64,000 nt of DNA. It comes from Gilvibacter sp. SZ-19. GTDB taxonomy: Bacteria > Bacteroidota > Bacteroidia > Flavobacteriales > Flavobacteriaceae. The translations under genes were made by a program, and so were the position numbers. Positions within the stretch are counted from its first letter, which is position 1, and every line of letters starts with the position of its first letter. A model generated the notes under the pieces. It worked only from the letters and a program-made list of their open reading frames with translations, made no database searches and was not told where the DNA came from. The stretch covers positions 688,864 through 752,863 of the forward strand of contig NZ_CP019333.1 of the NCBI RefSeq assembly GCF_002163875.1, given 5' to 3'. Positions 1 to 64,000 of the stretch are shown here, one piece after another.

Positions 1-432
1 GATCGCCATTACCTGATCGTAGATCTCATCCGGATTCAGATTGCGCATACGCTTTAACTGAGCAGTTGCACAGAAGGCACAATCTAAACTACAACCTACT
101 TGAGAAGAAACGCAGGCAGTTGTTCGGGTTTCGGTTGGAATCAAAACGGATTCTACAATAAGACCATCGTGCAAGGCAACAGCGTTCTTTAAGGTGCCAT
201 CTTCGCTTTTTTGAATTTGATCTACCGCAATATGGTTGATCACAAAGTGCTGCTCCAATAAGGCGCGCGTTGGCTTAGACAGATTGGTCATGGCCTCAAA
301 ATCATGCGCACCCTTGGTCCAGAGCCACTCATAGACCTGATTGCCACGAAAGGCCTTATCGCCTTGAGCGATAAAAAAATCTCGCAATTGCTCTTTGGTC
401 AAGGCGCGTATGTCTTGCCGTTTGATTTCCAT
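1..432 (-). CDS. rlmN: 23S rRNA (adenine-C2)-methyltransferase RlmN, 3'-truncated by window edge
   Basis: The 144 visible codons are the N-terminal part of a radical-SAM RNA methyltransferase that methylates C2 of A2503 in 23S rRNA and A37 in some tRNAs. The radical-SAM cluster motif CSLDCAFC (CxxxCxxC) is preceded by ETRTTACVSSQVGC, which is typical of RlmN. The start is the ATG at 430-432, giving MEIKRQDIRALTKEQL, the usual N-terminus. The gene runs off the left edge, so the second catalytic cysteine region is not visible. It lies just downstream of the terminator at 459-491 and is read in the same direction as the peptidase gene before it. Confidence 0.93.
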   Translation of the reverse strand, partial: MEIKRQDIRALTKEQLRDFFIAQGDKAFRGNQVYEWLWTKGAHDFEAMTNLSKPTRALLEQHFVINHIAVDQIQKSEDGTLKNAVALHDGLIVESVLIPTETRTTACVSSQVGCSLDCAFCATAQLKRMRNLNPDEIYDQVMAI

Positions 433-458
433 GTTGCAAAACTACCACAATTAGCCAT

Positions 459-491
459 AAAAAAACCCTTTCTGCTAAGAGAAAGGGTTTT
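459..491 (-). terminator. Intrinsic terminator of the lysyl-endopeptidase-like gene
   Basis: A 12-bp stem (462-473 pairing with 480-491, AAAACCCTTTCT/AGAAAGGGTTTT) has a 6-nt loop and a T tract on the minus strand. It lies 20 nt after the stop of the peptidase gene and before rlmN. Confidence 0.8.
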
Positions 492-510
492 AGATATCGT
501 TTTGGTCAGC

Positions 511-2166
511 CTAGTGACGCACAATGATCTTTTTAGTTAGGCTCGCTGCGTTCTCGTCGTCTACGATCTTTAAGAAATAGACACCGTTTTGCAGATCTGA
601 AACATTCAGCTCATTATTCACAGCAGAGAAGCTTCCGCGCTTCACAACTTGTCCTAAGATGGTGTAAAGCTCGTAATCTAAGCTGCTGCTTCCGAAGTGA
701 ACCACATTCAACAAAGAATTTGCTGGGTTCGGGAAGATAGACAGATTGGTCTCGAACTGGAAGTCGTTCGTAGAAAGTGTCTCAAGCGTATCGCCAGCGT
801 CTCCGTCTGGATCTAACCAAGGCTTTAAACTGTTGGTTGGTGAAGAACCAAAGTCCCAAGATTTGTCAAAGCGACCGTATACGTCAAAACCACCATTGTC
901 GTTGGTCCCTGCACAAGCAGCAGATCCTCCGGCCAATTGTCCTACGATCAAACCGTTCTGATCAAATAGCGGAGATCCGGAAGAACCTCCTTCGGTAACT
1001 CCAATATCCCAACCGTCACCACCGCCGAATCCAGAACCACTGATCACCCACATTTCTGTAGATGGGTTCCCGTTAAAGCTGATGGCACTTTTAAAAGGTG
1101 CTTCGTCATCACGACATACTTTCATAATGTCTCCAGATGGGTGGTGAATACCTACGGTATAATTTGGTACAGCAGTAGCACTGCGGTTCCATCCAGCCCA
1201 TACTAGGTTCCAAGAATCTGGTAAAGTACCTAGTAAACGCACTAGCATTACATCGGACTCTGAGTTGATAGCCAAACGCTCTGCACCACTGGTAGTATTA
1301 AAAGACCCACTGGTACTTGGAGTTGTTGTTCCACAAGATGGAGAAGGGCTTCTCCAGTTAAAACGGAATGACCAAGTTGCAGGAGTCCCTCCGTTACAGT
1401 GGTTCGCTGTCAAGAAATAAGGCTCTCTGTCGTTAGCTGTATTATTTATCAAAGCTCCACTACAAACTCCACCACCAATGATAAAGAGTGCAACAGATCT
1501 TTTTAGGTCTTCTTTTAGTGGATCCCAATCAGCACCTACAGTACAATCCACATCGTGGTTACAAGATCCGGAGTCGTTAAGACCCTTAGCAGTAACCACC
1601 TCGTCGGTAAATTGCTGAACAGAGCGGTAACCGTGTACCACTTTGCTGATATTCAAAGAACCTTGACCGCGAACAGCTTTTGGTTCAAAATATTCGATCC
1701 AAATGTTATCACCGTCAACCATCCAAGTTCCGAGCATTTTCTCTTCGTTGTTCAGGTTGTCCGTATAAGCTCCAAGCAAGGCAGTACGGTCATCATTGTA
1801 AAGATATACCTTAGCTCCTGCGGGTAAGTCGTATTTGTCAAAAATGAAATTCATGGTCTTGGCGCCCTCAGAAACGATGTTGATTCTCCAAACACCATCA
1901 CCGTTAGGAAGCTCGTCCCACACACCGGCATTTTCTAATCCGAGGTCTACGTCCAACTCGATCCCAAAACGATACGGACCATCTCCCTTTCTGTAGGCAG
2001 CATCTTCCGCATAAACAGTTTCAAAATCGATAGCCTCCATCTCCACTGGAGAAACAGCCGAGCGTGCACTCATAGTCCAACTGCGCGGTTCTCCTTCATT
2101 GGTCACTTGAGCCTGAGATGTAAACCCTAGAGCTAAAAGCCCTAATAGCAAAGTAATTTTTTTCAT
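511..2166 (-). CDS. Secreted lysyl-endopeptidase-like serine protease with T9SS sorting domain
   Basis: The product has 551 residues. It begins with a signal peptide (MKKITLLLGLLALGFTSQAQ, cleavage after about residue 20), so the start at 2166 is preferred over an in-frame ATG 14 codons upstream. A chymotrypsin-fold domain at about 200-450 carries TANHC (His256), an Asp in SESDVML (Asp305) and GGSSGSP (Ser396), as in Achromobacter protease I-type lysyl endopeptidases. Several cysteines suggest disulfides. Residues about 475-551 form a type A T9SS C-terminal domain (FPNPANSLLNV ... GVYFLKI ... KKIIV). It is therefore probably exported through the outer membrane by T9SS and anchored or released. 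Cleavage after lysine is inferred from the family only. Confidence 0.88.
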   Translation of the reverse strand: MKKITLLLGLLALGFTSQAQVTNEGEPRSWTMSARSAVSPVEMEAIDFETVYAEDAAYRKGDGPYRFGIELDVDLGLENAGVWDELPNGDGVWRINIVSEGAKTMNFIFDKYDLPAGAKVYLYNDDRTALLGAYTDNLNNEEKMLGTWMVDGDNIWIEYFEPKAVRGQGSLNISKVVHGYRSVQQFTDEVVTAKGLNDSGSCNHDVDCTVGADWDPLKEDLKRSVALFIIGGGVCSGALINNTANDREPYFLTANHCNGGTPATWSFRFNWRSPSPSCGTTTPSTSGSFNTTSGAERLAINSESDVMLVRLLGTLPDSWNLVWAGWNRSATAVPNYTVGIHHPSGDIMKVCRDDEAPFKSAISFNGNPSTEMWVISGSGFGGGDGWDIGVTEGGSSGSPLFDQNGLIVGQLAGGSAACAGTNDNGGFDVYGRFDKSWDFGSSPTNSLKPWLDPDGDAGDTLETLSTNDFQFETNLSIFPNPANSLLNVVHFGSSSLDYELYTILGQVVKRGSFSAVNNELNVSDLQNGVYFLKIVDDENAASLTKKIIVRH

Positions 2167-2279
2167 GTAAGCATTTTTAGTCAGTTGCGTGCAGTTTCCC
2201 TGACGCATAATAGGTTATAAGCTCTAAATGTACATCTTTTTTTGGAATCGACCTGTGGGAAATTCCCGCTTTCTGGCAT

Positions 2280-2308
2280 AAAAAAACCCGCTACAAGTTA
2301 GTAGCGGG
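2280..2308 (-). terminator. Intrinsic terminator of queA
   Basis: CCCGCTAC at 2287-2294 pairs with GTAGCGGG at 2301-2308 around a 6-nt loop, followed on the minus strand by a T run (2280-2286). It sits 27 nt past the queA stop. Confidence 0.85.
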
Positions 2309-2334
2309 CGCTTTATATTCGGTCTAAAAGGAAC

Positions 2335-3384
2335 TTACAAGATCAACATTGCGTCTCCGTAAGAATAGAATCTGTATTTTTCTTTTACCGCTTCTGCGTA
2401 CGCCTCTTTGATAAATTCGTGACCAGCAAAAGCAGAAACCATCATTAATAGCGTAGATTTTGGCGTGTGCAAATTGGTGATCATCGCATTGGCGATACTG
2501 AACTCATAAGGCGGGAAAATAAACTTATTGGTCCACCCGGCATATGGGTTTAGCGTGTGGTTAGAAGAAACAGAACTCTCTAGGGTTCGCATGGCAGTGG
2601 TACCCACAGCGCAAACACGTTTCTTATTGGCCAATCCTGTATTGATGATATTGGCCGCCTCTGGAGAGATAATGATCTCTTCTGAATCCATTTTGTGCTT
2701 GCTCAGATCTTCTACCTCTACCGGAGAGAACGTACCCAAGCCAACATGCAAGGTAACCTCACTAAAATGAACACCTTTGATCTCCAAACGCTTCATTAAG
2801 TGCTTTGAAAAGTGAAGTCCAGCTGTTGGAGCTGCAACGGCACCTTCGTTCTTTGCGTAAATAGTTTGGTAACGCTCTTCATCTTCTGGCTCTACATCTC
2901 TTTTGATGTATTTTGGAAGTGGCGTTTGTCCTAATTCGTTAAGCTTCATGCGGAACTCTTCATAAGATCCATCGTACAAGAATCTCAAGGTACGCCCACG
3001 GGAAGTGGTATTATCGATCACCTCAGCAACCAAACTTTCGTCCTCTCCAAAGTAGAGCTTGTTTCCAATACGGATCTTACGCGCCGGATCTACCAAAACA
3101 TCCCACAAACGGGTCTCTGCATTGAGTTCTCTAAGCAAGAAAACCTCAATACGCGCTCCGGTCTTTTCTTTGTTTCCAAATAAACGAGCAGGAAAAACTT
3201 TGGTGTTGTTCAACACCAAAACATCGTCTTCGTTAAAATACTCGATAAGGTCTTTGAACATACGATGTTCAATGGTCTGTTTCTCTCTGTCCAATACCAT
3301 TAGACGCGATTCGTCTCGGTTGGCAGAAGGATATTCTGCGAGTAATTCGTTAGGAAGATCAAAGTTAAAGTTAGAGAGCTTCAT
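2335..3384 (-). CDS. queA: S-adenosylmethionine:tRNA ribosyltransferase-isomerase QueA
   Basis: The enzyme transfers and isomerises the ribosyl part of SAM onto preQ1-tRNA to give epoxyqueuosine in the tRNA wobble position. The 349-residue length matches the family. Recognisable stretches are the N-terminal [12 protein letters not shown] and [32 protein letters not shown] and VGLGTFSPV, and the C-terminal [10 protein letters not shown]. It appears to be a single-gene unit with its own promoter (3419-3450) and terminator (2280-2308). Confidence 0.96.
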
Positions 3385-3418
3385 AGGCCTTCAGCGGGTT
3401 TTTAGATTACAAAGGTTG

Positions 3419-3450
3419 CAAATATACAACCTCGGCATAGGGGTTGTCAA
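3419..3450 (-). promoter_or_regulatory. queA promoter (flavobacterial -33/-7 type)
   Basis: On the minus strand TTG (3450-3448) is followed after 21 nt by TATATTTG (3426-3419), a full match to the Bacteroidetes -7 consensus TAnnTTTG. It lies about 35 nt upstream of the queA ATG. Confidence 0.6.
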
Positions 3451-3462
3451 GTAAATGGCGGT

Positions 3463-4692
3463 TTATCTTTCGTTTTCTATAGAAAAACCGAGGGTTTTTA
3501 GGTCGTCCCAGAATTCGGGATAAGACTTAGAAACCACTTCTGCCTCCTCTATCACAAGTTCTGTTTTAAGTGCTAGCGGCGCAAAGGCCATTGCCATACG
3601 GTGGTCTTGATAGGTTGCCACCCGCACCTTGGGCTTTATCTGATTTGAAGGCCTTAAACTCAGATGATTGTCGGTGATGTTAACCTGGGCTCCGAATTTT
3701 TCCAATTCATTCTTTAAAGCTTGCAAACGATCTGTCTCCTTGATCTTTAAGGTGTGTAAGCCAGAGAGCTCACAACCGACCCCTAGACCAAAACAACAAA
3801 CTGCTATGGTTTGTGCCAAATCTGGTGTATCTACCAGGTCGGCGCTATAAACTTCAGGCAAATCCACGGCTTTCTTGCTTAGGGTAAGACTCACCTCATC
3901 GGCATTAAATTCCGAACTCACCCCCAATGGGGCGAACAATTCCACCAGGGCAGAGTCTCCTTGTAAGCTTGAAGCTTTATAGCTGCGGAGTTTAATATGA
4001 TCTGCTGCCCCTAAAGCCATCAGACTGTAAAAATAGGAGGCAGAACTCCAATCGGATTCCACGGTGAAAGAGGTGGTTGCCAACTGCCCGATAGGACTAA
4101 CCCGAACCTCAGATTCACTCAGCTCTGTCTTTGCTCCTAAGGCCTCCAAAAGGGTCAAGGTCATCTTTAAATATGGGATAGAAGTGAGCTTTCCGTCTAG
4201 CTGCAAGCGAATGCCTTCTTCGAAACTAGATCCTGTAAGCAACAAAGAAGACAGATACTGACTCGAAATATTCGCTGCGATGCGCACGGTATTCCCTTTA
4301 GGGGCAACTCCTTTTATGCGTAAAGGCGGATAGCCTTCTTCTTTTTCGTATTGAATGTTCGCACCCAGTTGTCGTAAGGCATCAACCAAAACCCCAATAG
4401 GTCGTTGTTGCATGCGCTCACTGCCAGTTAGCACGCCTTCAAAACCTGGCTTCATAGCCAGATAAGTGGTTAAAAAGCGCATAGAAGTACCGGCGTGATG
4501 AATATCTATAAGGTCTGAACCACTATTTAAAGCGGCTTCTAGCACCCGCGTGTCGTCACTGTTGGATAGGTTGGCGATATCTAAGGCTGGGTATAAAGCC
4601 TTTAGAATCAACAAGCGATTGGATTCACTTTTAGAGCCTGTGATCTTTAGTTCTCCGGACTTCAGTTCCGGAACACTGAGAATTAGATTCAT
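3463..4692 (-). CDS. aroA: 3-phosphoshikimate 1-carboxyvinyltransferase (EPSP synthase)
   Basis: The enzyme joins PEP to shikimate-3-phosphate in the sixth step of the shikimate pathway. The product has 409 residues, slightly shorter than E. coli AroA. Motifs seen are GSKSESNRLL near the N-terminus, AGTSMRFLTTYLA (PEP/substrate loop), DTPDLAQT, KETDRLQAL and DHRMAMAFAPLAL. The start at 4692 is preferred over an upstream in-frame ATG because it begins directly with the family sequence. Its ATG overlaps the TGA of the preceding small gene (ATGA), which suggests translational coupling at the end of the rsgA operon. It feeds the same pathway as the aromatic operon at 11.6-15.5 kb but is not linked to it. 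Confidence 0.95.
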   Translation of the reverse strand: MNLILSVPELKSGELKITGSKSESNRLLILKALYPALDIANLSNSDDTRVLEAALNSGSDLIDIHHAGTSMRFLTTYLAMKPGFEGVLTGSERMQQRPIGVLVDALRQLGANIQYEKEEGYPPLRIKGVAPKGNTVRIAANISSQYLSSLLLTGSSFEEGIRLQLDGKLTSIPYLKMTLTLLEALGAKTELSESEVRVSPIGQLATTSFTVESDWSSASYFYSLMALGAADHIKLRSYKASSLQGDSALVELFAPLGVSSEFNADEVSLTLSKKAVDLPEVYSADLVDTPDLAQTIAVCCFGLGVGCELSGLHTLKIKETDRLQALKNELEKFGAQVNITDNHLSLRPSNQIKPKVRVATYQDHRMAMAFAPLALKTELVIEEAEVVSKSYPEFWDDLKTLGFSIENER

Positions 4693-4925
4693 TGTTGGTC
4701 GCGTTTGTATTTGGCCCAAAATTTTCCGTAGGTCACAAAAAAGCCATAGACCAGTCCACTGGCAATACACACACCTACAAACTCTACCGGATCACGCTCG
4801 TCCCAAAATGAGATTTTAAATCCATTCACTCCCCAAAACAAGACCACAAAGACCACTATAAAAGCAGAGCCTAAAGAAGCTACAGATTTCCAGAATTTGG
4901 TGTCGGACAATATGCGTTTTATCAT
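4689..4925 (-). CDS. Small two-helix membrane protein of unknown function
   Basis: The protein has 78 residues with two predicted membrane helices (about 13-34 and 48-66). A short charged loop (WDERDPVEF) lies between them and the C-terminus is basic (KFWAKYKRDQQ). I do not recognise the family. It is one nucleotide downstream of the MazG-like gene, and its stop overlaps the aroA start by four bases, so it is almost certainly translated as part of this operon. Confidence 0.7.
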   Translation of the reverse strand: MIKRILSDTKFWKSVASLGSAFIVVFVVLFWGVNGFKISFWDERDPVEFVGVCIASGLVYGFFVTYGKFWAKYKRDQQ

Positions 4926-4926
4926 C

Positions 4927-5253
4927 TTATTGCAGTTTTGGATTTTGTTTATGCCTGTCGTGATCGCGTTTGGTCTTAAGATCCATTTTCTTGTCGAAAG
5001 CGGCTTGCAGATCTATTCCCGTCTGATTGGCCAGACAAAGCACTACAAATACTACATCGGCCAACTCTTCGCCCAGGTCCTTGTCCTTGTCCGAAGGTTT
5101 TTCACTCTGCTCGCCATAACGACGCGCAATGATACGCGCAACTTCACCGACTTCTTCGGTAAGTTGTGCCATATTGGTCAATTCGTTGAAATATCGAACG
5201 CCATGATCCTTGATCCAGTCGTCCACTGCCTTTTGAGCATGTGCCAAATTCAT
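4927..5253 (-). CDS. MazG-like nucleotide pyrophosphohydrolase
   Basis: This 108-residue all-alpha NTP pyrophosphatase has the metal-binding pattern EEVGEVAR (about 33-40) followed by EELADVVF (about 62-69). That is the ExxE...ExxD signature of single-domain MazG/dCTPase-type enzymes, which hydrolyse (d)NTPs to NMP and pyrophosphate and are often house-cleaning enzymes. The substrate cannot be told from sequence. It is spaced 2 nt from the upstream DUF3857 gene and 1 nt from the downstream small membrane protein. Confidence 0.88.
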   Translation of the reverse strand: MNLAHAQKAVDDWIKDHGVRYFNELTNMAQLTEEVGEVARIIARRYGEQSEKPSDKDKDLGEELADVVFVVLCLANQTGIDLQAAFDKKMDLKTKRDHDRHKQNPKLQ

Positions 5254-5255
5254 AA

Positions 5256-7268
5256 TTACGATTTGATTAATACGATACGTTCTTTTTGATTCTCTACGAC
5301 CTGCGCCATAAATTGTTTTAAATAGGTATAAAGTTGAGCGCCGAACAATCCAGTGTTTAATTTTAAACTACTTCTTATAGCTACAGTATTGTTACTTACG
5401 CGATATTGAGCGCTGTAAGAACCTAGCCCTTCTGGCAACGCGATATTGACTGTTGGCGGTACAGACTCAATTTGATAACCCTCTGGAATGGTGACAGAGA
5501 TCATGAACTTATGTTCCTTCGGATATACATAATCCACCGGCAGGCTCCTGGTATCACTTTGAAACGGATTCTCTGTCATTCCTAAATGAAAATAAGGATT
5601 GAAGTATCGTTTTCCGTCCAAATCTTCTATAGCATCTTCTATCGTAAACTCATAGCTCAAGATTAAAGGGTCTGCTAACTCCGTATAATTCTTTAAACTT
5701 ATGGCTTCAGCAAAAAAGTCGCCGTTATCGAACTCGCTTAAATATTCATCGGCGGTATCAGAGGTTAAAGCACTGCGCATCTCTAGGCCAAAATGGTTTG
5801 TGAATTGCTCGCGAGCTTGTCCAACCGCATCGGTCGTGTCGTCTAAATTGGCCAACAAATTGACTACATGAGAAGACAAATAATTCGGCGTTAAACTCAC
5901 AAATTGAGAAGCTCCGTCTGGCATGAGCAAACGACCCTGCCAGTTCATGACACGTTCCGGAAGCATGTTTGGCAAACTGGCTGGACTACTTGCATCCATG
6001 AGAAATAGACCGCCATCTAATACAACCGCGGCGATAACATAGTTGAACCCTTCTAAGGTTGGGAACAACGGAACCCCATGTTCTTTTGTGCTAACCAGAA
6101 CAGGGTAACTCTCCAGACCTGCATACTCCAAAGCCTTAACCAACAACAAGTTCAATTCCGCTATTGGCGCACTGCCCTTTTCTGATATCTCTTTGAGGGA
6201 TTCTTCTGGAAAAATACCGTATTCTCCGTTCCACTTGATCTTGTTTTTAGCCCATTCAAAAATCAGATTCAGTTTTTCTTTGTCTGAATTTGCAACAGCT
6301 AACAAGCCGTCGAGATCTGAACCAAGGTCTATACGTTTATTGAGATAGTCTTTATAATAATCTTGAAAAATAGTGTTGGACACAGATTCCCAGGAACTAA
6401 TGTATTCGGTAATACCAGAGTTGGGATAGTTCGTATACTGAAGCTCCATATTAATTGCGCCTATGTAGTTGAATAGGTTATCAACATAGGGTTCATCCCT
6501 TAAAGGCGAAACATTGTTCAATTCGTACTCCGTTGTAGTGATTTCATAAGTAAACTTACTCTGACCGCCACTTACCGTTCGCGCATTAAGTCCGGAACCA
6601 ACGGTCTTGGCACCTAAAGCAAAACTTTCTGTTCTAGTTCCCTTTTTTGTCTGCGGATTGAGCACTATATCACCTCGAACATAAGGTCTAAAGACATAAA
6701 ATTCGGGGATCTCAAATCTTATGGACTCGTAGTCGATGGGCACTGTTTGCTGCAATAATATCTCTCTTATATTTCCGATATAATCTGAGGAGACCACATA
6801 TTTATATTCAATAACAGAACCTGCTTTAACCTTTGGCAGCGCTAATTTCTTCAAGTTCCAAAACTTGTTGTAGGCTTCATCGAAAATACCGTCCTTTTCT
6901 AATTTGGTGGTTTGAACCTTCCCATTCTCTAGATTGTAAGTTGCACCTTTTATGCGTGTAACGCTTTGGTCTGTGTTGCCTCCTACATAATATCGAACCT
7001 GATGAGTGGCCCAGTCAAATCCGGTATTGTTATATATTTTTACCCTTTCGTGTACCTCGGTATTCTGAACAAATCCTTTGTCCTTTACATAAATGTAGTA
7101 CACGCGTATGTCTCTAAACAAAAAGGCTGCATCAGCCTCTGGATGCAATGGGTGGCGGTCCTGAGTCAATATTTCTTCACTCACCTTACCAAATTTCTCG
7201 ATCTGGCTCGACACATTTTGAATCCACAGAAAAAAACCAAATAGCAAGCAAAATTTTACTATATGCAT
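5256..7268 (-). CDS. Exported DUF3857/transglutaminase-like protein (copy A)
   Basis: The product has 670 residues. A signal peptide (about 1-21, ending SSQ) is followed by a DUF3857 beta-rich domain (about 40-260), a transglutaminase-like core (about 310-430) and a C-terminal beta region. In the core, the segment that normally carries the catalytic Cys reads GSAPIAELNLLL (about 365-376) and the His position reads FNYVIA (about 405). Only the Asp position (LMDAS, about 424) looks conserved, so it is probably not a working transglutaminase. It is a tandem paralogue of the next gene, 3 nt away. Its role in the periplasm is unknown. Confidence 0.8.
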   Translation of the reverse strand: MHIVKFCLLFGFFLWIQNVSSQIEKFGKVSEEILTQDRHPLHPEADAAFLFRDIRVYYIYVKDKGFVQNTEVHERVKIYNNTGFDWATHQVRYYVGGNTDQSVTRIKGATYNLENGKVQTTKLEKDGIFDEAYNKFWNLKKLALPKVKAGSVIEYKYVVSSDYIGNIREILLQQTVPIDYESIRFEIPEFYVFRPYVRGDIVLNPQTKKGTRTESFALGAKTVGSGLNARTVSGGQSKFTYEITTTEYELNNVSPLRDEPYVDNLFNYIGAINMELQYTNYPNSGITEYISSWESVSNTIFQDYYKDYLNKRIDLGSDLDGLLAVANSDKEKLNLIFEWAKNKIKWNGEYGIFPEESLKEISEKGSAPIAELNLLLVKALEYAGLESYPVLVSTKEHGVPLFPTLEGFNYVIAAVVLDGGLFLMDASSPASLPNMLPERVMNWQGRLLMPDGASQFVSLTPNYLSSHVVNLLANLDDTTDAVGQAREQFTNHFGLEMRSALTSDTADEYLSEFDNGDFFAEAISLKNYTELADPLILSYEFTIEDAIEDLDGKRYFNPYFHLGMTENPFQSDTRSLPVDYVYPKEHKFMISVTIPEGYQIESVPPTVNIALPEGLGSYSAQYRVSNNTVAIRSSLKLNTGLFGAQLYTYLKQFMAQVVENQKERIVLIKS

Positions 7269-7271
7269 GAC

Positions 7272-9281
7272 CTAAGATTTACTAATAACTACTTTTTCAC
7301 TTTCCTTAGCCACACGCTGGCTGTAAAATTCTTTCAAGGTTTCGTAGTACAAAGCAGGTACTACGGCCTGTTTCATTGTCATGGAGCAAACCAGGTTCAA
7401 TTTACCGTCTGCTTGGGCAATGTTAAAGGTATAAGCTCCCAATCCGCCGGGTAAAGAAATATTGAGCGCCTCTGGTACACTGGTCACCGTATAGCCCTCA
7501 GGCAAATTGATATTGATGATCTTTCTGTGCAGATAAGGATGCACAAAATTGATGGGATAATTCCGCTCGTCTAGCTTAAAGGGGTTCTCATACATCCCCA
7601 AAAAGAACATCGGATTCAAATAGATATCCCCGTCTATGATCTCTACCGCGCCTTCCTTTTCAAAGTCGTAACTCATACTGACAGGCTTAGAAGAATCCTT
7701 TAGGTTCTTAAGTTCGAGCTCACTTACCAGATCCAGATTATAATCGTCCATAAGTTCTTCTTCAATCTTTGAAATGCTTTCATTCTCGTAGCTGCGTCGC
7801 TGATCTAAAGCCTCCAAAAGTGTGAGATTAGATCGGACATTTCCGTTTATATCGCCAAAGTCGTCCAAGTTCACTGTAAGCATCGTACTCACCTGACTGA
7901 TGGTATTCGGATAGAGATCCACCTTCATAGAAAGGCCATTTTCCATCACCATGGTTCCGTTCCAATTCAAAACACGACTTGGCAACACATTGGGCGCAGT
8001 CATTTTCTCTGTGGCATCTAGCAAATAGCGCTGACCGTCAATTTCTACTGCGGCAATGACATAGTTGAACCCATCGAGCGTTGGGTAAGCCGGAATTCCG
8101 TGACTACGAGTACTCACCAATACAGGATTTGCATTGAGTCCGGCTTCTTTAAGCATGGCTACTAGAAGCAGATTTATGTCGCCAGTGTTGCCTGTTTGAT
8201 CCTTATACGCTCTAGAAATTCCAGAGGCTGCAGTCATCCCATATCGCTTGTTCCAATTCATGTGCGATTTCACGTGATCAAAGATGCGATTCATACGATC
8301 CATATATCCACTTGAACCTTCTAGCACTGTGGCCAGATCATCCTTAAAGAAATTTGTTCGCTCGAGTTGTTTTCCAAAACCATCATATTTGTAGATGGTC
8401 TTCACCACGTCTTCCCAGGTCTTTGAATACTCCTTGACCACTCCAGATTGACTTTTGGTACTGCTGAGCTCATAAACCACCGTATAACGATAGTTGTCAA
8501 TATTGTCAACATAAGGTTCCTCTTTCAATGCTGGAACGTGCATGTATTCGTATTCTGATATAAATTCTTTAAATATGGCCGCGCCATCTTTTGTTGTTGA
8601 GGTTAACCCACCACCTTGTTCGTAGGTAAAATCTATTCTACGAGTGTCTGTATAGTCTTTGGGCTGTGCATTAAAATTACCTTTGATGAGTCGGCTAAAT
8701 TGAAAATATTCCAAGATCTGGATCTTGGTGTAATGATGAGCCGTTGGAATATCTTCTTGAATGACCACATCGTCTATAATGGTAAAATAAGGAGATACCA
8801 CACGATACGATATCTCTAGAACCGAACCTACCTTAACCGCTGGCATTGTCAAACTTACCTCCATGCGATTTTCGGTCTCCATATTTTCAAATATTCCAGA
8901 TTTGCTCAGCTTTTCTGACCTTATCTTGCCGTCTTCTAAATTATAGGTGTAAGCTTTTATGCTTTCTATGCGCTCTTTGAGCTTTCCCTTTTGATACAGA
9001 TTGATCTTTCTGGTGGCATAATCCAAACCGTCTTTGTTTAAGATCTTGATGCGTTCGTGTACATCTGTATATAAAACCCATCCCTTTACCTCATCGTCTT
9101 CGTAATATGTGTTCCGAGACTTATGCAAATAAACAGCATCTGCAGTGGTGTCCTGAGGGTAGACACTCATGCTCAATTCTTCTTTAGAGACTTTCTTGAA
9201 TTCGTAATCTTGGGCAAATGAGATACTACAGCTAAAAAATAATGCAAGGATCCATCCTGCTTGGGATACTCTTTGAAACAT
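7272..9281 (-). CDS. Exported DUF3857/transglutaminase-like protein (copy B)
   Basis: The product has 669 residues, with a signal peptide (about 1-23, ending SFAQ), and is collinear with the neighbouring copy A. Shared blocks include EEPYVDNI/DEPYVDNL, NLLLV, PVLVSTRSHG, PTLDGFNYVIAAV and the C-terminal MYENPFKLDERNYP region. As in copy A, the Cys of the transglutaminase fold is replaced (GNTGDINLLL, about 365) and the His is replaced by Asn (FNYVIA), leaving the Asp (LLDAT, about 420). The pair looks like an old tandem duplication inside the rsgA-aroA operon. Confidence 0.8.
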   Translation of the reverse strand: MFQRVSQAGWILALFFSCSISFAQDYEFKKVSKEELSMSVYPQDTTADAVYLHKSRNTYYEDDEVKGWVLYTDVHERIKILNKDGLDYATRKINLYQKGKLKERIESIKAYTYNLEDGKIRSEKLSKSGIFENMETENRMEVSLTMPAVKVGSVLEISYRVVSPYFTIIDDVVIQEDIPTAHHYTKIQILEYFQFSRLIKGNFNAQPKDYTDTRRIDFTYEQGGGLTSTTKDGAAIFKEFISEYEYMHVPALKEEPYVDNIDNYRYTVVYELSSTKSQSGVVKEYSKTWEDVVKTIYKYDGFGKQLERTNFFKDDLATVLEGSSGYMDRMNRIFDHVKSHMNWNKRYGMTAASGISRAYKDQTGNTGDINLLLVAMLKEAGLNANPVLVSTRSHGIPAYPTLDGFNYVIAAVEIDGQRYLLDATEKMTAPNVLPSRVLNWNGTMVMENGLSMKVDLYPNTISQVSTMLTVNLDDFGDINGNVRSNLTLLEALDQRRSYENESISKIEEELMDDYNLDLVSELELKNLKDSSKPVSMSYDFEKEGAVEIIDGDIYLNPMFFLGMYENPFKLDERNYPINFVHPYLHRKIININLPEGYTVTSVPEALNISLPGGLGAYTFNIAQADGKLNLVCSMTMKQAVVPALYYETLKEFYSQRVAKESEKVVISKS

Positions 9282-9301
9282 ATTACGTTAGTTAATTGGG
9301 A

Positions 9302-9754
9302 TTATTCTTTGTTTTTCGTGTCGATGATCAAGGTAACCGGACCGTCATTGATGAGTTGAACATCCATCATAGCTCCAAAGCTTCCACGGCCCACTTTTTT
9401 ACCCAGTACTTCCTCAAATTTAACAATAAAATCCTCATAAAGTGGCTCAGCAATGCTCGGATGTGCCGCTTTGATAAAAGAAGGGCGATTTCCCTTTTTT
9501 GTAGCGCCGTGCAAGGTGAATTGACTCACTACTATGGCAGCTCCGCCTGTATCTTGTAAGGAGAGGTTCATGGCTCCGCTGTCGTCGCCAAAGATCCGTA
9601 AACGAGCAATTTTGCCTGCAAGCCAATCAATATCTTCTTGTCCATCCGCAGCCTCTATTCCCAAAAGGATAAGTAAGCCCTCACCTATTGCAGATATCTT
9701 TTCGCCAGCTACAGTTACCGAAGCTTCGCTCACGCGTTGAATCACTGCTCTCAT
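9302..9754 (-). CDS. dtd: D-aminoacyl-tRNA deacylase
   Basis: The enzyme hydrolyses D-aminoacyl-tRNA and Gly-tRNA(Ala) for translation quality control. The 150-residue length fits the family. [13 protein letters not shown] is the canonical N-terminus, [17 protein letters not shown] is the active-site stretch, and NDGPVT holds the Gly-cisPro motif. The start at 9754 is preferred over an upstream ATG that would add 48 residues lying within rsgA. Its ATG overlaps the rsgA TGA (ATGA). Confidence 0.96.
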
Positions 9755-10704
9755 GACTGCTGAAATTCGTCTTTTCTGTATGATTGATCCTGTTCTTCTT
9801 CTAGCAAGGTCACATAGCTTTTGTATCGCGACCAAGAGATCTCGTCGTTCTCCAGGGCTTCTTTGACCGCGCATTTGGGCTCCTCTAAATGCAAACAATT
9901 GTTGAATTTACATGCCGATTTCAAAGCAAAGAATTCCGGAAAATAATCGCTAATCTCGTCCTTGTCCATATCTACGATCCCAAATCCTTTGATCCCTGGA
10001 GTATCGATAATACGGGCATCGAAATCCAGATCGAACATCTGCGCAAAGGTTGTGGTATGCTGACCTTGTTTGTGCTGGTCTGAGATGGCCGCAGTGGCCA
10101 AGTTCAAGCTAGGTGAAACTGCATTGACCAAGGTAGATTTCCCAACGCCACTATGGCCAGCAAACATGGATGTTTTGCCTTCCATAAGCGCTTTTACCTC
10201 GTCTACGCCTTTGCCTGTTTTAGCACTGGTAGCCAAACAAGTATATCCAATTTCTCGATAGAGATCCATCAGGTAAAGCTGCTCCGCCTTCTTTTCAATA
10301 TCGTAAGTATCCATTTTATTGAACACCAGTATTGCAGGAATACTGTAAGCCTCCGCAGTTACCAAAAACCGATCGATAAAAATGGTAAAGGTGGGTGGAT
10401 TGTCATGAGTGATCAGCAAAAATACCTGATCGATATTACTGGCTATAATGTGTGTCTGCTTGGAGAGATTCACAGACTTTCTAATGATGTAGTTCTCTCT
10501 GTCTGCTATCTTTTTGATAACCCCAACTGTTTCGTCACCGTTGGTTTCAAGTTCGAACTCCACCTTATCGCCAACCGCAACTGGATTGGTGCTTTTTATG
10601 CCTTTGATGCGGAACTTGCCCTTAATACGGCATTCGTGGAATTGCCCCGTTTCATCTTTGACGGTGTACCAGCTGCCGGTTGATTTATAGACGGTTCCTT
10701 TCAT
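9751..10704 (-). CDS. rsgA: Ribosome small-subunit-dependent GTPase A
   Basis: This circularly permuted GTPase acts in late 30S maturation. An N-terminal OB fold (about 1-75) is followed by G4 NKMD (about 130), G1 GHSGVGKST (about 183), G3 DTPG (about 235) and a zinc-binding C-terminal segment with [14 protein letters not shown]. It has 317 residues. It opens the operon rsgA-dtd-DUF3857-DUF3857-mazG-membrane protein-aroA, in which gaps are 20 nt or less. The housekeeping role is well supported; why the rest follow it is unclear. Confidence 0.96.
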
Positions 10705-10712
10705 CTGCCTAA

Positions 10713-10720
10713 CAAAAATA
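10713..10720 (-). promoter_or_regulatory. -7 box of rsgA operon
   Basis: TATTTTTG on the minus strand (10720-10713) matches TAnnTTTG exactly and lies 8 nt upstream of the rsgA ATG, implying a very short or leaderless mRNA. No clear TTG was found at the usual -33 distance. Confidence 0.45.
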
Positions 10721-10867
10721 GGGAGTTTGTCTCAATAAACAGGATTAAAAATTCGAGTATATCGAAGCAAAAATTCTAGAGACTAATTCGAGAAAAATTA
10801 TTCAATGATTTTAAAAAATTTAAAGGAGAAACTAGTATTCTTGCACCTTAAAAAATTAATAACTACT

Positions 10868-11518
10868 ATGCGAACTACTCTTTTACTAATTTCTTTATTC
10901 ATTATTACTTCAACGGCTTTTGGGCAAACCAATCTTTATGAGAACCCGGAGTTCGATGCCATAGCTGCCGAGCACAAGATAATTGCAATAGTACCATTCA
11001 AAACCCAAGTCTCTTTGCGTCCTAAGCAAATGAAAGACATGACACCTGAGCAACTTGAGCGAATGGAACGCGCGGAAGGTGAAGGCATACAAACCGCCAT
11101 GTATTCTTGGTTTTTGAAACGCAAGAAGCGAGGAGATATGAAAACTGTTGAAGTTCAAGATCCCAACACAACCACAGCCCTTTTGAGCAGAAACAACATT
11201 GATTATGATAACATCAGAGACTATACACCTCAGGAGTTGGCCAACATCTTAGGTGTTGATGCTATTATAAGTGGTGACTACGAAACCAATAAACCTATGT
11301 CTGAAGGAGCATCTGCTGTACTTGGAATCCTTGTAGGTTTTTGGGGATCCACCAATAGCGCCGTAATTAACATGAGTGTTCACAATGCTGCAGACGGCGT
11401 TCTACTTTGGAATTACAACAAAAAGGTTCGCGGATCTATTGGCAGTACTCCAGAAGATTTGATCAATATTCTTATGCGAAAGGCATCAAGAAGATTGGCC
11501 TACACCAAAAAGAAATAG
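10868..11518 (+). CDS. Exported protein of unknown function
   Basis: The product has 216 residues with a signal peptide (MRTTLLLISLFIITSTAFGQ). The start at 10868 is preferred because it begins at the signal peptide; an in-frame ATG 21 codons upstream would bury it. The mature part has a block like ILGVDAIISGDYETNK and a short hydrophobic glycine-rich stretch (ASAVLGILVGFWGS) near residue 160. It also has AIVPFKTQVSL near the N-terminus. The general pattern (a short beta-strand with a conserved Pro-Phe, then a GVDAII segment) recalls CsgG/GNA1162-type periplasmic assembly proteins, but this is only a resemblance. A weak -7 box (TATTCTTG, 10836-10843) lies upstream. Confidence 0.7.
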   Translation: MRTTLLLISLFIITSTAFGQTNLYENPEFDAIAAEHKIIAIVPFKTQVSLRPKQMKDMTPEQLERMERAEGEGIQTAMYSWFLKRKKRGDMKTVEVQDPNTTTALLSRNNIDYDNIRDYTPQELANILGVDAIISGDYETNKPMSEGASAVLGILVGFWGSTNSAVINMSVHNAADGVLLWNYNKKVRGSIGSTPEDLINILMRKASRRLAYTKKK

Positions 11519-11533
11519 TAACTCGAACAATTC

Positions 11534-11566
11534 AAAAAAGGTCTGCCCAAAAGCAGACCTTTTTTA
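11534..11566. terminator. Bidirectional terminator between convergent genes
   Basis: GGTCTGC (11540-11546) pairs with GCAGACC (11553-11559) around CCAAAA, with an A tract before and a T tract after. It can serve both the plus-strand secreted protein and the minus-strand DAHP synthase gene, whose stop codon overlaps the T tract. Confidence 0.9.
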
Positions 11567-12646
11567 TTGCTTATAGATCTTCTCCTGGTGATTAATAGAT
11601 TCCTGGTGGATTGCCTTGAAAACACGCAGAATAAACTCCTCGCTGAGTTGATGTTGCTCGCCTTCTAGGATCATTTTACCCAAAATCTCGTTCCAACGCT
11701 TGGTTTGTAGCACCGCCACGTTGTTAGACTTTTTTAGCTGACCTATATCGTCTGCTACTTTCATACGCTTGCCTAAGGTTTCTATCAGCTGGTGGTCGAT
11801 CACATCGATCTGCGTGCGCAAGGTATTGAGTTTGTTCTTAAACTCTTGCTCCTGTCCTTCTTCTTTTCTGATGGTAAGCTCCACCATGATCTCTTTCAAG
11901 CGGTCTGGCGTGATCTGTTGCATGGCATCACTCCAAGCATTGTCTGGATCGTAATGCGTTTCTACCATGAGTCCATCGTAATTCAGATCTAAGGCCATTT
12001 GACAAAGATCAAAGATGATGTCTCTACGCCCAGCAATATGCGAAGGGTCTAAAATTAGCGGTAGATCCGGAAAACGGTTCTGCAGATCAATAGCTATTTG
12101 CCATTCTGGGTTGTTGCGGTAGCGGGTTTTTTCGTAGGTTGAGAATCCGCGGTGGATCACTCCAAGATTTGCGATATCCGCAGTATGAAAACGCTCCACA
12201 GCCCCTAACCACAACGAAAGATCTGGATTTACAGGGTTCTTGATAAGTACCGTCTTGTCTGTCCCTTTTAAGGCATCTGCAATTTCTTGAACAATGAAAG
12301 GAGACACTGTGGTTCTGGCACCGATCCAAAGTATATCCACATCGTGCTTTAAGGCCAGATCCACGTGATTGGCGTTGGCTACTTCTGTGGTGGTCAACAA
12401 GCCTGTTTCTTCTTTGGCCTTCTGAAGCCACTTTAGACCCAAAGCACCAACTCCTTCAAAATTCCCTGGACGGGTTCTAGGCTTCCAGATCCCAGCTCTA
12501 AGCACGCTCACATCACTGTCCTTGAGTTCGTGAGCTATCTTGAGTACTTGGGCCTCTGTCTCTGCACTACATGGTCCCGCTATCACTAAAGGGTGGTCTA
12601 GCCCAAAGGCGTCTAACCAATTCCTGAGTTCTTTTTTATTTTCCAT
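11564..12646 (-). CDS. Bifunctional DAHP synthase / chorismate mutase
   Basis: The 360-residue fusion carries two activities. An N-terminal DAHP synthase of the Ibeta/KDO8P-synthase-like type (about 1-255) has GPCSAE (about 20-25), RAGIWKPRTRPGNFEG and LDPSH motifs. It condenses PEP with erythrose-4-phosphate. A C-terminal AroQ chorismate mutase (about 265-355) has LNTLRTQIDVIDHQLIETLGKR and QTKRWNEIL, and converts chorismate to prephenate. The fusion is common in Bacteroidetes and usually allows allosteric feedback by prephenate/chorismate through the mutase domain. It is the last gene of the pheA operon, 6 nt after tyrA, so the operon holds both the entry step of the pathway and the branch steps to Phe and Tyr. 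Confidence 0.95.
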   Translation of the reverse strand: MENKKELRNWLDAFGLDHPLVIAGPCSAETEAQVLKIAHELKDSDVSVLRAGIWKPRTRPGNFEGVGALGLKWLQKAKEETGLLTTTEVANANHVDLALKHDVDILWIGARTTVSPFIVQEIADALKGTDKTVLIKNPVNPDLSLWLGAVERFHTADIANLGVIHRGFSTYEKTRYRNNPEWQIAIDLQNRFPDLPLILDPSHIAGRRDIIFDLCQMALDLNYDGLMVETHYDPDNAWSDAMQQITPDRLKEIMVELTIRKEEGQEQEFKNKLNTLRTQIDVIDHQLIETLGKRMKVADDIGQLKKSNNVAVLQTKRWNEILGKMILEGEQHQLSEEFILRVFKAIHQESINHQEKIYKQ

Positions 12647-12652
12647 AGTCTT

Positions 12653-13510
12653 CTAATTCTTCTTGATTCCGTTTAATATATGTTTGATGCTATTTATTGC
12701 TGTCATTTCCTTATGCATGGTTGGCTCATCATTTTTTTCTACCAATTGCTTAAAGGCTTCTAAATTGGCGATATAAGCATTCAGGCTGTCTAAAAGATGT
12801 TCGCGGTTCACCGAAAATATCGGCGCCCACATATTGGGGCTACTCTTTGCCAGACGCACCGTAGATTCAAAACCACTGCCAGCCAGGTCAAAGATGTCGC
12901 GCTCATTCTGTTCTATATCCATCACCGTTTTGCCCAACATAAATGAGCTTACATGAGACAAATGCGATACATAAGCCAAGTGTTTATCGTGGGCTTTTGG
13001 GTCCATATAACGAATACGCATACCGAGTTGGCGACACAATTCTTGGCCCTTCTCTTGTAAGGTCAAACTGGTCTTTTCTACCTCGCAGATAATGTTTGTT
13101 TTTCCATCGAACAAGCCAGATATAGCCGCTCTGGGGCCAGAGTATTCAGTACCCGCAATTGGGTGCATAGCCAAGTAATTCCTTCTTTTAGGATGCTTAG
13201 CTACCGCTTCACAGATCACCGCTTTGGTAGAACCCATATCGATCACCAAAGTCTGATCTCCTACCTGATCCAACACAGTACTCAAAGTACTTGCCGTAGC
13301 ATGAACAGGGATCGCCAAGACCACTAGATCTGCTTTAGCTAAGTCGTTTTGGGTTGCTTCGGAGTCGACCAAGCCCAGATCCTGTGCTTGCTCTAAATGA
13401 TCTGCATTGTTGTCAATCCCCAGTAATAGTACTTTAGGATACAAGCGCCTTAGATCTATGGCCAAAGATCCTCCAATAAGTCCCAAACCTATTATCACTA
13501 CCCGATTCAT
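12653..13510 (-). CDS. tyrA: Prephenate dehydrogenase
   Basis: This 285-residue NAD(P)-dependent enzyme oxidatively decarboxylates prephenate to 4-hydroxyphenylpyruvate, the Tyr precursor. The Rossmann motif GLGLIGGSLA is at about residues 8-17. HPIAGTEYSGP carries the substrate-binding His, and SHLSHVSSFML is a family stretch. There is no ACT domain. The ATG overlaps the stop of the aminotransferase by four bases. Confidence 0.95.
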   Translation of the reverse strand: MNRVVIIGLGLIGGSLAIDLRRLYPKVLLLGIDNNADHLEQAQDLGLVDSEATQNDLAKADLVVLAIPVHATASTLSTVLDQVGDQTLVIDMGSTKAVICEAVAKHPKRRNYLAMHPIAGTEYSGPRAAISGLFDGKTNIICEVEKTSLTLQEKGQELCRQLGMRIRYMDPKAHDKHLAYVSHLSHVSSFMLGKTVMDIEQNERDIFDLAGSGFESTVRLAKSSPNMWAPIFSVNREHLLDSLNAYIANLEAFKQLVEKNDEPTMHKEMTAINSIKHILNGIKKN

Positions 13511-14667
13511 ACGCTTATTTTCTTTTCAGTGATACGTCTGTGAGCAGCTTCTAGGTCTGTGAGTGAAACACAAAGTGAGATCCGCAAATAACCCGCTCCT
13601 CCGGAACCAAAAACGGTTCCTGGAGTGAGAAACAGATCGGCTTCATCTAAGAGTCGGTCTGCCAGGGCTTCTGCATCTGTACCTTCTGGTAAGGCAACCC
13701 AAACAAAAAGACCTTGCTGATTATCACTGAACTCTCCGCCCAAGGCAGTCGCGATCTTCCACGCCCACTCACGGCGTCTGGCATAGGTTCCGTTAAGTTG
13801 ATCGAACCAGCTTTTGTCCATCCCCAAGGCTGCTATAGCTCCCATTTGCAAACCGTAGAACATACCGCTATCCATATTGCTCTTTACCTTCAGTACTACC
13901 TGGATAAAATCTGCATTTCCACAGAGCATCCCAATACGCCAACCGGCCATATTAAAGGTCTTGCTCAGCGAATTGAGTTCCAAGGCTACTTCTGCTGCAC
14001 CCGGTACTTCTAAAAGCGAAATAGGCGTATCGTTGAGGATAAAACTATAAGGATTATCATTTACAAGCAGAATTTCATGCTCTTTGGCAAAAGCGACCAA
14101 TTCGCTAAAGAATGCTCGTGTTGCAGTTGCTCCTGTTGGCATATGCGGATAGTTCACCCACATGATCTTTACTTTAGACAGATCGGTCTTTGCCAGCGCT
14201 TTGAGATCTGGCAACCAATGGTCTGTCGCATTTAGATCGTAAATTCTTATGTTGGCCTCTACCAATCGAGCTACTGCAGCATAAGTAGGGTAGCCAGGAT
14301 TAGGGATCAATACCTCATCCCCAGGATTCAAAAAGGCCATTGAGATATGCATGATACCTTCTTTGGAACCCATCAAGGGTAAGACTTCTGTCTGCGGATT
14401 CAAACCTACCTTGTAATGATCTTTGTAAAAGCCAGCGATGGCTTCACGCAATTCTGGGATCCCCTGGTAAGATTGATATTGATGCGCTTTAGGGTGCGCA
14501 AGAGCATCTTGCAGCGCCGCGGTGACTTCTGGCGCAGGAGGTAAATCCGGAGAGCCGATACCGAGGTTGATGACCGGCCTTCCGGCGGCGATGCGCTCGC
14601 GGACTTCTCTTAGTTTTCTAGAGAAGTAGTATTCTTGAGTTTGTGATAAACGACTTGCAGTGATCAT
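13507..14667 (-). CDS. PLP aminotransferase (class I/II), probable aromatic aminotransferase
   Basis: This 386-residue fold-type I aminotransferase has NLGIGSPDLPP near the N-terminus, NPGYPTY, and the PLP lysine in SLSKTFNMAGWRIG. It lies between pheA and tyrA with four-base overlaps on both sides, so it most likely transaminates phenylpyruvate and 4-hydroxyphenylpyruvate to Phe and Tyr. Related sequences also include LL-diaminopimelate aminotransferases, so the aromatic role rests on context. Confidence 0.85.
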   Translation of the reverse strand: MITASRLSQTQEYYFSRKLREVRERIAAGRPVINLGIGSPDLPPAPEVTAALQDALAHPKAHQYQSYQGIPELREAIAGFYKDHYKVGLNPQTEVLPLMGSKEGIMHISMAFLNPGDEVLIPNPGYPTYAAVARLVEANIRIYDLNATDHWLPDLKALAKTDLSKVKIMWVNYPHMPTGATATRAFFSELVAFAKEHEILLVNDNPYSFILNDTPISLLEVPGAAEVALELNSLSKTFNMAGWRIGMLCGNADFIQVVLKVKSNMDSGMFYGLQMGAIAALGMDKSWFDQLNGTYARRREWAWKIATALGGEFSDNQQGLFVWVALPEGTDAEALADRLLDEADLFLTPGTVFGSGGAGYLRISLCVSLTDLEAAHRRITEKKISV

Positions 14668-15542
14668 AAGCTAATCTTCTTGTCGTTATAGGTACCGATA
14701 ACCTTAAAATGTTTGGCCATTATTTCTAACATGGCAACTGCTTTTTGAAAGTCAGCCGGATCGTCAAAGAGCACATCGACAAAAAAAGAATAACGCCAAG
14801 GCGTCTCTATGATAGGTAAAGATTGGATCTTGGTAAGACTCAAATTACAATCGCTCATAACGTTCAAGGCAGTCGCCAAACTACCTCGTTTGTGATCTAA
14901 TTCGAACTTGAGCGATGCCTTGTTGATCTCTACCCCAGGCTCCTCTACTCGCGTTTTACTGACAAGTACGAAACGCGTTGCATTTTTGGCTATAGATTGC
15001 ACATCCGCGGCTAACACCTCTAGCCCGTAAAGCGAAGCAGATAAAGTAGGTGCCAATGCAGCTATTGCTTGGGACTTGTTCTCTGAAATTTCCTTGGCCG
15101 CTAGCGCTGTATCTGAAGCTTCTACCAACTTAATATGCGGATGTTTACTAAAGTAATCCTTGCACTGCAATAGTGCCATATAATGGGAATGTACCTCCTT
15201 GATGTCTGCAATTGTCTGCCCAGGTAGCGCCAATAGATTATGACTGATGTTCAAGTAGTGTTCTCCGCAAACATGAAGATCGTTCTTGTCGATCAGGGCG
15301 TAGTTTGGCAAAATAGATCCCGCAGTGGAATTCTCAACGGCCATGATCCCAAAATCCACCTCATCGGCCACCAAGCGGGCAATAAGCTCGTCAAAGGTGG
15401 TACACTCAACCACGCTGGCATTGGGCCCGGCCCATTGCGTGGCCGCCAAATGATGATTGGAACCCAACACACCTTGAATAGCGATCTTGCTATCTGGGCG
15501 GTTAATCGGGTGTTGCACTGCTGTTTTTGTTTCTTCGTTCAT
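14664..15542 (-). CDS. pheA: Prephenate dehydratase
   Basis: The enzyme converts prephenate to phenylpyruvate for Phe synthesis. It has 292 residues: a periplasmic-binding-like catalytic domain (about 18-200, with VDFGIMAVENSTAGSI and a later NATRFVLVS) and a C-terminal ACT domain (about 210-290), which usually binds Phe for feedback control. There is no chorismate mutase domain; that activity is in the last gene of the operon. The start codon lies only 3 nt after the T tract of the terminator at 15546-15576, so expression must depend on read-through. Confidence 0.95.
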   Translation of the reverse strand: MNEETKTAVQHPINRPDSKIAIQGVLGSNHHLAATQWAGPNASVVECTTFDELIARLVADEVDFGIMAVENSTAGSILPNYALIDKNDLHVCGEHYLNISHNLLALPGQTIADIKEVHSHYMALLQCKDYFSKHPHIKLVEASDTALAAKEISENKSQAIAALAPTLSASLYGLEVLAADVQSIAKNATRFVLVSKTRVEEPGVEINKASLKFELDHKRGSLATALNVMSDCNLSLTKIQSLPIIETPWRYSFFVDVLFDDPADFQKAVAMLEIMAKHFKVIGTYNDKKISL

Positions 15543-15545
15543 ATC

Positions 15546-15576
15546 AAAAAAAAATCCCGAGACTAGCTCGGGATTT
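15546..15576 (-). terminator. Attenuator terminator immediately before pheA
   Basis: On the minus strand AAATCCCGAG (15576-15567) pairs with CTCGGGATTT (15561-15552) around a 5-nt loop. The T run extends through 15546. This is a strong intrinsic terminator, but it is upstream of the operon, between the leader peptide and the pheA ATG at 15542. Its 5' arm can instead pair with TCGGGA at 15615-15610 inside the leader coding region, giving a possible antiterminator. Confidence 0.88.
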
Positions 15577-15598
15577 ATATGTGTTTCACTTTAGTAAA

Positions 15599-15670
15599 CT
15601 ACATAGGCTTCCCGATCTCCTTTCGGAAATAAAAAAACCAATAGTTGTAAAAAGTACTAAAGTTGTTCAT
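15599..15670 (-). CDS. Aromatic-rich leader peptide (23 residues) of the pheA operon
   Basis: An ATG at 15670 opens a 23-codon frame ending in TAG at 15599. Codons 4-15 hold nine aromatic residues: Phe4, Phe7, Tyr8, Tyr10, Trp11, Phe12, Phe13, Tyr14 and Phe15 (FYNYWFFYF at 7-15). A terminator lies 22 nt after the stop and then pheA. The candidate promoter starts transcription about 13 nt upstream. Such composition, placement and the competing RNA pairings are the marks of a ribosome-mediated attenuator that senses charged tRNA-Phe, -Tyr and -Trp. The product itself probably has no function beyond being translated. Confidence 0.82.
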   Translation of the reverse strand: MNNFSTFYNYWFFYFRKEIGKPM

Positions 15671-15687
15671 TCTTAGTTATTGAAGTG

Positions 15688-15719
15688 CTAAAGTAGCCAT
15701 TGCGATGGATGCTGCAAAA
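15688..15719 (-). promoter_or_regulatory. Promoter of the pheA leader/operon
   Basis: TTTTG (15719-15715) and TACTTTAG (15695-15688), with a 19-nt spacer, fit the flavobacterial -33/-7 pattern with one mismatch in TAnnTTTG. Transcription would begin near 15683. Confidence 0.5.
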
Positions 15720-15723
15720 TTTT

Positions 15724-15751
15724 TTTGAGATTTTTATAATTCCTAGCTTTA
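15724..15751 (+). promoter_or_regulatory. Promoter of gldA
   Basis: TTTG (15724-15727) and TAGCTTTA (15744-15751), with a 16-nt spacer, resemble the flavobacterial promoter with one mismatch. It is back-to-back with the divergent pheA promoter; the two -33 elements are only 4 nt apart. Confidence 0.4.
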
Positions 15752-15765
15752 CACAAAAGAAATTC

Positions 15766-16668
15766 ATGTCTATAGCTGTTTCAGATCTGACCAAGAATTA
15801 CGGTGCGCAAAAAGCACTTGACGGTGTATCCTTTAAAGTAGCCAAAGGAGAGATCGTTGGTTTTTTAGGCCCCAACGGTGCGGGAAAATCCACTTTAATG
15901 AAGATCCTGACCACCTACCTAGAGCCGAGCTCTGGGACCGCTGTTGTAAACGGTCAGGACGTGAGCACTGCGCCTATGGCAGTGCGCAGCAGCGTAGGAT
16001 ATTTACCGGAGCACAATCCCTTGTATTTAGAGATGTATGTCAAGGAATATCTGAGCCAACATGCACAATTACACAAAACGGCTAAAGATCGAATCGCCGA
16101 TGTAATAGAACAAACTGGACTAAGCCCAGAAGCTCATAAACGCATTGGTAGTTTGAGTAAAGGATTTCGACAACGTGTAGGTTTGGCAGCGGCATTGCTC
16201 CACGACCCGGAGGTACTGATCTTAGATGAGCCCACTACGGGCTTGGACCCGAACCAGATTCTCGAGATCCGGGAGTTGATCAGAAAAACAGCAGCTTCTA
16301 AGACCATTTTCTTGTCTACGCACATCATGCAAGAAGTAGAGGCGCTTTGCGACCGAGTTATCGTGATCAATAAAGGGCAGATCGTGGCAGACCACAAGCT
16401 CAGTGAATTAAAAGGTGACCAAGCGCAAATTGTAGAGGTGGCCTTTGACTTTCGAGTAGAAGAAGTGGCCTTGAATCGCTTGCCAAAGGTGTCTAAAGTG
16501 GAGAACATTCACGAATTCACGTACTTGCTTCATTTTAATACTAAGGAAGACATGCGAGCAGCGGTATTCGACTTTGCGCACGACAATGGGTTAAAGATCC
16601 TACAACTCAATCAGAAGAATAAGAATCTAGAAAGTCTCTTTAGAGAGTTGACTAATCCAGAAAAATAA
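15766..16668 (+). CDS. gldA: Gliding-motility ABC transporter ATP-binding subunit GldA
   Basis: This 300-residue ABC ATPase has Walker A GPNGAGKST (about 35-43), the signature LSKGFRQR (about 129-136), Walker B LILDEPTTGLD (about 151-161) and the H-loop STHIM. The N-terminus (MSIAVSDLTKNYGAQKALD) and the stretch YLPEHNPLYLEMYVKEYL closely resemble GldA of flavobacteria, which acts with GldF/GldG in gliding motility. GldF and GldG are not next to it here, so the assignment rests on sequence. The start at 15766 is preferred over the ATG at 15700, which would overlap the divergent promoter. Its 3' end overlaps the convergent DUF2807 gene by 17 nt. Confidence 0.85.
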   Translation: MSIAVSDLTKNYGAQKALDGVSFKVAKGEIVGFLGPNGAGKSTLMKILTTYLEPSSGTAVVNGQDVSTAPMAVRSSVGYLPEHNPLYLEMYVKEYLSQHAQLHKTAKDRIADVIEQTGLSPEAHKRIGSLSKGFRQRVGLAAALLHDPEVLILDEPTTGLDPNQILEIRELIRKTAASKTIFLSTHIMQEVEALCDRVIVINKGQIVADHKLSELKGDQAQIVEVAFDFRVEEVALNRLPKVSKVENIHEFTYLLHFNTKEDMRAAVFDFAHDNGLKILQLNQKNKNLESLFRELTNPEK

Positions 16669-17401
16669 GCCGGCCGGTATAATACTCCGTGACCTCAACT
16701 ACTGCAGGTCTATTTAAGCAGATCACGTCTCCAACGCTTCTCAGTTCTCCGCTTATGGATTGCTGCGGATTTAGAAACATCTGATTCGTCCCACGATGAA
16801 ACAGCGTCGCATGCTGAATGATAAGACTTTCTGCCTCTATGCGGCAATCGCCGCTAAAGACTCTAAAATCTGCAATATCGGCCGTTCCTCTCAGAAAAAA
16901 ATTAGACAAGTTATTCGTAGAAACAAGGAGTTGCTCCACTTCTAAATCCATATCAAAATCTCCGTCTACATTCACCCTATCATTTTCGGTAAAGTCCTCC
17001 GCCTTTAAAATAAGTTCATCGTATCTCAAGACCCCATCGCTTCTAACAGTGCGACCAGATTGGTTGCTGATCACTTTGATATCAGGGCTCGTCACATACG
17101 CAATGGTAGGCCTGTAATCGCGCGTTAGATTACACGCATTTGCATCGCGTAGTATGAGTTCACCATTTTCCACTATTGCCGTTATATCAGGCATCAAATT
17201 CTCTCCTGCTTCTATGACCACCGAATGCCTATCGCCTTGTTTGAGCACCAGCTCTACGCGCTCCCGTACACGAATTTTGCTAAAGGCCTCGACCTCGAAT
17301 TCTTGCTGCACACGGTCTCCATTGGTCTGGAAACAATCCAAAGCATTATCACTATCACACGACAGTAAAACAACAGCAAGTAAGAAAGTCCAAATTCTCA
17401 T
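16652..17401 (-). CDS. DUF2807 lipoprotein (copy 1)
   Basis: The product has 249 residues. A lipoprotein signal peptide ends in the lipobox LLSC (Cys15). The rest is a right-handed beta-helix-like DUF2807 (putative auto-transporter adhesin/GIN) domain, with short repeated beta strands and the C-terminal block NPQQSISGELRSVGDVICLNRP. It should sit on a membrane facing the periplasm or the cell surface. It is clearly paralogous to the gene at 18563-19318 and follows a PagL-like gene by 1 nt. Confidence 0.82.
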   Translation of the reverse strand: MRIWTFLLAVVLLSCDSDNALDCFQTNGDRVQQEFEVEAFSKIRVRERVELVLKQGDRHSVVIEAGENLMPDITAIVENGELILRDANACNLTRDYRPTIAYVTSPDIKVISNQSGRTVRSDGVLRYDELILKAEDFTENDRVNVDGDFDMDLEVEQLLVSTNNLSNFFLRGTADIADFRVFSGDCRIEAESLIIQHATLFHRGTNQMFLNPQQSISGELRSVGDVICLNRPAVVEVTEYYTGRLIFLD

Positions 17402-17402
17402 A

Positions 17403-18530
17403 TCACAGTTTATTGAATCTAATACCTACAGCAAATTCTACAGCTTCGGCCTTGGCTCCATGAGCCTTGACCGTCACGCCTGCAAAGACACGGTCATTCT
17501 TACCGAAGTACCTTTTTAAACCTAATCGGTTGTATAATTGTCCCTCGAAATCAAAAGGATAATACACATAATACCCTAGCTGTGAAACAAAGGCAACTTT
17601 ATTGAAGCGCAGTTCATGCCCGATAAAGATTCCCACCCTTTTCCAGTCCTCGTCTCCACTAAAGTTCTCTTCTGGAAAAGCCACGGAGCGGTAATAGATC
17701 AACTCCTTTAAAAACTCAGCAAAAAACACATCCACTCCTGCTTGTAAAGTAGACTTGCGATTGATCCGCTTATCTGCAAAAGCAGAAACTACGTAAAAAG
17801 GGAATTGTCCTTGCCCAACAACATCACTCTCATTCACCCCTCCACGCAAGACCAGATTGAAATGAATAGGCTCAGAGTACGGGGTCTTACCTTCAAAAGG
17901 CACATAGTCGGGAAAATCCTGATAATCGAACTGATAATTCAGTCCCGCACTAAAAGCAAAGGTGTTTGTACTATTGTTAGGCGCTCTTAAATTAGCATTG
18001 GAATAATGAATAACAGTAAATCCGGCTTGGAAACCTAGGCCTTTCCAAAAGCGCTCTTTAACGTAATCGAACTTGAGCATGGTAGTGCTCAACAAATGCG
18101 TTCCGAAGGCGTTGTTGAGAAAGTTCTCGTTGCGGTCATAGGGATTACTCGCATAGGCTATACCTTGGCCTATCCGCAGCACTAGTGACCTTTTTAAAAA
18201 GTAGAAATTGAAATGTCCATAAAGGCCGTAGTTTTCACCGAGCGATTCATTCTTAAAATTCTGATAGGTAAAAGTAAATCCCCAATCCGGATAGTTGTAA
18301 CGCCTTTCCCACGCATTGAAACCGTAAGTTTTTCTATTGTAGCTCAGCACAAATCCTTCGGGATGGTCGGTTATCAGATGACTCAAGTCCGGATTATGCT
18401 CCATTATGGTTCCGTAGAAATAGTCGAACTGCAATGAAAAAGGCTTTTGCTCTGGCTGCTCTTGAGCGCAAACCACAGTTGTACCGCACAACACGAGGAA
18501 AAAGAATTGATAGAGCGGGCGGAGGTTCAT
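17403..18530 (-). CDS. PagL-like acyloxyacyl hydrolase / outer-membrane lipid A 3-O-deacylase-related protein (copy 1)
   Basis: The protein has 375 residues with a signal peptide (about 1-22) and is predicted to form an outer-membrane beta barrel, judging from alternating aromatic strands and a terminal GIRF. The segment HYSNANLRAPNNSTN contains the His-x-Ser-Asn pattern of the PagL active site. This suggests deacylation of lipid A or related lipids. At 375 residues it is about twice the length of classical PagL, so extra strands or a different substrate are likely. It precedes a DUF2807 lipoprotein gene by 1 nt. Confidence 0.7.
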   Translation of the reverse strand: MNLRPLYQFFFLVLCGTTVVCAQEQPEQKPFSLQFDYFYGTIMEHNPDLSHLITDHPEGFVLSYNRKTYGFNAWERRYNYPDWGFTFTYQNFKNESLGENYGLYGHFNFYFLKRSLVLRIGQGIAYASNPYDRNENFLNNAFGTHLLSTTMLKFDYVKERFWKGLGFQAGFTVIHYSNANLRAPNNSTNTFAFSAGLNYQFDYQDFPDYVPFEGKTPYSEPIHFNLVLRGGVNESDVVGQGQFPFYVVSAFADKRINRKSTLQAGVDVFFAEFLKELIYYRSVAFPEENFSGDEDWKRVGIFIGHELRFNKVAFVSQLGYYVYYPFDFEGQLYNRLGLKRYFGKNDRVFAGVTVKAHGAKAEAVEFAVGIRFNKL

Positions 18531-18562
18531 ATGCTATCTACGAAAAATTAGGTGCGCTGGTT

Positions 18563-19318
18563 TTAATCTTCAAAGAGTAATCTGCCCGTAAAAAGTTCTT
18601 CTACCGCTACGGTTGGTGGTCTATTGACAGAAATTACATCTCCTGTTCCTCGTATCTCTCCGGTTATGGATTGCTGCGGATTGACTATCATCTTGTTGGC
18701 ACTAACTTGAACGATCTGTACATTTTGGACTACAAGTTCACGTGCTTCTAGACGCGGTTGCTCGTCAGAAAAGATAAAAGATGCACTTTGAACTTGCCCA
18801 GAAAGGTAGAACACACTGATCCCGTTAGCCACTATGCGTAGCGTGTTGGAATTGACCTGCAAAAAGAAATCTCCACTCTTTTTCCCAGAACTACCTTCGC
18901 CGGCAGTATTACTCAGTAGTAAAAGCTGTGGATAATTCAATACACCATCACTGCGCACCTCAAAACGTGAGCTATTGCGAATCTCAATTATATTAGGAGC
19001 TTCAACATAGACCGTGGTCAATCCGTATTCCCTAAAGAAATTACAGGCGTTATCGTTTTTCACGACCAAAAGCTCACCTTGCTTTTCAACACTAATATCG
19101 TCGATCAAAAACTCGCCGCTTTCTAGCACAACATTATACGCAGGAGCTTCGCGAATTACCAGACGCACACCATCTTCTATGCGGATGCGTGAAAAGTCAG
19201 TAATTTCAAATTCCTTGCTCACCAGATCACCCGCAACTTGCAAACAATCGGGTGCATTACTGCTGCTACATCCGTAGAGCAAAAGCGAAGAAACTATTAG
19301 AAGTACTACTTTTTTCAT
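18563..19318 (-). CDS. DUF2807 lipoprotein (copy 2)
   Basis: The product has 251 residues with a lipobox LYGC (Cys17) and a DUF2807 beta-helix-like domain. It shares the C-terminal block (NPQQSITGEIRGTGDVISVNRP) and a conserved N-terminal Cys (PDCLQ versus LDCFQ) with copy 1. Copy 2 carries a serine/glycine-rich insertion (GEGSSGKKSG) in the middle. It begins 1 nt downstream of PagL-like copy 2, so gene order is PagL2-DUF2807_2-PagL1-DUF2807_1, a duplicated two-gene unit. Confidence 0.82.
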   Translation of the reverse strand: MKKVVLLIVSSLLLYGCSSSNAPDCLQVAGDLVSKEFEITDFSRIRIEDGVRLVIREAPAYNVVLESGEFLIDDISVEKQGELLVVKNDNACNFFREYGLTTVYVEAPNIIEIRNSSRFEVRSDGVLNYPQLLLLSNTAGEGSSGKKSGDFFLQVNSNTLRIVANGISVFYLSGQVQSASFIFSDEQPRLEARELVVQNVQIVQVSANKMIVNPQQSITGEIRGTGDVISVNRPPTVAVEELFTGRLLFED

Positions 19319-19319
19319 C

Positions 19320-20420
19320 TTAATTGAATCGATACCCTATTCCAAAAGCGAGTGCTTCTGCTTTGGCCCCGTGGAGCTTAAGTGCTAGAGATCCGTATAA
19401 TTTTTTATTAATGCTGTGTTTGAGTCCAACCCGCTGATAAAAACGACCTTCAAAGTCATAGGGATAATACAAGTAATAACCCACATGGGTCAGCAACGCA
19501 AGTTTTCCAAAATGCAGTTCGTGACCCAAAAAGATTCCAGCTCGTTTCCAATCTTCATCGCCTTGCGTGTCCTCTCTGGGAAATGCAATTGCTCTATAGG
19601 AAATCTCTTCCTTTAAAAATCGTGACAGGAAAAAATCAAACCCTCCCAGAATAGTACTTCGACGATTCAGACGTTTGTCTGCAAAAGCAGAAAATACTAA
19701 AAACGGATGCTGCCCCAAACCGACATAATCACTTTCATTCAATCCAAAACGAAGCGCGGCATTGAAGTGCCAGGGTTCTGTGTAGTTGTTATCTACCTCT
19801 TCATCCAGATAGGTCAAAGTCTGGGTATAATCTAGGTCATAGCTCAATCCCAAATGTACTGCCAAGGTATTGGTACTGGTGTTCGGAGCTCTGAAATTCG
19901 CATTGGAATAATGCACTAAGGAACCTCCCAAATGCAATCCGAAGCCCTTATACAAACGCGGCAATACCAAATCGGTTTGTACAAAGGTCGAGCTCAATAA
20001 GCGAGAACCATAAGCATTGTTCTTAAAATTGGTTTCCAGATCGTACGGATTGGTCGCATAAGCTAATCCCTGACCGATCTTGAAGCGGAACAAACGCTTA
20101 ATAAAGTAAAAGGAATAATGGGCATAAAGTCCATAGGTCTGCCCAAGGGCAGGCTCCTTTGGGTCTTGATAAATAAAGGAGAATCCAAAATCTGGATAAT
20201 TGTATAGGCCTTGCCATTCTTGCTGCCCAAAGCTACGTCGGTTGTAGCTCAATATGATTCCTTCCGGATGTCCGGTGATCAGGTGTGCAACATCTTTGTT
20301 ATGCGCTACAATACTGCCGTAGAAATAATTGGCTTCAATGAATTCAGACTGTGCCGTTGTTTGCTGCCCCAATAGCGCGAGTGGCAAACAAGAGATCAAG
20401 ACGGCAAGCCAGTTCTTCAT
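19320..20420 (-). CDS. PagL-like acyloxyacyl hydrolase-related outer-membrane protein (copy 2)
   Basis: The product has 366 residues. The start at 20420 begins a good signal peptide (MKNWLAVLISCLPLALLGQ) and is preferred over an ATG six codons upstream. It contains HYSNANFRAPNTSTN (PagL-type His/Ser) and shares long blocks with copy 1, such as HLITGHPEGIILSYNRRSFG, DEDWKRAGIFLGHEL, YYLYYPYDFEGRFYQR and KLHGAKAEA. It is therefore a tandem paralogue in the same outer-membrane family. Confidence 0.7.
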   Translation of the reverse strand: MKNWLAVLISCLPLALLGQQTTAQSEFIEANYFYGSIVAHNKDVAHLITGHPEGIILSYNRRSFGQQEWQGLYNYPDFGFSFIYQDPKEPALGQTYGLYAHYSFYFIKRLFRFKIGQGLAYATNPYDLETNFKNNAYGSRLLSSTFVQTDLVLPRLYKGFGLHLGGSLVHYSNANFRAPNTSTNTLAVHLGLSYDLDYTQTLTYLDEEVDNNYTEPWHFNAALRFGLNESDYVGLGQHPFLVFSAFADKRLNRRSTILGGFDFFLSRFLKEEISYRAIAFPREDTQGDEDWKRAGIFLGHELHFGKLALLTHVGYYLYYPYDFEGRFYQRVGLKHSINKKLYGSLALKLHGAKAEALAFGIGYRFN

Positions 20421-20450
20421 GGGCTTAAAAATAACCAAATTCCTTACAGA

Positions 20451-21398
20451 TTAAAAAGGGAGTTCGTTAAGATCGACATTCCCACCAGAGAGTACAATAC
20501 CAACACGCTTCCCTGCAAAGAGTTCTGGCTGCTTCAAGACTGCAGCAAAGGGCACAGCACATGAGGGCTCAATTATGATCTTCATTCGTTCCCAAATAAG
20601 CCGCATAGCCGTAACGATCTCGTCTTCCTCTACTCTAATAATGTCTTCTACCAACTGCTGAATTATAGGAAAATTATTATCTCCCAATTGGGTTCTCAGA
20701 CCGTCGGCCACCGTATTGGTGGATTCGTTGGTCTCAATTTTACCGCTCCTAAGCGATCGATAGGCATCATCTGCTTCCATTGGTTCTCCCGCATATACCT
20801 TACAACTGTTACCGTAGTAATGTGCAGCCAGCGCAGTACCTGCCAGTAGCCCTCCACCGCCAACAGGAGTGAGCACCACCTCTAATTCAGGATGATCTTC
20901 TAGCAATTCAATGGCTGCCGTGCCTTGCCCAAGTATTACGGGTATGTCGTTAGAAGGATGTAAAAAGGTTGCACCTGTTTCGCCTTGGATTTTTGAGGCC
21001 ATTGCTTCTCGAGCCTCTAAGGTAGGTTCAGAGACGGTTACCTTTCCGCCATAACCTATTACAGCCGTCTTTTTTACCTGTGGTGCCGAACTAGGCATTA
21101 CTATATAGGCAGGCACCCCTAACTCTGCGGCGGCTAATGCCACTGCTTGCGCAAAATTTCCGGAGGAATGGGTGACAACTCCTTTAGCTCTTTGCTGGGC
21201 AGATAACTGTGCTATAGCGTTAATAGCTCCGCGCATTTTAAAGGCTCCCATGCGTTGAAAGTTCTCGCATTTAAAATAGAGCTCGGCCTCGCTCAAGGCA
21301 TTGAGCAAGCGCGATTGTAATACTGGCGTTCTGTGAACCATAGGCCCAACAGTAGCCATGGCCTTTTGGACCTGTCCTTTGGATGGAATTGTTTTCAC
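20451..21398 (-). CDS. Serine racemase / threonine-serine dehydratase family PLP enzyme
   Basis: This 315-residue fold-type II PLP enzyme has the PLP lysine in FQRMGAFKMRGA, SSGNFAQAVA (SSGNHAQ in most relatives) and the phosphate-binding GGGGLLAG. The absence of a C-terminal ACT regulatory domain points to serine racemase or a catabolic threonine/serine dehydratase rather than IlvA. The GTG start at 21398 is chosen because the family N-terminus (ending MVHRTPVLQS) needs these residues. It follows cysH by 23 nt. Confidence 0.85.
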   Translation of the reverse strand: MKTIPSKGQVQKAMATVGPMVHRTPVLQSRLLNALSEAELYFKCENFQRMGAFKMRGAINAIAQLSAQQRAKGVVTHSSGNFAQAVALAAAELGVPAYIVMPSSAPQVKKTAVIGYGGKVTVSEPTLEAREAMASKIQGETGATFLHPSNDIPVILGQGTAAIELLEDHPELEVVLTPVGGGGLLAGTALAAHYYGNSCKVYAGEPMEADDAYRSLRSGKIETNESTNTVADGLRTQLGDNNFPIIQQLVEDIIRVEEDEIVTAMRLIWERMKIIIEPSCAVPFAAVLKQPELFAGKRVGIVLSGGNVDLNELPF

Positions 21399-21421
21399 TC
21401 CCTAAAAATACAACAGCAGTT

Positions 21422-22054
21422 CTAATTCGAAAAGTGGATACCGCATTCTCTTTTAGACAATGCTTTTATAGGATCGTAATAAAGCTCATTGAGAACTAAA
21501 CCATGCCTTTGCGCATAGGCCTCGAGTTGCGAGTCGGAAAAATGGAAAAATGGACTCACTTTCAGTATTCCCTGCGGACTCAGACTCAGAACATCCAATT
21601 GATCTCTGAAAGCCGTCTGCCCTTTGCGAATATTAGTAAACCACAGATCTGGTTGAATTGCCCTAAAAGCAGCTTCTATAGGATCTAACTTAAGGACCTG
21701 GGTTAATTTCTGGTGATTCGGATTGTCCAGACCAGGTGTACCCCATAGATACTCGCTGTGCCCCCGGGTATATTTAGGGATACAAACACTGAGGTCTAGT
21801 TTATATTTCTCGCATAGCAAGGAACTGTGCTCATAGGTCTGCATTGTATTATATCCGGTATCACACCAGAGGACCTTTATCTGCGGATTCTGTGCCGTTA
21901 CTGCTTGTATTAAAACCTCCGAGTATTTTCCAAAACTAGTTGTTAGCACTGGATTCGAACTTAGCTCTAGTACAAATCTTATGATCTCTATTGGAGATTC
22001 ATTCAAAAGATTCTTGTTGAACAGCGACAGCTTCTCAGGAGGTATAAGACTCAT
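21422..22054 (-). CDS. cysH: Phosphoadenylyl-sulfate reductase family protein
   Basis: This 210-residue enzyme of the PAPS/APS reductase family has VLTTSFGKYSEV (nucleotide loop), RKGQTAFRD (family arginines) and the C-terminal ECGIH with the catalytic Cys. The Cys-Cys pairs that bind the [4Fe-4S] cluster in assimilatory APS reductases are not seen, so use of PAPS with thioredoxin is more likely. It reduces activated sulfate to sulfite for cysteine and methionine synthesis, in keeping with the methionine operon just upstream. Confidence 0.88.
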   Translation of the reverse strand: MSLIPPEKLSLFNKNLLNESPIEIIRFVLELSSNPVLTTSFGKYSEVLIQAVTAQNPQIKVLWCDTGYNTMQTYEHSSLLCEKYKLDLSVCIPKYTRGHSEYLWGTPGLDNPNHQKLTQVLKLDPIEAAFRAIQPDLWFTNIRKGQTAFRDQLDVLSLSPQGILKVSPFFHFSDSQLEAYAQRHGLVLNELYYDPIKALSKRECGIHFSN

Positions 22055-22088
22055 AAATATAATTATCCTATCGGATTAGTAGAGTTTA

Positions 22089-22096
22089 CAAAAGTA
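22089..22096 (-). promoter_or_regulatory. -7 box of cysH
   Basis: TACTTTTG on the minus strand (22096-22089) is an exact match to TAnnTTTG, 35 nt upstream of the cysH ATG. Between it and the gene lies ATCC-N4-GGAT-like dyad sequence (about 22070-22080), a possible but unproven repressor site for the Rrf2 protein encoded next door. Confidence 0.45.
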
Positions 22097-22125
22097 AAAG
22101 CTTTTTCTTAATAAAAAAATCAATC

Positions 22126-22542
22126 TTATTCTTCGGTGATTAGATCGGCCAGGGTTGTATTTTCTAAAATGGAAAGGGTATTATCTCTAACCTGAATCAT
22201 AAGACGATGCACACTACAAGCGTCTTCATCTGGACAATCGTCGCATTTTTCATAAAAATTCAAGCTAACACAGGGGACCATGGCAATAGGTCCTTCCAAA
22301 ATGCGATAAACATTGGCAATACGAATCTCACTGGCATCTTTAAGTAAATAATATCCGCCGCCTTTCCCCTTTTTGGAACTCAAAAATCCCGCCTTGCGTA
22401 GGGTGAGCAAAATACTTTCTAAGAATTTCTGGGAGATATTCTCGGATTCGGAGATCACAGAGATCTGTACAGGACTGTCGTCCTGCCACTTAGCCAAAAA
22501 AGCAAGGGCTTTTAATCCGTATTTGGTTTTCCTAGAGAGCAT
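22126..22542 (-). CDS. Rrf2-family transcriptional regulator
   Basis: The product has 138 residues: an N-terminal winged helix (LSRKTKYGLKALAFLAKW ... KKGKGGGYYL) and four cysteines in CVSLNFYEKCDDCPDEDAC at about 93-111. These could bind an Fe-S cluster, as in IscR/NsrR-type members, or sense sulfur metabolites, as in CymR-like members. Its position between osmC and cysH in the sulfur/methionine cluster suggests control of sulfur assimilation. It is probably transcribed with the upstream metY operon. Confidence 0.92.
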   Translation of the reverse strand: MLSRKTKYGLKALAFLAKWQDDSPVQISVISESENISQKFLESILLTLRKAGFLSSKKGKGGGYYLLKDASEIRIANVYRILEGPIAMVPCVSLNFYEKCDDCPDEDACSVHRLMIQVRDNTLSILENTTLADLITEE

Positions 22543-22564
22543 GATCTACTCTCAAAGGTAATTT

Positions 22565-22996
22565 TTATTCTTGAATTAATTGCCCATTGACCATTACACT
22601 GTAGGTCACCGGGACCTGAGGCTCAAAGGTCAAAGAGACCGAACAGTATTTGGTGAAGCTCAAGTCTGCGGCGCGCAAAGCCTTGGCCGGATCTATCTCA
22701 CCTTCGAGTTTTATGATCACTTCCACAGCTTTAAAGGGCTTAGCGCCTTCAACCTCGTGACGCGTACCATTCACCTCCATGGAATAATCCTCAATGCGTT
22801 GGCGTTGTTTCTTGAGTATTGCAACCACATCAATAGCGCTACAGGCTCCAATGCCCATTAGTAATAATTCCATAGGACTTGCTCCCGTGGCGTTGGCTTC
22901 TGAGGTATTGTCAATAGGAATTGCCACTCCTGTTTTTCCTGTACCGTGAAATAGATATTCGTCGTTTTTGCGCTGAAGGCGTACTTGCATTTTCAT
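22565..22996 (-). CDS. OsmC/Ohr-family protein
   Basis: This 143-residue OsmC-fold protein has two family cysteines, in GIGACSAID (about 52) and KYCSVSLTF (about 117), that form the peroxidase site in OsmC/Ohr proteins. It would act as a thiol-dependent reductase of organic hydroperoxides in the cytoplasm. It sits between the homoserine dehydrogenase and Rrf2 genes with gaps of about 20 nt, so it appears to be part of the methionine/sulfur operon. Confidence 0.9.
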   Translation of the reverse strand: MKMQVRLQRKNDEYLFHGTGKTGVAIPIDNTSEANATGASPMELLLMGIGACSAIDVVAILKKQRQRIEDYSMEVNGTRHEVEGAKPFKAVEVIIKLEGEIDPAKALRAADLSFTKYCSVSLTFEPQVPVTYSVMVNGQLIQE

Positions 22997-23017
22997 AGTT
23001 GTTGTAAAACCGCAAAG

Positions 23018-24175
23018 TTAAGCAGAAACTCTTTCGCTAATGCGCAAAATATCGCCAAAGACTCCGCGTGCGGTTACCTGTGGCCCCGCCCCTGCTCCTT
23101 GAATCACTATCGGATTAGACCCATAACTCTCTGTATATATCTCGAATATAGAATCACTTCCTTGTAACTGACCGAGCATACTATTCTTAGGCACCGCCTC
23201 TAACCGGACAAACATTTGTGCACCAAAATCGTCAGCAAGGTCTCCGTCTAAGGTGGCGACATAGCGCAACACCTCATCTTTATCACAGCAAGCGCGAACA
23301 CTTTCAAAATGAGCATCCAAAGCAGGAAGATCATCTAGAAAGGCAGTGGTAGGTAGTCCTCTTAAGGGTTCCGGGATCAGGTTTTCTACGGCTACTTCGT
23401 CAAACTCGCAATGTAAGGCGAGCTCTCTAGCCAAAATCAAAAGCTTCCGGGCCACATCGTTCCCACATAGATCTTCACGCGGATCTGGTTCGGTATAGCC
23501 TTTGGCAATAGCGGCCTCTAATACTTTGTGAAAAGCAATTTGCTCTGCGCTGAAACGATTGAAAATATAACTCAAGGAACCCGAGAAAACACCTCGGATC
23601 TGGGTAATGTTCTCACCAGAAAGATGCAGTAGTTTAATTGTATCTATTAGTGGTAACCCCGCACCTACATTGGTCTCATATAAATAATCCTGTTGCCTTT
23701 TGGCTAGCCTTTCTCGCAAATTTTCATAGAATTCCATGCCCAAAGTATTGGCTACTTTATTACTCGAGACCAAAGAGAATCCAGCTTCTATAAAAGGCAA
23801 ATAGTTCAACACAAAGCTTGGGCTTGCCGTATTATCTACCATTATGGTATTGTATAGTCCATGTCGATGTGCTCTTTCTATCAGCTGTGGAATTGTATAG
23901 GACTCGCCTTGCTCCTGCTTACGACTTCGCCAGTCCTTATCAAGGCCATCTTTATCGAATAATACAGTACTTGAATTGGCCACGGCTACCACTGCGAGGT
24001 CAATTCTGCGCCGTCTTTTAAGCTTTTCTCGCTCGGCGATCAATTGATCTATAAGTAGTCCACCAACTTGTCCGTGACCTATGATAAACAAATGAATCTG
24101 CTTGTTTCTGATCTTATCCAGATCGATCTTAGAAGTAGGAATTAAAATATTATCGGGGGCTTTTACTAAGCTCAT
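23018..24175 (-). CDS. hom: Homoserine dehydrogenase
   Basis: This 385-residue NAD(P)-dependent enzyme reduces aspartate semialdehyde to homoserine. The Rossmann motif GHGQVGG is near residue 32. GVFSGSLSYIFNRF and YTEPDPREDLCGNDVARKLLIL are homoserine dehydrogenase signatures like those in the C-terminal half of ThrA/MetL. No aspartokinase domain is attached. The start at 24175 is preferred, as the three upstream codons overlap metX further. It overlaps the metX 3' end by 26 nt, so homoserine supply is coupled to its acetylation. Confidence 0.92.
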   Translation of the reverse strand: MSLVKAPDNILIPTSKIDLDKIRNKQIHLFIIGHGQVGGLLIDQLIAEREKLKRRRRIDLAVVAVANSSTVLFDKDGLDKDWRSRKQEQGESYTIPQLIERAHRHGLYNTIMVDNTASPSFVLNYLPFIEAGFSLVSSNKVANTLGMEFYENLRERLAKRQQDYLYETNVGAGLPLIDTIKLLHLSGENITQIRGVFSGSLSYIFNRFSAEQIAFHKVLEAAIAKGYTEPDPREDLCGNDVARKLLILARELALHCEFDEVAVENLIPEPLRGLPTTAFLDDLPALDAHFESVRACCDKDEVLRYVATLDGDLADDFGAQMFVRLEAVPKNSMLGQLQGSDSIFEIYTESYGSNPIVIQGAGAGPQVTARGVFGDILRISERVSA

Positions 24176-25151
24176 AACTATCATTTTTTAAGGTGGTCCC
24201 GGCAAAGACCGATGCAATAAAGCTGCCGAGTTGTTCTTGTTCGATCAGAAAAGCGTCGTGCCCTTGTGTGGAGATCAAACGGTGGTGATGTACTTGCACT
24301 CCCAAAGCTCTTGCAAGTGAAGCGGTTTGTTCAATATCTGTTTCGCTGTAGAGCAGGTCGTCTTGAATCCCTATTAAATGTAACTCTCCTTTAAAGGCGC
24401 GCATGACCATTTCTATACTGCGATCATTGTTCGTACAATCGTGGGTGGTCAACAACCAATTCATGAATTTGTAGGCCTTGAGTGTAAAGCGATCCTTTAG
24501 GGAATTCCCATGGAAATGCAACCAATCATAAACGGACGCTGCAGCTTTTAGGCTGTCATCACTGCCAAATTTCACAGCAAACGCATTCGGGTTCCGATAA
24601 AAGGTCATGGCGTGTACTCGGGCGTCGAACAAAGGTTCCTTTGAATTGGAAAGAATCCGATCTTGGACCATACCTTGTGCTACTACCCATGGGCTGGCTT
24701 TCCAATGAGCCGCAACAGGAATGAGATGCTTGCATAAGTCAGGGCGCAAGGCAACGAGCTGCCAAGCCAAACATCCTCCTAAGGAACCGCCAATTACTGC
24801 ATAGAGATCCTTTAGACCGAACTCATCCAGCGCAGCTAATACCCAAGAAGCAACATTCTTTAATCGGAAGGCATAAGGATTGTCCAACAGTTGTCCGTCA
24901 TATCCGTTCCCAGGCACATTAATAGCGAGAACAGTAAACTTCTTAGTATCTATTGTTTGATCGTCTCCTATGAGTCCGTTCCACCATCCTTGAGGACCAC
25001 AGACCGAAGAGTTTCCACTCAAGGCGTGTAATACAAGTACAACAGGTGCTGTGTGCAGCGCCGGGCCAAAAAGTTGGTAACTGACAAAATCAAAAGGCGC
25101 ATCCACTGCCGCAACATGCCGTTTTATAGAAATTTTCTGTAAATCTTTCAT
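24150..25151 (-). CDS. metX: Homoserine O-acetyltransferase
   Basis: This 333-residue alpha/beta-hydrolase-fold acyltransferase has HALSGNSSV (oxyanion region), GPQGWWNGLIG, the nucleophile elbow GGSLGGCLAWQL and a C-terminal catalytic His in STQGHDAFL. It activates homoserine as O-acetylhomoserine for the sulfhydrylase encoded upstream. The ATG at 25151 is preferred over a GTG one codon earlier. It is a little shorter than most MetX proteins. It acts in the SAM-riboswitch operon. Confidence 0.9.
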   Translation of the reverse strand: MKDLQKISIKRHVAAVDAPFDFVSYQLFGPALHTAPVVLVLHALSGNSSVCGPQGWWNGLIGDDQTIDTKKFTVLAINVPGNGYDGQLLDNPYAFRLKNVASWVLAALDEFGLKDLYAVIGGSLGGCLAWQLVALRPDLCKHLIPVAAHWKASPWVVAQGMVQDRILSNSKEPLFDARVHAMTFYRNPNAFAVKFGSDDSLKAAASVYDWLHFHGNSLKDRFTLKAYKFMNWLLTTHDCTNNDRSIEMVMRAFKGELHLIGIQDDLLYSETDIEQTASLARALGVQVHHHRLISTQGHDAFLIEQEQLGSFIASVFAGTTLKNDSYELSKSPR

Positions 25152-25163
25152 CACGCTTTAGTA

Positions 25164-25194
25164 AAGCTCCGACAGCTTTTTACCGCCGGAGCTT
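25164..25194 (-). other. Intercistronic stem-loop between metY and metX
   Basis: AAGCTCCG (25164-25171) and CGGAGCTT (25187-25194) form an 8-bp stem with a 15-nt loop in the 76-nt gap between metY and metX. There is no T tract, so it is probably an mRNA-processing or stability element or a partial terminator. Confidence 0.5.
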
Positions 25195-25227
25195 AGCTAA
25201 CATTAAACACTAATAATCCAAACACAA

Positions 25228-26529
25228 TTAGTTTGTAGCAACAGGCTGTGGGCTTTGTACCTTGGCAAAAGCCTGTTGCAGGTCGCCTATCAGATCGTCC
25301 ACATTTTCCAAGCCAACGGAGAGGCGGATCAGATCTTGGGTTACCCCTGTGGATTGCTGCTCGGCTTCAGAAAGTTGTTGATGCGTTGTGCTGGCCGGAT
25401 GGATGATCAAAGACTTGGTATCTCCAATATTGGCGAGTAAAGAGAATATTTGAGTCGCGTCTACTGCCTTTTTAGCAGCTTCATATCCGCCCTTTAACCC
25501 AAAGGTCACTATACCGCTTTGACCTTCCGGCAGGTACTTTTGGGCGAGTGGATAATAATCGCTCTCTTGCAAACCAGGATAGTTCACCCAAGCAACTTCT
25601 TCTTGACCTTGTAGCCATTTGGCAAGCGCTAAAGCATTGGACGAATGCTTCTTGATTCGAATCTCCAAGGTCTCCAGTCCTTGTAAGATCTGGAAGGCGT
25701 TGAACGGGCTCAAGGCTGCGCCGAAATCGCGAAGTCCTTCAATGCGAAGCTTGGCAATAAAGGAAGCCTCTTTAAGCACTTCTGCATAAACCAAACCGTG
25801 ATATCCGGGAGAGGGTTCTGTAAACTCTGGGAACTTACCATTGGTCCAATCAAAGGTACCGGCATCTACCACAACGCCACCTAAAGCGGTCCCGTTGCCG
25901 TTGATGTATTTGGTAAGCGAGTGGATTACAATGTTCGCTCCGTGGGCAATAGGGTTTAAAAGATAAGGCGTCGCTACGGTATTGTCTACAATTAGTGGAA
26001 CTTTAGCTGCTTTAGCTTGGGCTGCTATCTGTTCGATGTCTAGAACATCCAACTTTGGATTCCCCAAGGATTCTATAAAGATAGCTCGGGTATTTTCTTG
26101 AACCGCAGCGGTGAAACTATCGGGTTCAGCAGGGTCTACAAAGGTTGTGGTGATCCCTAAGCGCGGTAAGGTAACGTTCAGCAAATTGAAAGTCCCCCCG
26201 TAAAGGCTGTTGGAAGCAACAATGTGGTCACCAGCACGTAAAAGCGTTTGTAAAGTGGTGGCAATGGCCGCAGTGCCTGAGGCAGTGGTCACCGCAGCAA
26301 TTCCACCTTCTAGAGCAGCGAGTCGCTGTTCTAGTATATCGCAGGTTGGGTTATTGATTCGGGTGTAGATGTAACCGGTCTCACTCAAATTGAACAAGTT
26401 GGCTGCATGGTCACTGTTGTCAAAAACGTAACTGGTAGATTGATAAATAGGCACGGCTCTGGTTCCGCCGTGATTGGTTGTGTCATGACCGGCATGCAAG
26501 GCTGCGGTCGCAAATTTTGAGGTACTCAT
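25228..26529 (-). CDS. metY: O-acetylhomoserine sulfhydrylase (aminocarboxypropyltransferase)
   Basis: This 433-residue Cys/Met-metabolism PLP enzyme (fold type I) has the PLP lysine in HSLTKYINGNG, the cofactor stretch TTASGTAAI and the N-terminal FATAALHAGHDTT. It forms homocysteine from O-acetylhomoserine and sulfide. It is the first gene after the SAM-I riboswitch and is followed by metX and hom, a complete route from aspartate semialdehyde to homocysteine. Confidence 0.95.
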   Translation of the reverse strand: MSTSKFATAALHAGHDTTNHGGTRAVPIYQSTSYVFDNSDHAANLFNLSETGYIYTRINNPTCDILEQRLAALEGGIAAVTTASGTAAIATTLQTLLRAGDHIVASNSLYGGTFNLLNVTLPRLGITTTFVDPAEPDSFTAAVQENTRAIFIESLGNPKLDVLDIEQIAAQAKAAKVPLIVDNTVATPYLLNPIAHGANIVIHSLTKYINGNGTALGGVVVDAGTFDWTNGKFPEFTEPSPGYHGLVYAEVLKEASFIAKLRIEGLRDFGAALSPFNAFQILQGLETLEIRIKKHSSNALALAKWLQGQEEVAWVNYPGLQESDYYPLAQKYLPEGQSGIVTFGLKGGYEAAKKAVDATQIFSLLANIGDTKSLIIHPASTTHQQLSEAEQQSTGVTQDLIRLSVGLENVDDLIGDLQQAFAKVQSPQPVATN

Positions 26530-26653
26530 TTTTCTTTCTTTTTGAGTTAAACTGAATTAATTCAAAAGTCAAATGCGCTTTAAAAAAGCGTACTTACAGA
26601 AAAATGTTATAAAGAAATTGAACCCCATTCCTAAGTCGGGAACTGGGTCTTGA

Positions 26654-26759
26654 GTTATCTATCCGGAACATCCGGTAGAATTTAGCACCTTCTTTGTACG
26701 AAGAGACAAAGGGTTGCTAAGGCTTCACAGGGTCTAATCCCTCCACCTTTCTTGATAAC
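26654..26759 (-). promoter_or_regulatory. SAM-I (S-box) riboswitch upstream of metY
   Basis: On the minus strand the P1 helix GTTATC/GATAAC (26759-26754 with 26659-26654) encloses the S-box core. The core includes AAGAAAGGTGGAGGGA, GACCCTGTGAAGCC, TTAGCAACC and GGTGCTAAATTC. A following imperfect hairpin (about 26619-26649) with a poor T-rich tail may be the expression platform. A second small hairpin (26576-26590) lies closer to metY and has no T tract. High SAM should switch off the methionine operon. This leader accounts for most of the 349-nt gap between metY and the DUF1080 gene. Confidence 0.96.
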
Positions 26760-26789
26760 ATTTCAATAAGTGTTTGAACTTTATGAGCA

Positions 26790-26816
26790 CAAATATTGCG
26801 ACACAAAATTGACAAA
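26790..26816 (-). promoter_or_regulatory. Possible promoter of the riboswitch-metY operon
   Basis: TTTG (26816-26813) and AATATTTG (26797-26790) have a spacing of 15 nt. There is one mismatch to the -7 consensus and the spacer is shorter than usual. Confidence 0.3.
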
Positions 26817-26819
26817 TCC

Positions 26820-26855
26820 AAAAAAAGCCCAAAATTTTTGAAAATTTTAGGCTTT
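26820..26855 (-). terminator. Intrinsic terminator of the DUF1080-containing operon
   Basis: A long stem (AAAGCCTAAAATTTT pairing with AAAATTTTGGGCTTT, one G-U/mismatch position) is followed on the minus strand by a run of seven T (26826-26820). It lies 24 nt past the stop of the DUF1080 gene and insulates it from the riboswitch unit. Confidence 0.82.
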
Positions 26856-26878
26856 GCAATTGTTGTTTTTATACAGAA

Positions 26879-27694
26879 CTAATCCAGCTCCCGCACCCAA
26901 ATGTTGCGGTAACTAACGCCACTCATATCTTGGTGATCTTGCAGCTTTATCGGTGCCTTTCCGTGTGCTTCGTTCTTAGGCCAGCCAATGTATTCGCTAG
27001 TCCCAAGGATCTCAAAATGATCTTGGATCAACACTCCGTTATGCAGCACGGTAATAGTCGCAGATTTGGTTTTATTACCTGCTTCGTCAAATTCTGGTGC
27101 GTGATAGATTATGTCGTAGGTATTCCATTCTCCGGTAGGCACAGCAGCTTTTACCAACGGAGGAGATTGCTTGTAAATAGATCCTGCTTGCCCATTTACG
27201 TAGGTCGGGTTATCGTTGTTGTCTAACACCTGGACCTCGTAGCGGTTTTGCAAGAACACTCCACTGTTAGAGCGGGCTTGCCCGTCTGCCTTATTATCTG
27301 GATTAGAACGCCATTCTATGTGCAATTGTACACTGCCAAAAGACTGTTTGGTCTGAATATCTCCGGTCTTATCTTTTACGGTCATACTGCCATCTCCATT
27401 GATGATCCATTGTGCTGCGGAGCCGTCCTTAGCCGATTCCCAGGCATCTAGGTTGGTTCCGTCAAAAAGTACAATGGCATCAGACGGCACTCCGTTGTTA
27501 CCCACCGGATCGATCTCTGCCGGCACAGGTTCCCACTGTTCCGTTTCTTTAGGATCTGTAGGCTCCTGGGCAACCTCTTCAGTGGTTTCTTCTTTCTGCG
27601 GATCGGCCTCGGTTTGCGCTTCTGCATTCTGGTTGCAGGCAATTAAAAATCCACAGCAAACAAGACCTAAACTTAATTGATAAATATGTTTCAT
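26879..27694 (-). CDS. DUF1080 (3-keto-disaccharide hydrolase family) lipoprotein
   Basis: The product has 271 residues. A lipoprotein signal (FLIAC, Cys20) is followed by an acidic Glu/Thr/Pro-rich linker (about 25-65) and a DUF1080 concanavalin-like beta-sandwich (about 70-270). Motifs include LFDGTNLDAWES, FGSVQLHIEWR, NSGVFLQNRYEVQVLD and APIKLQDH. Family members with known activity cleave 3-keto-glycosides. It is the last gene of the five-gene minus operon 31153-32169 to 26879-27694, and matches the role expected after glycoside 3-oxidation. Confidence 0.88.
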   Translation of the reverse strand: MKHIYQLSLGLVCCGFLIACNQNAEAQTEADPQKEETTEEVAQEPTDPKETEQWEPVPAEIDPVGNNGVPSDAIVLFDGTNLDAWESAKDGSAAQWIINGDGSMTVKDKTGDIQTKQSFGSVQLHIEWRSNPDNKADGQARSNSGVFLQNRYEVQVLDNNDNPTYVNGQAGSIYKQSPPLVKAAVPTGEWNTYDIIYHAPEFDEAGNKTKSATITVLHNGVLIQDHFEILGTSEYIGWPKNEAHGKAPIKLQDHQDMSGVSYRNIWVRELD

Positions 27695-27704
27695 AAGGGT
27701 GGTT

Positions 27705-28757
27705 TTATAGTCCTAAAATCTTCTTTAGTTTTTCTTCGTCGATGGCTGCTCCAGCAAAATCGTCAAAGCGTTTTGTGGTAGCCTCGATGATGTGATCGGC
27801 AATGAACTTAGCGCCTTCGCGCGCTCCTTGTTCTGGGCTTTTTATTACACACTCCCATTCCATCACTGCCCAAACATCGCAGCCGTATTCGGTTAGTTTG
27901 CTAAAGACAGTTTTGTAGTCGATCTGCCCATCACCCAAAGAACGATATCGTCCTGCACGGTCTTTCCAATCGCCGTATCCGCCGTAGGCTCCTTTTTTAC
28001 CTGTAGGCTTGAATTCAGAATCCTTAACGTGGAAGGCCTTGATAAACTCGTGGTAGTGGTCTATGTAGGTAAGGTAATCGAGCTGCTGTAAAACAAAATG
28101 CGAAGGATCGTACAAAATATTCACCGCCTCATGCTTGCCAGTCGCTTCCAGGAAACGCTCAAAGGTCACCCCGTCGTGCAGGTCCTCTCCCGGATGAATC
28201 TCATAACAAACGGCAACTCCGTTGTCTTTGAATTCATCTAAAAGTGGTAGCCAGCGAGCGGCTAATTCTTTAAAGCCCATCTCTACTAATCCGGTGGGAA
28301 GCTGCGGCCACGGATGCCACATATGCCACATCAAAGCGCCACTAAAAGTAGCATGCGCCTTTAATCCTAAATGCTTACTCGCTCTGGCTGCAGAAAGCAA
28401 CTGTTGGCGCGCCCATTCGGTACGCTTGGCAGGATTGTTCTTGCAGTCGTCCGGAGCAAAATTGTCGAACATTAAATCGTAAGCCGGATGTACAGCAACC
28501 AATTGCCCTTGCAAGTGGGTTGAAAGTTCGGTGATCTCCAGACCGTAGTCTGCTATCTTGCCTTTAAGTTCATCGCAGTAGGTTTTACTTTCTCCTGCTA
28601 ACTTAAGGTCTATCAAGCGCGTTTCCCAAGTTGGGATCTGTATCCCCTTGTATCCGAGATCTCGTGCCCATCCGCAGAGTCCATCTAAGGAATTGAAAGG
28701 GGCTTTATCGTCCATGAACTGTGCGAGAAAAACCGCAGGTCCTTTTATTGTCTTCAT
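27705..28757 (-). CDS. Xylose-isomerase-like TIM-barrel protein (sugar epimerase/isomerase/lyase)
   Basis: This 350-residue AP-endonuclease-2/xylose-isomerase-like TIM barrel has no signal peptide, so it is cytoplasmic. Metal ligands are suggested by CYEIHPGED (about 188), LYDPSHFVLQ, FHVKDSEF and a C-terminal VMEWECVI. Such proteins are annotated as sugar phosphate isomerase/epimerases, but several Bacteroidetes members act on keto-sugars. Gaps of 4 nt to the Gfo/Idh/MocA gene and 10 nt to DUF1080 show co-transcription. Confidence 0.85.
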   Translation of the reverse strand: MKTIKGPAVFLAQFMDDKAPFNSLDGLCGWARDLGYKGIQIPTWETRLIDLKLAGESKTYCDELKGKIADYGLEITELSTHLQGQLVAVHPAYDLMFDNFAPDDCKNNPAKRTEWARQQLLSAARASKHLGLKAHATFSGALMWHMWHPWPQLPTGLVEMGFKELAARWLPLLDEFKDNGVAVCYEIHPGEDLHDGVTFERFLEATGKHEAVNILYDPSHFVLQQLDYLTYIDHYHEFIKAFHVKDSEFKPTGKKGAYGGYGDWKDRAGRYRSLGDGQIDYKTVFSKLTEYGCDVWAVMEWECVIKSPEQGAREGAKFIADHIIEATTKRFDDFAGAAIDEEKLKKILGL

Positions 28758-28761
28758 GAGT

Positions 28762-29901
28762 TTATGCGTTTAAATCGATCCAAACATTCCCTTGCTTATG
28801 TGAAGCAACGGCTTGCTCTATAAAGTACATACCACGAACCCCATCTTCCATTCCAGGAAACTCGGCGGGGTTATAATCTTCGCCGCGAACAGCCTTGGCC
28901 ATACCCTTGTAAATATTACCCATGGCATCGAAGATTCCTTCTGGATGCCCTGGAGGTAATTTGGTTCCTGATAGTGAAAGCGGATCGTTATAATCGTGAC
29001 CTGGTTTTAAGGTACGCATGGGTTGACCGTCTTCTAGCCAATACACGTAATTGGGATTCTCTTGACCCCACTTTAGCGAGCCTTTATCACCATAAATGGC
29101 CACAGTAAAGTTATTCTCTTCTGCTGTTGCTATCTGACTGGCCCTAAGCACACCTTTGACATTCTTACCGAGACGCAAGAGTACAGTGCCGTCTATATCC
29201 ATTTGGTTATCCTCGTATAGATGATTCAGATCCGCAAGTATGGACTTTACTTTTAAGCCTGAGACAAATTCTAACATTTGGTAGGCGTGTACACCAATAT
29301 CGCCCATACAACAGGAAATACCAGATTTATCAGGATCCAAACGCCAAGTGGTTTTTCGGAGCTTCGGATCATGTATGATCGGGTTGATCCAACCTTGGTA
29401 ATACTGAACATCTACCTTTTGGATCTTACCAATGACTCCCTGAGCGATCATCTGCTTCATTTGGCGAATCATCGGGTAGCCGGTATAGGTATGTGTCAAG
29501 GCAAATTGCTTCCCGCTGGCAGCTTGTACGGCTTGTAGCTCCAAAGCTTCTGCATAACTCATGGTCATGGGCTTTTCGCAGATCACATGAAACCCGTTCT
29601 CTAAGAGTTGCTTGGCCATAGGAAAGTGCAAGAAGTTAGGTGTTAGCACCGAGACAACCTGGATCCTATCGGCCTCAGGTATAGCCAACTCCCCAGCAAT
29701 AAAAGCATCCAGATCTGCATAAATGCGATCTGTTGGCATGCCGAGTTCATTAGCAAAGTCTATACTCTTTTGTAGTTCCGGATTAAAAACCGCTCCGGTA
29801 AGCGCATATGCATCGAACATACTGGCAGCCACGCGGTGTAAAACCCCAATAAGGGAATCACCTCCACCACCAAGTACGCCCCACTTTATTTTTTGAGCCA
29901 T
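28762..29901 (-). CDS. Gfo/Idh/MocA-family NAD(P)-dependent oxidoreductase
   Basis: The product has 379 residues. The N-terminal Rossmann fold has GVLGGGGDSLIG, the EKPMTMSYAEA motif contains the catalytic Lys of the family, and the C-terminal domain has GDIGVHAYQML. There is no signal peptide. Members oxidise or reduce sugars, often at C3 through a tightly bound nucleotide. Here it probably interconverts 3-keto and hydroxyl sugars after uptake. Confidence 0.88.
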   Translation of the reverse strand: MAQKIKWGVLGGGGDSLIGVLHRVAASMFDAYALTGAVFNPELQKSIDFANELGMPTDRIYADLDAFIAGELAIPEADRIQVVSVLTPNFLHFPMAKQLLENGFHVICEKPMTMSYAEALELQAVQAASGKQFALTHTYTGYPMIRQMKQMIAQGVIGKIQKVDVQYYQGWINPIIHDPKLRKTTWRLDPDKSGISCCMGDIGVHAYQMLEFVSGLKVKSILADLNHLYEDNQMDIDGTVLLRLGKNVKGVLRASQIATAEENNFTVAIYGDKGSLKWGQENPNYVYWLEDGQPMRTLKPGHDYNDPLSLSGTKLPPGHPEGIFDAMGNIYKGMAKAVRGEDYNPAEFPGMEDGVRGMYFIEQAVASHKQGNVWIDLNA

Positions 29902-29903
29902 AA

Positions 29904-31127
29904 TTATTGTTGGTATTCTACTTTCTCGTTTTTAAACAGGAGTGCAAACAATACAAATACTACTGCGGCAAATGCTGCAGGATACAACCAAATCTGATTC
30001 CAAGTATGTTCGGTCTCTGAAATGGCAAATGCATCGGTGGTCTTACCGGCTATCCAGAATCCGATCAACATACCGACTCCGTAAGTAGCTAGGGTAATGA
30101 GCCCTTGTGCGGCACTCTTGTATTTTTCGCCTGCCTTACTGTCTGTATAGATCTGTCCTGACACAAAGAAGAAGTCATAACAGATACCGTGCAGCGCGAT
30201 TCCTATCAGCAACATAAAATACATGCCATCCGGGTCTCCATAAGCAAATAGCAAATAGCGAACCGTCCAGGCTAACATGCCGACAAGGATGGTCTTTTTA
30301 AATCCGTAGCGCATAAAAAAGAAAGGCAATAGCAGCATAAAGAACACTTCTGAGAATTGCCCAATGGCCATCTTCTCTGCCGGTTTATCTACCCCTACCT
30401 CACCCAAGAAATGCCCGGCGTGCTGGTAGTAAAAGGCCAACGGAATACAGATCAAAACAGAAGCGATAAAAAAGATCAAGAAGTTTCTGTCCTTTAAAAG
30501 TTTTAACGCATCTAAGCCTAAAATAGTTGAGATACTTGCGCGTTCTGTAGAGCTCGGTGGTGTTTTTGGAAGTGTGAAACTGAACACACCCAAAACAGCA
30601 CTGGCAATAGCACACATTAAAAAGGTGTTGCGCAACAAGCCGTCGGCGATCCCTGATTCGGAATCCCACAAGAAAATTCGGCTGATGCAAATCCCAGCGA
30701 TGATCCAGCCTACGGTTCCCCATACACGAATTCGCGGAAACTGTTTGGACGGATCCGAGAGCTGATTAAAACTCACCGAATTTACCAAGGCCAGCGTTGG
30801 CATATAGGCTATCATATAACCCAAAACATAAGGATAGAAAGCGTCAAAACTCTCGGCATTGGCCAGTTGATACATCAGCACAGCACCAACCAAGTGCAAC
30901 ACACCCAATATGCGTTCTGCGTTAAAGTATCGGTCTGCAATAAGTCCTATGATAAAAGGTGCGATGATCGCCCCCCAGCTTTGAGTAGAATAGGCCATAG
31001 CCGTTTCTCCTCCATCAGAACCCAGGGTGTTTGTCAAATAGATCCCCATGGTCACGAACCAACCTCCCCAAATGAAGAATTCTAGAAACATCATGAAGGA
31101 GAGTTGAAAATAGGTGGATTTTTTCAT
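29904..31127 (-). CDS. MFS permease of the nucleoside:H+ symporter (NupG) type
   Basis: This 407-residue protein has about 12 hydrophobic helices. FFIWGGWFVTMGIYL at the N-terminus and PFIIGLIADRYFNAERILG (loop 2-3) resemble NupG/XapB-like symporters. Flavobacterial members are frequent in sugar-catabolic operons. Because the neighbours act on keto-glycosides, a sugar rather than a nucleoside may be the cargo. It is 2 nt from the oxidoreductase gene. Confidence 0.82.
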   Translation of the reverse strand: MKKSTYFQLSFMMFLEFFIWGGWFVTMGIYLTNTLGSDGGETAMAYSTQSWGAIIAPFIIGLIADRYFNAERILGVLHLVGAVLMYQLANAESFDAFYPYVLGYMIAYMPTLALVNSVSFNQLSDPSKQFPRIRVWGTVGWIIAGICISRIFLWDSESGIADGLLRNTFLMCAIASAVLGVFSFTLPKTPPSSTERASISTILGLDALKLLKDRNFLIFFIASVLICIPLAFYYQHAGHFLGEVGVDKPAEKMAIGQFSEVFFMLLLPFFFMRYGFKKTILVGMLAWTVRYLLFAYGDPDGMYFMLLIGIALHGICYDFFFVSGQIYTDSKAGEKYKSAAQGLITLATYGVGMLIGFWIAGKTTDAFAISETEHTWNQIWLYPAAFAAVVFVLFALLFKNEKVEYQQ

Positions 31128-31152
31128 TGTGTTTATTTAGTTAGTATGGTTG

Positions 31153-32169
31153 TTAGTTCATTTTGCTACCCAAGCTGATCAGCAGATCGCGCGTGGCCTC
31201 TATCCCTTCTTGTTCAGAGAGATTATTACCCTCGTATTCCACGCCGATATAACCGGTATAACCGGCATCCTTTACTACTTGAAGCATTCTGGCGTAGTCT
31301 ATGGTTGTCTCGTAGCCGTCTTGGTCAAAGTCATAAGATTTGGCACTCACTGCCTTGGCAGCAGGCATCATGAGTTGAACCCCTTGGTAAATATCTGGGT
31401 ATTCTTCTTCACACTCGCCCCACTTGGCTCCGTCTTTTCTCTTGACACAGAAGTTTCCAAAATCCGGCAGGGTTCCGCAATTGTCCATTCCAACAGCATT
31501 GATCACTTCCATTAAAAGAGGTGCATTAGAAGACTGCCAGCCATGGTTCTCAACCAGAACGTTCACACCTTTGGTCTTGGCATAAGCACCTAATTTAGAC
31601 ATTCCGTCTATGCTGTTTGCTTTCCACTCCTTATCATCCAAAGATCCGAAGAGATTGATTCTAATAGAATGACAACCCAACTCTGCCGCTGCATCGACCC
31701 AACGCTTGTGGTTTTCTACCGCTAAGTTACGGGCAGCTTCGTCATTGACCGACAGATCGCCTTCGCCATCTATCATGATGATCAAATTCTCCATTCCGGC
31801 CGCTTCGCTTTCTTCTTTGAGTCGTTGCGTTATAGCCTTTATTGCTTCGTCCTTACTGTCGTATTCTTCCATAGCCGAATTGTACAATTGACTCACATAT
31901 TCCAACCCGGTAAAACCGTTGTCTTTGGCATAGGCCGCAAAGTCAAAAGGATCCATGCCTTCTTCTCGGATCATTCTGTGAATGGACCATTGCGCCAAGG
32001 ATAATTTAAAGAAAGGATCCTTAGATTTTTCGACAACGTTTTCGGAGCTATTTTCGGTCTGGTTTTCAGCAGTTTTTTGTTCTTGGTCAGACTTACAACT
32101 CCCTAGAGTTAAGACTATTAGCAGAAATGTGAGAAGTGCAATATTTTGCCGCGATAGTTGCGTTTTCAT
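31153..32169 (-). CDS. TIM-barrel sugar isomerase/epimerase-like lipoprotein
   Basis: The product has 338 residues. A lipoprotein signal peptide (LTLGSC, Cys25) is followed by an acidic/Gln-rich linker and a xylose-isomerase-like TIM barrel (about 50-338). Candidate ligands are VLVENHGWQSS (about 225), LPDFGNF and IGVEYEGNNLS. It is a periplasmic lipid-anchored counterpart of the cytoplasmic barrel at 27705-28757. It is the first gene of the minus operon, directly divergent from the GMC dehydrogenase gene. Confidence 0.82.
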   Translation of the reverse strand: MKTQLSRQNIALLTFLLIVLTLGSCKSDQEQKTAENQTENSSENVVEKSKDPFFKLSLAQWSIHRMIREEGMDPFDFAAYAKDNGFTGLEYVSQLYNSAMEEYDSKDEAIKAITQRLKEESEAAGMENLIIMIDGEGDLSVNDEAARNLAVENHKRWVDAAAELGCHSIRINLFGSLDDKEWKANSIDGMSKLGAYAKTKGVNVLVENHGWQSSNAPLLMEVINAVGMDNCGTLPDFGNFCVKRKDGAKWGECEEEYPDIYQGVQLMMPAAKAVSAKSYDFDQDGYETTIDYARMLQVVKDAGYTGYIGVEYEGNNLSEQEGIEATRDLLISLGSKMN

Positions 32170-32190
32170 TAGGAAAATTTTAGAAAGGAC

Positions 32191-32216
32191 ATCAAATTAA
32201 CAATAATAAATTTGAT
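32191..32216. promoter_or_regulatory. Inverted repeat and -7 box between divergent sugar operons
   Basis: ATCAAATT (32191-32198) and AATTTGAT (32209-32216) form a perfect 8-bp dyad with a 10-nt spacer. A plus-strand -7 box TAAATTTG (32207-32214) overlaps its right half. This is a good place for a repressor that would control both operons. A small RNA hairpin (CTGTAA/TTACAG, 32249-32270) follows in the GMC leader. Confidence 0.45.
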
Positions 32217-32297
32217 TTATTACAGATAAGATAATTAATTTAGTTGCCCTGTAAAAATAACACCTTACAGCTAATCTTACCAAAACTAAACAGTAAA

Positions 32298-34019
32298 ATG
32301 ACAAGTTGTTTTCTCCCAAATCCTGATGCTGAATACGATGCGATCGTAGTAGGTACGGGGATTTCTGGCGGATGGGCCGCCAAAGAGCTCTGTGAGAACG
32401 GCCTTAAGACCTTGGTCTTGGAGCGCGGTCGCATGGTTGAGCACCCACAAGACTACACTACGGCTAATTTAGATCCTTGGGATCTGCCAAACGGAGGTAC
32501 TGCTTCCCGCGAAACTCGACTAAAGAAACCCAAACAACACCGTACAGGTTATGTGACCAACGAAGCGCACCAGCATTTCTTTGTAGATGACCAAAAACAC
32601 CCATACAACGAAGACCGTCGTTTCGATTGGATCCGAGGTTATCACGTTGGGGGTAGATCACTGATGTGGGGGCGTCAGAGCTACCGCATGGGAGATATCG
32701 ATTTTGAGGCCAACAAAAAAGAAGGCATTGCCGTGGATTGGCCAGTTCGTTATGCGGACGTAAAAGAGTGGTATGACTATGTAGAAGATTATATAGGAGT
32801 AAGTGGAACCAATCTTGGGCTGGACATTTTACCTGACGGGAAGTTCCTAAAACCAATGGAGCTTAATTGTGTAGAAGAACACTTACAAGAAAAGATCGCC
32901 GAAAACTTTGACGATGGTCGTGTTTTGACTATCGGGCGAGCAGCTCACATCACAGAAGGAACCAAGCCTGGAAAAGGGCGTTCTCAGTGTTTGTATAGAA
33001 ACCGCTGTATGCGCGGTTGTCCTTACGGAGCTTACTTTAGTTCCAACAGTAGTACTTTACCTGCTGCGGAGGCGACCGGGAATATGACATTAAGACCGAA
33101 CTCTATAGTTTATGAGGTGATCTATGACGATGCCACCCAACAAGCAACTGGAGTTCGCGTGATCGATGCCGAGACCAAAGAGAAGATAGAGTTTAAAGCT
33201 CAGATCATTTTCCTTTGTGCATCTGCTGTTGCATCGACCTCTATTCTACTACAATCTAAATCAGATCGTTTTCCTAACGGACTTGGAAATGATTCTGGAG
33301 AGCTAGGCCACAACCTTATGGACCACCACTTTAGAGTAGGAGCCCAAGGAAAGGCTGTCGGTTTTGACGATAAATATTTTAAAGGCCGCCGAGCCAACGG
33401 AATCTACATTCCTCGTTTTAGAAATTTAGGTGGAGATACCGACGTTGCTACCTTTAAACGTGGTTACGGATATCAAGGTGGAGCCAATCGTGGATCTTAT
33501 GGCGATATGGTAGCCGAATTGAAATACGGCCCAGAACTTAAAGAAGCTATTTTAAAGCCAGGAGAATGGAGCATGAACTTGCTCGGTTTTGGTGAGACCT
33601 TACCAGACCACAGCAATCGTATGTATTTAGACTACGACAAGCTTGACGAATGGGGCTTGCCTACCGTTACTTTCGACGCTGATTTTGGTGAGAACGAACT
33701 TGCCATGCGTGAAGACATGAAAGAACAAGCGGCTAAGATGTTAGAGACAGCTGGCTTTACAGACATTGTGACTTATGACGATATTGGAGGAATGGGTCTT
33801 GGAATCCACGAAATGGGAACTGCTCGTATGGGTCGTGACCCTAAAACCTCAGTACTGAATAAGTGGAACCAGGTTCATGCCTGTAAGAACGTATATGTAA
33901 CAGATGGCTCCTTTATGACCTCTGCCGGGTGTCATAACCCGTCACTAGGGTATATGGCCTTTACCGCTCGTGCAGCGAATCACGCGGCAGAGCAATTCAA
34001 GAAAATGAAAGAAGCATAA
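32298..34019 (+). CDS. GMC-family FAD-dependent sugar dehydrogenase, large subunit
   Basis: This 573-residue GMC oxidoreductase has the FAD-binding VGTGISGGWAAKEL (about 13-26), GRSLMWGRQSYR, a Cys-rich CLYRNRCMRGCPYGAY loop (about 230-245) and the C-terminal HEMGTARMG and GCHNPSLGYMAFTARAA. It has no signal peptide. Related enzymes with a gluconate-2-dehydrogenase-3-type small subunit are glucoside 3-dehydrogenases or gluconate dehydrogenases; they are exported folded by piggy-back on the Tat-signal subunit. The downstream gene supplies such a subunit 11 nt away. No cytochrome c subunit is in the window. The start at 32298 is preferred over one 18 codons upstream. Confidence 0.88.
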   Translation: MTSCFLPNPDAEYDAIVVGTGISGGWAAKELCENGLKTLVLERGRMVEHPQDYTTANLDPWDLPNGGTASRETRLKKPKQHRTGYVTNEAHQHFFVDDQKHPYNEDRRFDWIRGYHVGGRSLMWGRQSYRMGDIDFEANKKEGIAVDWPVRYADVKEWYDYVEDYIGVSGTNLGLDILPDGKFLKPMELNCVEEHLQEKIAENFDDGRVLTIGRAAHITEGTKPGKGRSQCLYRNRCMRGCPYGAYFSSNSSTLPAAEATGNMTLRPNSIVYEVIYDDATQQATGVRVIDAETKEKIEFKAQIIFLCASAVASTSILLQSKSDRFPNGLGNDSGELGHNLMDHHFRVGAQGKAVGFDDKYFKGRRANGIYIPRFRNLGGDTDVATFKRGYGYQGGANRGSYGDMVAELKYGPELKEAILKPGEWSMNLLGFGETLPDHSNRMYLDYDKLDEWGLPTVTFDADFGENELAMREDMKEQAAKMLETAGFTDIVTYDDIGGMGLGIHEMGTARMGRDPKTSVLNKWNQVHACKNVYVTDGSFMTSAGCHNPSLGYMAFTARAANHAAEQFKKMKEA

Positions 34020-34030
34020 AACTACAAACC

Positions 34031-34651
34031 ATGGATAGAAGACAAGCATTAAAGAATATTGGACTTACTACAGGTTTTGTAGTGGCTTCACCTGCGCTCT
34101 TTAGTTTATTGGAGAGCTGCACCAGTTCTGACCCAAAATGGGTTCCGGTTTTTATGGATGAGACCCAAGCGATGATCGTTGGCCGTTTTGCCGATGTTTT
34201 CCTCCCTAAAACAGAGGAGACTCCAGCCGCGACCGAACTCAACGTAGTTCAGTTTATCGACACCTATTGGAACGAGGTTTCTACACTAAAGTACCAAGGA
34301 AAGATACAAACCGTATTTGGAGAAGTTATTGGAATGATGAAAGCTGAGCATGGCGAAGATCTTTCTGTCATGACAGACGAGAACTATATGGCCTTTTTAG
34401 ATGCCAATATGTTACACCCTAGAGACGAAAAGCGTGATCCACCAGGGACCAATCAGAGTGTCGAGGCCTTAGAGGATGACACACCGCTTACTGTCTCGAA
34501 GTTCTTGAACGGACTCAAATGGATGTGCATTAACGGCTACTTGACTACCCAACAAATGGGTGAAGAGTACTTGGTCTACGAACCTGTACCGGGAACCTAT
34601 GTTTGCGACGACTTGCAGACACTCACAGGAGGAAAACGTTATTCACTATAG
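34031..34651 (+). CDS. Gluconate 2-dehydrogenase subunit 3-family small subunit with Tat signal
   Basis: The protein has 206 residues. The N-terminus MDRRQALKNIGLTTGFVVAS has a twin-arginine motif and hydrophobic core, followed by LESC, so it may also be lipidated. The body matches the small-subunit family of FAD sugar dehydrogenases (VPVFMDETQAMIVGRFADVFLP, FIDTYW). It should carry the GMC subunit into the periplasm and stabilise it. Confidence 0.88.
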   Translation: MDRRQALKNIGLTTGFVVASPALFSLLESCTSSDPKWVPVFMDETQAMIVGRFADVFLPKTEETPAATELNVVQFIDTYWNEVSTLKYQGKIQTVFGEVIGMMKAEHGEDLSVMTDENYMAFLDANMLHPRDEKRDPPGTNQSVEALEDDTPLTVSKFLNGLKWMCINGYLTTQQMGEEYLVYEPVPGTYVCDDLQTLTGGKRYSL

Positions 34652-34665
34652 TAACGCATCCAAAT

Positions 34666-35592
34666 ATGGAAAGAAGACAATTCATAAATAATGTAGCGCT
34701 CGCCTCGGTGGGCGCTTCGTTTTTAGGAGGCAGCCTTAAAGCGCATGCTGCCAACGCTTTTGTAACGGCAAAGAACAAATTTCCACTGCATTTTGCACCG
34801 CATGATGGCATGTTCAAGGCCCATGCAGGAGCAGACATTTTAGATCAGATCCAATTTATGGCAGATCAGGGCTTCACGGCTTTCGAAGACAACGAGCTCA
34901 AAGGTAGATCGATTGCAACCCAAGAGGCCATGGCGGCTTTGCTTAAAAAGCACAACATGACCATGGGGGTCTTTGTAGCGCATAAGATCTATTGGAGCGA
35001 ACCCAACTTAGCCAGCGGCAAGGAAGATTATCTTAAAGAGTTTTTAGCCGACATTAAAGATTCTGTAGCCGTTGCCAAGCGTATTGGCGCCAAATGGATG
35101 ACTGTAGTGCCAGGCCACGTAGACCTCAGACTTTCTAAAGATTATCAAACCGCCAATGTCGTAAACGCCTTGCGAAAAGCTTGCGAAATTTTAGAGCCTC
35201 ACGGATTGGTCATGGTTTTGGAACCCTTGAATTTTAGAAACCATCCGGGACTTTTCTTGACCGAATCGCCTCAGGCCTATCAGATCTGTAAAGCGGTGAA
35301 CAGTCCTTCATGTAAAATTCTATTTGACATCTATCATCAGCAAATACAAGAAGGAAATCTTATTCCAAACATAGAAACTTGTTGGGACGAGATTGCCTAT
35401 TTCCAAATAGGAGACAATCCGGGGCGTAATGAACCCGGCACGGGAGAGATCAATTACCGAAATGTCTTTAAGTACATTCACGATCGCGGCTTCAAAGGAG
35501 TTTTAGGAATGGAACACGGCAACTCCATGCCTGACAAAGCAGGAGAACAGGCCGTGATCAATGCTTATTTAACTGCGTCAAACTTCGATTAA
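34666..35592 (+). CDS. Tat-exported xylose-isomerase-like TIM-barrel protein
   Basis: The product has 308 residues. The start at 34666 gives MERRQFINNVALASVGASFL, a twin-arginine signal. An in-frame upstream start is rejected because it hides this signal and overlaps the previous gene. The mature protein resembles hydroxypyruvate-isomerase-like TIM barrels, with VLEPLNFRNHPG (about 185), LFDIYHQQ (about 222), FQIGDNPGRNEPGTGEINY (about 246-264) and GMEHGNS. It is the third barrel of the locus, and the only one with a Tat signal. Probably it processes the keto-sugar in the periplasm. Confidence 0.82.
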   Translation: MERRQFINNVALASVGASFLGGSLKAHAANAFVTAKNKFPLHFAPHDGMFKAHAGADILDQIQFMADQGFTAFEDNELKGRSIATQEAMAALLKKHNMTMGVFVAHKIYWSEPNLASGKEDYLKEFLADIKDSVAVAKRIGAKWMTVVPGHVDLRLSKDYQTANVVNALRKACEILEPHGLVMVLEPLNFRNHPGLFLTESPQAYQICKAVNSPSCKILFDIYHQQIQEGNLIPNIETCWDEIAYFQIGDNPGRNEPGTGEINYRNVFKYIHDRGFKGVLGMEHGNSMPDKAGEQAVINAYLTASNFD

Positions 35593-35621
35593 GGATATCT
35601 TAATATTTCAAATATATTTTT

Positions 35622-35651
35622 AATACCCCTAATTTTTTAGGGGTATTTTTT
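35622..35651 (+). terminator. Terminator of the GMC operon
   Basis: AATACCCCTAA (35622-35632) and TTAGGGGTATT (35637-35647) form a perfect 11-bp stem with a TTTT loop, followed by a T run to 35651. It lies 29 nt after the TIM-barrel stop. Confidence 0.88.
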
Positions 35652-35675
35652 GTTATGTTGATAAAAATTAAATAC

Positions 35676-35698
35676 TACCCCCTATTTTTTAGGGGGTA
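35676..35698. promoter_or_regulatory. Palindrome TACCCCCTA-N5-TAGGGGGTA upstream of P-II/amt
   Basis: The perfect 9-bp dyad (35676-35684 / 35690-35698) is centred about 40 nt upstream of the predicted start of the P-II mRNA, where a -33 element would be. It has no T tract, so a terminator is unlikely. The site would suit a dimeric activator. It closely resembles the stem of the terminator 30 nt upstream. Confidence 0.5.
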
Positions 35699-35713
35699 TA
35701 CTATTTAAAATTA

Positions 35714-35721
35714 TATTTTTG
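35714..35721 (+). promoter_or_regulatory. -7 box of the P-II/amt operon
   Basis: TATTTTTG matches TAnnTTTG exactly, 19 nt upstream of the P-II ATG. No TTG lies at the -33 distance; the palindrome at 35676-35698 takes that place. Confidence 0.5.
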
Positions 35722-35740
35722 AGATATCAACTCACAGATT

Positions 35741-36076
35741 ATGAAGAAAATCGAGGCGATCATCAGGAAATCAAAGTTCGAAGAAGTAAAACAGGCTCTG
35801 CACGAAGTGGAGGTGAATTTCTTCTCTTATTGGGACGTGTCTGGGCAAGGCAACGAAAAACACGGATCTGTTTACCGTGGTGTTCCCTACAAGACCAGCG
35901 ATATCCAACGCCGATGGCTTTCTATCGTGGTCAATGACGACTTTGAAGAGCGCACCATTAAAGCAATAATAGAATCTGCCAAAACCGGCAGCGTGGGCGA
36001 CGGAAAGATCTTTGTGAGCGCAATAGAAGAAGTATACAGAATTCGCACCGGAGAACGCGGTGGGCAAACCCTATAA
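35741..36076 (+). CDS. P-II family nitrogen regulator
   Basis: This 111-residue trimeric signal protein senses 2-oxoglutarate and ATP/ADP. It has the T-loop with the modifiable Tyr in GSVYRGVPYK, the B-loop GSVGDGKIFV (about 83-92) and C-terminal RTGERG. The T-loop differs from E. coli GlnK (WDVSGQGNEKHGS). The ammonium transporter follows after 8 nt, so it is a GlnK-type P-II that binds and blocks Amt when nitrogen is plentiful. Confidence 0.95.
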   Translation: MKKIEAIIRKSKFEEVKQALHEVEVNFFSYWDVSGQGNEKHGSVYRGVPYKTSDIQRRWLSIVVNDDFEERTIKAIIESAKTGSVGDGKIFVSAIEEVYRIRTGERGGQTL

Positions 36077-36084
36077 CAGAAGTA

Positions 36085-37314
36085 ATGGAACACGCAGTTT
36101 TTACCATCAACAACGTATGGATGATGATCTCAATTGGTTTGGTATTCATCATGCACTTGGGCTTTGCCTCTTTGGAATCTGGCCTAACACGGTCTAAAAA
36201 TACCATCAACATCCTCTTTAAAAATGTAATGATACTGGCTATCGGGCTTTCTACTTACGCCTTCTTTGGGTTTAGCCTCATGTACCCCGGAGAAGCTTTT
36301 GCTGGTGATTACTTTGGTTTTAAAGGGTTCGGGCTGCCGCTCCCCAATGGCGGCCTGACCGAAACCTACAATGTGGGTTATACCTTTTATACCGAATTCT
36401 TGTTCCAAGCCATGTTTGCCGCAACAGCAGCTACCATTGTTTCAGGAGCTGTAGCCGAACGCATCAAGATCAACAGCTTTCTGATCTTTTCGCTATTCTA
36501 CGTAGGCCTTATTTACCCGATGGTTGGTATGTGGCACTGGGGTGGTGGTTTCTTGGCAGAAATGAACTTTCACGACTTTGCAGGCTCTACTTTAGTGCAT
36601 TCTGTAGGCGGATGGGCCGCCTTGATCGCTGTTATCTTATTAGGCCCTAGAATTGGAAAATATACTGCGGATGGAATAAAACCCATCTTCGGACACAATG
36701 TACCCTTAGCGACCCTGGGTGTATTTCTACTGTGGTTTGGTTGGTTTGGATTTAATGGTGGATCCGTGCTGAGCGCGGACCCCGCCACAGTATCGCTGGT
36801 GTTGGTTACTACCTCATTGGCGGCAGCCACGGGCGCTGTAGGTGCTTTCTTTACTTCCTATATTAAGTTTAGATCTTATGACGTGACAATGATTCTCAAC
36901 GGCGTCCTTGCTGGTTTGGTTGGAATAACTGCGGGCGCCGATGTCATGTCGCCTAACGAAGCAATGATTATTGGAGCGATATCAGGAGGACTCTGCGTAT
37001 TGGCCATTAGCACTATCGATCGTTTAAAATTAGACGATCCGGTAGGGGCTATCTCTGTGCATTTGGTTTGCGGTGTTTTTGGAACCTTAGCCGTAGGTAT
37101 CTTCGGAGACAAAGCCGGATTGGGGCAATTGTGGATACAGACCAAAGCAATTTTGATCATCGCTGGATTCTGCTGTTTAACCTCTTTTGTGATCCTGTAC
37201 GCCATTAAGCGCACCATGGGACTGCGCGTTACCGCAAGAGAAGAGATAGAAGGCTTAGACACCCACGAACACGGCATGACCGCTTACCCCGATTTTAGAC
37301 TGAACGAGCATTAA
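36085..37314 (+). CDS. amt: Ammonium transporter
   Basis: This 409-residue Amt/MEP/Rh channel has about 11 membrane helices. Recognisable stretches are LGFASLESGLTRSKNT, FHDFAGSTLVHSVGGW (periplasmic gate and His region), LLWFGWFGFNGGS and DDPVGAISVHLVCGVFGTLAVG. The cytoplasmic C-terminus (REEIEGLDTHEHGMTAY) is the standard coupling tail that contacts P-II. It is an operon with the P-II gene. Confidence 0.95.
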   Translation: MEHAVFTINNVWMMISIGLVFIMHLGFASLESGLTRSKNTINILFKNVMILAIGLSTYAFFGFSLMYPGEAFAGDYFGFKGFGLPLPNGGLTETYNVGYTFYTEFLFQAMFAATAATIVSGAVAERIKINSFLIFSLFYVGLIYPMVGMWHWGGGFLAEMNFHDFAGSTLVHSVGGWAALIAVILLGPRIGKYTADGIKPIFGHNVPLATLGVFLLWFGWFGFNGGSVLSADPATVSLVLVTTSLAAATGAVGAFFTSYIKFRSYDVTMILNGVLAGLVGITAGADVMSPNEAMIIGAISGGLCVLAISTIDRLKLDDPVGAISVHLVCGVFGTLAVGIFGDKAGLGQLWIQTKAILIIAGFCCLTSFVILYAIKRTMGLRVTAREEIEGLDTHEHGMTAYPDFRLNEH

Positions 37315-37343
37315 GCTGCTCGCGCTAAGAAGTATTTTTTATG

Positions 37344-37351
37344 TATTTTTG
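37344..37351 (+). promoter_or_regulatory. -7 box of metK
   Basis: TATTTTTG is an exact TAnnTTTG match, 30 nt past the amt stop. It predicts an mRNA start near 37356 and a leader of about 87 nt before metK. No -33 TTG was found. Confidence 0.5.
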
Positions 37352-37368
37352 AGGCCGATTAGGCGTAG

Positions 37369-37422
37369 CTTGGCACGGACTGTAATTTAGCACCGTCCGA
37401 AGCGACCAAGAGCGCATTACAG
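37369..37422 (+). promoter_or_regulatory. Structured 5' leader of metK (candidate SAM-responsive element)
   Basis: Three pairings compete in the leader: CTTGG/CCAAG (37369-37373 with 37406-37410), CGGAC/GTCCG (37376-37380 with 37395-37399) and CTGTAAT/ATTACAG (37380-37386 with 37416-37422). The third joins the loop of the second to a downstream strand, so it could form a pseudoknot with it. With the outer stem it is probably an alternative fold, because only 5 nt connect them. The sequence does not match SAM-I, and I could not match the SAM-II or SAM-V cores. The link to SAM is inferred from metK downstream. Confidence 0.4.
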
Positions 37423-37442
37423 ACACGAGAAGATTCCTGTTT

Positions 37443-38699
37443 ATGGCCTATTTATTTACCTCTGAAAGCGTATCAGAAGGACACCCAGATAAAATTTCCG
37501 ATCAGATCAGCGATGCACTGCTGGACCATTTTCTAGCCTTTGACCCAGAAGCCAAAGTTGCTTGCGAAACCTTAGTAACGACTGGACAGGTGGTTTTGGC
37601 CGGCGAAGTGAAGAGCAATACCTATTTGGATGTACAACAAATAGCCCGAGAAGTGATCAACAAGATCGGATATACCAAAGGTGCCTATCAGTTTAGTGGT
37701 GATTCCTGCGGAGTGATCTCATTGATCCACGAGCAATCTCAGGATATCAACCAAGGAGTTGACCGCGCTAGCAAAGAAGAGCAAGGTGCCGGAGACCAGG
37801 GAATGATGTTTGGCTATGCCACTAGCGAGACCGAAAATTATATGCCTTTGGCTTTAGAGATCTCTCACTCAATTTTACAGGAACTGGCTGCCATCCGCAG
37901 AGAAAACAATCAGATCACTTACCTGCGTCCAGACAGCAAGAGTCAAGTCACCATAGAATACAGTGACGACAATATACCTCAGCGCATTGACGCCATAGTG
38001 ATCTCTACCCAGCACGACGATTTTGACAGCGACGACGACCGCATGCTAGCCAAGATCAAAAAAGACCTCATTGAGATATTGATCCCTAGAGTGAAAAGCA
38101 AATTGCCTGCTTATGCGCAGGCACTTTTCAACGACGATATTAAATACCACATCAACCCTACCGGAAAATTTGTGATTGGTGGCCCACACGGTGATACGGG
38201 ACTTACTGGCCGTAAGATCATTGTAGACACCTATGGCGGCAAAGGCGCTCATGGTGGTGGAGCCTTTAGCGGAAAGGACCCGTCTAAGGTAGACCGCTCT
38301 GCCGCTTACGCAGCCAGACATATCGCCAAGAATTTAGTTGCTGCAGGAGTCGCTAAGGAAGTTTTGGTACAAGTGTCTTATGCCATTGGCGTAGTAGAAC
38401 CGACCTCTATCTTTGTAGATACCTATGGTACTGCCCAAGTAGCCATGTCCGATGGTGAAATAGCTCAAAAAGTTGCAGAAATCTTTGACATGCGCCCAGC
38501 GGCTATTGAAAGCCGATTGAAATTGCGCAGCCCTATGTATTCTGAAACTGCTGCTTACGGACATATGGGTCGCAAGCCGGAAACAGTGCACAAGATATTT
38601 GAAAGTCCATACTCGGGGCGCGTAGAAAAAACCGTAGAGCTCTTTACTTGGGAAAAGCTCGATTATGTAGACCAGGTAAAATCGGCCTTTAACTTATAA
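37443..38699 (+). CDS. metK: S-adenosylmethionine synthetase
   Basis: This 418-residue enzyme makes SAM from methionine and ATP. Signatures are [11 protein letters not shown] near the N-terminus, [12 protein letters not shown] (about 117-128) and [22 protein letters not shown] (about 265-286). It is monocistronic, with a promoter just after amt and a strong terminator behind. Together with the SAM-riboswitch operon at 22-26.7 kb it places both synthesis and sensing of SAM in this region. Confidence 0.97.
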
Positions 38700-38701
38700 G
38701 C

Positions 38702-38738
38702 AAAAAAGGGAGCTCATTTAGAGCTCCCTTTTTTTTTT
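38702..38738. terminator. Bidirectional terminator between metK and outer-membrane barrel gene
   Basis: GGGAGCTC (38708-38715) and GAGCTCCC (38721-38728) form an 8-bp stem with ATTTA loop, flanked by six A and ten T. It serves both convergent genes. Confidence 0.92.
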
Positions 38739-38754
38739 CATTGCATCAATCAGA

Positions 38755-41514
38755 CTACAGCTCGTAACGGACTATCAACATCACTATACGAGGCAGTACA
38801 AAGAACTGCGAGGTGTTGTTGAAGTTTTCATTAAAGCTGTCGTTGTTTAAAAAGTCCACATCCAAAAGGTTGGTGGCTTGCAACTGGTATTCCCACTTGC
38901 TGTCTTTTTCTCGGTAATACAGGTTAGCATCTAAGAACGAATAGGTGTTCTCAATGGTCCCTGCTGCATCGGTATAGTTGAAGTAACTCCACTCGGCATT
39001 GAAAGTGAAATTCTGCAAGAATACGGCGTCAAAGTTCACGAAAGGTTGGTGGGTCGTAAAAGTAGACTCCACTCCTGCGTTGTCGTAATTGTTGAGCGTT
39101 AAACGATACCCCAATTCAATGTTTGGCCATTCGCGGAAGCTGGTTCTCAAACTACCGTTATAGCTCTGGGTAAAGTTGATACTCTCGCGAATATCCTCGT
39201 TAATGATATTGTTGAATTTCCCCCAACTCACGTTTCCGCCAACAGCAAAACGCAGGCGTTTGATGTTCTTGGTGAATCTGGCAAAGGCAGAGAGGGTCTC
39301 GTCGGCAAAATTGCTGTCTAAGTTGATAGGATTAGAAACCTGAGTAATTCCTGCCAACTGAGTGTTGTTCTTAATGGCCTCAATACGGCGCGTATAATTG
39401 ATGTTCGCACTCACATTGGTGTAATTGAACATATTGAAGCTGAAATAGGTGAGGTTGTAATTGTGTACAAAGGCATTCTCCAAATTGCGGTTACCTCTAA
39501 ACAAACGGTTGTAGTTGTTAAAAATGTAGCCTTCCGCAAAATTGTTCACGTCTGTGTACTGCGCTTGGATGGAATAATTAAGGCGGATGTTCTCGCTCTT
39601 TTTAAGCTCCACTATGGCGTTGAAGTTCGGTAATACGAGCCATTCATTATTCTCTGAAACACTACCCAACTGCTCGCTTTTCACCCGGTAATTGTGTAAG
39701 GTTGCTCCTGGGGTAAAAGTAAATATTCCCGTTTTGAACTTGTAGTTTACTCCTATAAAGTAATCGCTGAAGTTAAAGGTGACATCGTTATTGAACTCAT
39801 CGTCCTCAAAAGCCGATGGCGGCCCGGTGAACATAAATTCCTGGAAGATCCCGGAGTTGAAATCCTGACGGCTCAAAGTCGCACCAACATTGATATTCAC
39901 ATTGCTCTTATTGTTGATCACGTAATAGTAATCTACCTTGGCGTCTAATTTGTTGGTCTTGATGCGTCGCTGCTGATTCACATCGTAACGATCCATGCGC
40001 TGTAGCGGATCAAAAGTGTCTTGCGAACTGTCAAAAGGCGCCGCCGGATTCACTTGCGTAAAGACTCCTCTAAACGGAATCGAATCTTGGATCACACTGT
40101 AAAAAGGATCCTCGTCTTGATACAAATGCTGCACCTGCCCAGCAAAGATGTTGTTCTCATCTAAGGTGTAATAGGCATTGATGTTTTGATTTATAGAGAA
40201 AGGCGTGGTATTCTCGTCCTCGTTGATCTCGTTCGGATTATTATTTACTGTGGAGACGATAGCGCTCACCTCACTTTGATCAGAGGTCTTTCCAAGGACA
40301 TCATAATCCAACTGGAAATTCGAGTTCGGCTTGTAAATAGCACTCATCTTGAGCATCCCCAACTGGGTGCGCTGATCGTTAATATTGTTTGTGGTCTCTG
40401 TAATTCCCGTAGCCACATAGTTACGGATCGTATTAGTAATATAGCTGGTTCTATTATCTGAAAGAATAGAAAAACCACTGATGTCTAATGACTTGCTCGC
40501 GTTCCAACTAAAGTTCGCTGCCAAGAAGGAGGTTTCGATGGCATTGGCGCGGTTATTTTGGCCCACTGCAAAACCTAAGTCTCCAGTATTGATATTGAAA
40601 TTAGTACCTCCGCCGCGATTGAAATTTCTAAATCCTCCCGTAAAGTTGAAATAGTCTCTAAACGTAAAAGGCACTTGCCCAATATCATTGAAGTCTGTGA
40701 TTATATTCACACTGTAATCCGGACTGTAGTAGAACAGTTTAGGGTAAATCAAATAGCGCTCTTTCTCCTTGCTATCAAATCCGATTCCACCAGAAACCTC
40801 ACCAAACCAGAAGTTCTTCTTCCCTTCTTTTAGCTTAATGTTTATAGCAATGTTATCTTGATCATTACCAAGCCCACGCATCTGGTCTACCTCGTTGTAA
40901 TTTCGCAATACCTCCACCTTGTCTACCGCATCTGCAGGTATATTCTTGGTAGCCAGCTTGGAATCTCCGTCAAAGAAGTCCTTGCCTTCTACCATGACCT
41001 TAGAAACAGTCTTCCCTTCTACTTCTATCTCTCCGTCGTCATTGACCTCAACTCCGGGGAGCTGTTTCATCACGTCTTCTAATTTGCGTTCGTTCCCTGT
41101 GGTAAAGGAATCCGCATTGTAGACAATAGTATCGCCCTTTACGGTAACCGGCATCTCGTAGACTATCTCTACCCCATCCAATTGATTGGGTGCTGGGTTC
41201 AAGGTTACGTCTCGGGTCATGTCCGAAGCCCCTTCTGGAACATTCAAATCGAACTCCACTGTCTCTAGGCCTAAAAAGCTAGCCTTAAGTGTGTAGGTAT
41301 TGTTAGTCGGTAAGTCTAATTGATAACGCCCTTCGTAATTGGTAATAGCGTAAGACTCGATCTCGCCTGTTTCTTTAATGGTGGCGATAATGTTTGCAAG
41401 TTCCAAAGGTTCTCCGATAGAGTCTTTGATAACCCCTCTTAATTTAATGCTCTGGGCGTCTGCGTCAAAGCTAAATAAAGACAATAGGATGCTTATAAAG
41501 AGTAATTTCTTCAT
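38755..41514 (-). CDS. Outer-membrane beta-barrel protein with CarboxypepD-like N-terminal domain (TonB-receptor-like)
   Basis: The protein has 919 residues. A signal peptide (MKKLLFISILLSLFSFDADAQ) is followed by a carboxypeptidase-regulatory-like beta sandwich (about 25-115), a plug-like domain with ERKLEDVMKQLPGVEVNDDG (about 145-165) and VMVEGKDFFDGD, and a large beta barrel ending in VRYEL. This is the 'outer membrane beta-barrel protein' family of Bacteroidetes, related to TonB-dependent receptors; no separate TonB box was found. The substrate is unknown. The start at 41514 is preferred over an ATG four codons upstream. It follows the two GLPGLI genes by 30 nt and probably shares their promoter. 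Confidence 0.85.
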   Translation of the reverse strand: MKKLLFISILLSLFSFDADAQSIKLRGVIKDSIGEPLELANIIATIKETGEIESYAITNYEGRYQLDLPTNNTYTLKASFLGLETVEFDLNVPEGASDMTRDVTLNPAPNQLDGVEIVYEMPVTVKGDTIVYNADSFTTGNERKLEDVMKQLPGVEVNDDGEIEVEGKTVSKVMVEGKDFFDGDSKLATKNIPADAVDKVEVLRNYNEVDQMRGLGNDQDNIAINIKLKEGKKNFWFGEVSGGIGFDSKEKERYLIYPKLFYYSPDYSVNIITDFNDIGQVPFTFRDYFNFTGGFRNFNRGGGTNFNINTGDLGFAVGQNNRANAIETSFLAANFSWNASKSLDISGFSILSDNRTSYITNTIRNYVATGITETTNNINDQRTQLGMLKMSAIYKPNSNFQLDYDVLGKTSDQSEVSAIVSTVNNNPNEINEDENTTPFSINQNINAYYTLDENNIFAGQVQHLYQDEDPFYSVIQDSIPFRGVFTQVNPAAPFDSSQDTFDPLQRMDRYDVNQQRRIKTNKLDAKVDYYYVINNKSNVNINVGATLSRQDFNSGIFQEFMFTGPPSAFEDDEFNNDVTFNFSDYFIGVNYKFKTGIFTFTPGATLHNYRVKSEQLGSVSENNEWLVLPNFNAIVELKKSENIRLNYSIQAQYTDVNNFAEGYIFNNYNRLFRGNRNLENAFVHNYNLTYFSFNMFNYTNVSANINYTRRIEAIKNNTQLAGITQVSNPINLDSNFADETLSAFARFTKNIKRLRFAVGGNVSWGKFNNIINEDIRESINFTQSYNGSLRTSFREWPNIELGYRLTLNNYDNAGVESTFTTHQPFVNFDAVFLQNFTFNAEWSYFNYTDAAGTIENTYSFLDANLYYREKDSKWEYQLQATNLLDVDFLNNDSFNENFNNTSQFFVLPRIVMLIVRYEL

Positions 41515-41544
41515 GGTTGGCTGCACTGTATTTTGATTGATTGA

Positions 41545-42438
41545 TTAACCTCGGAATCCTCCGCGTCTGCCGCCGCGTCCACGGCCCCACATTTCGCGCA
41601 TTTCTTCCATTTTATCGGCAACGATCTTTTGGTATTCCTCGCGAGTCACGACTTTCCCTTTAGAAGGTGCCTTGATCTCGATTGGATCTTCTGGATTCAT
41701 TACAATTTTAGAACAGAGAATAGTGGTTCTATAAACATTGAGCTCTAAGATTAGCCCCGGCAAACCGCCGTATTCTCCAGGTCCGTGCTTTACTGGGATC
41801 ATAGGAGTATACCAAGCAGTTACTATGACTTCCTTAGGGATCTCTATCTGACTCATTGGATCATCATCGGCATTGGCAGTATCGGTGGAGTCCTTTGCCT
41901 TTTCTTGGTCGGCATTTTCTCCGCGATCTCTCCCGCCTCTTCGGCGAGCCATACTCCAGTCGTTCTCGTCTATCTTTTTTACCGCGGTGACTTTGATGGC
42001 CAGATATTGTCCGATCATTTTAGACTCCTTGGTCTCTTCCCATTCCAAATTGGCAATTTCGTCCTGGATCAAGAATTGTTTTCCATAGAACTCTTGCTCT
42101 TGCACCAATTGACCAGTCTCCAAATTCTTGTATTGATCTCCCGGCGTAAAACTACCCATCATCATACCCATCCAACGACTACCTCCATTTGCATCGGTTT
42201 CTAAAACCTCTTCTTCTTTGTATATGGATTCTTGCCCGTTAAAGGAAAGCACATAAGTCTTCTCTAGGTACTTACGCATGCGCTCGGCGATCATCTTTTT
42301 CATCTCCTCGGTCATTTCGCGACCGCCCCAATCCATATCTACGGTAGTTTTTGATTGGTAGTAGGCCTTTCCGCTAAATTCCTGAGCGCTCATGGTGATA
42401 CTCAAAAGCATCAACATTAGGGGTAGTAGTTTTTTCAT
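41545..42438 (-). CDS. GLPGLI-family exported protein (copy 1)
   Basis: The product has 297 residues. A signal peptide (MKKLLPLMLMLLSITMSAQ) supports the start at 42438, against an upstream in-frame ATG. The family motif EYGGLPGLILELNV is at about 230. A charged arginine/aspartate-rich insertion (ARRRGGRDRG ... DTANADDDP, about 165-205) and an RGG-rich tail (GRGRGGRRGGFRG) are unusual. GLPGLI proteins are found in Bacteroidetes and have no known function. It is paralogous to copy 2, and a 101-nt gap separates them. Confidence 0.85.
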   Translation of the reverse strand: MKKLLPLMLMLLSITMSAQEFSGKAYYQSKTTVDMDWGGREMTEEMKKMIAERMRKYLEKTYVLSFNGQESIYKEEEVLETDANGGSRWMGMMMGSFTPGDQYKNLETGQLVQEQEFYGKQFLIQDEIANLEWEETKESKMIGQYLAIKVTAVKKIDENDWSMARRRGGRDRGENADQEKAKDSTDTANADDDPMSQIEIPKEVIVTAWYTPMIPVKHGPGEYGGLPGLILELNVYRTTILCSKIVMNPEDPIEIKAPSKGKVVTREEYQKIVADKMEEMREMWGRGRGGRRGGFRG

Positions 42439-42539
42439 TTCCTTGAAAATTAACAGTTTAGTGTTGAATAGCATAGCTAATTTAAAGCCTTTAGACTCGT
42501 AGCAGCCCAAGAGGTTTACTAAAGCTTTGTTAAATTTCA

Positions 42540-43385
42540 CTAACCGCCAATTCTGATCTCAAAGCTGTTACCATTGCCACGGCGATTGTCTGGCTGATAA
42601 CGATCGCGCATTTCTTTCATTTTCTCTTCCATAATAGCGTTGTACTCCTCTTGAGTCACTTTTTTGCCTTTAGTCGGCTCTTCTACTTTTACGCCGTCTT
42701 TCGGGTTGAGAACGATCTTGCTGCAAAGTATACTTTGTGTACCGTCAGAGATCTCTAAAATTAAACCAGGCAATCCGTAATGTCTACCGGGTCCGTGCCC
42801 AAGAGGGATCTGCGGAGTATACCAGGCTGTAATGGTGATTTCCTCTTCTGTGGTTTCGCTACTAGCTTCGGTACCTTCTTCTTCATTGCTACTAAAAGAG
42901 GACTGCACCGTACGAGTTTCGGTTCTGGTAGCTTTAAAACAGGTGTACTCCCCAATATTCTTGGTCTCTTTGGTAAGGGTCCATTCTAGCTCAGGCAGGG
43001 AATCTTTGATCAGAAAGGTTTTTCCAAAGATGTCGCTTTTGTTCGCCAGACGATTCTCAGAAATGTTCTTGTAAAGCACATCGGCCTCTCCGGCTCCGGC
43101 TACAACGATCTGCATACCTCCGCCACCCACCGTTGGTGTCTCTAGCGATTCTACCACCTTGTATAAAGAGGCATCTTTATTAAAGTCCAAAGTGTATTCC
43201 TTTTCGAACTGTTTCTTCATCATAGCCAGCAATTGCTCTTGCATTTCAGAAGGAACCTGAGTACTGTCTAATTTGATATCCAACTTGCGCTGGGTCTTGT
43301 AAGTGGCTATTCCTTGAAATTCCTGGGCATGCACGCTTCCAATAAAAAAGGTCAATGCCAATGAAAGATAAACGAGAGTCTTCAT
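42540..43385 (-). CDS. GLPGLI-family exported protein (copy 2)
   Basis: The product has 281 residues. A signal peptide (MKTLVYLSLALTFFIGSVHAQ) supports the start at 43385. The family motif RHYGLPGLILEIS is near residue 215. It shares with copy 1 the EYTLDFN/TYVLSFNG strand, ITAWYTPQIPLGHGPG and the C-terminal KVTQEEYNAIMEEKMKEMR. It is the first gene of a minus-strand unit with copy 1 and the barrel protein. The unit is divergent from a two-component system, with a shared repeat-rich promoter region. Confidence 0.85.
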   Translation of the reverse strand: MKTLVYLSLALTFFIGSVHAQEFQGIATYKTQRKLDIKLDSTQVPSEMQEQLLAMMKKQFEKEYTLDFNKDASLYKVVESLETPTVGGGGMQIVVAGAGEADVLYKNISENRLANKSDIFGKTFLIKDSLPELEWTLTKETKNIGEYTCFKATRTETRTVQSSFSSNEEEGTEASSETTEEEITITAWYTPQIPLGHGPGRHYGLPGLILEISDGTQSILCSKIVLNPKDGVKVEEPTKGKKVTQEEYNAIMEEKMKEMRDRYQPDNRRGNGNSFEIRIGG

Positions 43386-43426
43386 AGTTGTTCTATTTTT
43401 TGTTTTGATGACACCACAAAGATGCA

Positions 43427-43434
43427 CAAACCTA
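43427..43434 (-). promoter_or_regulatory. -7 box of the GLPGLI operon
   Basis: TAGGTTTG on the minus strand (43434-43427) is an exact TAnnTTTG match, 41 nt upstream of the GLPGLI ATG at 43385. The -33 region has no TTG but is taken by the TTAAGC repeats at 43438-43473, so activation by a bound regulator is plausible. Confidence 0.5.
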
Positions 43435-43437
43435 ATA

Positions 43438-43473
43438 TTAAGCCAAGTTAAGCATTGTTAAGCACTGTTAAGC
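43438..43473 (+). repeat. Four TTAAGC direct repeats at 10-bp spacing (candidate response-regulator operator)
   Basis: TTAAGC occurs at 43438, 43448, 43458 and 43468, exactly one helical turn apart, between two divergent promoters; the last three copies read GTTAAGCA. Tandem repeats with this spacing are the typical targets of OmpR/PhoB-family regulators, and one such regulator is encoded in the operon starting at 43513. They lie upstream of both -7 boxes, so they could control the GLPGLI operon and autoregulate the kinase/regulator pair. Confidence 0.65.
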
Positions 43474-43475
43474 AA

Positions 43476-43508
43476 TTTGGAAAATGCCGCCTAATACACC
43501 TACTTTTG
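43476..43508 (+). promoter_or_regulatory. Promoter of the histidine kinase operon
   Basis: TTTG (43476-43479) and TACTTTTG (43501-43508), separated by 21 nt, both match the flavobacterial consensus. The ATG at 43513 lies 4 nt after the -7 box, so the mRNA is probably leaderless. Confidence 0.6.
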
Positions 43509-43512
43509 AATC

Positions 43513-44988
43513 ATGAAGCCGACAAAATACAAAGGCATACTCTATTTTATCATCGCGGCAATCACACTTACGCTTTGCCTGCAAGCCTATTGGTTCTATC
43601 GCAGTTTTAAGGCGGAGCAAAAAGAATTGATCTCTGACGTACAGGTCAGTCTCAATAAAGCAGTCGACGATTATTTTACCCAACTAGCTCAGAAGCAGAG
43701 CATGCTCTTTGCAAGTGATACCTTGACGGTAAGCATAGACAACCCTTCTTTTAACTTTCCAGACCGATGGGAGTTTATAGACAGTATCTCTGGAGGTACT
43801 ATTCAACATTTTGAGCTCACCGATTCTTTAAACGGATCGAGTTTTACTGCGGTCAGTATTATAGACTCCGTAGCCAATGAGCGCCCTCGACTTAAAATAA
43901 GAGACACCCTACGCAGCTTCTTTAGCCGTTTGGGTAGACGCCCCTTTGAACTTCTGACCAACAAAATTGTGATCTCTTTTGCTGAGGATCAAATGTCGCT
44001 ATCAGTCTTAGATTCATTATTTCACGAAGAGCTTCACCAGCGCGAACTTTGGATAGACTACGGCTTGGAATATCAAGCCCCATGGGCAGAGAAACAGCAG
44101 TTCGGAAAACTTTCATCTAGCGATGCAACGCAAACCCTAAAGGCCAAGTCAAATTTCTTATTGGCAGATGCAACCTTAGATCTGTATTTCAAGAATACCA
44201 CGCCACTTATTTTACATCGCAATGGGGTGAGTTTAGGACTCTCGCTCATATTTGTGGCCTGTATAATAGGTTGTCTCCTTTATTTGCTCAAGATAATTCG
44301 CCAGCAGAAGCAATTGGCAGAGATCAAGAACGATCTGATCTCCAACATTACCCATGAGTTCAAAACACCATTGGCAACCATTGGTGTTGCCTTAGAAGGA
44401 ATTCAGAAGTTCAATGCAGACAACGACCCCGAGAAAAGTAAAAAGTATGCGGCCATGTCTCAAGAACAGGTCAAAAAGCTGTCTGGCATGGTAGAGAAAC
44501 TCTTAGAGACTGCCACCTTAGACAGCAACGCCCTTGTTTTGAATAAAGAAGAAATTGACTTGGTTGCACTTTGTAAACGCTTAGCAGTTTTGCCTGAGGC
44601 CTATGTTGGCAGCACTAAGCGTATCAGCCTTAATGCAGCACCAGAAAGCTTAGCCGTTAATGTTGATCCCTTCCATTTAGAGAATGTGATCAATACCCTT
44701 ATTGATAATGCGCTCAAATACGGGGGAGATACGATTAGCTTGAATATTACTTCGGATGCCTCCGCAGCAACAATAGCTGTCCACGACAACGGAAATGGGC
44801 TGAGCAAAGCCCAGAGTCAGCGCATTTTTGAAAAATTCTATCGCGTACCTAAAGGCGACACCCACGACATTAAAGGTTTTGGCATTGGCTTGTATTACGC
44901 TAAGAATATCATAGAAAAACACGGTGGACAAATTAGTGTATCCACTAAAGACGGAACCACTTTTACCCTATCTATCCCTCATGAATAA
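43513..44988 (+). CDS. Membrane sensor histidine kinase
   Basis: The protein has 491 residues. A membrane helix at about 10-30 and another at about 237-260 bracket a periplasmic sensor of about 200 residues of unknown type. The cytoplasmic half has the H-box NITHEFKTP (His281), N-box NVINTLIDNALKYGG, G1 DNGNGLSKAQ, F-box IFEKFYRVP and G2 GFGIGLYYAKNI. Its last codons overlap the regulator start. It resembles RprX-like kinases of Bacteroidetes. The signal is unknown, but the divergent GLPGLI/barrel genes suggest an envelope stimulus. Confidence 0.93.
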   Translation: MKPTKYKGILYFIIAAITLTLCLQAYWFYRSFKAEQKELISDVQVSLNKAVDDYFTQLAQKQSMLFASDTLTVSIDNPSFNFPDRWEFIDSISGGTIQHFELTDSLNGSSFTAVSIIDSVANERPRLKIRDTLRSFFSRLGRRPFELLTNKIVISFAEDQMSLSVLDSLFHEELHQRELWIDYGLEYQAPWAEKQQFGKLSSSDATQTLKAKSNFLLADATLDLYFKNTTPLILHRNGVSLGLSLIFVACIIGCLLYLLKIIRQQKQLAEIKNDLISNITHEFKTPLATIGVALEGIQKFNADNDPEKSKKYAAMSQEQVKKLSGMVEKLLETATLDSNALVLNKEEIDLVALCKRLAVLPEAYVGSTKRISLNAAPESLAVNVDPFHLENVINTLIDNALKYGGDTISLNITSDASAATIAVHDNGNGLSKAQSQRIFEKFYRVPKGDTHDIKGFGIGLYYAKNIIEKHGGQISVSTKDGTTFTLSIPHE

Positions 44989-45667
44989 AGCGATTCACAT
45001 CTTACTAGCAGAAGACGAACCGGCTCTGGGACAGATCATAAAAGAGAGCCTGGAAACCCGAGAGTTCAAGGTAACCCTCTGCACTAATGGCGAAGAAGCC
45101 TTAAAGGCTTATGCAACTGAAAAACCGGAACTATTGGTTTTAGATGTAATGATGCCCGTAAAAGATGGCTTTACCTTGGCCAAGGAGATCCGAGCAGAAG
45201 ACGCGCAAACACCCATAATCTTTCTAACGGCGAAATCACAGACCGAAGATGTGGTCAACGGTTTCAACTTGGGTGGCAACGACTATTTGAAAAAGCCCTT
45301 TTCTATGGAAGAGCTGATAGTTCGAATTAAAAACGCGCTAAAACAAAACGATGCGCCGAGCAAGAACACCAATTTCACTTTGGGTGATTTTAACTTCAAT
45401 GCCAACCGACAAGAGTTGCAGTATAAAGACAAGGCTCCGGTAAAACTCACCCACCGAGAAAGTGAATTGTTGTTTCACCTCTGTGCCAACAAGAATCAAC
45501 TGCTGGATCGCTCGTTCATTCTTAAAAAACTTTGGGGCAGCGACGACTTTTTCAACGCCCGCTCTATGGATGTGTTCATCTCAAATTTACGCAAGAAATT
45601 AAAGGCCGATTCCTCCCTGCAAATCGTCAATGTGCGCGGCTTCGGATACAAGCTGATTTGCGATTAG
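44981..45667 (+). CDS. OmpR-family response regulator
   Basis: The product has 228 residues. The receiver domain (about 1-120) has Glu11/Asp12 acidic residues, phosphoacceptor Asp55 in LVLDVMMP and Lys in LKKPF; the C-terminal winged helix (about 130-228) ends NVRGFGYKL. The start at 44981 overlaps the kinase by 8 nt (ATGAATAA) and is preferred over an upstream start that would run inside the kinase. It is similar to RprY-type regulators, and a likely binder of the TTAAGC repeats at 43438-43473. Confidence 0.94.
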   Translation: MNKAIHILLAEDEPALGQIIKESLETREFKVTLCTNGEEALKAYATEKPELLVLDVMMPVKDGFTLAKEIRAEDAQTPIIFLTAKSQTEDVVNGFNLGGNDYLKKPFSMEELIVRIKNALKQNDAPSKNTNFTLGDFNFNANRQELQYKDKAPVKLTHRESELLFHLCANKNQLLDRSFILKKLWGSDDFFNARSMDVFISNLRKKLKADSSLQIVNVRGFGYKLICD

Positions 45668-45685
45668 TTTTTGTATCTTGACAGC

Positions 45686-46456
45686 ATGAAGCTGTTGCTT
45701 TTCCTACTCTTACCAGTCATGGCCTTTGGCCAACTCAAGCTAAAGGATAAAATGCCTTTGGACGCCGATCGCTTTATAGGGGTAGACTCTTATAAGAACA
45801 CTTACTTTTTGGTCAACAACGCACTAATCAAAACCAGTGACAAGGACCGTTGGAACTATGCCGATTTTACCCTGGGCAGCATAACCGAGGTAGACATTAT
45901 AAACCCTTTGAGGATCTTGGTCTATTACGCCGATTTCAACATTGTGGTCTTTTTGGACAACACCTTGAACGAGATAGAGCGAATCAACTTTAACCAAGTA
46001 GAAGACTATCTGAATATTGAGACGGTTCGAATGGCCAACAACAACAGTGTCTGGGTTTTTAATAAAGATGCACAGCAGCTGGAGCTCTATAATTATCGAT
46101 CGGGCAAACGCAGTATCATCTCCCAGCCAATCCAAGGCAATTTACTTTCTACGGCCAGTGATTTTAATTTTTGCCATATCCTTACAGAAGAAGAGGTCAT
46201 TACTTATAATGTGTACGGGAGCATTTTGCGCAGCTACGACAACCCAGGATATACTCGATTGTGGGCCTCTTCGCCCAGAGGTGTATTGGCCTTGGACAAA
46301 GCGGGAACCATTTACTTTACCGAGGCTCCCGCAGGCGAGTTCAAACCGCGAGTGGAAGGCGTAAAAATAGCCGTGAAAGACTTGCAACTAAGTTCAGAAA
46401 TCCTGTATATTTACGATGGAGATTTCGTGTACTCCTTCAAGCTAACCAAACCCTAA
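45686..46456 (+). CDS. Exported protein of unknown function, beta-propeller-like
   Basis: The product has 256 residues. A signal peptide (MKLLLFLLLPVMAFGQ) supports the start at 45686, five codons after another in-frame start. The rest has repeated short beta-strand segments (NTYFLVNNALIKTSD, VWVFNKDAQQLELYN, GVLALDKAGTIYFTE) like a partial beta-propeller. I do not recognise a named family. It sits between the response regulator (18 nt) and the deoxynucleoside kinase (14 nt), probably in the same mRNA. Confidence 0.7.
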   Translation: MKLLLFLLLPVMAFGQLKLKDKMPLDADRFIGVDSYKNTYFLVNNALIKTSDKDRWNYADFTLGSITEVDIINPLRILVYYADFNIVVFLDNTLNEIERINFNQVEDYLNIETVRMANNNSVWVFNKDAQQLELYNYRSGKRSIISQPIQGNLLSTASDFNFCHILTEEEVITYNVYGSILRSYDNPGYTRLWASSPRGVLALDKAGTIYFTEAPAGEFKPRVEGVKIAVKDLQLSSEILYIYDGDFVYSFKLTKP

Positions 46457-46470
46457 AGAATCCTTATTTT

Positions 46471-47085
46471 ATGCATGTTGCGATAGCCGGAAACATAGGC
46501 TCAGGAAAGACTACGCTCACCAAATTATTGGCCAAACACTACAAATGGCAACCCCATTTCGAAGATGTGGAAGACAACCCATATCTGGACGATTTTTACA
46601 ACCAGATGGAGCGCTGGTCATTCAACCTGCAGATCTACTTTTTAAACAGTCGATTCAGACAGATAGTTGACATACGAGAAAGTGGTAAGGATTATATACA
46701 GGATCGCACCATTTATGAGGATGCCTACATATTTGCGCCGAACTTGCACGCCATGGGGTTGATGACCAATCGCGACTACGAGAACTACCGTTCACTCTTT
46801 GACCTGATGGAAAGTGTGACCGAAGCGCCAGACCTTTTGATCTATTTGCGAAGCTCGATTCCGAACTTGGTGAGTCAGATCCACAAGCGTGGTCGTGAGT
46901 ATGAAAATTCTATCAGTATAGATTACCTAAGCAGACTCAACGAACGTTATGAAGCTTGGATACACGACTACGACAAGAGCAACCTACTGATCTTTGACGT
47001 AGATACTTTAAACTTTGTAGATGAGCCAGAAGACCTTGGAAATGTGATCAGTCGCATTGACGCGGAACTTCACGGATTATTCTAA
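46471..47085 (+). CDS. Deoxynucleoside kinase
   Basis: The product has 204 residues. The P-loop GNIGSGKTTLTKLL is at about residues 7-20, EDVEDNPYLDDFY follows, and DRTIYEDAYIFA holds the DR and Glu substrate motif. It phosphorylates deoxynucleosides in salvage; the specificity is not visible. The start at 46471 is preferred to an upstream start 70 codons earlier, which lies within the previous gene. Nucleoside salvage may connect with the CNT transporter and thyA at 58.6-61.3 kb. Confidence 0.92.
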   Translation: MHVAIAGNIGSGKTTLTKLLAKHYKWQPHFEDVEDNPYLDDFYNQMERWSFNLQIYFLNSRFRQIVDIRESGKDYIQDRTIYEDAYIFAPNLHAMGLMTNRDYENYRSLFDLMESVTEAPDLLIYLRSSIPNLVSQIHKRGREYENSISIDYLSRLNERYEAWIHDYDKSNLLIFDVDTLNFVDEPEDLGNVISRIDAELHGLF

Positions 47086-47115
47086 AACCTATATTTAATT
47101 TAACCCAGATCGATC

Positions 47116-47649
47116 ATGAAACATTTAAAATTGCTAGCCCTTTTGCTGCTTGTACCTGTGTATATCGCTTGCAGCTCAGATGACGACAATAACACCACAC
47201 AAGAAGAAGTTGAAGCCTCTTTGGTAGGCACATGGACCGCAGAGACCATAGATTTCGACTCTACCATCACCACAACGGTAGAAGGCCTTCCGGTCACAGC
47301 CACCCAAGAAGGCGAAGGTTTCGATATCGATGCCACCATCACCTTTTCTGAAGATCCAAATACCGTAAACTCAGACGGGCAATTTTCCATGACAGTCACT
47401 ACTACTTTCTTAGGCGTGAGCGAAACGGAAACCTTAGAAAATCTCGATCTCATTGGAGATGGCATGTGGACTTTGTCTGACAATACCTTAGTGATTACCG
47501 GTACTGCGGATGATCAAGATGCTACTATAACAGTAGAACTCTTAACCGCCGATAGCTTACGCTTGCGCATTGAGCAAACAGAGATGCTAGACACCCCTGT
47601 TGGTACAGGCGAGGTAGATGCCGTTTTTGTGGCGACCTTTTCCAGATAA
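47116..47649 (+). CDS. Lipocalin-like lipoprotein of unknown function
   Basis: The product has 177 residues. A lipobox (YIAC, Cys19) and an acidic stretch SSDDDNN are followed by a VGTWTAETI strand and alternating Thr-rich strands, typical of the lipocalin-like/DUF-type lipoproteins of flavobacteria. It is acidic and Thr-rich. Its role is unknown, probably on the outer membrane. It lies 30 nt after the kinase. Confidence 0.75.
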   Translation: MKHLKLLALLLLVPVYIACSSDDDNNTTQEEVEASLVGTWTAETIDFDSTITTTVEGLPVTATQEGEGFDIDATITFSEDPNTVNSDGQFSMTVTTTFLGVSETETLENLDLIGDGMWTLSDNTLVITGTADDQDATITVELLTADSLRLRIEQTEMLDTPVGTGEVDAVFVATFSR

Positions 47650-47670
47650 ACAAAACATAATCAAATAGCG

Positions 47671-47678
47671 TATTTTTG
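47671..47678 (+). promoter_or_regulatory. -7 box of the PAP2 phosphatase gene
   Basis: TATTTTTG is an exact TAnnTTTG match, 36 nt upstream of the ATG at 47715. Confidence 0.45.
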
Positions 47679-47714
47679 TGTGTAAAGAATCGTGTTTACC
47701 TACGTCCTATTTAC

Positions 47715-48563
47715 ATGCATAGAATCGTATTACCCTTATTTATATTCCTGCTGAGTCAGTATGGTCTAGCGCAACGATCTTCGCTAGATACGCTACAATC
47801 CGACGCCAATATTTGGCAAACCTTTAAATACGACGCCAAAAGTGCCTTTGGTGGTTTTAAACACAGCATAACAGCTCCTGCCAGATGGCAAGGTGATGAC
47901 TACTTAACCGCTGTCAGTGTGCTTACGGTAACCTCTATGTTTACGGCGCTTGATCAATCTGCCCGGAATTATTTTGTCGAACAAGAACCCCAAGCACCGG
48001 GAGTATTAAAGGAATTTGGGTGGTACTTTGGCAGTCCACAGAACTTCTTTATGGTATCCGGAGGGATTTATGGCTTCGGACTCTTAACCAAAAATGAGAA
48101 GGTACGTAAAACCGGAGTGCTCATTATTGCCTCCGCAGCAACCTCTGGACTCTTCCAAACTTTCTTTAAGACCGCAGTTGGTCGCGCACGCCCTGATGAT
48201 TTTACCGGCCCATTTGAGTTTGAACCCTTTAAAGGTACAGCCAGATACCACTCCTTCCCTTCAGGACACACGATCTTGTCTATCTCTATGGCGCATTCCA
48301 TAGCCAAGCAATTTGACAACTTTTGGGTAAAGTCTGGTATTTATGCCTTAGGGAGTATTGCTCCTATTTCTCGACTTTGGGACGATGCCCATTGGGCATC
48401 AGACATTGTTTTGGGAGCCGCCATAAGCATTGCTGTTGTAGACAGTGTAGACAATTTCTTATTCGGCAGTAAACGCTACGAGAACACCTACAAGAATCGC
48501 AATAGGATAAGCTGGCGGTTCACAGCCGGACCAAATACTGTTGGTCTGCTAGGAACCTTTTAA
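47715..48563 (+). CDS. PAP2-family membrane phosphatase
   Basis: This 282-residue PAP2 phosphatase has the three-part catalytic signature: KTAVGRARPDD (about 155-165), FPSGHT (about 184-189) and SRLWDDAHWASD (about 219-230). A signal peptide (MHRIVLPLFIFLLSQYGLAQ) supports the start at 47715. It should dephosphorylate lipid phosphates such as undecaprenyl-diphosphate or phosphatidic acid on the periplasmic face. It has fewer membrane segments than classical members. Confidence 0.88.
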   Translation: MHRIVLPLFIFLLSQYGLAQRSSLDTLQSDANIWQTFKYDAKSAFGGFKHSITAPARWQGDDYLTAVSVLTVTSMFTALDQSARNYFVEQEPQAPGVLKEFGWYFGSPQNFFMVSGGIYGFGLLTKNEKVRKTGVLIIASAATSGLFQTFFKTAVGRARPDDFTGPFEFEPFKGTARYHSFPSGHTILSISMAHSIAKQFDNFWVKSGIYALGSIAPISRLWDDAHWASDIVLGAAISIAVVDSVDNFLFGSKRYENTYKNRNRISWRFTAGPNTVGLLGTF

Positions 48564-48564
48564 A

Positions 48565-48594
48565 TAAAAAAAGCCGCTCAATTTGAGCGGCTTT
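48565..48594. terminator. Terminator between PAP2 and hppA (convergent)
   Basis: AAGCCGCTC (48571-48579) and GAGCGGCTT (48585-48593) pair around AATTT, flanked by an A run and four T. It can work in both directions. Confidence 0.88.
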
Positions 48595-48615
48595 TCTATA
48601 TGCTTAAAGGTCTAA

Positions 48616-51108
48616 TTAGTTAGAAGACTCTTCTGATCCTTCTACAACCTTTTTTACTTCTTTCTTTACCTCGATCTCCACTTTAGCACCTTCGGCATCT
48701 TTGTAAGCTTCAACCTTAGCCTCTACTTCTTCTGGGGTACCAGTAAAAGTTTCGGTAGTGGTCTCACCGTCTTTAGTAACTTTTACAGTAGCTGTTGCAG
48801 TTGCTTCAGCATCCTTGTCCATAGTTACTTCTACAGTGATATCTTCAGTACCTTCTGCCATAGCTGTGGCATCTCCGTTCATTTTGATGATGGTCTTCTT
48901 GCCATCCTCAGAAACGAATTCCATCATAGTAGCTTCTGCGTAAGCAGTTTCGTCACCATGACCTCCTAAGATCGGAGCAATTACCAATCCAACCAAACAA
49001 GTAAGTTTAATTAAGATGTTCATAGACGGCCCTGAAGTATCTTTAAATGGATCACCTACAGTATCACCAGTTACAGCAGCTTTGTGTGCATCAGAACCTT
49101 TGTAGGTCATCTCACCGTCGATCTCAACACCAGCTTCAAATGATTTCTTAGCGTTGTCCCAAGCTCCTCCAGCGTTGTTCTGGAAAATAGCCCACATTAC
49201 ACCGCTAACACATACACCAGCCATATAACCTCCTAGTGGCTCAGGACCGAATACCAATCCGATAACGATAGGAGTTACAATAGTGATCAATCCAGGAACG
49301 ATCATCTCTCTTAAAGCAGCTTTAGTTGAAATGTCAACACACTTCGCATACTCTGGAGTACCAGTTCCTTCCATGATACCTGGAATCTCTTTGAACTGAC
49401 GACGTACTTCTTTTACCATTTCCATAGCAGCTTTACCTACAGACTTCATAGCCAAGGCGGAGAATACTACAGGAATCATTCCCCCTACGAATAGGGCGGC
49501 CAATACATCAGCTTTAAAAATGTTGATCCCTTGGATACCTGTAAAGGTTACATAAGCAGCAAATAATGCCAAGGCAGTCAAAGCTGCAGAAGCAATTGCA
49601 AATCCTTTTCCAACAGCAGCAGTTGTGTTACCTACTGAGTCAAGGATGTCTGTACGTTGACGTACGTGCTCTTCTAGTTCACTCATCTCTGCAACACCAC
49701 CGGCGTTATCTGCGATAGGACCAAATGCATCGATTGCCAACTGCATAGCAGTAGTTGCCATCATAGCAGAAGCAGCAAGTGCAACTCCGTAGAATCCGGC
49801 AAGCTCATAAGAACCGTAAATAGCAGCAGCAAAAAGCAATACAGACCAAAGTGTAGATTTCATACCTACAGCCAGACCTGCAATGATGTTAGTCGCAGCA
49901 CCAGTTCCTGAGTTCTGTACAATATCTAATACTGGTTTCTTCCCGAGAGAAGTGTAGTAAGCAGTAACGAAAGAGATCAAGGCTCCAACAGCCAATCCGA
50001 TACATGCAGACCAGAATACGTTTATAGAAGCGATCTCCTTAGCACCTTCTCCGAAGAAGTTCATGGTCAAGGTCTCTGGCAACATCCAACCGATAAGGAA
50101 GTAACTAGCGATCAAAGTAATGATGATCGCGAACCAGTTACCCATATCCAAGGCTTTCTGTACCTGCGCTTCTTTAGCGTCGTTGTTTTTAATGCGAACC
50201 AAGAAGGTTCCCAAGATAGAAGCCAAAACTCCAACTCCAGCAATTACTAGCGGAAGTAAGATAGGCCCCATATTGTTAAATGCGTCTGTGTAAGCAGCTC
50301 CGGCGCTCATATCACGGATAACGTAGTTACCCAATACCATGGCAGCCAATACAGTTGCTACATACGAACCAAACAGGTCAGCACCCATTCCGGCAACATC
50401 TCCTACGTTGTCACCAACGTTATCTGCGATAGTTGCTGGGTTACGTGGATCATCTTCTGGAATACCCGCTTCTACTTTACCTACAAGGTCAGCTCCTACG
50501 TCGGCAGCTTTGGTATAGATACCACCACCAACACGAGCAAAAAGAGCAATACTTTCTGCACCAAGTGAGAATCCTGCAAGCGCTTCAAGCACTACAGTCA
50601 TGTTGTCGTAGAAAGAACCTTCAGCTCCCATAAATTGCCCTGTAAAGAACATGAACAACAAACTAAGACCTAATACCGCAAGACCAGCAACACCAAGCCC
50701 CATAACTGTACCTCCTCCAAAAGAGACATTCAATGCCTGAGGAAGGCTTGTCTTGGCAGCTTCTGCAGTACGTGCATTTGCTTCCGTAGCAACACGCATA
50801 CCAATATTACCTGCTAGTGCCGAGAACACAGCACCAATAACAAAGGCAGGAACGATCATCCAACTTGTGGTGTCTACCAATTGGGAAACTCCGAACAATG
50901 CTGCGGAAGCTACCACAACAAAGATCAGTAGCAAACGGTACTCCGCATTCAAAAAGGCAAGTGCCCCTTCTTTGATACTTTTAGAGATGGATTGCATGCG
51001 CTCGTTTCCGGCAGCCTGCTTCTTTACCCAGCTCATTTTAACAAGCATGAATAGAAGACCTAATACAGCTAGTGCGATAGGTACCCAAATAATGTTTGAT
51101 TCTAACAT
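48616..51108 (-). CDS. hppA: Membrane-bound, probably K+-dependent Na+-translocating pyrophosphatase with C-terminal extension
   Basis: This 830-residue protein has about 16 membrane helices. It uses pyrophosphate hydrolysis to pump ions. The substrate site includes [20 protein letters not shown] and [38 protein letters not shown] carries Ala where K+-independent H+-pumps have Lys, so it is K+-dependent; in marine bacteria that type usually pumps Na+. After the last helix (APILGGHG) about 100 extra residues follow, acidic and threonine-rich with a beta-like pattern ([25 protein letters not shown]) and a lysine/glutamate-rich end. Confidence 0.94.
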
Positions 51109-51143
51109 ATTTCTATTTTTAGTTGACTTTCAATTTGCGACCG

Positions 51144-51151
51144 CAAAAGTA
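51144..51151 (-). promoter_or_regulatory. -7 box of hppA
   Basis: TACTTTTG on the minus strand (51151-51144) matches TAnnTTTG exactly, 36 nt upstream of the hppA ATG. Confidence 0.45.
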
Positions 51152-51190
51152 GTGAAATGGATTGGGATATGAAACACTTGATTTTAATTA

Positions 51191-51226
51191 AAAAAGCAGC
51201 GTCAAATCGGCGGAACTCGCCTCGAT
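51191..51226 (-). terminator. Possible terminator of the T9SS protein gene
   Basis: ATCG-A-GGCG pairs with CGCCGAT around AGTTC on the minus strand (51226-51206), with one bulged base. A T run begins only 10 nt later (51195-51191), so it is a weak candidate. Confidence 0.35.
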
Positions 51227-51239
51227 TGATACTCTTCAA

Positions 51240-52430
51240 TTAATTCTTAATCAGTTTGTAAACCTGTCTTCCTTTCGAATTGTGAAAATACAAGAAATAA
51301 TATCCGCTACTTAAATGCTCAAGACTTAGGTAAGTTGTACCAACATTTAACTGTTTTTCTCGACCCATCTGCTGACCGGATAGCGAATAAACTGTAAGAA
51401 AACCGGTTTCATCAAAGACTTTGATGTTAATGTGATCCTTAGCAGGATTTGGAAAAATATCTGGTTTTGATATAGTGTGTGATGGAATACTAAGAAGTTC
51501 ATTTTTAATGGAGGCCCATGTTATCTGAGCCGGAATGTCTGGTAAAATTGCACCAAAAAACCCTGTCATTCCATTGAGTGGATCTACCGCCCTAAGTTCG
51601 GCCAAACCAGTGTCTACATTAAAGGCGGTAAACCAAATGGTGTTAATTCCATCCCATTCCAAATCTTGCGCAAAGCCAGCATTAAAACCGATGTGACCGT
51701 ATTCCGTTATCGCCGCGGTTTCCATATTAATCTTGTACCACTTATCGGTAATAATATCTACCGCGAACATGGAAGATCCCATAGGTGAAGTTGAAGGCAA
51801 TACAACTATTGCAATAACTGCCGGTAAACCAGTATCTCCCACCGTAGTAACAGTAGACGTCAAAGGATCAATAACAGAAAGCGTGGAACTACTATCAAAA
51901 TTTGATGAAATGCCATACAATATTCCGGTTGCAGTGTCAAATTCAAGCCCTGACCATCGTTCATCTCCAGGAGGATCGATATCAGGGAGCATTGTGTATT
52001 CGCCTGTTAATAGATTCAACCTAAAAAAATGTCCTTCATTGAAAGTAGCTACATAAGCAAGGTTAGTATTGGTCGGATCAATATCCCCTGCTGTTTCTCC
52101 GTCTGTAGTCGGAGCTTCCGGGCCCAGTGTGATAAAAGTGCCCAAATCACCGGTAAAAAAATATCCAATTTCTTCCTGAAAGGATTCAGCACCATAGATA
52201 TCGTCATCTAAACTGCTGCTAATTCGTTGCATATCTGGTTTATCCAGTTTCAAATACGAACGGATCCAATTCAACTCATCAAAACTAAAATGTTCTCTGG
52301 CAATCACACCAGTATTAGAAAGCCTGTAATACTTATCGAGCAATTTTTGTTCAGATTCCGAAAGTTGGCCAAAGATCAAATTAGGAACTAAAACGAAAAG
52401 AATACCAAGAATTGAATAAATTGTTTTCAT
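51240..52430 (-). CDS. Secreted protein with T9SS type A sorting domain
   Basis: The product has 396 residues. A signal peptide (MKTIYSILGILFVLVPNLIFGQ) supports the start at 52430. The central part (about 80-310) has repeated strands such as DIDPTNTNLAYVATF, GLEFDTATGILYGISS and DLEWDGINTIWFTA, resembling a beta-propeller. The C-terminus (KPDIFPNPAKDHINI ... VYKLIKN, about 320-396) is a type A T9SS sorting domain. It is secreted or surface-anchored; no enzyme motif is visible. Confidence 0.82.
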   Translation of the reverse strand: MKTIYSILGILFVLVPNLIFGQLSESEQKLLDKYYRLSNTGVIAREHFSFDELNWIRSYLKLDKPDMQRISSSLDDDIYGAESFQEEIGYFFTGDLGTFITLGPEAPTTDGETAGDIDPTNTNLAYVATFNEGHFFRLNLLTGEYTMLPDIDPPGDERWSGLEFDTATGILYGISSNFDSSSTLSVIDPLTSTVTTVGDTGLPAVIAIVVLPSTSPMGSSMFAVDIITDKWYKINMETAAITEYGHIGFNAGFAQDLEWDGINTIWFTAFNVDTGLAELRAVDPLNGMTGFFGAILPDIPAQITWASIKNELLSIPSHTISKPDIFPNPAKDHINIKVFDETGFLTVYSLSGQQMGREKQLNVGTTYLSLEHLSSGYYFLYFHNSKGRQVYKLIKN

Positions 52431-52478
52431 AGCACTAATCAAAGTTATAAAAAGTGCATAAACATTTACAGGGTGGCC

Positions 52479-54956
52479 TTAGAAACTAAACCCAAATGTC
52501 CCAGTAACTCCAAAACGCCTAGCATCTGGATTGTCGAGATAATTTCCTCTAAAGTTGAAGTCCAAACGGAACACCTTGAATATGTTCCCGATACCAACGC
52601 TCCATTCCCAATAAACGTCTTCTGGAGCTTGATACACCAAATTCGAAGCATTTAAGGCGATATTCTCCTCAGAGATCTCCCCGTAAACCGCTCTAAAACC
52701 AACAACTTCTCTCAGGTTGAGTTTTCTTAGCCAAGGAATGCGTGAAAAGAAACGCCCACCGAAATCGTGCTGCAGGTGGAAAGAGGCATAGGTATCACTT
52801 ACAAATTCGTAGAAGTCTAACTGATTAAAGGTATTATAGATACTAAAGAGCGTCTGGTTTCCTGGAATAGGACTCAACAAGCTCAAAGGCACCTCACCAA
52901 AGATCTTCCCAACCTCTATGGTGGTATAGGCGCGGCCAAATCCACCGATGTTCCAAGGTTGCGTATAGAGTGCCTGCAACTTTTGGTACTCGAAATCACT
53001 GTTAAAGACGTCTTTGATACCAAAAGTGGCTCCCACAAAGACCGAAGCAAATCCGCCGTCGTTAATTATGGTTCGCTCCACGCCATAACCCGAGGTTTTG
53101 CGCCCGGGAGTGTAGAAAATCCCTGTAGAAAGCTCCGCTTGACTTACTTCTGATTGAACCTGACCATTCTCGTCAAAATAGTCAATACTGAAGGTCTGGG
53201 TGGCCGAACTCAGTGTTCTAAAAGAACCCGTTGTTCTAAAGACAAAGTTCTTATAAGGTTCAAACTCAAACCCCGCGGTGCTTAGGTTTATTCGCGTAAG
53301 CCTATCATTGGCACCAACAGTGATCAATGCAGAAGAAGCTAAATTTCTCCCAAGTACGTCATTGGTGTTAGTAAGGGAAGCTCCCGTCTGCTCGGTGTCT
53401 TTTCTGTGCCCTCCAAAAATGATAAAGCGCGATCTTCTGTCTAACAGCCACTTCCCGGAGAGTCCGAACTTAAAACGTTCGTCTCTAAAACCATAGGCAC
53501 CAAAACCTTCTAAACGCCACATATCGTTTCGTCCAAAATAGGTTCGTCCGCCTAGACGGATCCGCAGCCCTTCTGCCTCATTAAACCCAAAGGTGGAAAA
53601 AACTGGTCCGAAGTCAAAGCCTGGAAACTCGTAATAACCACTAGCCAAAACACTACCTATATTATAGAGCGTTTTAAAACGAGGTACCGTTTTAAGCGTA
53701 TCGAGCAAGGTATAGATCTGCTTTTCATCCTTATTTAAGGCTTCCATGCGGTTGGTATCCCAAAATTCGTCTGGACGGTTATAGACCTCATAATCGTATG
53801 GATCCACTTGCACTTTGTAGAAATCTCTTTCCTTGGGCTTGTCGAACTGATAATTGTCGTAAAGCGTAGTTCGCTTGCCGTAAATACCTCGGGCTCCTTC
53901 TTTTTTACGCAAGCTGAAGTCGCTCAGAAAGTAGTCTCGGGTTATCAGAAAGATAGAATCATTCAGCACGTCGAACTCTTGCTCAATATAAACCTCCCGT
54001 ACCCAGTTCAAGTTGGCACTCTTGGTGGCTTGCATATTGATCTCCTTGATAGCCCAAGTGGTATCGTTCACCCAAAAATCGCCCTTAAACGTGAGCTCGT
54101 TCTTCCGCCTTGGGTAATAGACTATATTGTAGCACCACTTATCGCCTATATAGGCCGAGTCCAGCAAGACATAATTGTATACGTTTATCCCCGTTCTAGA
54201 GAGCGGACTGGTAAAGGCCTTGTCGAAGAACTTGATGTAGTTGTCGTAAACATCATAGTCCGAATAGAGGTCCTTGACAAACTCAATGATGGTTTGGTTG
54301 TTACTAAAACCAGAGTTCTTATTTCCTTCTAGAATTTCTTTTTGCAGCTTTTCTATATTGTCTCCGTAGACCTTAGAAAAGGCTTCGTTGATAAAAATAG
54401 GGAGGTAAGTGTTTCCGGTGACCTTAGAGGTATCTGTCTGATCGAATATGAATTCCATGCCTTTAAAGACCTTACTCTTTATTAAGGCGGAGTCGATAGT
54501 GTTCAGGTCGAATTCGAGCTTTTCGTATTTCTCGTACTCGTACTGTCTAAACTTTTTAACCCCATTCTCGCGGCGATTCTCCCAGATCTTGCGCAAAATA
54601 TCGATAGCCGGATTGTCTTTCTTAGACTGTTTTCCGGTAAATACGACCACTTCACCCAAACTCGAGGCTTCTTCTGCAAGCTCGATCTTCATATTATAGG
54701 TGGTACGGCTGCTAAGCGGCACTTCCTTGGTGGTGTAACCTAAAAAAGAAACCACAGCCGTGTCGTAGGTCTTATCGGATTCGAGATAGAATCGACCGTT
54801 CTCATTGGTAATTGTACCTTCTTGAGAATCCTTGAAGATCACATTGGCAAAGGGAACCGGCTCTCCAAACTCGTCGAACACCTCACCACTGATCTTCGTT
54901 TGAGCTAGGCTCAATGAAGTAAACAGCAACAGGAAGACAAGTAGTTGTTCTCTCAT
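52479..54956 (-). CDS. DUF5686/CarboxypepD-like outer-membrane protein
   Basis: The product has 825 residues. A signal peptide (MREQLLVFLLLFTSLSLAQ) is followed by a carboxypeptidase-regulatory-like domain (KISGEVFDEFGEPVPFANVIF, about 20-95) and a long region typical of DUF5686 proteins. It ends in a predicted outer-membrane barrel (last strands RRFGVTGTFGFSF). Many Bacteroidetes have one such protein of unknown function. The ATG at 54956 is preferred over a TTG two codons upstream. The T9SS gene is 48 nt downstream in the same direction. Confidence 0.82.
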   Translation of the reverse strand: MREQLLVFLLLFTSLSLAQTKISGEVFDEFGEPVPFANVIFKDSQEGTITNENGRFYLESDKTYDTAVVSFLGYTTKEVPLSSRTTYNMKIELAEEASSLGEVVVFTGKQSKKDNPAIDILRKIWENRRENGVKKFRQYEYEKYEKLEFDLNTIDSALIKSKVFKGMEFIFDQTDTSKVTGNTYLPIFINEAFSKVYGDNIEKLQKEILEGNKNSGFSNNQTIIEFVKDLYSDYDVYDNYIKFFDKAFTSPLSRTGINVYNYVLLDSAYIGDKWCYNIVYYPRRKNELTFKGDFWVNDTTWAIKEINMQATKSANLNWVREVYIEQEFDVLNDSIFLITRDYFLSDFSLRKKEGARGIYGKRTTLYDNYQFDKPKERDFYKVQVDPYDYEVYNRPDEFWDTNRMEALNKDEKQIYTLLDTLKTVPRFKTLYNIGSVLASGYYEFPGFDFGPVFSTFGFNEAEGLRIRLGGRTYFGRNDMWRLEGFGAYGFRDERFKFGLSGKWLLDRRSRFIIFGGHRKDTEQTGASLTNTNDVLGRNLASSALITVGANDRLTRINLSTAGFEFEPYKNFVFRTTGSFRTLSSATQTFSIDYFDENGQVQSEVSQAELSTGIFYTPGRKTSGYGVERTIINDGGFASVFVGATFGIKDVFNSDFEYQKLQALYTQPWNIGGFGRAYTTIEVGKIFGEVPLSLLSPIPGNQTLFSIYNTFNQLDFYEFVSDTYASFHLQHDFGGRFFSRIPWLRKLNLREVVGFRAVYGEISEENIALNASNLVYQAPEDVYWEWSVGIGNIFKVFRLDFNFRGNYLDNPDARRFGVTGTFGFSF

Positions 54957-55021
54957 AGACAATGGGGGCCAGGGCCGCTTCTGGTCTGAAGCAGTTAGAA
55001 CGCAAAAACTGCGCCTAGATT

Positions 55022-55999
55022 TTATTTGTAAAGCACTTTTTTAACGGCTTTAACAACATCTTCACTATTGGGAAGCCATTCTTCTAAAAGTGCTGGAGAA
55101 TAAGGTGCTGGCGTATCGGCTGTGTTGATCTTAACTATCGGGGCATCTAAATAGTCAAAAGCTTGACTCTGCACTTGATATGTGATCTCTGTAGCCACGT
55201 TGCCAAACGGCCAAGCCTCTTCTAGAATTACCAAACGATTGGTTTTCTTTACAGACTCTAAAATAGCGTTATGATCCATTGGGCGTACCGTACGTAGGTC
55301 AATGATCTCACAGGAGATACCTTCTTTCTCAAGCGTATCCGCAGCCTTGTATGCCTCCTTAATGATCTTACCAAAAGAAACTATGGTAACATCCTCACCG
55401 CTGCGCTTTACGTCTGCAACACCAAGCGGAATAAGGTACTCGCCTTCTGGCACTTCTCCTTTATCACCATACATCTGTTCGGACTCCATAAAGATCACTG
55501 GATCGTCATCGCGAATAGCAGCTTTCAAAAGCCCTTTGGCATCGGCTGGATTAGAAGGAACCACTACTTTTAGTCCAGGACAGTTGGCGTACCAACTCTC
55601 GAAAGCCTGAGAGTGTGTTGCAGCAAGCTGTCCTGCAGAAGCAGTTGGCCCGCGGAAAACCATAGGAATGTTGATCTGCCCACCACTCATCTGACGCATC
55701 TTTGCAGCATTGTTGATGATCTGATCGATCCCCACCAAAGAGAAGTTAAAGGTCATGAACTCAATAATAGGTCGGTTACCATTCATGGCGCTTCCTACTC
55801 CTATCCCGGCAAAACCGAGCTCTGAGATGGGCGTGTCAATGATACGCTTAGGACCAAATTCGTCCAGCATCCCTTTAGAGGCCTTGTAAGCGCCGTTGTA
55901 TTCGGCTACTTCCTCTCCCATTAAATAGATAGATTCATCGCGACGCATTTCTTCGCTCATCGCTTCTGCTATTGCTTCTCTGAATTGTATGGTTTTCAT
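55022..55999 (-). CDS. pdhB: Pyruvate dehydrogenase E1 component, beta subunit
   Basis: This 325-residue beta subunit of the thiamine-diphosphate E1 enzyme has QFREAIAEAMSEEM at the N-terminus, ESIYLMGEEVAEYNGAYKAS (with the ThDP-proton-relay Glu), RIIDTPISELGFAGIG and HSQAFESWYA (with the conserved His). The alpha subunit and E2/E3 are not adjacent in the window. The start at 55999 is preferred over an ATG seven codons upstream. It is transcribed divergently from the electron transfer flavoprotein genes. Confidence 0.94.
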   Translation of the reverse strand: MKTIQFREAIAEAMSEEMRRDESIYLMGEEVAEYNGAYKASKGMLDEFGPKRIIDTPISELGFAGIGVGSAMNGNRPIIEFMTFNFSLVGIDQIINNAAKMRQMSGGQINIPMVFRGPTASAGQLAATHSQAFESWYANCPGLKVVVPSNPADAKGLLKAAIRDDDPVIFMESEQMYGDKGEVPEGEYLIPLGVADVKRSGEDVTIVSFGKIIKEAYKAADTLEKEGISCEIIDLRTVRPMDHNAILESVKKTNRLVILEEAWPFGNVATEITYQVQSQAFDYLDAPIVKINTADTPAPYSPALLEEWLPNSEDVVKAVKKVLYK

Positions 56000-56062
56000 A
56001 TTTATCGCTTTGGATTTCAAGTCGATCTAAGATCGAACATCTCCTTCATTTTTTGAGAAAAA

Positions 56063-56070
56063 CAAAAATA
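56063..56070 (-). promoter_or_regulatory. -7 box of pdhB
   Basis: TATTTTTG on the minus strand (56070-56063) is an exact TAnnTTTG match, 63 nt upstream of the pdhB ATG. No -33 TTG was found. Confidence 0.4.
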
Positions 56071-56168
56071 CTATTTATTCGACTCCTTAGCCATAAGAAA
56101 TATGAAATAAGTGCAATTTTTTGTAAAATTTATTATGCGTGCATAGTAAAAATTCGAAATTATAGTGC

Positions 56169-56176
56169 TAACTTTG
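56169..56176 (+). promoter_or_regulatory. -7 box of etfBA
   Basis: TAACTTTG is an exact TAnnTTTG match, 35 nt upstream of the etfB ATG. The 56000-56211 gap thus holds the two divergent promoters and no other clear feature. Confidence 0.45.
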
Positions 56177-56211
56177 ATGCCAGTAAAAAACAGCTTAAAA
56201 AAGTCTGAACT

Positions 56212-56958
56212 ATGAAGATTTTAGTGTGTATTAGTCACGTTCCAGACACTACATCCAAAATTAATTTCACCGATAACGATACCAAATTTGACACCAACGG
56301 CGTACAGTTTGTAATCAATCCTAATGATGAATTCGGTCTTACCCGAGCCATGTGGTTTAAAGAGAAACAAGGCGCTACTGTGCATGTTGCCAATGTTGGC
56401 GACGCCTCTTCTGAACCAACTTTGCGCAAAGCTTTGGCTATTGGTGCTGACGAAGCCATTCGTGTTGATGCTCCTGCTACCGACGGTTACTTTGTTGCCA
56501 AGCAGCTTACCAAAGTTGCTCAGGACGGAGGTTATGACCTTATTATTGCCGGTCGTGAAAGTATCGATTACAACGGCGGAATGGTTCCTGGAATGATGGC
56601 CGCCATGTTGGGTGCCAATTTTGTGAACACCTGTATCAACCTAGAAATAGACGGTAGCGACGCTACTGCAGTTCGCGAGATAGATGGTGGAAAAGAATCC
56701 GTAAAGACCAGCCTACCCTTGGTAATTGGTGGTCAAAAAGGATTAGTAGAAGAAAGTGATCTGCGTATTCCTAATATGCGTGGTATCATGATGGCGCGCA
56801 AAAAACCATTGCATGTTGTTCCTGCGGATGCCTCAGAGGCCCATGCCGCAACAACTTCTTTTGAGAAGCCTGCGCCTAAAGGAGCAGTGACCATGGTAGA
56901 TCCGGAGAACTTGGATCAATTAATCGATTTGTTACACAACGAAGCAAAGGTGATCTAA
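56212..56958 (+). CDS. etfB: Electron transfer flavoprotein, beta subunit
   Basis: The 248-residue beta subunit binds AMP and holds the heterodimer. Recognisable are MKILVCISHVPDT, FVINPNDEFGLTRA (about 33-46), ALAIGADEAIRVD, GRESIDYNGGMVPGMMA and IPNMRGIMMARKKPL. It passes electrons from acyl-CoA and other dehydrogenases to the quinone pool through ETF:quinone oxidoreductase. It is followed by etfA after 22 nt. Confidence 0.95.
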   Translation: MKILVCISHVPDTTSKINFTDNDTKFDTNGVQFVINPNDEFGLTRAMWFKEKQGATVHVANVGDASSEPTLRKALAIGADEAIRVDAPATDGYFVAKQLTKVAQDGGYDLIIAGRESIDYNGGMVPGMMAAMLGANFVNTCINLEIDGSDATAVREIDGGKESVKTSLPLVIGGQKGLVEESDLRIPNMRGIMMARKKPLHVVPADASEAHAATTSFEKPAPKGAVTMVDPENLDQLIDLLHNEAKVI

Positions 56959-56980
56959 TCGCCCTTAAAAAAGAAGAATT

Positions 56981-57946
56981 ATGTCAGTATTAGTATATAC
57001 CGAATCAGAAGGAGGATCCTTTAAGAAAGTAGCCCTTGAATTGACTTCTTACGCCAAGGGTGTTGCCAACGCAACCGGAGGTGATGTCACTGCCGTAAGT
57101 ATCAATGGCGGAAACGCTGCAGATCTTGGCAAATACGGAGCCGACAAGGTGATGGAGATCAATGACGCTACCTTAGAGACCTTTAACGCTAAGAACTATG
57201 CAGCTGCCCTAGCGCAAGTAGCAAAAGCAGCTGGAGCGAAAACAGTTATCGTTTCCTCTAGCGCCAACAGCAAATATCTAGCGCCTCTTTTGGCGGTGGA
57301 ACTCGGAGCGGCATATGCTCCTAATGTAGTTGCACTACCTGAGAGCACTAGCCCAATGAAAGTAAAATCTACCGTTTACACCAACAAGGCTTTCGCTATT
57401 AACGAGCTTAAGACCGATGTCACTGTAATTGGTTTGGCCAAAAACGCCTACGGTTTGCAAGAGAACGCCGGAGCCGCTGCTGCATCTGCTTTTGCAGTAG
57501 ATTTAGCTGGAGACAATGGTGTAGCCGTTACCTCAGTTGATAAAGCCACAGACAAAGTAACTATCGCCGACGCGGAAGTTGTTGTTTCTGGTGGACGCGG
57601 ACTTAAAGGCCCTGAGAATTGGCATTTAGTGGAAGAGCTTGCAGAGACCTTAGGTGCTGCAACAGCTTGTTCTAAGCCAGTGAGCGACATGGGTTGGAGA
57701 CCGCATAGCGAGCACGTTGGGCAAACTGGGAAGCCGGTAGCCTCTAACCTGTATATCGCCATTGGAATCTCCGGAGCCATTCAACACTTGGCCGGGATCA
57801 ACTCCTCTAAAGTAAAGGTGGTGATCAATACCGATCCGGAAGCGCCTTTCTTTAAAGCCGCAGATTACGGTATCGTTGGAGACGCCTTTGATGTGGTGCC
57901 ACGATTGACCGAAAAATTAAAGCAATTTAAAGCCAATAACGCGTAA
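56981..57946 (+). CDS. etfA: Electron transfer flavoprotein, alpha subunit
   Basis: This 321-residue FAD-binding subunit has the C-terminal FAD domain with VVSGGRGLKGPENW (about 203), CSKPVSDMGWRPHSEHVGQTGKPVASNLYIAIGISGAIQHLAGI and INTDPEAPFFKAADYGIVGD. It forms a pair with etfB, and a terminator follows at 57975-58019. Confidence 0.95.
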   Translation: MSVLVYTESEGGSFKKVALELTSYAKGVANATGGDVTAVSINGGNAADLGKYGADKVMEINDATLETFNAKNYAAALAQVAKAAGAKTVIVSSSANSKYLAPLLAVELGAAYAPNVVALPESTSPMKVKSTVYTNKAFAINELKTDVTVIGLAKNAYGLQENAGAAAASAFAVDLAGDNGVAVTSVDKATDKVTIADAEVVVSGGRGLKGPENWHLVEELAETLGAATACSKPVSDMGWRPHSEHVGQTGKPVASNLYIAIGISGAIQHLAGINSSKVKVVINTDPEAPFFKAADYGIVGDAFDVVPRLTEKLKQFKANNA

Positions 57947-57974
57947 TTTTTGCTAAATTGGCTGCCGAATAAAG

Positions 57975-58019
57975 GGCTGTTAAACATGGGAAAAGTCCTG
58001 TCTTTAACAGCCTTTCTTT
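57975..58019 (+). terminator. Terminator after etfA
   Basis: GGCTGTTAAA (57975-57984) and TTTAACAGCC (58003-58012) form a 10-bp stem with an 18-nt loop, followed by the T-rich TTTCTTTATTC. The loop is longer than usual. Confidence 0.65.
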
Positions 58020-58032
58020 ATTCTTACCATCA

Positions 58033-58641
58033 ATGAGTCTGGTTCGTTTAAATATCAAAGGAATTTCGTACAGTCAAACCCAAAATGGGGCTTATGCACT
58101 CATCTTGAGCGAAGTGGACGGACAGCGAAAACTCCCTATCGTAATTGGTGCCTTTGAAGCCCAATCCATTGCGATCGCCTTAGAAAAGGAGATCAAACCT
58201 CCCAGACCACTCACCCATGACCTCTTTAAGAATTTTGCCGACCGCTTTGATATACAAGTCAAGCAGGTGATAATTCACAAATTGGTAGACGGGGTGTTTT
58301 ATTCGAGCATCATTTGCGAACGCGATAAGATCGAAGAAATCATTGACGCGCGCACAAGCGATGCTATTGCCTTGGCCTTACGCTTTAAGGCTCCTATTTT
58401 TACTTATAAGAATATTTTAGACAAGGCAGGAATCTTTTTAAAAGGCAATGCTTCAGAAGAAGTAGAAGAAGCTCCTTCGCTTGTAGAGCAACTCATCGCA
58501 GATGAGCCATCAAGCACCCAAAGCGAAGACTACAGCGGCTACACTATTAAAGAGCTCAACGAAATGCTCGATCAGGCAGTAGCTAACGAAGATTACGAAA
58601 AAGCCGCACGCATTCGAGACGAGATCTCCAAACGTTCCTAA
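58033..58641 (+). CDS. Bifunctional nuclease family protein (DUF151 plus UVR domain)
   Basis: The product has 202 residues. The N-terminal DUF151/BFN domain (about 1-145) has NGAYALILSEVDGQRKLPIVIGAFEAQSIAIALE and RTSDAIALALRFKAPIF. A C-terminal UVR-like helix pair (YTIKELNEMLDQAVANEDYEKAARIRDEI, about 168-200) resembles those of UvrB/ClpC. The family has been linked to nuclease activity in plants and bacteria; the role here is unknown. The nucleoside transporter gene starts 4 nt downstream. Confidence 0.88.
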   Translation: MSLVRLNIKGISYSQTQNGAYALILSEVDGQRKLPIVIGAFEAQSIAIALEKEIKPPRPLTHDLFKNFADRFDIQVKQVIIHKLVDGVFYSSIICERDKIEEIIDARTSDAIALALRFKAPIFTYKNILDKAGIFLKGNASEEVEEAPSLVEQLIADEPSSTQSEDYSGYTIKELNEMLDQAVANEDYEKAARIRDEISKRS

Positions 58642-58645
58642 GTAC

Positions 58646-60355
58646 ATGATCAAAAAAATTACCCTGCTGTTTTTGGGCCTAATGGCGATTACTCATGCTT
58701 TTGCACAAGAGTCGGAAACAGGCAGCTGGCAGTTCGAAGCCATTGAGAACGCGGCAGGCGAAACCCTCTTCACTATTGATAAGGCATTAGATAGTCTTGT
58801 ACTTGACAACAACAGGTTTCATTACAGCTTACTGGCAAAAGACACTTTAGTAGCCAGTGGGGATTACACCAGACAGAACGACCTGCTTATCTTCTTTTAC
58901 GAGCAACCAACAGATACGGTGCGTCGTTACAGATTAGAAACGCTAAACGACACACTGATGCGATTCACAGAGCATGGGGTGCGTTACAGTTTTACCAAAG
59001 AACTACCTCAACAAGAGACCGAATCTCTTGCCCTAGACATAGACGAGGGTGTTGGGTTTAGCCTGAACAGCTTATGGCGTGGAGCCTTAGGGATGTTCTT
59101 TTTGCTGAGCATTTGCTATTTACTTTCCAGTAATCGCAGTCAGATCAACTGGCGCTTGGTATTAAGTGGACTCAGCTTGCAACTGATCTTTGCCGTCTTG
59201 GTTCTTAAGGTAGATGCGGTGGCCAATGCTTTTGATTGGCTTTCCGCTAAGGTGGTGCAGTTCTTGAATTTTAGTGAAGCTGGGGCCGAATTTCTCTTCG
59301 GAGGACTGGTGAGCGATACTACCACTTTTGGTTACATTTTTGCCTTTAAAGTATTACCGACCATAGTTTTCTTTTCTGCCTTTACCTCCTTACTCTATTA
59401 TTTGGGTGTGTTACAACGCTTGGTAAAGGGATTTGCATGGGTTATGAGCAAGACAATGCGCCTTTCCGGGGCAGAGAGTTTAGCGGCAGCCGCAAATATA
59501 TTTATTGGACAAACAGAGGCTCCGCTTGTTGTTAAGCCATATTTGGATAAAATGACCAAGTCCGAAATGCTCTGTCTCATGGTAGGTGGTATGACAACCA
59601 TTGCCGGCGGTGTACTCGCAGCTTATATTGCCTTTTTAGGAGGAGAGAGCGATGCAGAAAAAGCAATTTTTGCCAAGCACCTTTTAACAGCCTCTATCAT
59701 GTCTGCTCCTGCGGCGATCATCATTGCAAAAATGTTGTATCCCGAGACAGAAGAAGTGAATCGCAAACTGGATATCTCCAAAGATAAGATTGGTAGTAAT
59801 GTACTGGATGCCATTAGTAGAGGTACAACAGAAGGGCTCAAACTCGCCGTTAACGTTGGTGCCATGTTGTTGGTATTTACCGCAGTGATGGCTGTTTTCA
59901 ATTGGATCACTATGGATCTTATTGGCGGCCCAACAGGCCTGAACGACACCATTGTTGCGAGCACAGACGGACGTTATGACGGCCTTTCTATGCAGTTCTT
60001 ACTCGGAAATGTATTTGCTCCTGTTGCTTGGGTAATTGGTGTTCCTGCGGAGGATATGGTCACCGTTGGCCAACTCTTAGGAGAGAAGACCATATTGAAC
60101 GAATTCTTTGCCTACGCATCTTTAAGTGAACTCAAAACATCCGGAGCACTGTCCAACTACCGCTCTATTGTTATTGCAACTTACGCGCTCTGCGGATTTG
60201 CCAATTTTGCCTCTATTGGAATCCAAATTGGGGGCATTGGTGTATTGGCACCTTCACAACGCAAAACCCTTGCGGCCTTTGGAATAAAAGCGCTTATTGG
60301 CGGTACAGTTGCCGCCTTACTTACCGCTACCATTGCGGGAATGTTGATCGGTTAA
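58646..60355 (+). CDS. CNT-family Na+/nucleoside transporter with N-terminal exported domain
   Basis: The product has 569 residues. A signal peptide ([21 protein letters not shown]) is followed by an extracytoplasmic lipocalin-like domain (about 25-125) and then a concentrative nucleoside transporter (about 145-569). Transporter motifs are [35 protein letters not shown], the repeat in [30 protein letters not shown] and [19 protein letters not shown]. Standard NupC-type CNTs are about 400 residues and have no such N-terminal domain. It should take up nucleosides with sodium. thyA follows. Confidence 0.9.
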
Positions 60356-60437
60356 TAACTATTGGAAATCCCGCCAGAAGGCCCTTACTTTTTGCTTCCA
60401 TTTTTGCTATTTTAGAGCCAGTTTTAGCCTAAATTTT

Positions 60438-61262
60438 ATGAAGCAATATCACGACTTGGTACGCCACGTAATGCAAGAAGGTGTACTCAAAACAGACAGA
60501 ACCGGCACCGGTACAAAAAGTGTATTTGGATATCAAATGCGATTCGATCTGAGTGAAGGATTCCCCATGGTTACCACCAAGAAGCTTCATTTAAAATCTA
60601 TTATTTACGAACTGCTTTGGTTCTTAAAAGGAGACACCAATATCGACTACCTCAAAGAGAATGGAGTTCGTATTTGGAATGAATGGGCAGATGAAAACGG
60701 CGACTTGGGCCCTGTTTATGGACACCAATGGCGCAATTGGAACTCCGACGGAATCGATCAGATCACTGCTGTAATTGAGGGCCTTAAAACCAATCCTGAT
60801 AGCCGTAGAATGTTGGTTAGCGCTTGGAATCCAAGCGTATTGCCAGATACTTCGGTAAGCTTTGCCGAAAACGTTGCCAACGGCAAGGCCGCATTACCAC
60901 CATGTCATGCGTTCTTCCAATTCTATGTTGCAGACGGTAAGTTGTCTTGCCAATTGTATCAAAGATCTGCAGACATCTTTTTGGGTGTTCCATTCAATAT
61001 TGCTTCTTATGCCCTACTGACTATGATGGTAGCCCAGGTTTGCGGTTATGAAGCTGGCGACTTTGTACACACTTTTGGCGATGCGCACATATACAGCAAT
61101 CACTTTGAGCAGCTAGAGCTTCAACTCTCGCGAGATATTCGCCCACTGCCTAAGATGATCATCAATCCAGAGGTGAAGAATATTTTTGACTTTAAGTTCG
61201 AAGACTTTACCTTAGTGGATTATAATCCGCATCCCCATATCAAAGGTGCCGTTGCGGTATAA
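60438..61262 (+). CDS. thyA: Thymidylate synthase
   Basis: This 274-residue enzyme converts dUMP to dTMP using methylene-tetrahydrofolate. Motifs are [16 protein letters not shown] (about 20-35), the catalytic [11 protein letters not shown] (Cys156), and the C-terminal [10 protein letters not shown]. Unlike most it has a short insertion ([12 protein letters not shown]) just before the catalytic Cys. It follows the nucleoside transporter after 82 nt and may be on the same transcript. Confidence 0.96.
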
Positions 61263-61328
61263 TTTTTGATCCCCATTTTGCGTTACACATAAACTGCAGT
61301 TATAATCTTGCAGTTAAACCAACTTACT

Positions 61329-61772
61329 ATGACAAAAAAATTGCTCTTTACCCTTGCATTGGTTTTTACCGTAAGTCTCACTGTTGCCCAAGAAGAATGG
61401 GGAGATGTAGACAAGAATAAAGTAACAATGCGAGAATTGCCTCCTGTATGGCCCGGATGCGAAGCCTCTTCTGGTGATCCTACGGCCATGAACAAGTGTT
61501 TTACAACCATGCTTTCAAAGCATATAGCCAAGAACTTCAAATATCCTGCAGAAGCCTATAAGAACAATGACCAAGGTCGTGTGATCGTAGACTTCGTGAT
61601 CAACACAGAAGGAAAAGTAGAGATCGTCTCTACAAGTGGTGGTAGCGAGGCACTTCAAGCAGAAGCGCGTAGAAACATCCTCCAAATCCCTCAGATGAAA
61701 CCGGGAATGCTCGCAGGAAAGCCAAAAGCAATAAGTTATAAGGTGCCCTTTACTTTTAAAACGGGCAAATAA
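61329..61772 (+). CDS. Exported TonB C-terminal-domain protein (copy 1)
   Basis: The product has 147 residues. A signal peptide (MTKKLLFTLALVFTVSLTVAQ) is followed by WPGCEAS and a TonB C-terminal fold (about 75-147) with YKNNDQGRVIVDFVINTEGKVEIV and QMKPGMLAGKP. It has no N-terminal membrane anchor or Pro-rich spacer, so it is a small periplasmic protein rather than a full TonB. The start at 61329 is chosen for the signal peptide. A likely -7 box (TAATCTTG, 61303-61310) lies upstream. The stop overlaps the next ATG (TAATG). Confidence 0.82.
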   Translation: MTKKLLFTLALVFTVSLTVAQEEWGDVDKNKVTMRELPPVWPGCEASSGDPTAMNKCFTTMLSKHIAKNFKYPAEAYKNNDQGRVIVDFVINTEGKVEIVSTSGGSEALQAEARRNILQIPQMKPGMLAGKPKAISYKVPFTFKTGK

Positions 61773-62236
61773 TGAATCGGCTTTTCATAGTTTTCTTATT
61801 GGCATGTTGCAGCTATATCACAGCACAAGAAACAACAGCTGTCCCTTTTGCAATTCTGGAACAAGTACCAGTCTACCCGGGCTGTAAAGGTGACAACTTG
61901 CAGCTTAAAGCTTGCATGAGCAAAAGCATTCAAAGATTTGTCAATGAGAATTTCGATTTGGAACTCGTTCAAAATCTAGGTTTGCCAGAAGGGCGACATA
62001 GGCTTGCAGCTCAGTTCCAAATAAGTGCAACGGGCACTATAGAGAACGTGATGATCCGCGGAGACTATTTACAAGTGAACCAAGAATTGGAAAGAGTCAT
62101 TAAACTCATCCCAAATATGCAACCGGGTTATCAAGACGGAGAAGCGGTTGCAGTTAATTACTCGCTCCCAGTGCTTTTTGCTATTGCTCCAGATCCTGAC
62201 AAAAAGAAGAAAAAACGCAAGAAAAAGAACTCGTGA
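61772..62236 (+). CDS. Exported TonB-C-like protein with polybasic tail (copy 2)
   Basis: The product has 154 residues with a signal peptide (MNRLFIVFLLACCSYITAQ). It is related to copy 1: VPVYPGCKGD matches its PPVWPGCEA, and LAAQFQISATGTIENVMIRGDY matches the TonB-C strands. It ends in a very basic tail (KKKKKRKKKNS). The start overlaps the stop of copy 1, and the stop overlaps the GTG of the next gene (GTGA). The role of the pair is unknown. Confidence 0.78.
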   Translation: MNRLFIVFLLACCSYITAQETTAVPFAILEQVPVYPGCKGDNLQLKACMSKSIQRFVNENFDLELVQNLGLPEGRHRLAAQFQISATGTIENVMIRGDYLQVNQELERVIKLIPNMQPGYQDGEAVAVNYSLPVLFAIAPDPDKKKKKRKKKNS

Positions 62237-62514
62237 AAGCCATTTGGAACGATCAAATAATTGCAGAAAGCGACCAGACCGTGGTGGTAGAAGGCAATCA
62301 TTATTTTCCTCCTACTTCTATTGCGAAAAGCTTTTTTAAAGCAAGTAACACGCACACCACTTGCCCGTGGAAAGGTGAAGCCAGCTACTACACTTTAAGC
62401 GTTAACGGCAAGGAAAATCCAGATGCAGCTTGGTTTTATCCAAACCCAAAAGCTGCAGCTGCAGAGATCAAAGATCATGTGGCATTTTGGAAAGGTGTTT
62501 CAATTACCGACTAA
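62233..62514 (+). CDS. DUF427-family protein
   Basis: The product has 93 residues and matches DUF427 along its whole length, with SDQTVVVEGNHYFPPTSI, THTTCPWKGEASYYTL and AAWFYPNPKAAA. The GTG start at 62233 overlaps the previous stop. Its function is unknown. Its stop overlaps the stop of the convergent aminotransferase gene. Confidence 0.88.
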   Translation: MKAIWNDQIIAESDQTVVVEGNHYFPPTSIAKSFFKASNTHTTCPWKGEASYYTLSVNGKENPDAAWFYPNPKAAAAEIKDHVAFWKGVSITD

Positions 62515-63593
62515 CGGGCATCCAAGAGTTGCAGCAATCGGTCTAGGTCTCTAGTGCTGTTGTAAAAATGGAAACTCACCCGTACCCCATCACCTCGCAG
62601 AGAACTTATCACACCCGCCTCTCGCAAATTGTAATAATCCGCACTGCTTAATTTTAAATTAAAAATAGAGGAATGCTCTTCTCGAGTAGCAATAAAGTCA
62701 TCTATCAGCCCACGATTCACAAAGGCTTCCATCGCATTTTTCTTAATCGCATTTAGGGCATTAAAACAGTTTTCTGCCCCTAAGCTGTTTACAAAAGCAA
62801 TAGCCTCCGCAACACTTCCATGATTTAATGTATCGTGGTGGCCCGGTTCAAAGAGACGATTGAAGGGAGCATCTTCTCTCTCAAAGCTTTTGTACTCCGT
62901 AGAATTGAAACCGATCACTTTTGGGTAAAGTTTGGCCTTGGCAGTGTCCTTGACAAACAACAAACCATTGCCATAGCCAGAAAGCATCCATTTGTAACAA
63001 CTCCCAATAACCACATCTAATGGCGAGGCTTTAAAGTCCAGCGGCTCTGTCCCCAAGAATTGCGTACAGTCTGCAACAAATAAAGTACTGGGGTAAGCCT
63101 GTTTTAAATCCGCAAGAAAATCAAAACTCAAACATATACCACTTATATATTGGATCAGAGAAAAAGCAAAGACATCTGGCCGTTTCTGCTCAAAAGCTTG
63201 CCTAATATTTTGCTCTAAGTTCTGGTCAATGGGCACATAGCGATGCTTAAACTCGCGCCGCTCCACTGGCCAATTCAGGGAGGGATAATCTCCTTTAAGC
63301 ATAAGGAACTCCATCTTTGGGTCAAAGCCATCTAAGAGCGTATTGAAACCAAAGGTAAAATTCGGGATCAAAGCAATGTCATCCATAGAGGCCTTGAAAT
63401 AATCACTTACCGATTGCCGAATTTGCTCGATCAGTATTTTGTGATCGTCTCTAAACAAGCTGGCATTTAGCAAGAAATCTTCATCGTGCTGGTGTCGCCA
63501 AGCAATAACCGACTTAGGAATTAAGCCAGATGAAGCTGTATTGAGGTAGGTAAAATCATTTAAAGGCGGAAATTCATTCTCAAGATCTATCAT
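62511..63593 (-). CDS. Class V aminotransferase / cysteine desulfurase-like PLP enzyme
   Basis: The product has 360 residues. The fold-type I PLP enzyme of the NifS/kynureninase-like group has YLNTASSGLIP near the N-terminus, VADCTQFLGTEPLD (with PLP Asp) and the PLP Lys in GSCYKWMLSGYG. GLKLS/ISSLRGDGVRVSFHFYNS is the C-terminal domain. The actual reaction is not known. It lacks a recognisable catalytic Cys loop of IscS. It is monocistronic, divergent from the 2TM gene. Confidence 0.82.
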   Translation of the reverse strand: MIDLENEFPPLNDFTYLNTASSGLIPKSVIAWRHQHDEDFLLNASLFRDDHKILIEQIRQSVSDYFKASMDDIALIPNFTFGFNTLLDGFDPKMEFLMLKGDYPSLNWPVERREFKHRYVPIDQNLEQNIRQAFEQKRPDVFAFSLIQYISGICLSFDFLADLKQAYPSTLFVADCTQFLGTEPLDFKASPLDVVIGSCYKWMLSGYGNGLLFVKDTAKAKLYPKVIGFNSTEYKSFEREDAPFNRLFEPGHHDTLNHGSVAEAIAFVNSLGAENCFNALNAIKKNAMEAFVNRGLIDDFIATREEHSSIFNLKLSSADYYNLREAGVISSLRGDGVRVSFHFYNSTRDLDRLLQLLDAR

Positions 63594-63616
63594 AGCAGAA
63601 GCGGCGTATTTTTTGG

Positions 63617-63624
63617 TAACTTTG
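63617..63624 (+). promoter_or_regulatory. -7 box of the 2TM-domain gene
   Basis: TAACTTTG is an exact TAnnTTTG match, 20 nt upstream of the ATG at 63645. Confidence 0.45.
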
Positions 63625-63644
63625 ATCTTATAAATGTAGCGAGA

Positions 63645-64000
63645 ATGTTTTCAAAATCAAGTAAAAAACCACAGATAGATCAGGAGCAAAAGGCGCAGTT
63701 CGAATACGCAGCCAAACGTATTCGACAGAAAAAAAGACTATACGCGCACTTTGTGGTCTTTTTAATCGGTTCGCTCTTGATGGTAATTCTCAATAAAGGC
63801 CTGGGTTATGGCGAAGAGTTTATGGCAGATTGGTTTATCTGGGTAATACTGGTTTGGTTCTGCTTACTACTGTACCACACCTTCACGGTTTTTATCACCT
63901 CCAAGTTCATGGGCAAAGATTGGGAATCCAAGCAATTGGAAAAACTCAAGGCCAAGCAAGAAGCCAAAATTGCCGAATTGGAAGCATCTATACAAACTGG
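63645..64000 (+). CDS. 2TM-domain protein, truncated by window edge
   Basis: Starting at ATG 63645, the frame stays open to the window edge (118 complete codons). A charged helix (KKPQIDQEQKAQFEYAAKRIRQKKR) is followed by two membrane helices (HFVVFLIGSLLMVIL and WFIWVILVWFCLLLYHTF). A coiled-coil-like tail (LEKLKAKQEAKIAELEASI) runs to the edge. This is the 2TM domain common in Bacteroidetes, often next to LytTR regulators. The 3' end is outside the window. Confidence 0.8.
   Translation, partial: MFSKSSKKPQIDQEQKAQFEYAAKRIRQKKRLYAHFVVFLIGSLLMVILNKGLGYGEEFMADWFIWVILVWFCLLLYHTFTVFITSKFMGKDWESKQLEKLKAKQEAKIAELEASIQT

Follow-up and report, generated by a model that had tools for sequence, protein, structure and literature searches.

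A putative leader-peptide attenuator upstream of pheA in Gilvibacter sp. SZ-19 and its counterparts across Bacteroidia

The operon that begins with pheA in Gilvibacter sp. SZ-19 is preceded by a small frame crowded with aromatic codons and by a terminator that lies almost on the pheA start codon. To find out what this arrangement does, we analysed a 64,000-nt stretch of the genome (3.10 Mb, single contig), which we call the window, together with pheA loci of other bacteria. The first-pass annotation of this DNA had proposed ribosome-mediated attenuation. The sequence evidence supports that proposal: the residues of the leader match the operon, a copy of terminator segment 4 covaries, and this copy keeps its spacing to the last aromatic codon. 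We consider the element very probably a ribosome-read transcription attenuator of the leader-peptide type. Its anatomy, its conservation, the covariation of pairings 2:3 and 3:4 and the spacing were read from the sequence, and from these we infer the start site, translation of the leader, stalling, and termination and its relief.

Anatomy of the leader and its operon

In the window, pheA encodes prephenate dehydratase (14664..15542, minus strand; Pfam PF00800, E 5.3e-55). It is followed on the same strand by a class I/II aminotransferase gene (13507..14667; PF00155), whose first 4 bases are shared with the end of pheA, by tyrA for prephenate dehydrogenase (12653..13510; PF02153 and PF20463) and, as the last gene of the presumed operon, by a gene for DAHP synthase fused to type II chorismate mutase (11564..12646; PF00793 and PF01817). 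Overlaps of 4 bases join pheA, the aminotransferase gene and tyrA in sequence. The gene upstream of the leader is divergent.

The closest named PheA relatives are those of Gilvibacter sediminis and a Gilvibacter MAG, both 84% identical. Gilvibacter PheA carries an apparent N-terminal extension (15542-15485 of the window, minus strand); the PheA matches start at residue 13-20 in most of 80 relatives and at residue 1 in the two Gilvibacter. Two further features of the window were recorded. A SAM riboswitch (RF00162, 82.1 bits) lies at 26652-26761 on the minus strand, with a frame at 26529-25228 (sulfhydrylase-like by eye) downstream and homoserine dehydrogenase further on. At 16652-20438, minus strand, two tandem gene pairs resemble a duplication by eye, 16652-17401 with 18563-19318 (small lipoprotein-like) and 17403-18530 with 19320-20438 (outer-membrane-like).

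Promoter-like boxes were found at 15688..15718 on the minus strand, TTTG (15718-15715) and TACTTTAG (15695-15688) separated by a 19-nt spacer; the second box fits TAnnTTTG at five of six fixed positions. A sigma-70 scan returned no promoter, and the flavobacterial boxes fit. Both Gilvibacter relatives have identical boxes, and boxes of this kind were present in 103 of the 122 leaders with 75 nt of upstream sequence, versus 499 of 2440 shuffles. The putative leader peptide, MNNFSTFYNYWFFYFRKEIGKPM, is encoded at 15599..15670 (minus strand) by 23 codons and the stop TAG (15601-15599), and the frame is conserved in relatives. Codons 4-15 (15626..15661, minus strand) form an aromatic cluster of five Phe (codons 4, 7, 12, 13 and 15), three Tyr (8, 10 and 14) and one Trp (11). 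No other of the 924 ATG frames of 8-60 codons in the whole window (both strands, nested starts counted apart) reached this count of nine aromatic residues per 12 codons, the runner-up having eight.

Downstream of the frame, segment 3 (15567..15576, minus strand) is the 5' arm of a 10-bp terminator, AAATCCCGAG (15576-15567), and pairs with the 3' arm CTCGGGATTT (15561-15552), which together with the T run to 15546 makes up segment 4 (15546..15561, minus strand). The T run is followed by GAT and then by the pheA ATG at 15542, so that the terminator ends 3 nt before the start codon. The promoter, the 23-codon frame with nine aromatic residues and this terminator had all been described in the first-pass annotation; the coordinates and counts were correct, the terminator being on the minus strand. 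Segment 2 (TCGGGAA; 15609..15615, minus strand), located within the frame, is a near copy of the terminator 3' arm and can pair with segment 3 in its place.

The leader RNA folded at −39.5 kcal/mol, versus −23.3 ± 3.2 kcal/mol for 200 shuffles (z = −5.1). When the terminator was left out, the minimum-energy fold was an extended 1:2-type stem (15588..15663, minus strand; −25.9 kcal/mol) that holds segment 2 and would hide it in the absence of a ribosome. Its sequence is largely common to the three Gilvibacter.

A short frame so close to a gene might also act by translational coupling or re-initiation at pheA, the hairpin only shielding the start region. Re-initiation has been proposed for short leader genes, in Bacteroidetes among others, in a survey of leader genes (PMC4833913), and the 3-nt gap between terminator and ATG would suit it. 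The distances given in that survey peak at 11-14 bp in Bacteroidetes, whereas the leader stop and the pheA ATG are 56 nt apart here, and re-initiation leaves the aromatic cluster, the T run and segment 2 without explanation. We therefore regard it as very unlikely.

Conservation of the leader across Bacteroidia

We examined 80 named family loci found through PheA and 77 genome stretches representing the family, order, class and phylum. To call a leader, we required a frame of 8-60 codons with at least five aromatic residues in 12 codons within 800 nt before the PheA domain and, after it, a T-run hairpin with an energy of −9 kcal/mol or lower. By this rule, a leader with a terminator preceded pheA at all 94 assessable loci of Flavobacteriaceae (77 of 80 in the PheA-found set, 17 of 17 in the genome-stretch set), although all loci are related and the counts are not independent events. 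The three family loci without a call lie on contigs that carry at most 165 nt upstream. The conservation of the frame and of its aromatic codons in close relatives, which the first-pass annotation had named as a check, was thus looked for and found.

Leaders were also called at 12 of 20 loci from other families of the order (pheA lay inside an operon at four, and none was found at four) and at 24 of 32 loci from other orders of the class (five inside an operon, three none found). In nine of these 16 loci without a leader, pheA follows another gene closely. The other seven (L113, L114, L117, L118, L138, L140 and L149) gave no leader by the rule though pheA is not directly behind a gene; three of them (L138, L140 and L149) come from a single family (f64), a pattern suggestive of loss or of a different mode of control. 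Outside the class, the same rule found no leader in eight stretches or in 29 further or overlapping loci; these cover 33 distinct genomes of the 127 with a PheA match, and the 29 loci are the best matches only. Several genomes with a PheA match were left out, namely G088 in the family, G221, G238, G245 and the partial G235 in the order, and G037, G064, G158, G162, G166, G178, G190, G270 and G276 in the class. One record labelled as a Rhizobium MAG (L068) carries a pheA and a leader of the Flavobacterium type, and its contig is for that reason probably mis-binned.

AT-rich intergenic DNA yields many Phe and Tyr codons by chance, and an ordinary intergenic terminator beside a chance frame could look similar with no regulation at all. 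That explanation is hardly conceivable: the leader rule accepted only 3 of 298 resampled sequences and 2 of 149 reverse strands, versus the 94 of 94 assessable family loci, and with the upstream gene divergent there is no other evident transcript that would need the terminator.

For further analysis we assembled 124 unique leaders from 130 loci with a candidate frame, after removing four duplicates, L170 (no terminator, outside the class) and L129 (wrong frame picked; its leader is found under the rule above). They encode 113 distinct peptides, and those from other orders resemble MKSFTYAYYFFFYFYFYHKVEREFVCIK or MKLFNTYYFGYFYYFSKSRG. The cluster codons were TTT (404), TTC (174), TAT (266) and TAC (104), with only five TTA. 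In the other two frames, TTR made up 149 of 416 and 264 of 596 TTN codons, and one of these frames holds 160 stops in 1488 codons. The window and G. sediminis frames differ at only two codons, a TAC/TAT change and a Lys codon that is the stop in G. sediminis. What the leaders preserve is the protein identity, namely the aromatic residues, while the letters vary.

Competing pairings and the position of the ribosome

Pairing of segment 2 with segment 3 (6 bp plus 2 beyond a mismatch) and of segment 3 with segment 4 had been drawn in the first-pass annotation; both are present in the window, and both covary in relatives. In 64% of the 124 leaders, segment 4 shared a word of at least 6 nt with the stretch before segment 3, versus 18% when the terminator was taken from another stem class and 7% after shuffling. 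A plain cross duplex test (−8 kcal/mol or lower) was passed by 106 of 124 own pairs, 279 of 620 cross pairs and 126 of 620 shuffled pairs; it was blurred because many leaders share similar stems, and the stems were therefore grouped into nine classes, such as CCUGA, CCCGA/U, UCUCG, CCCGG, CCCGC, GACCGC and GCCUCG. The segment-2 copy changes along with the stem class: the own class had the lowest mean energy in eight of nine rows and in seven of nine columns, with one tie. The own segment 3 was strictly the best partner in 58 of 124 leaders (about 14 expected by chance). Leaders of the Flavobacterium CCUGA class have a weak segment 2.

Of the 64 family leaders whose stems are of the UCUCG or CCCGA/U type, 40 were aligned to score covariation; the other 24 had been removed by eye because they looked near-identical or because their segment 2 spanned the stop. 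The alignment contains no leader of the Flavobacterium CCUGA class. Helix 2:3 was paired in 83.0% of cells, compared with 76.9% after shuffling and 14-43% when slid; doubly changed cells numbered 27 (9.4 ± 4.6 in shuffles), and the covariation was 0.300 versus 0.184. Three of five measures exceeded all 500 shuffles; the other two, pairs with a double change (3 vs 2.5) and pair types (6 vs 6.8), did not rise above them. Only 6 of the 38 rows form the outermost pair of helix 2:3. Helix 3:4 was paired in 97.8% of cells and covaries likewise.

The 7-bp 1:2 helix (one G-U) proposed earlier fared differently. It is present in the window as written, but it is not conserved and is not the best fold, which is the extended stem at 15663-15588. 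Over the 40 relatives the helix was paired in 54.7% of cells, and its covariation was reached by 5 of 500 shuffles, yet slid versions scored equally well; we rejected it as a conserved element, and the duplex and fold energies concur. A simple 1:2 duplex barely beat shuffled upstream sequence (−5.6 vs −5.0 kcal/mol), and folds from the leader start to segment 2 had z values that averaged only −0.85 over the leaders and stood at −0.11 for the window. Modelled without a ribosome, the chance of pairing 2:3 in the window was 0.01, versus 0.63 with shuffled upstream sequence, which leaves segment 2 hidden. Over the 124 leaders the values were 0.46 and 0.65; segment 2 was hidden by more than 0.2 in 42 leaders, the window included, and exposed by that much in none. 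Since the 1:2 helix is unconserved and its duplex and fold energies are close to shuffled values, the sequences suggest that protection of segment 2 without a ribosome is not a generally conserved element, being real in about a third of leaders.

The distance from the last codon of the cluster to segment 2 was far more constant, with a median of 9 nt (IQR 7-11, SD 3.7; 124 leaders) versus a median of 18 nt (SD 15.2) in shuffled controls. The stop codon, by contrast, lies at very different distances from segment 2 (SD 10.3 nt), and among the Gilvibacter leaders the stop shifts between codon 24 and codon 21. By its position, segment 2 begins where the front of a stalled ribosome would lie. We modelled the ribosome as covering 12 nt from the first A-site base, the E. 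coli value, which is an assumption of the model. The modelled chance that 2:3 forms before segment 4 is made was 0.64-0.71 as long as the A site lay within the 13 codons that finish with the cluster end; it fell to 0.47 one codon past the cluster, 0.12 two codons past it and 0.01 at the stop. The fall as such follows from masking; what is informative is that it is placed at the cluster end. For the leader in the window, a ribosome on the aromatic codons gave a modelled chance of 0.42-0.68, and one at codon 18 or later gave 0.0.

Taken together, these observations suggest the following sequence of events. Transcription would begin near 15684, and a ribosome would start on the 23-codon leader. 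When tRNA charged with Phe, Tyr or, in this leader, Trp runs short, the ribosome would stall in the aromatic cluster with its front edge just before segment 2, leaving segment 2 free for the nascent segment 3. With 2:3 paired, no terminator would form and the operon from pheA through the aminotransferase gene and tyrA to the DAHP synthase gene would be transcribed. When the tRNAs are charged, the ribosome would move on and mask segment 2, so that 3:4 could pair and transcription would stop 3 nt before pheA. In Gilvibacter, a leader without a ribosome would also have segment 2 hidden, by the long 1:2-type stem, and termination would therefore be the predicted default. Attenuation is the best reading because the residues match the operon, the residues are kept over the letters, the segment-4 copy covaries and the spacing is fixed.

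A terminator with an alternative pairing is also the shape of a riboswitch, a T-box or a leader read by an RNA-binding protein, with the frame present by chance. We consider such a switch extremely unlikely. No Rfam family reached its gathering score at the site, the three top sub-threshold matches were themselves peptide leaders (Leu, Phe and Trp), conservation of the frame is at the protein level, and segment 2 keeps a set distance from its codons.

The spacing of about 9 nt is shared by leaders that have diverged in peptide, stem and stop position alike. It may therefore belong to a class-wide aromatic attenuator of Bacteroidia whose geometry follows the front edge of the stalled ribosome rather than the place of the stop codon, a generalization to which we give even chances. 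If it is true, RNA polymerase and the leading ribosome would have stayed closely coupled across Bacteroidia, and in lineages lacking the 1:2 stem a leader that is not translated would be read through by default, opposite to E. coli trp. The pheA leader could provide a natural readout of how transcription and translation are coupled in Bacteroidota, and it would add an unannotated regulator of aromatic amino-acid synthesis for a very large bacterial group.

Amino acids read and comparison with known systems

The first-pass annotation had held that one leader reads all three aromatic amino acids. This reading holds for Gilvibacter, where all three leaders carry a Trp codon, but not in general because 49 of the 124 leaders have none. 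Every one of the 124 leaders contains Phe, 123 contain Tyr and 75 contain Trp, the last being distributed as 56 of 72 in the PheA-found family set, 9 of 17 in the other family set, the window itself, 2 of 11 in other families of the order and 7 of 23 beyond.

Family searches of the same genome found HisG in one place, TrpE in two, homoserine dehydrogenase in one and ILVD_EDD_N in none. A candidate leader, MNITQLHHHHAHSGLQAS (HHHHAH), with a terminator precedes hisG (L189, C1:2511943-2515404), and another, MKQINVNTWWWSAQSTSS (WWW), also with a terminator, precedes trpE (L190, C1:526906-530343). Segment-2 candidates lie 4 nt downstream of the last His codon in the hisG leader and 9 nt downstream of the last Trp codon in the trpE leader. 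The second TrpE-like gene (L191) lacks a leader of this kind. The residues of each leader (Phe/Tyr/Trp, His and Trp) fit the pathway of its operon. The trpE leader matches the Rfam family Bacteroid-trp (RF01692; 49.8 bits, gathering 49), and the hisG leader had no Rfam match up to E = 0.1.

These data bear on a variant that is compatible with the attenuator reading, in which only Phe and Tyr act as effective signals; the Trp codon would be incidental, with the trpE leader doing the sensing of Trp. The near-universal Phe and Tyr, the patchy Trp and the separate Trp leader before trpE speak for it. The conserved Trp codon of the three Gilvibacter leaders speaks against it, as does the last gene of the operon, DAHP synthase, whose product also serves Trp; in addition, a modelled stall at the Trp codons also gave pairing 2:3 (mean 0.69, n = 76; 0.57 in the window). 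We regard this variant as possible, with the odds somewhat against it.

Parts of the present picture have appeared before. A transcriptome study of F. psychrophilum gave clues for leader-peptide attenuation before amino-acid operons and described a structured 5' element of pheA that is present in other genera of Flavobacteriaceae (PMC9723704). Since the gene and the family are the same, it is very probably the element studied here; the parts of that paper examined do not call the pheA element a leader-peptide case and give no codons, segments or spread beyond the family. The kind of mechanism is already known, and a structured pheA element and clues to attenuation are already in print in that paper. 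Small frames reminiscent of leader peptides are described in Bacteroides thetaiotaomicron (PMC7366714), and mRNAs of Bacteroidia are reported to lack Shine-Dalgarno sequences (PMC9723704; PMC7366714). Among the titles and abstracts listed by text searches of a library with few subscription journals, none presented a bench test of such an attenuator in Bacteroidota. The earlier statement that no case is characterised in Flavobacteriaceae therefore stands for bench work as far as these searches reach, although the structured pheA element and the clues to attenuation had already been reported. A text search for transcription-translation coupling with Flavobacterium returned only a general review. 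A comparative study by Lopatovskaya and colleagues (2010), cited in PMC4833913, may hold predictions for Bacteroidetes. We met no earlier description of the class-wide spread or of the spacing rule.

Among Rfam families, none was found for the pheA leader. Bacteroid-trp (RF01692), listed as a tryptophan peptide leader RNA of Bacteroidetes in PMC2864571, resembles it in being a peptide leader RNA of this group with a member, before trpE, in the same genome. RF01692 was not among the matches up to E = 5 in the pheA region (15400-15900); its place is before trpE.

The pheA leader also resembles attenuators of Proteobacteria in part. E. coli pheL-pheA has a Phe-rich leader peptide, competing pairings 2:3 and 3:4, and a terminator before the gene. 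The leader studied here likewise places an aromatic leader before a prephenate dehydratase gene, with 2:3 set against 3:4 and a terminator. Unlike pheL-pheA, it mixes in Tyr and often Trp, its operon also contains tyrA and DAHP synthase, and it scored 24.7 bits against the Phe_leader model (RF01859; gathering 55), which indicates that the two are not the same family by that model. In the trpL/hisL-type attenuators of Proteobacteria, a stalled ribosome frees segment 2. The pheA leader would follow the same logic, but the position of its stop codon is not fixed and its 1:2 helix is not conserved.
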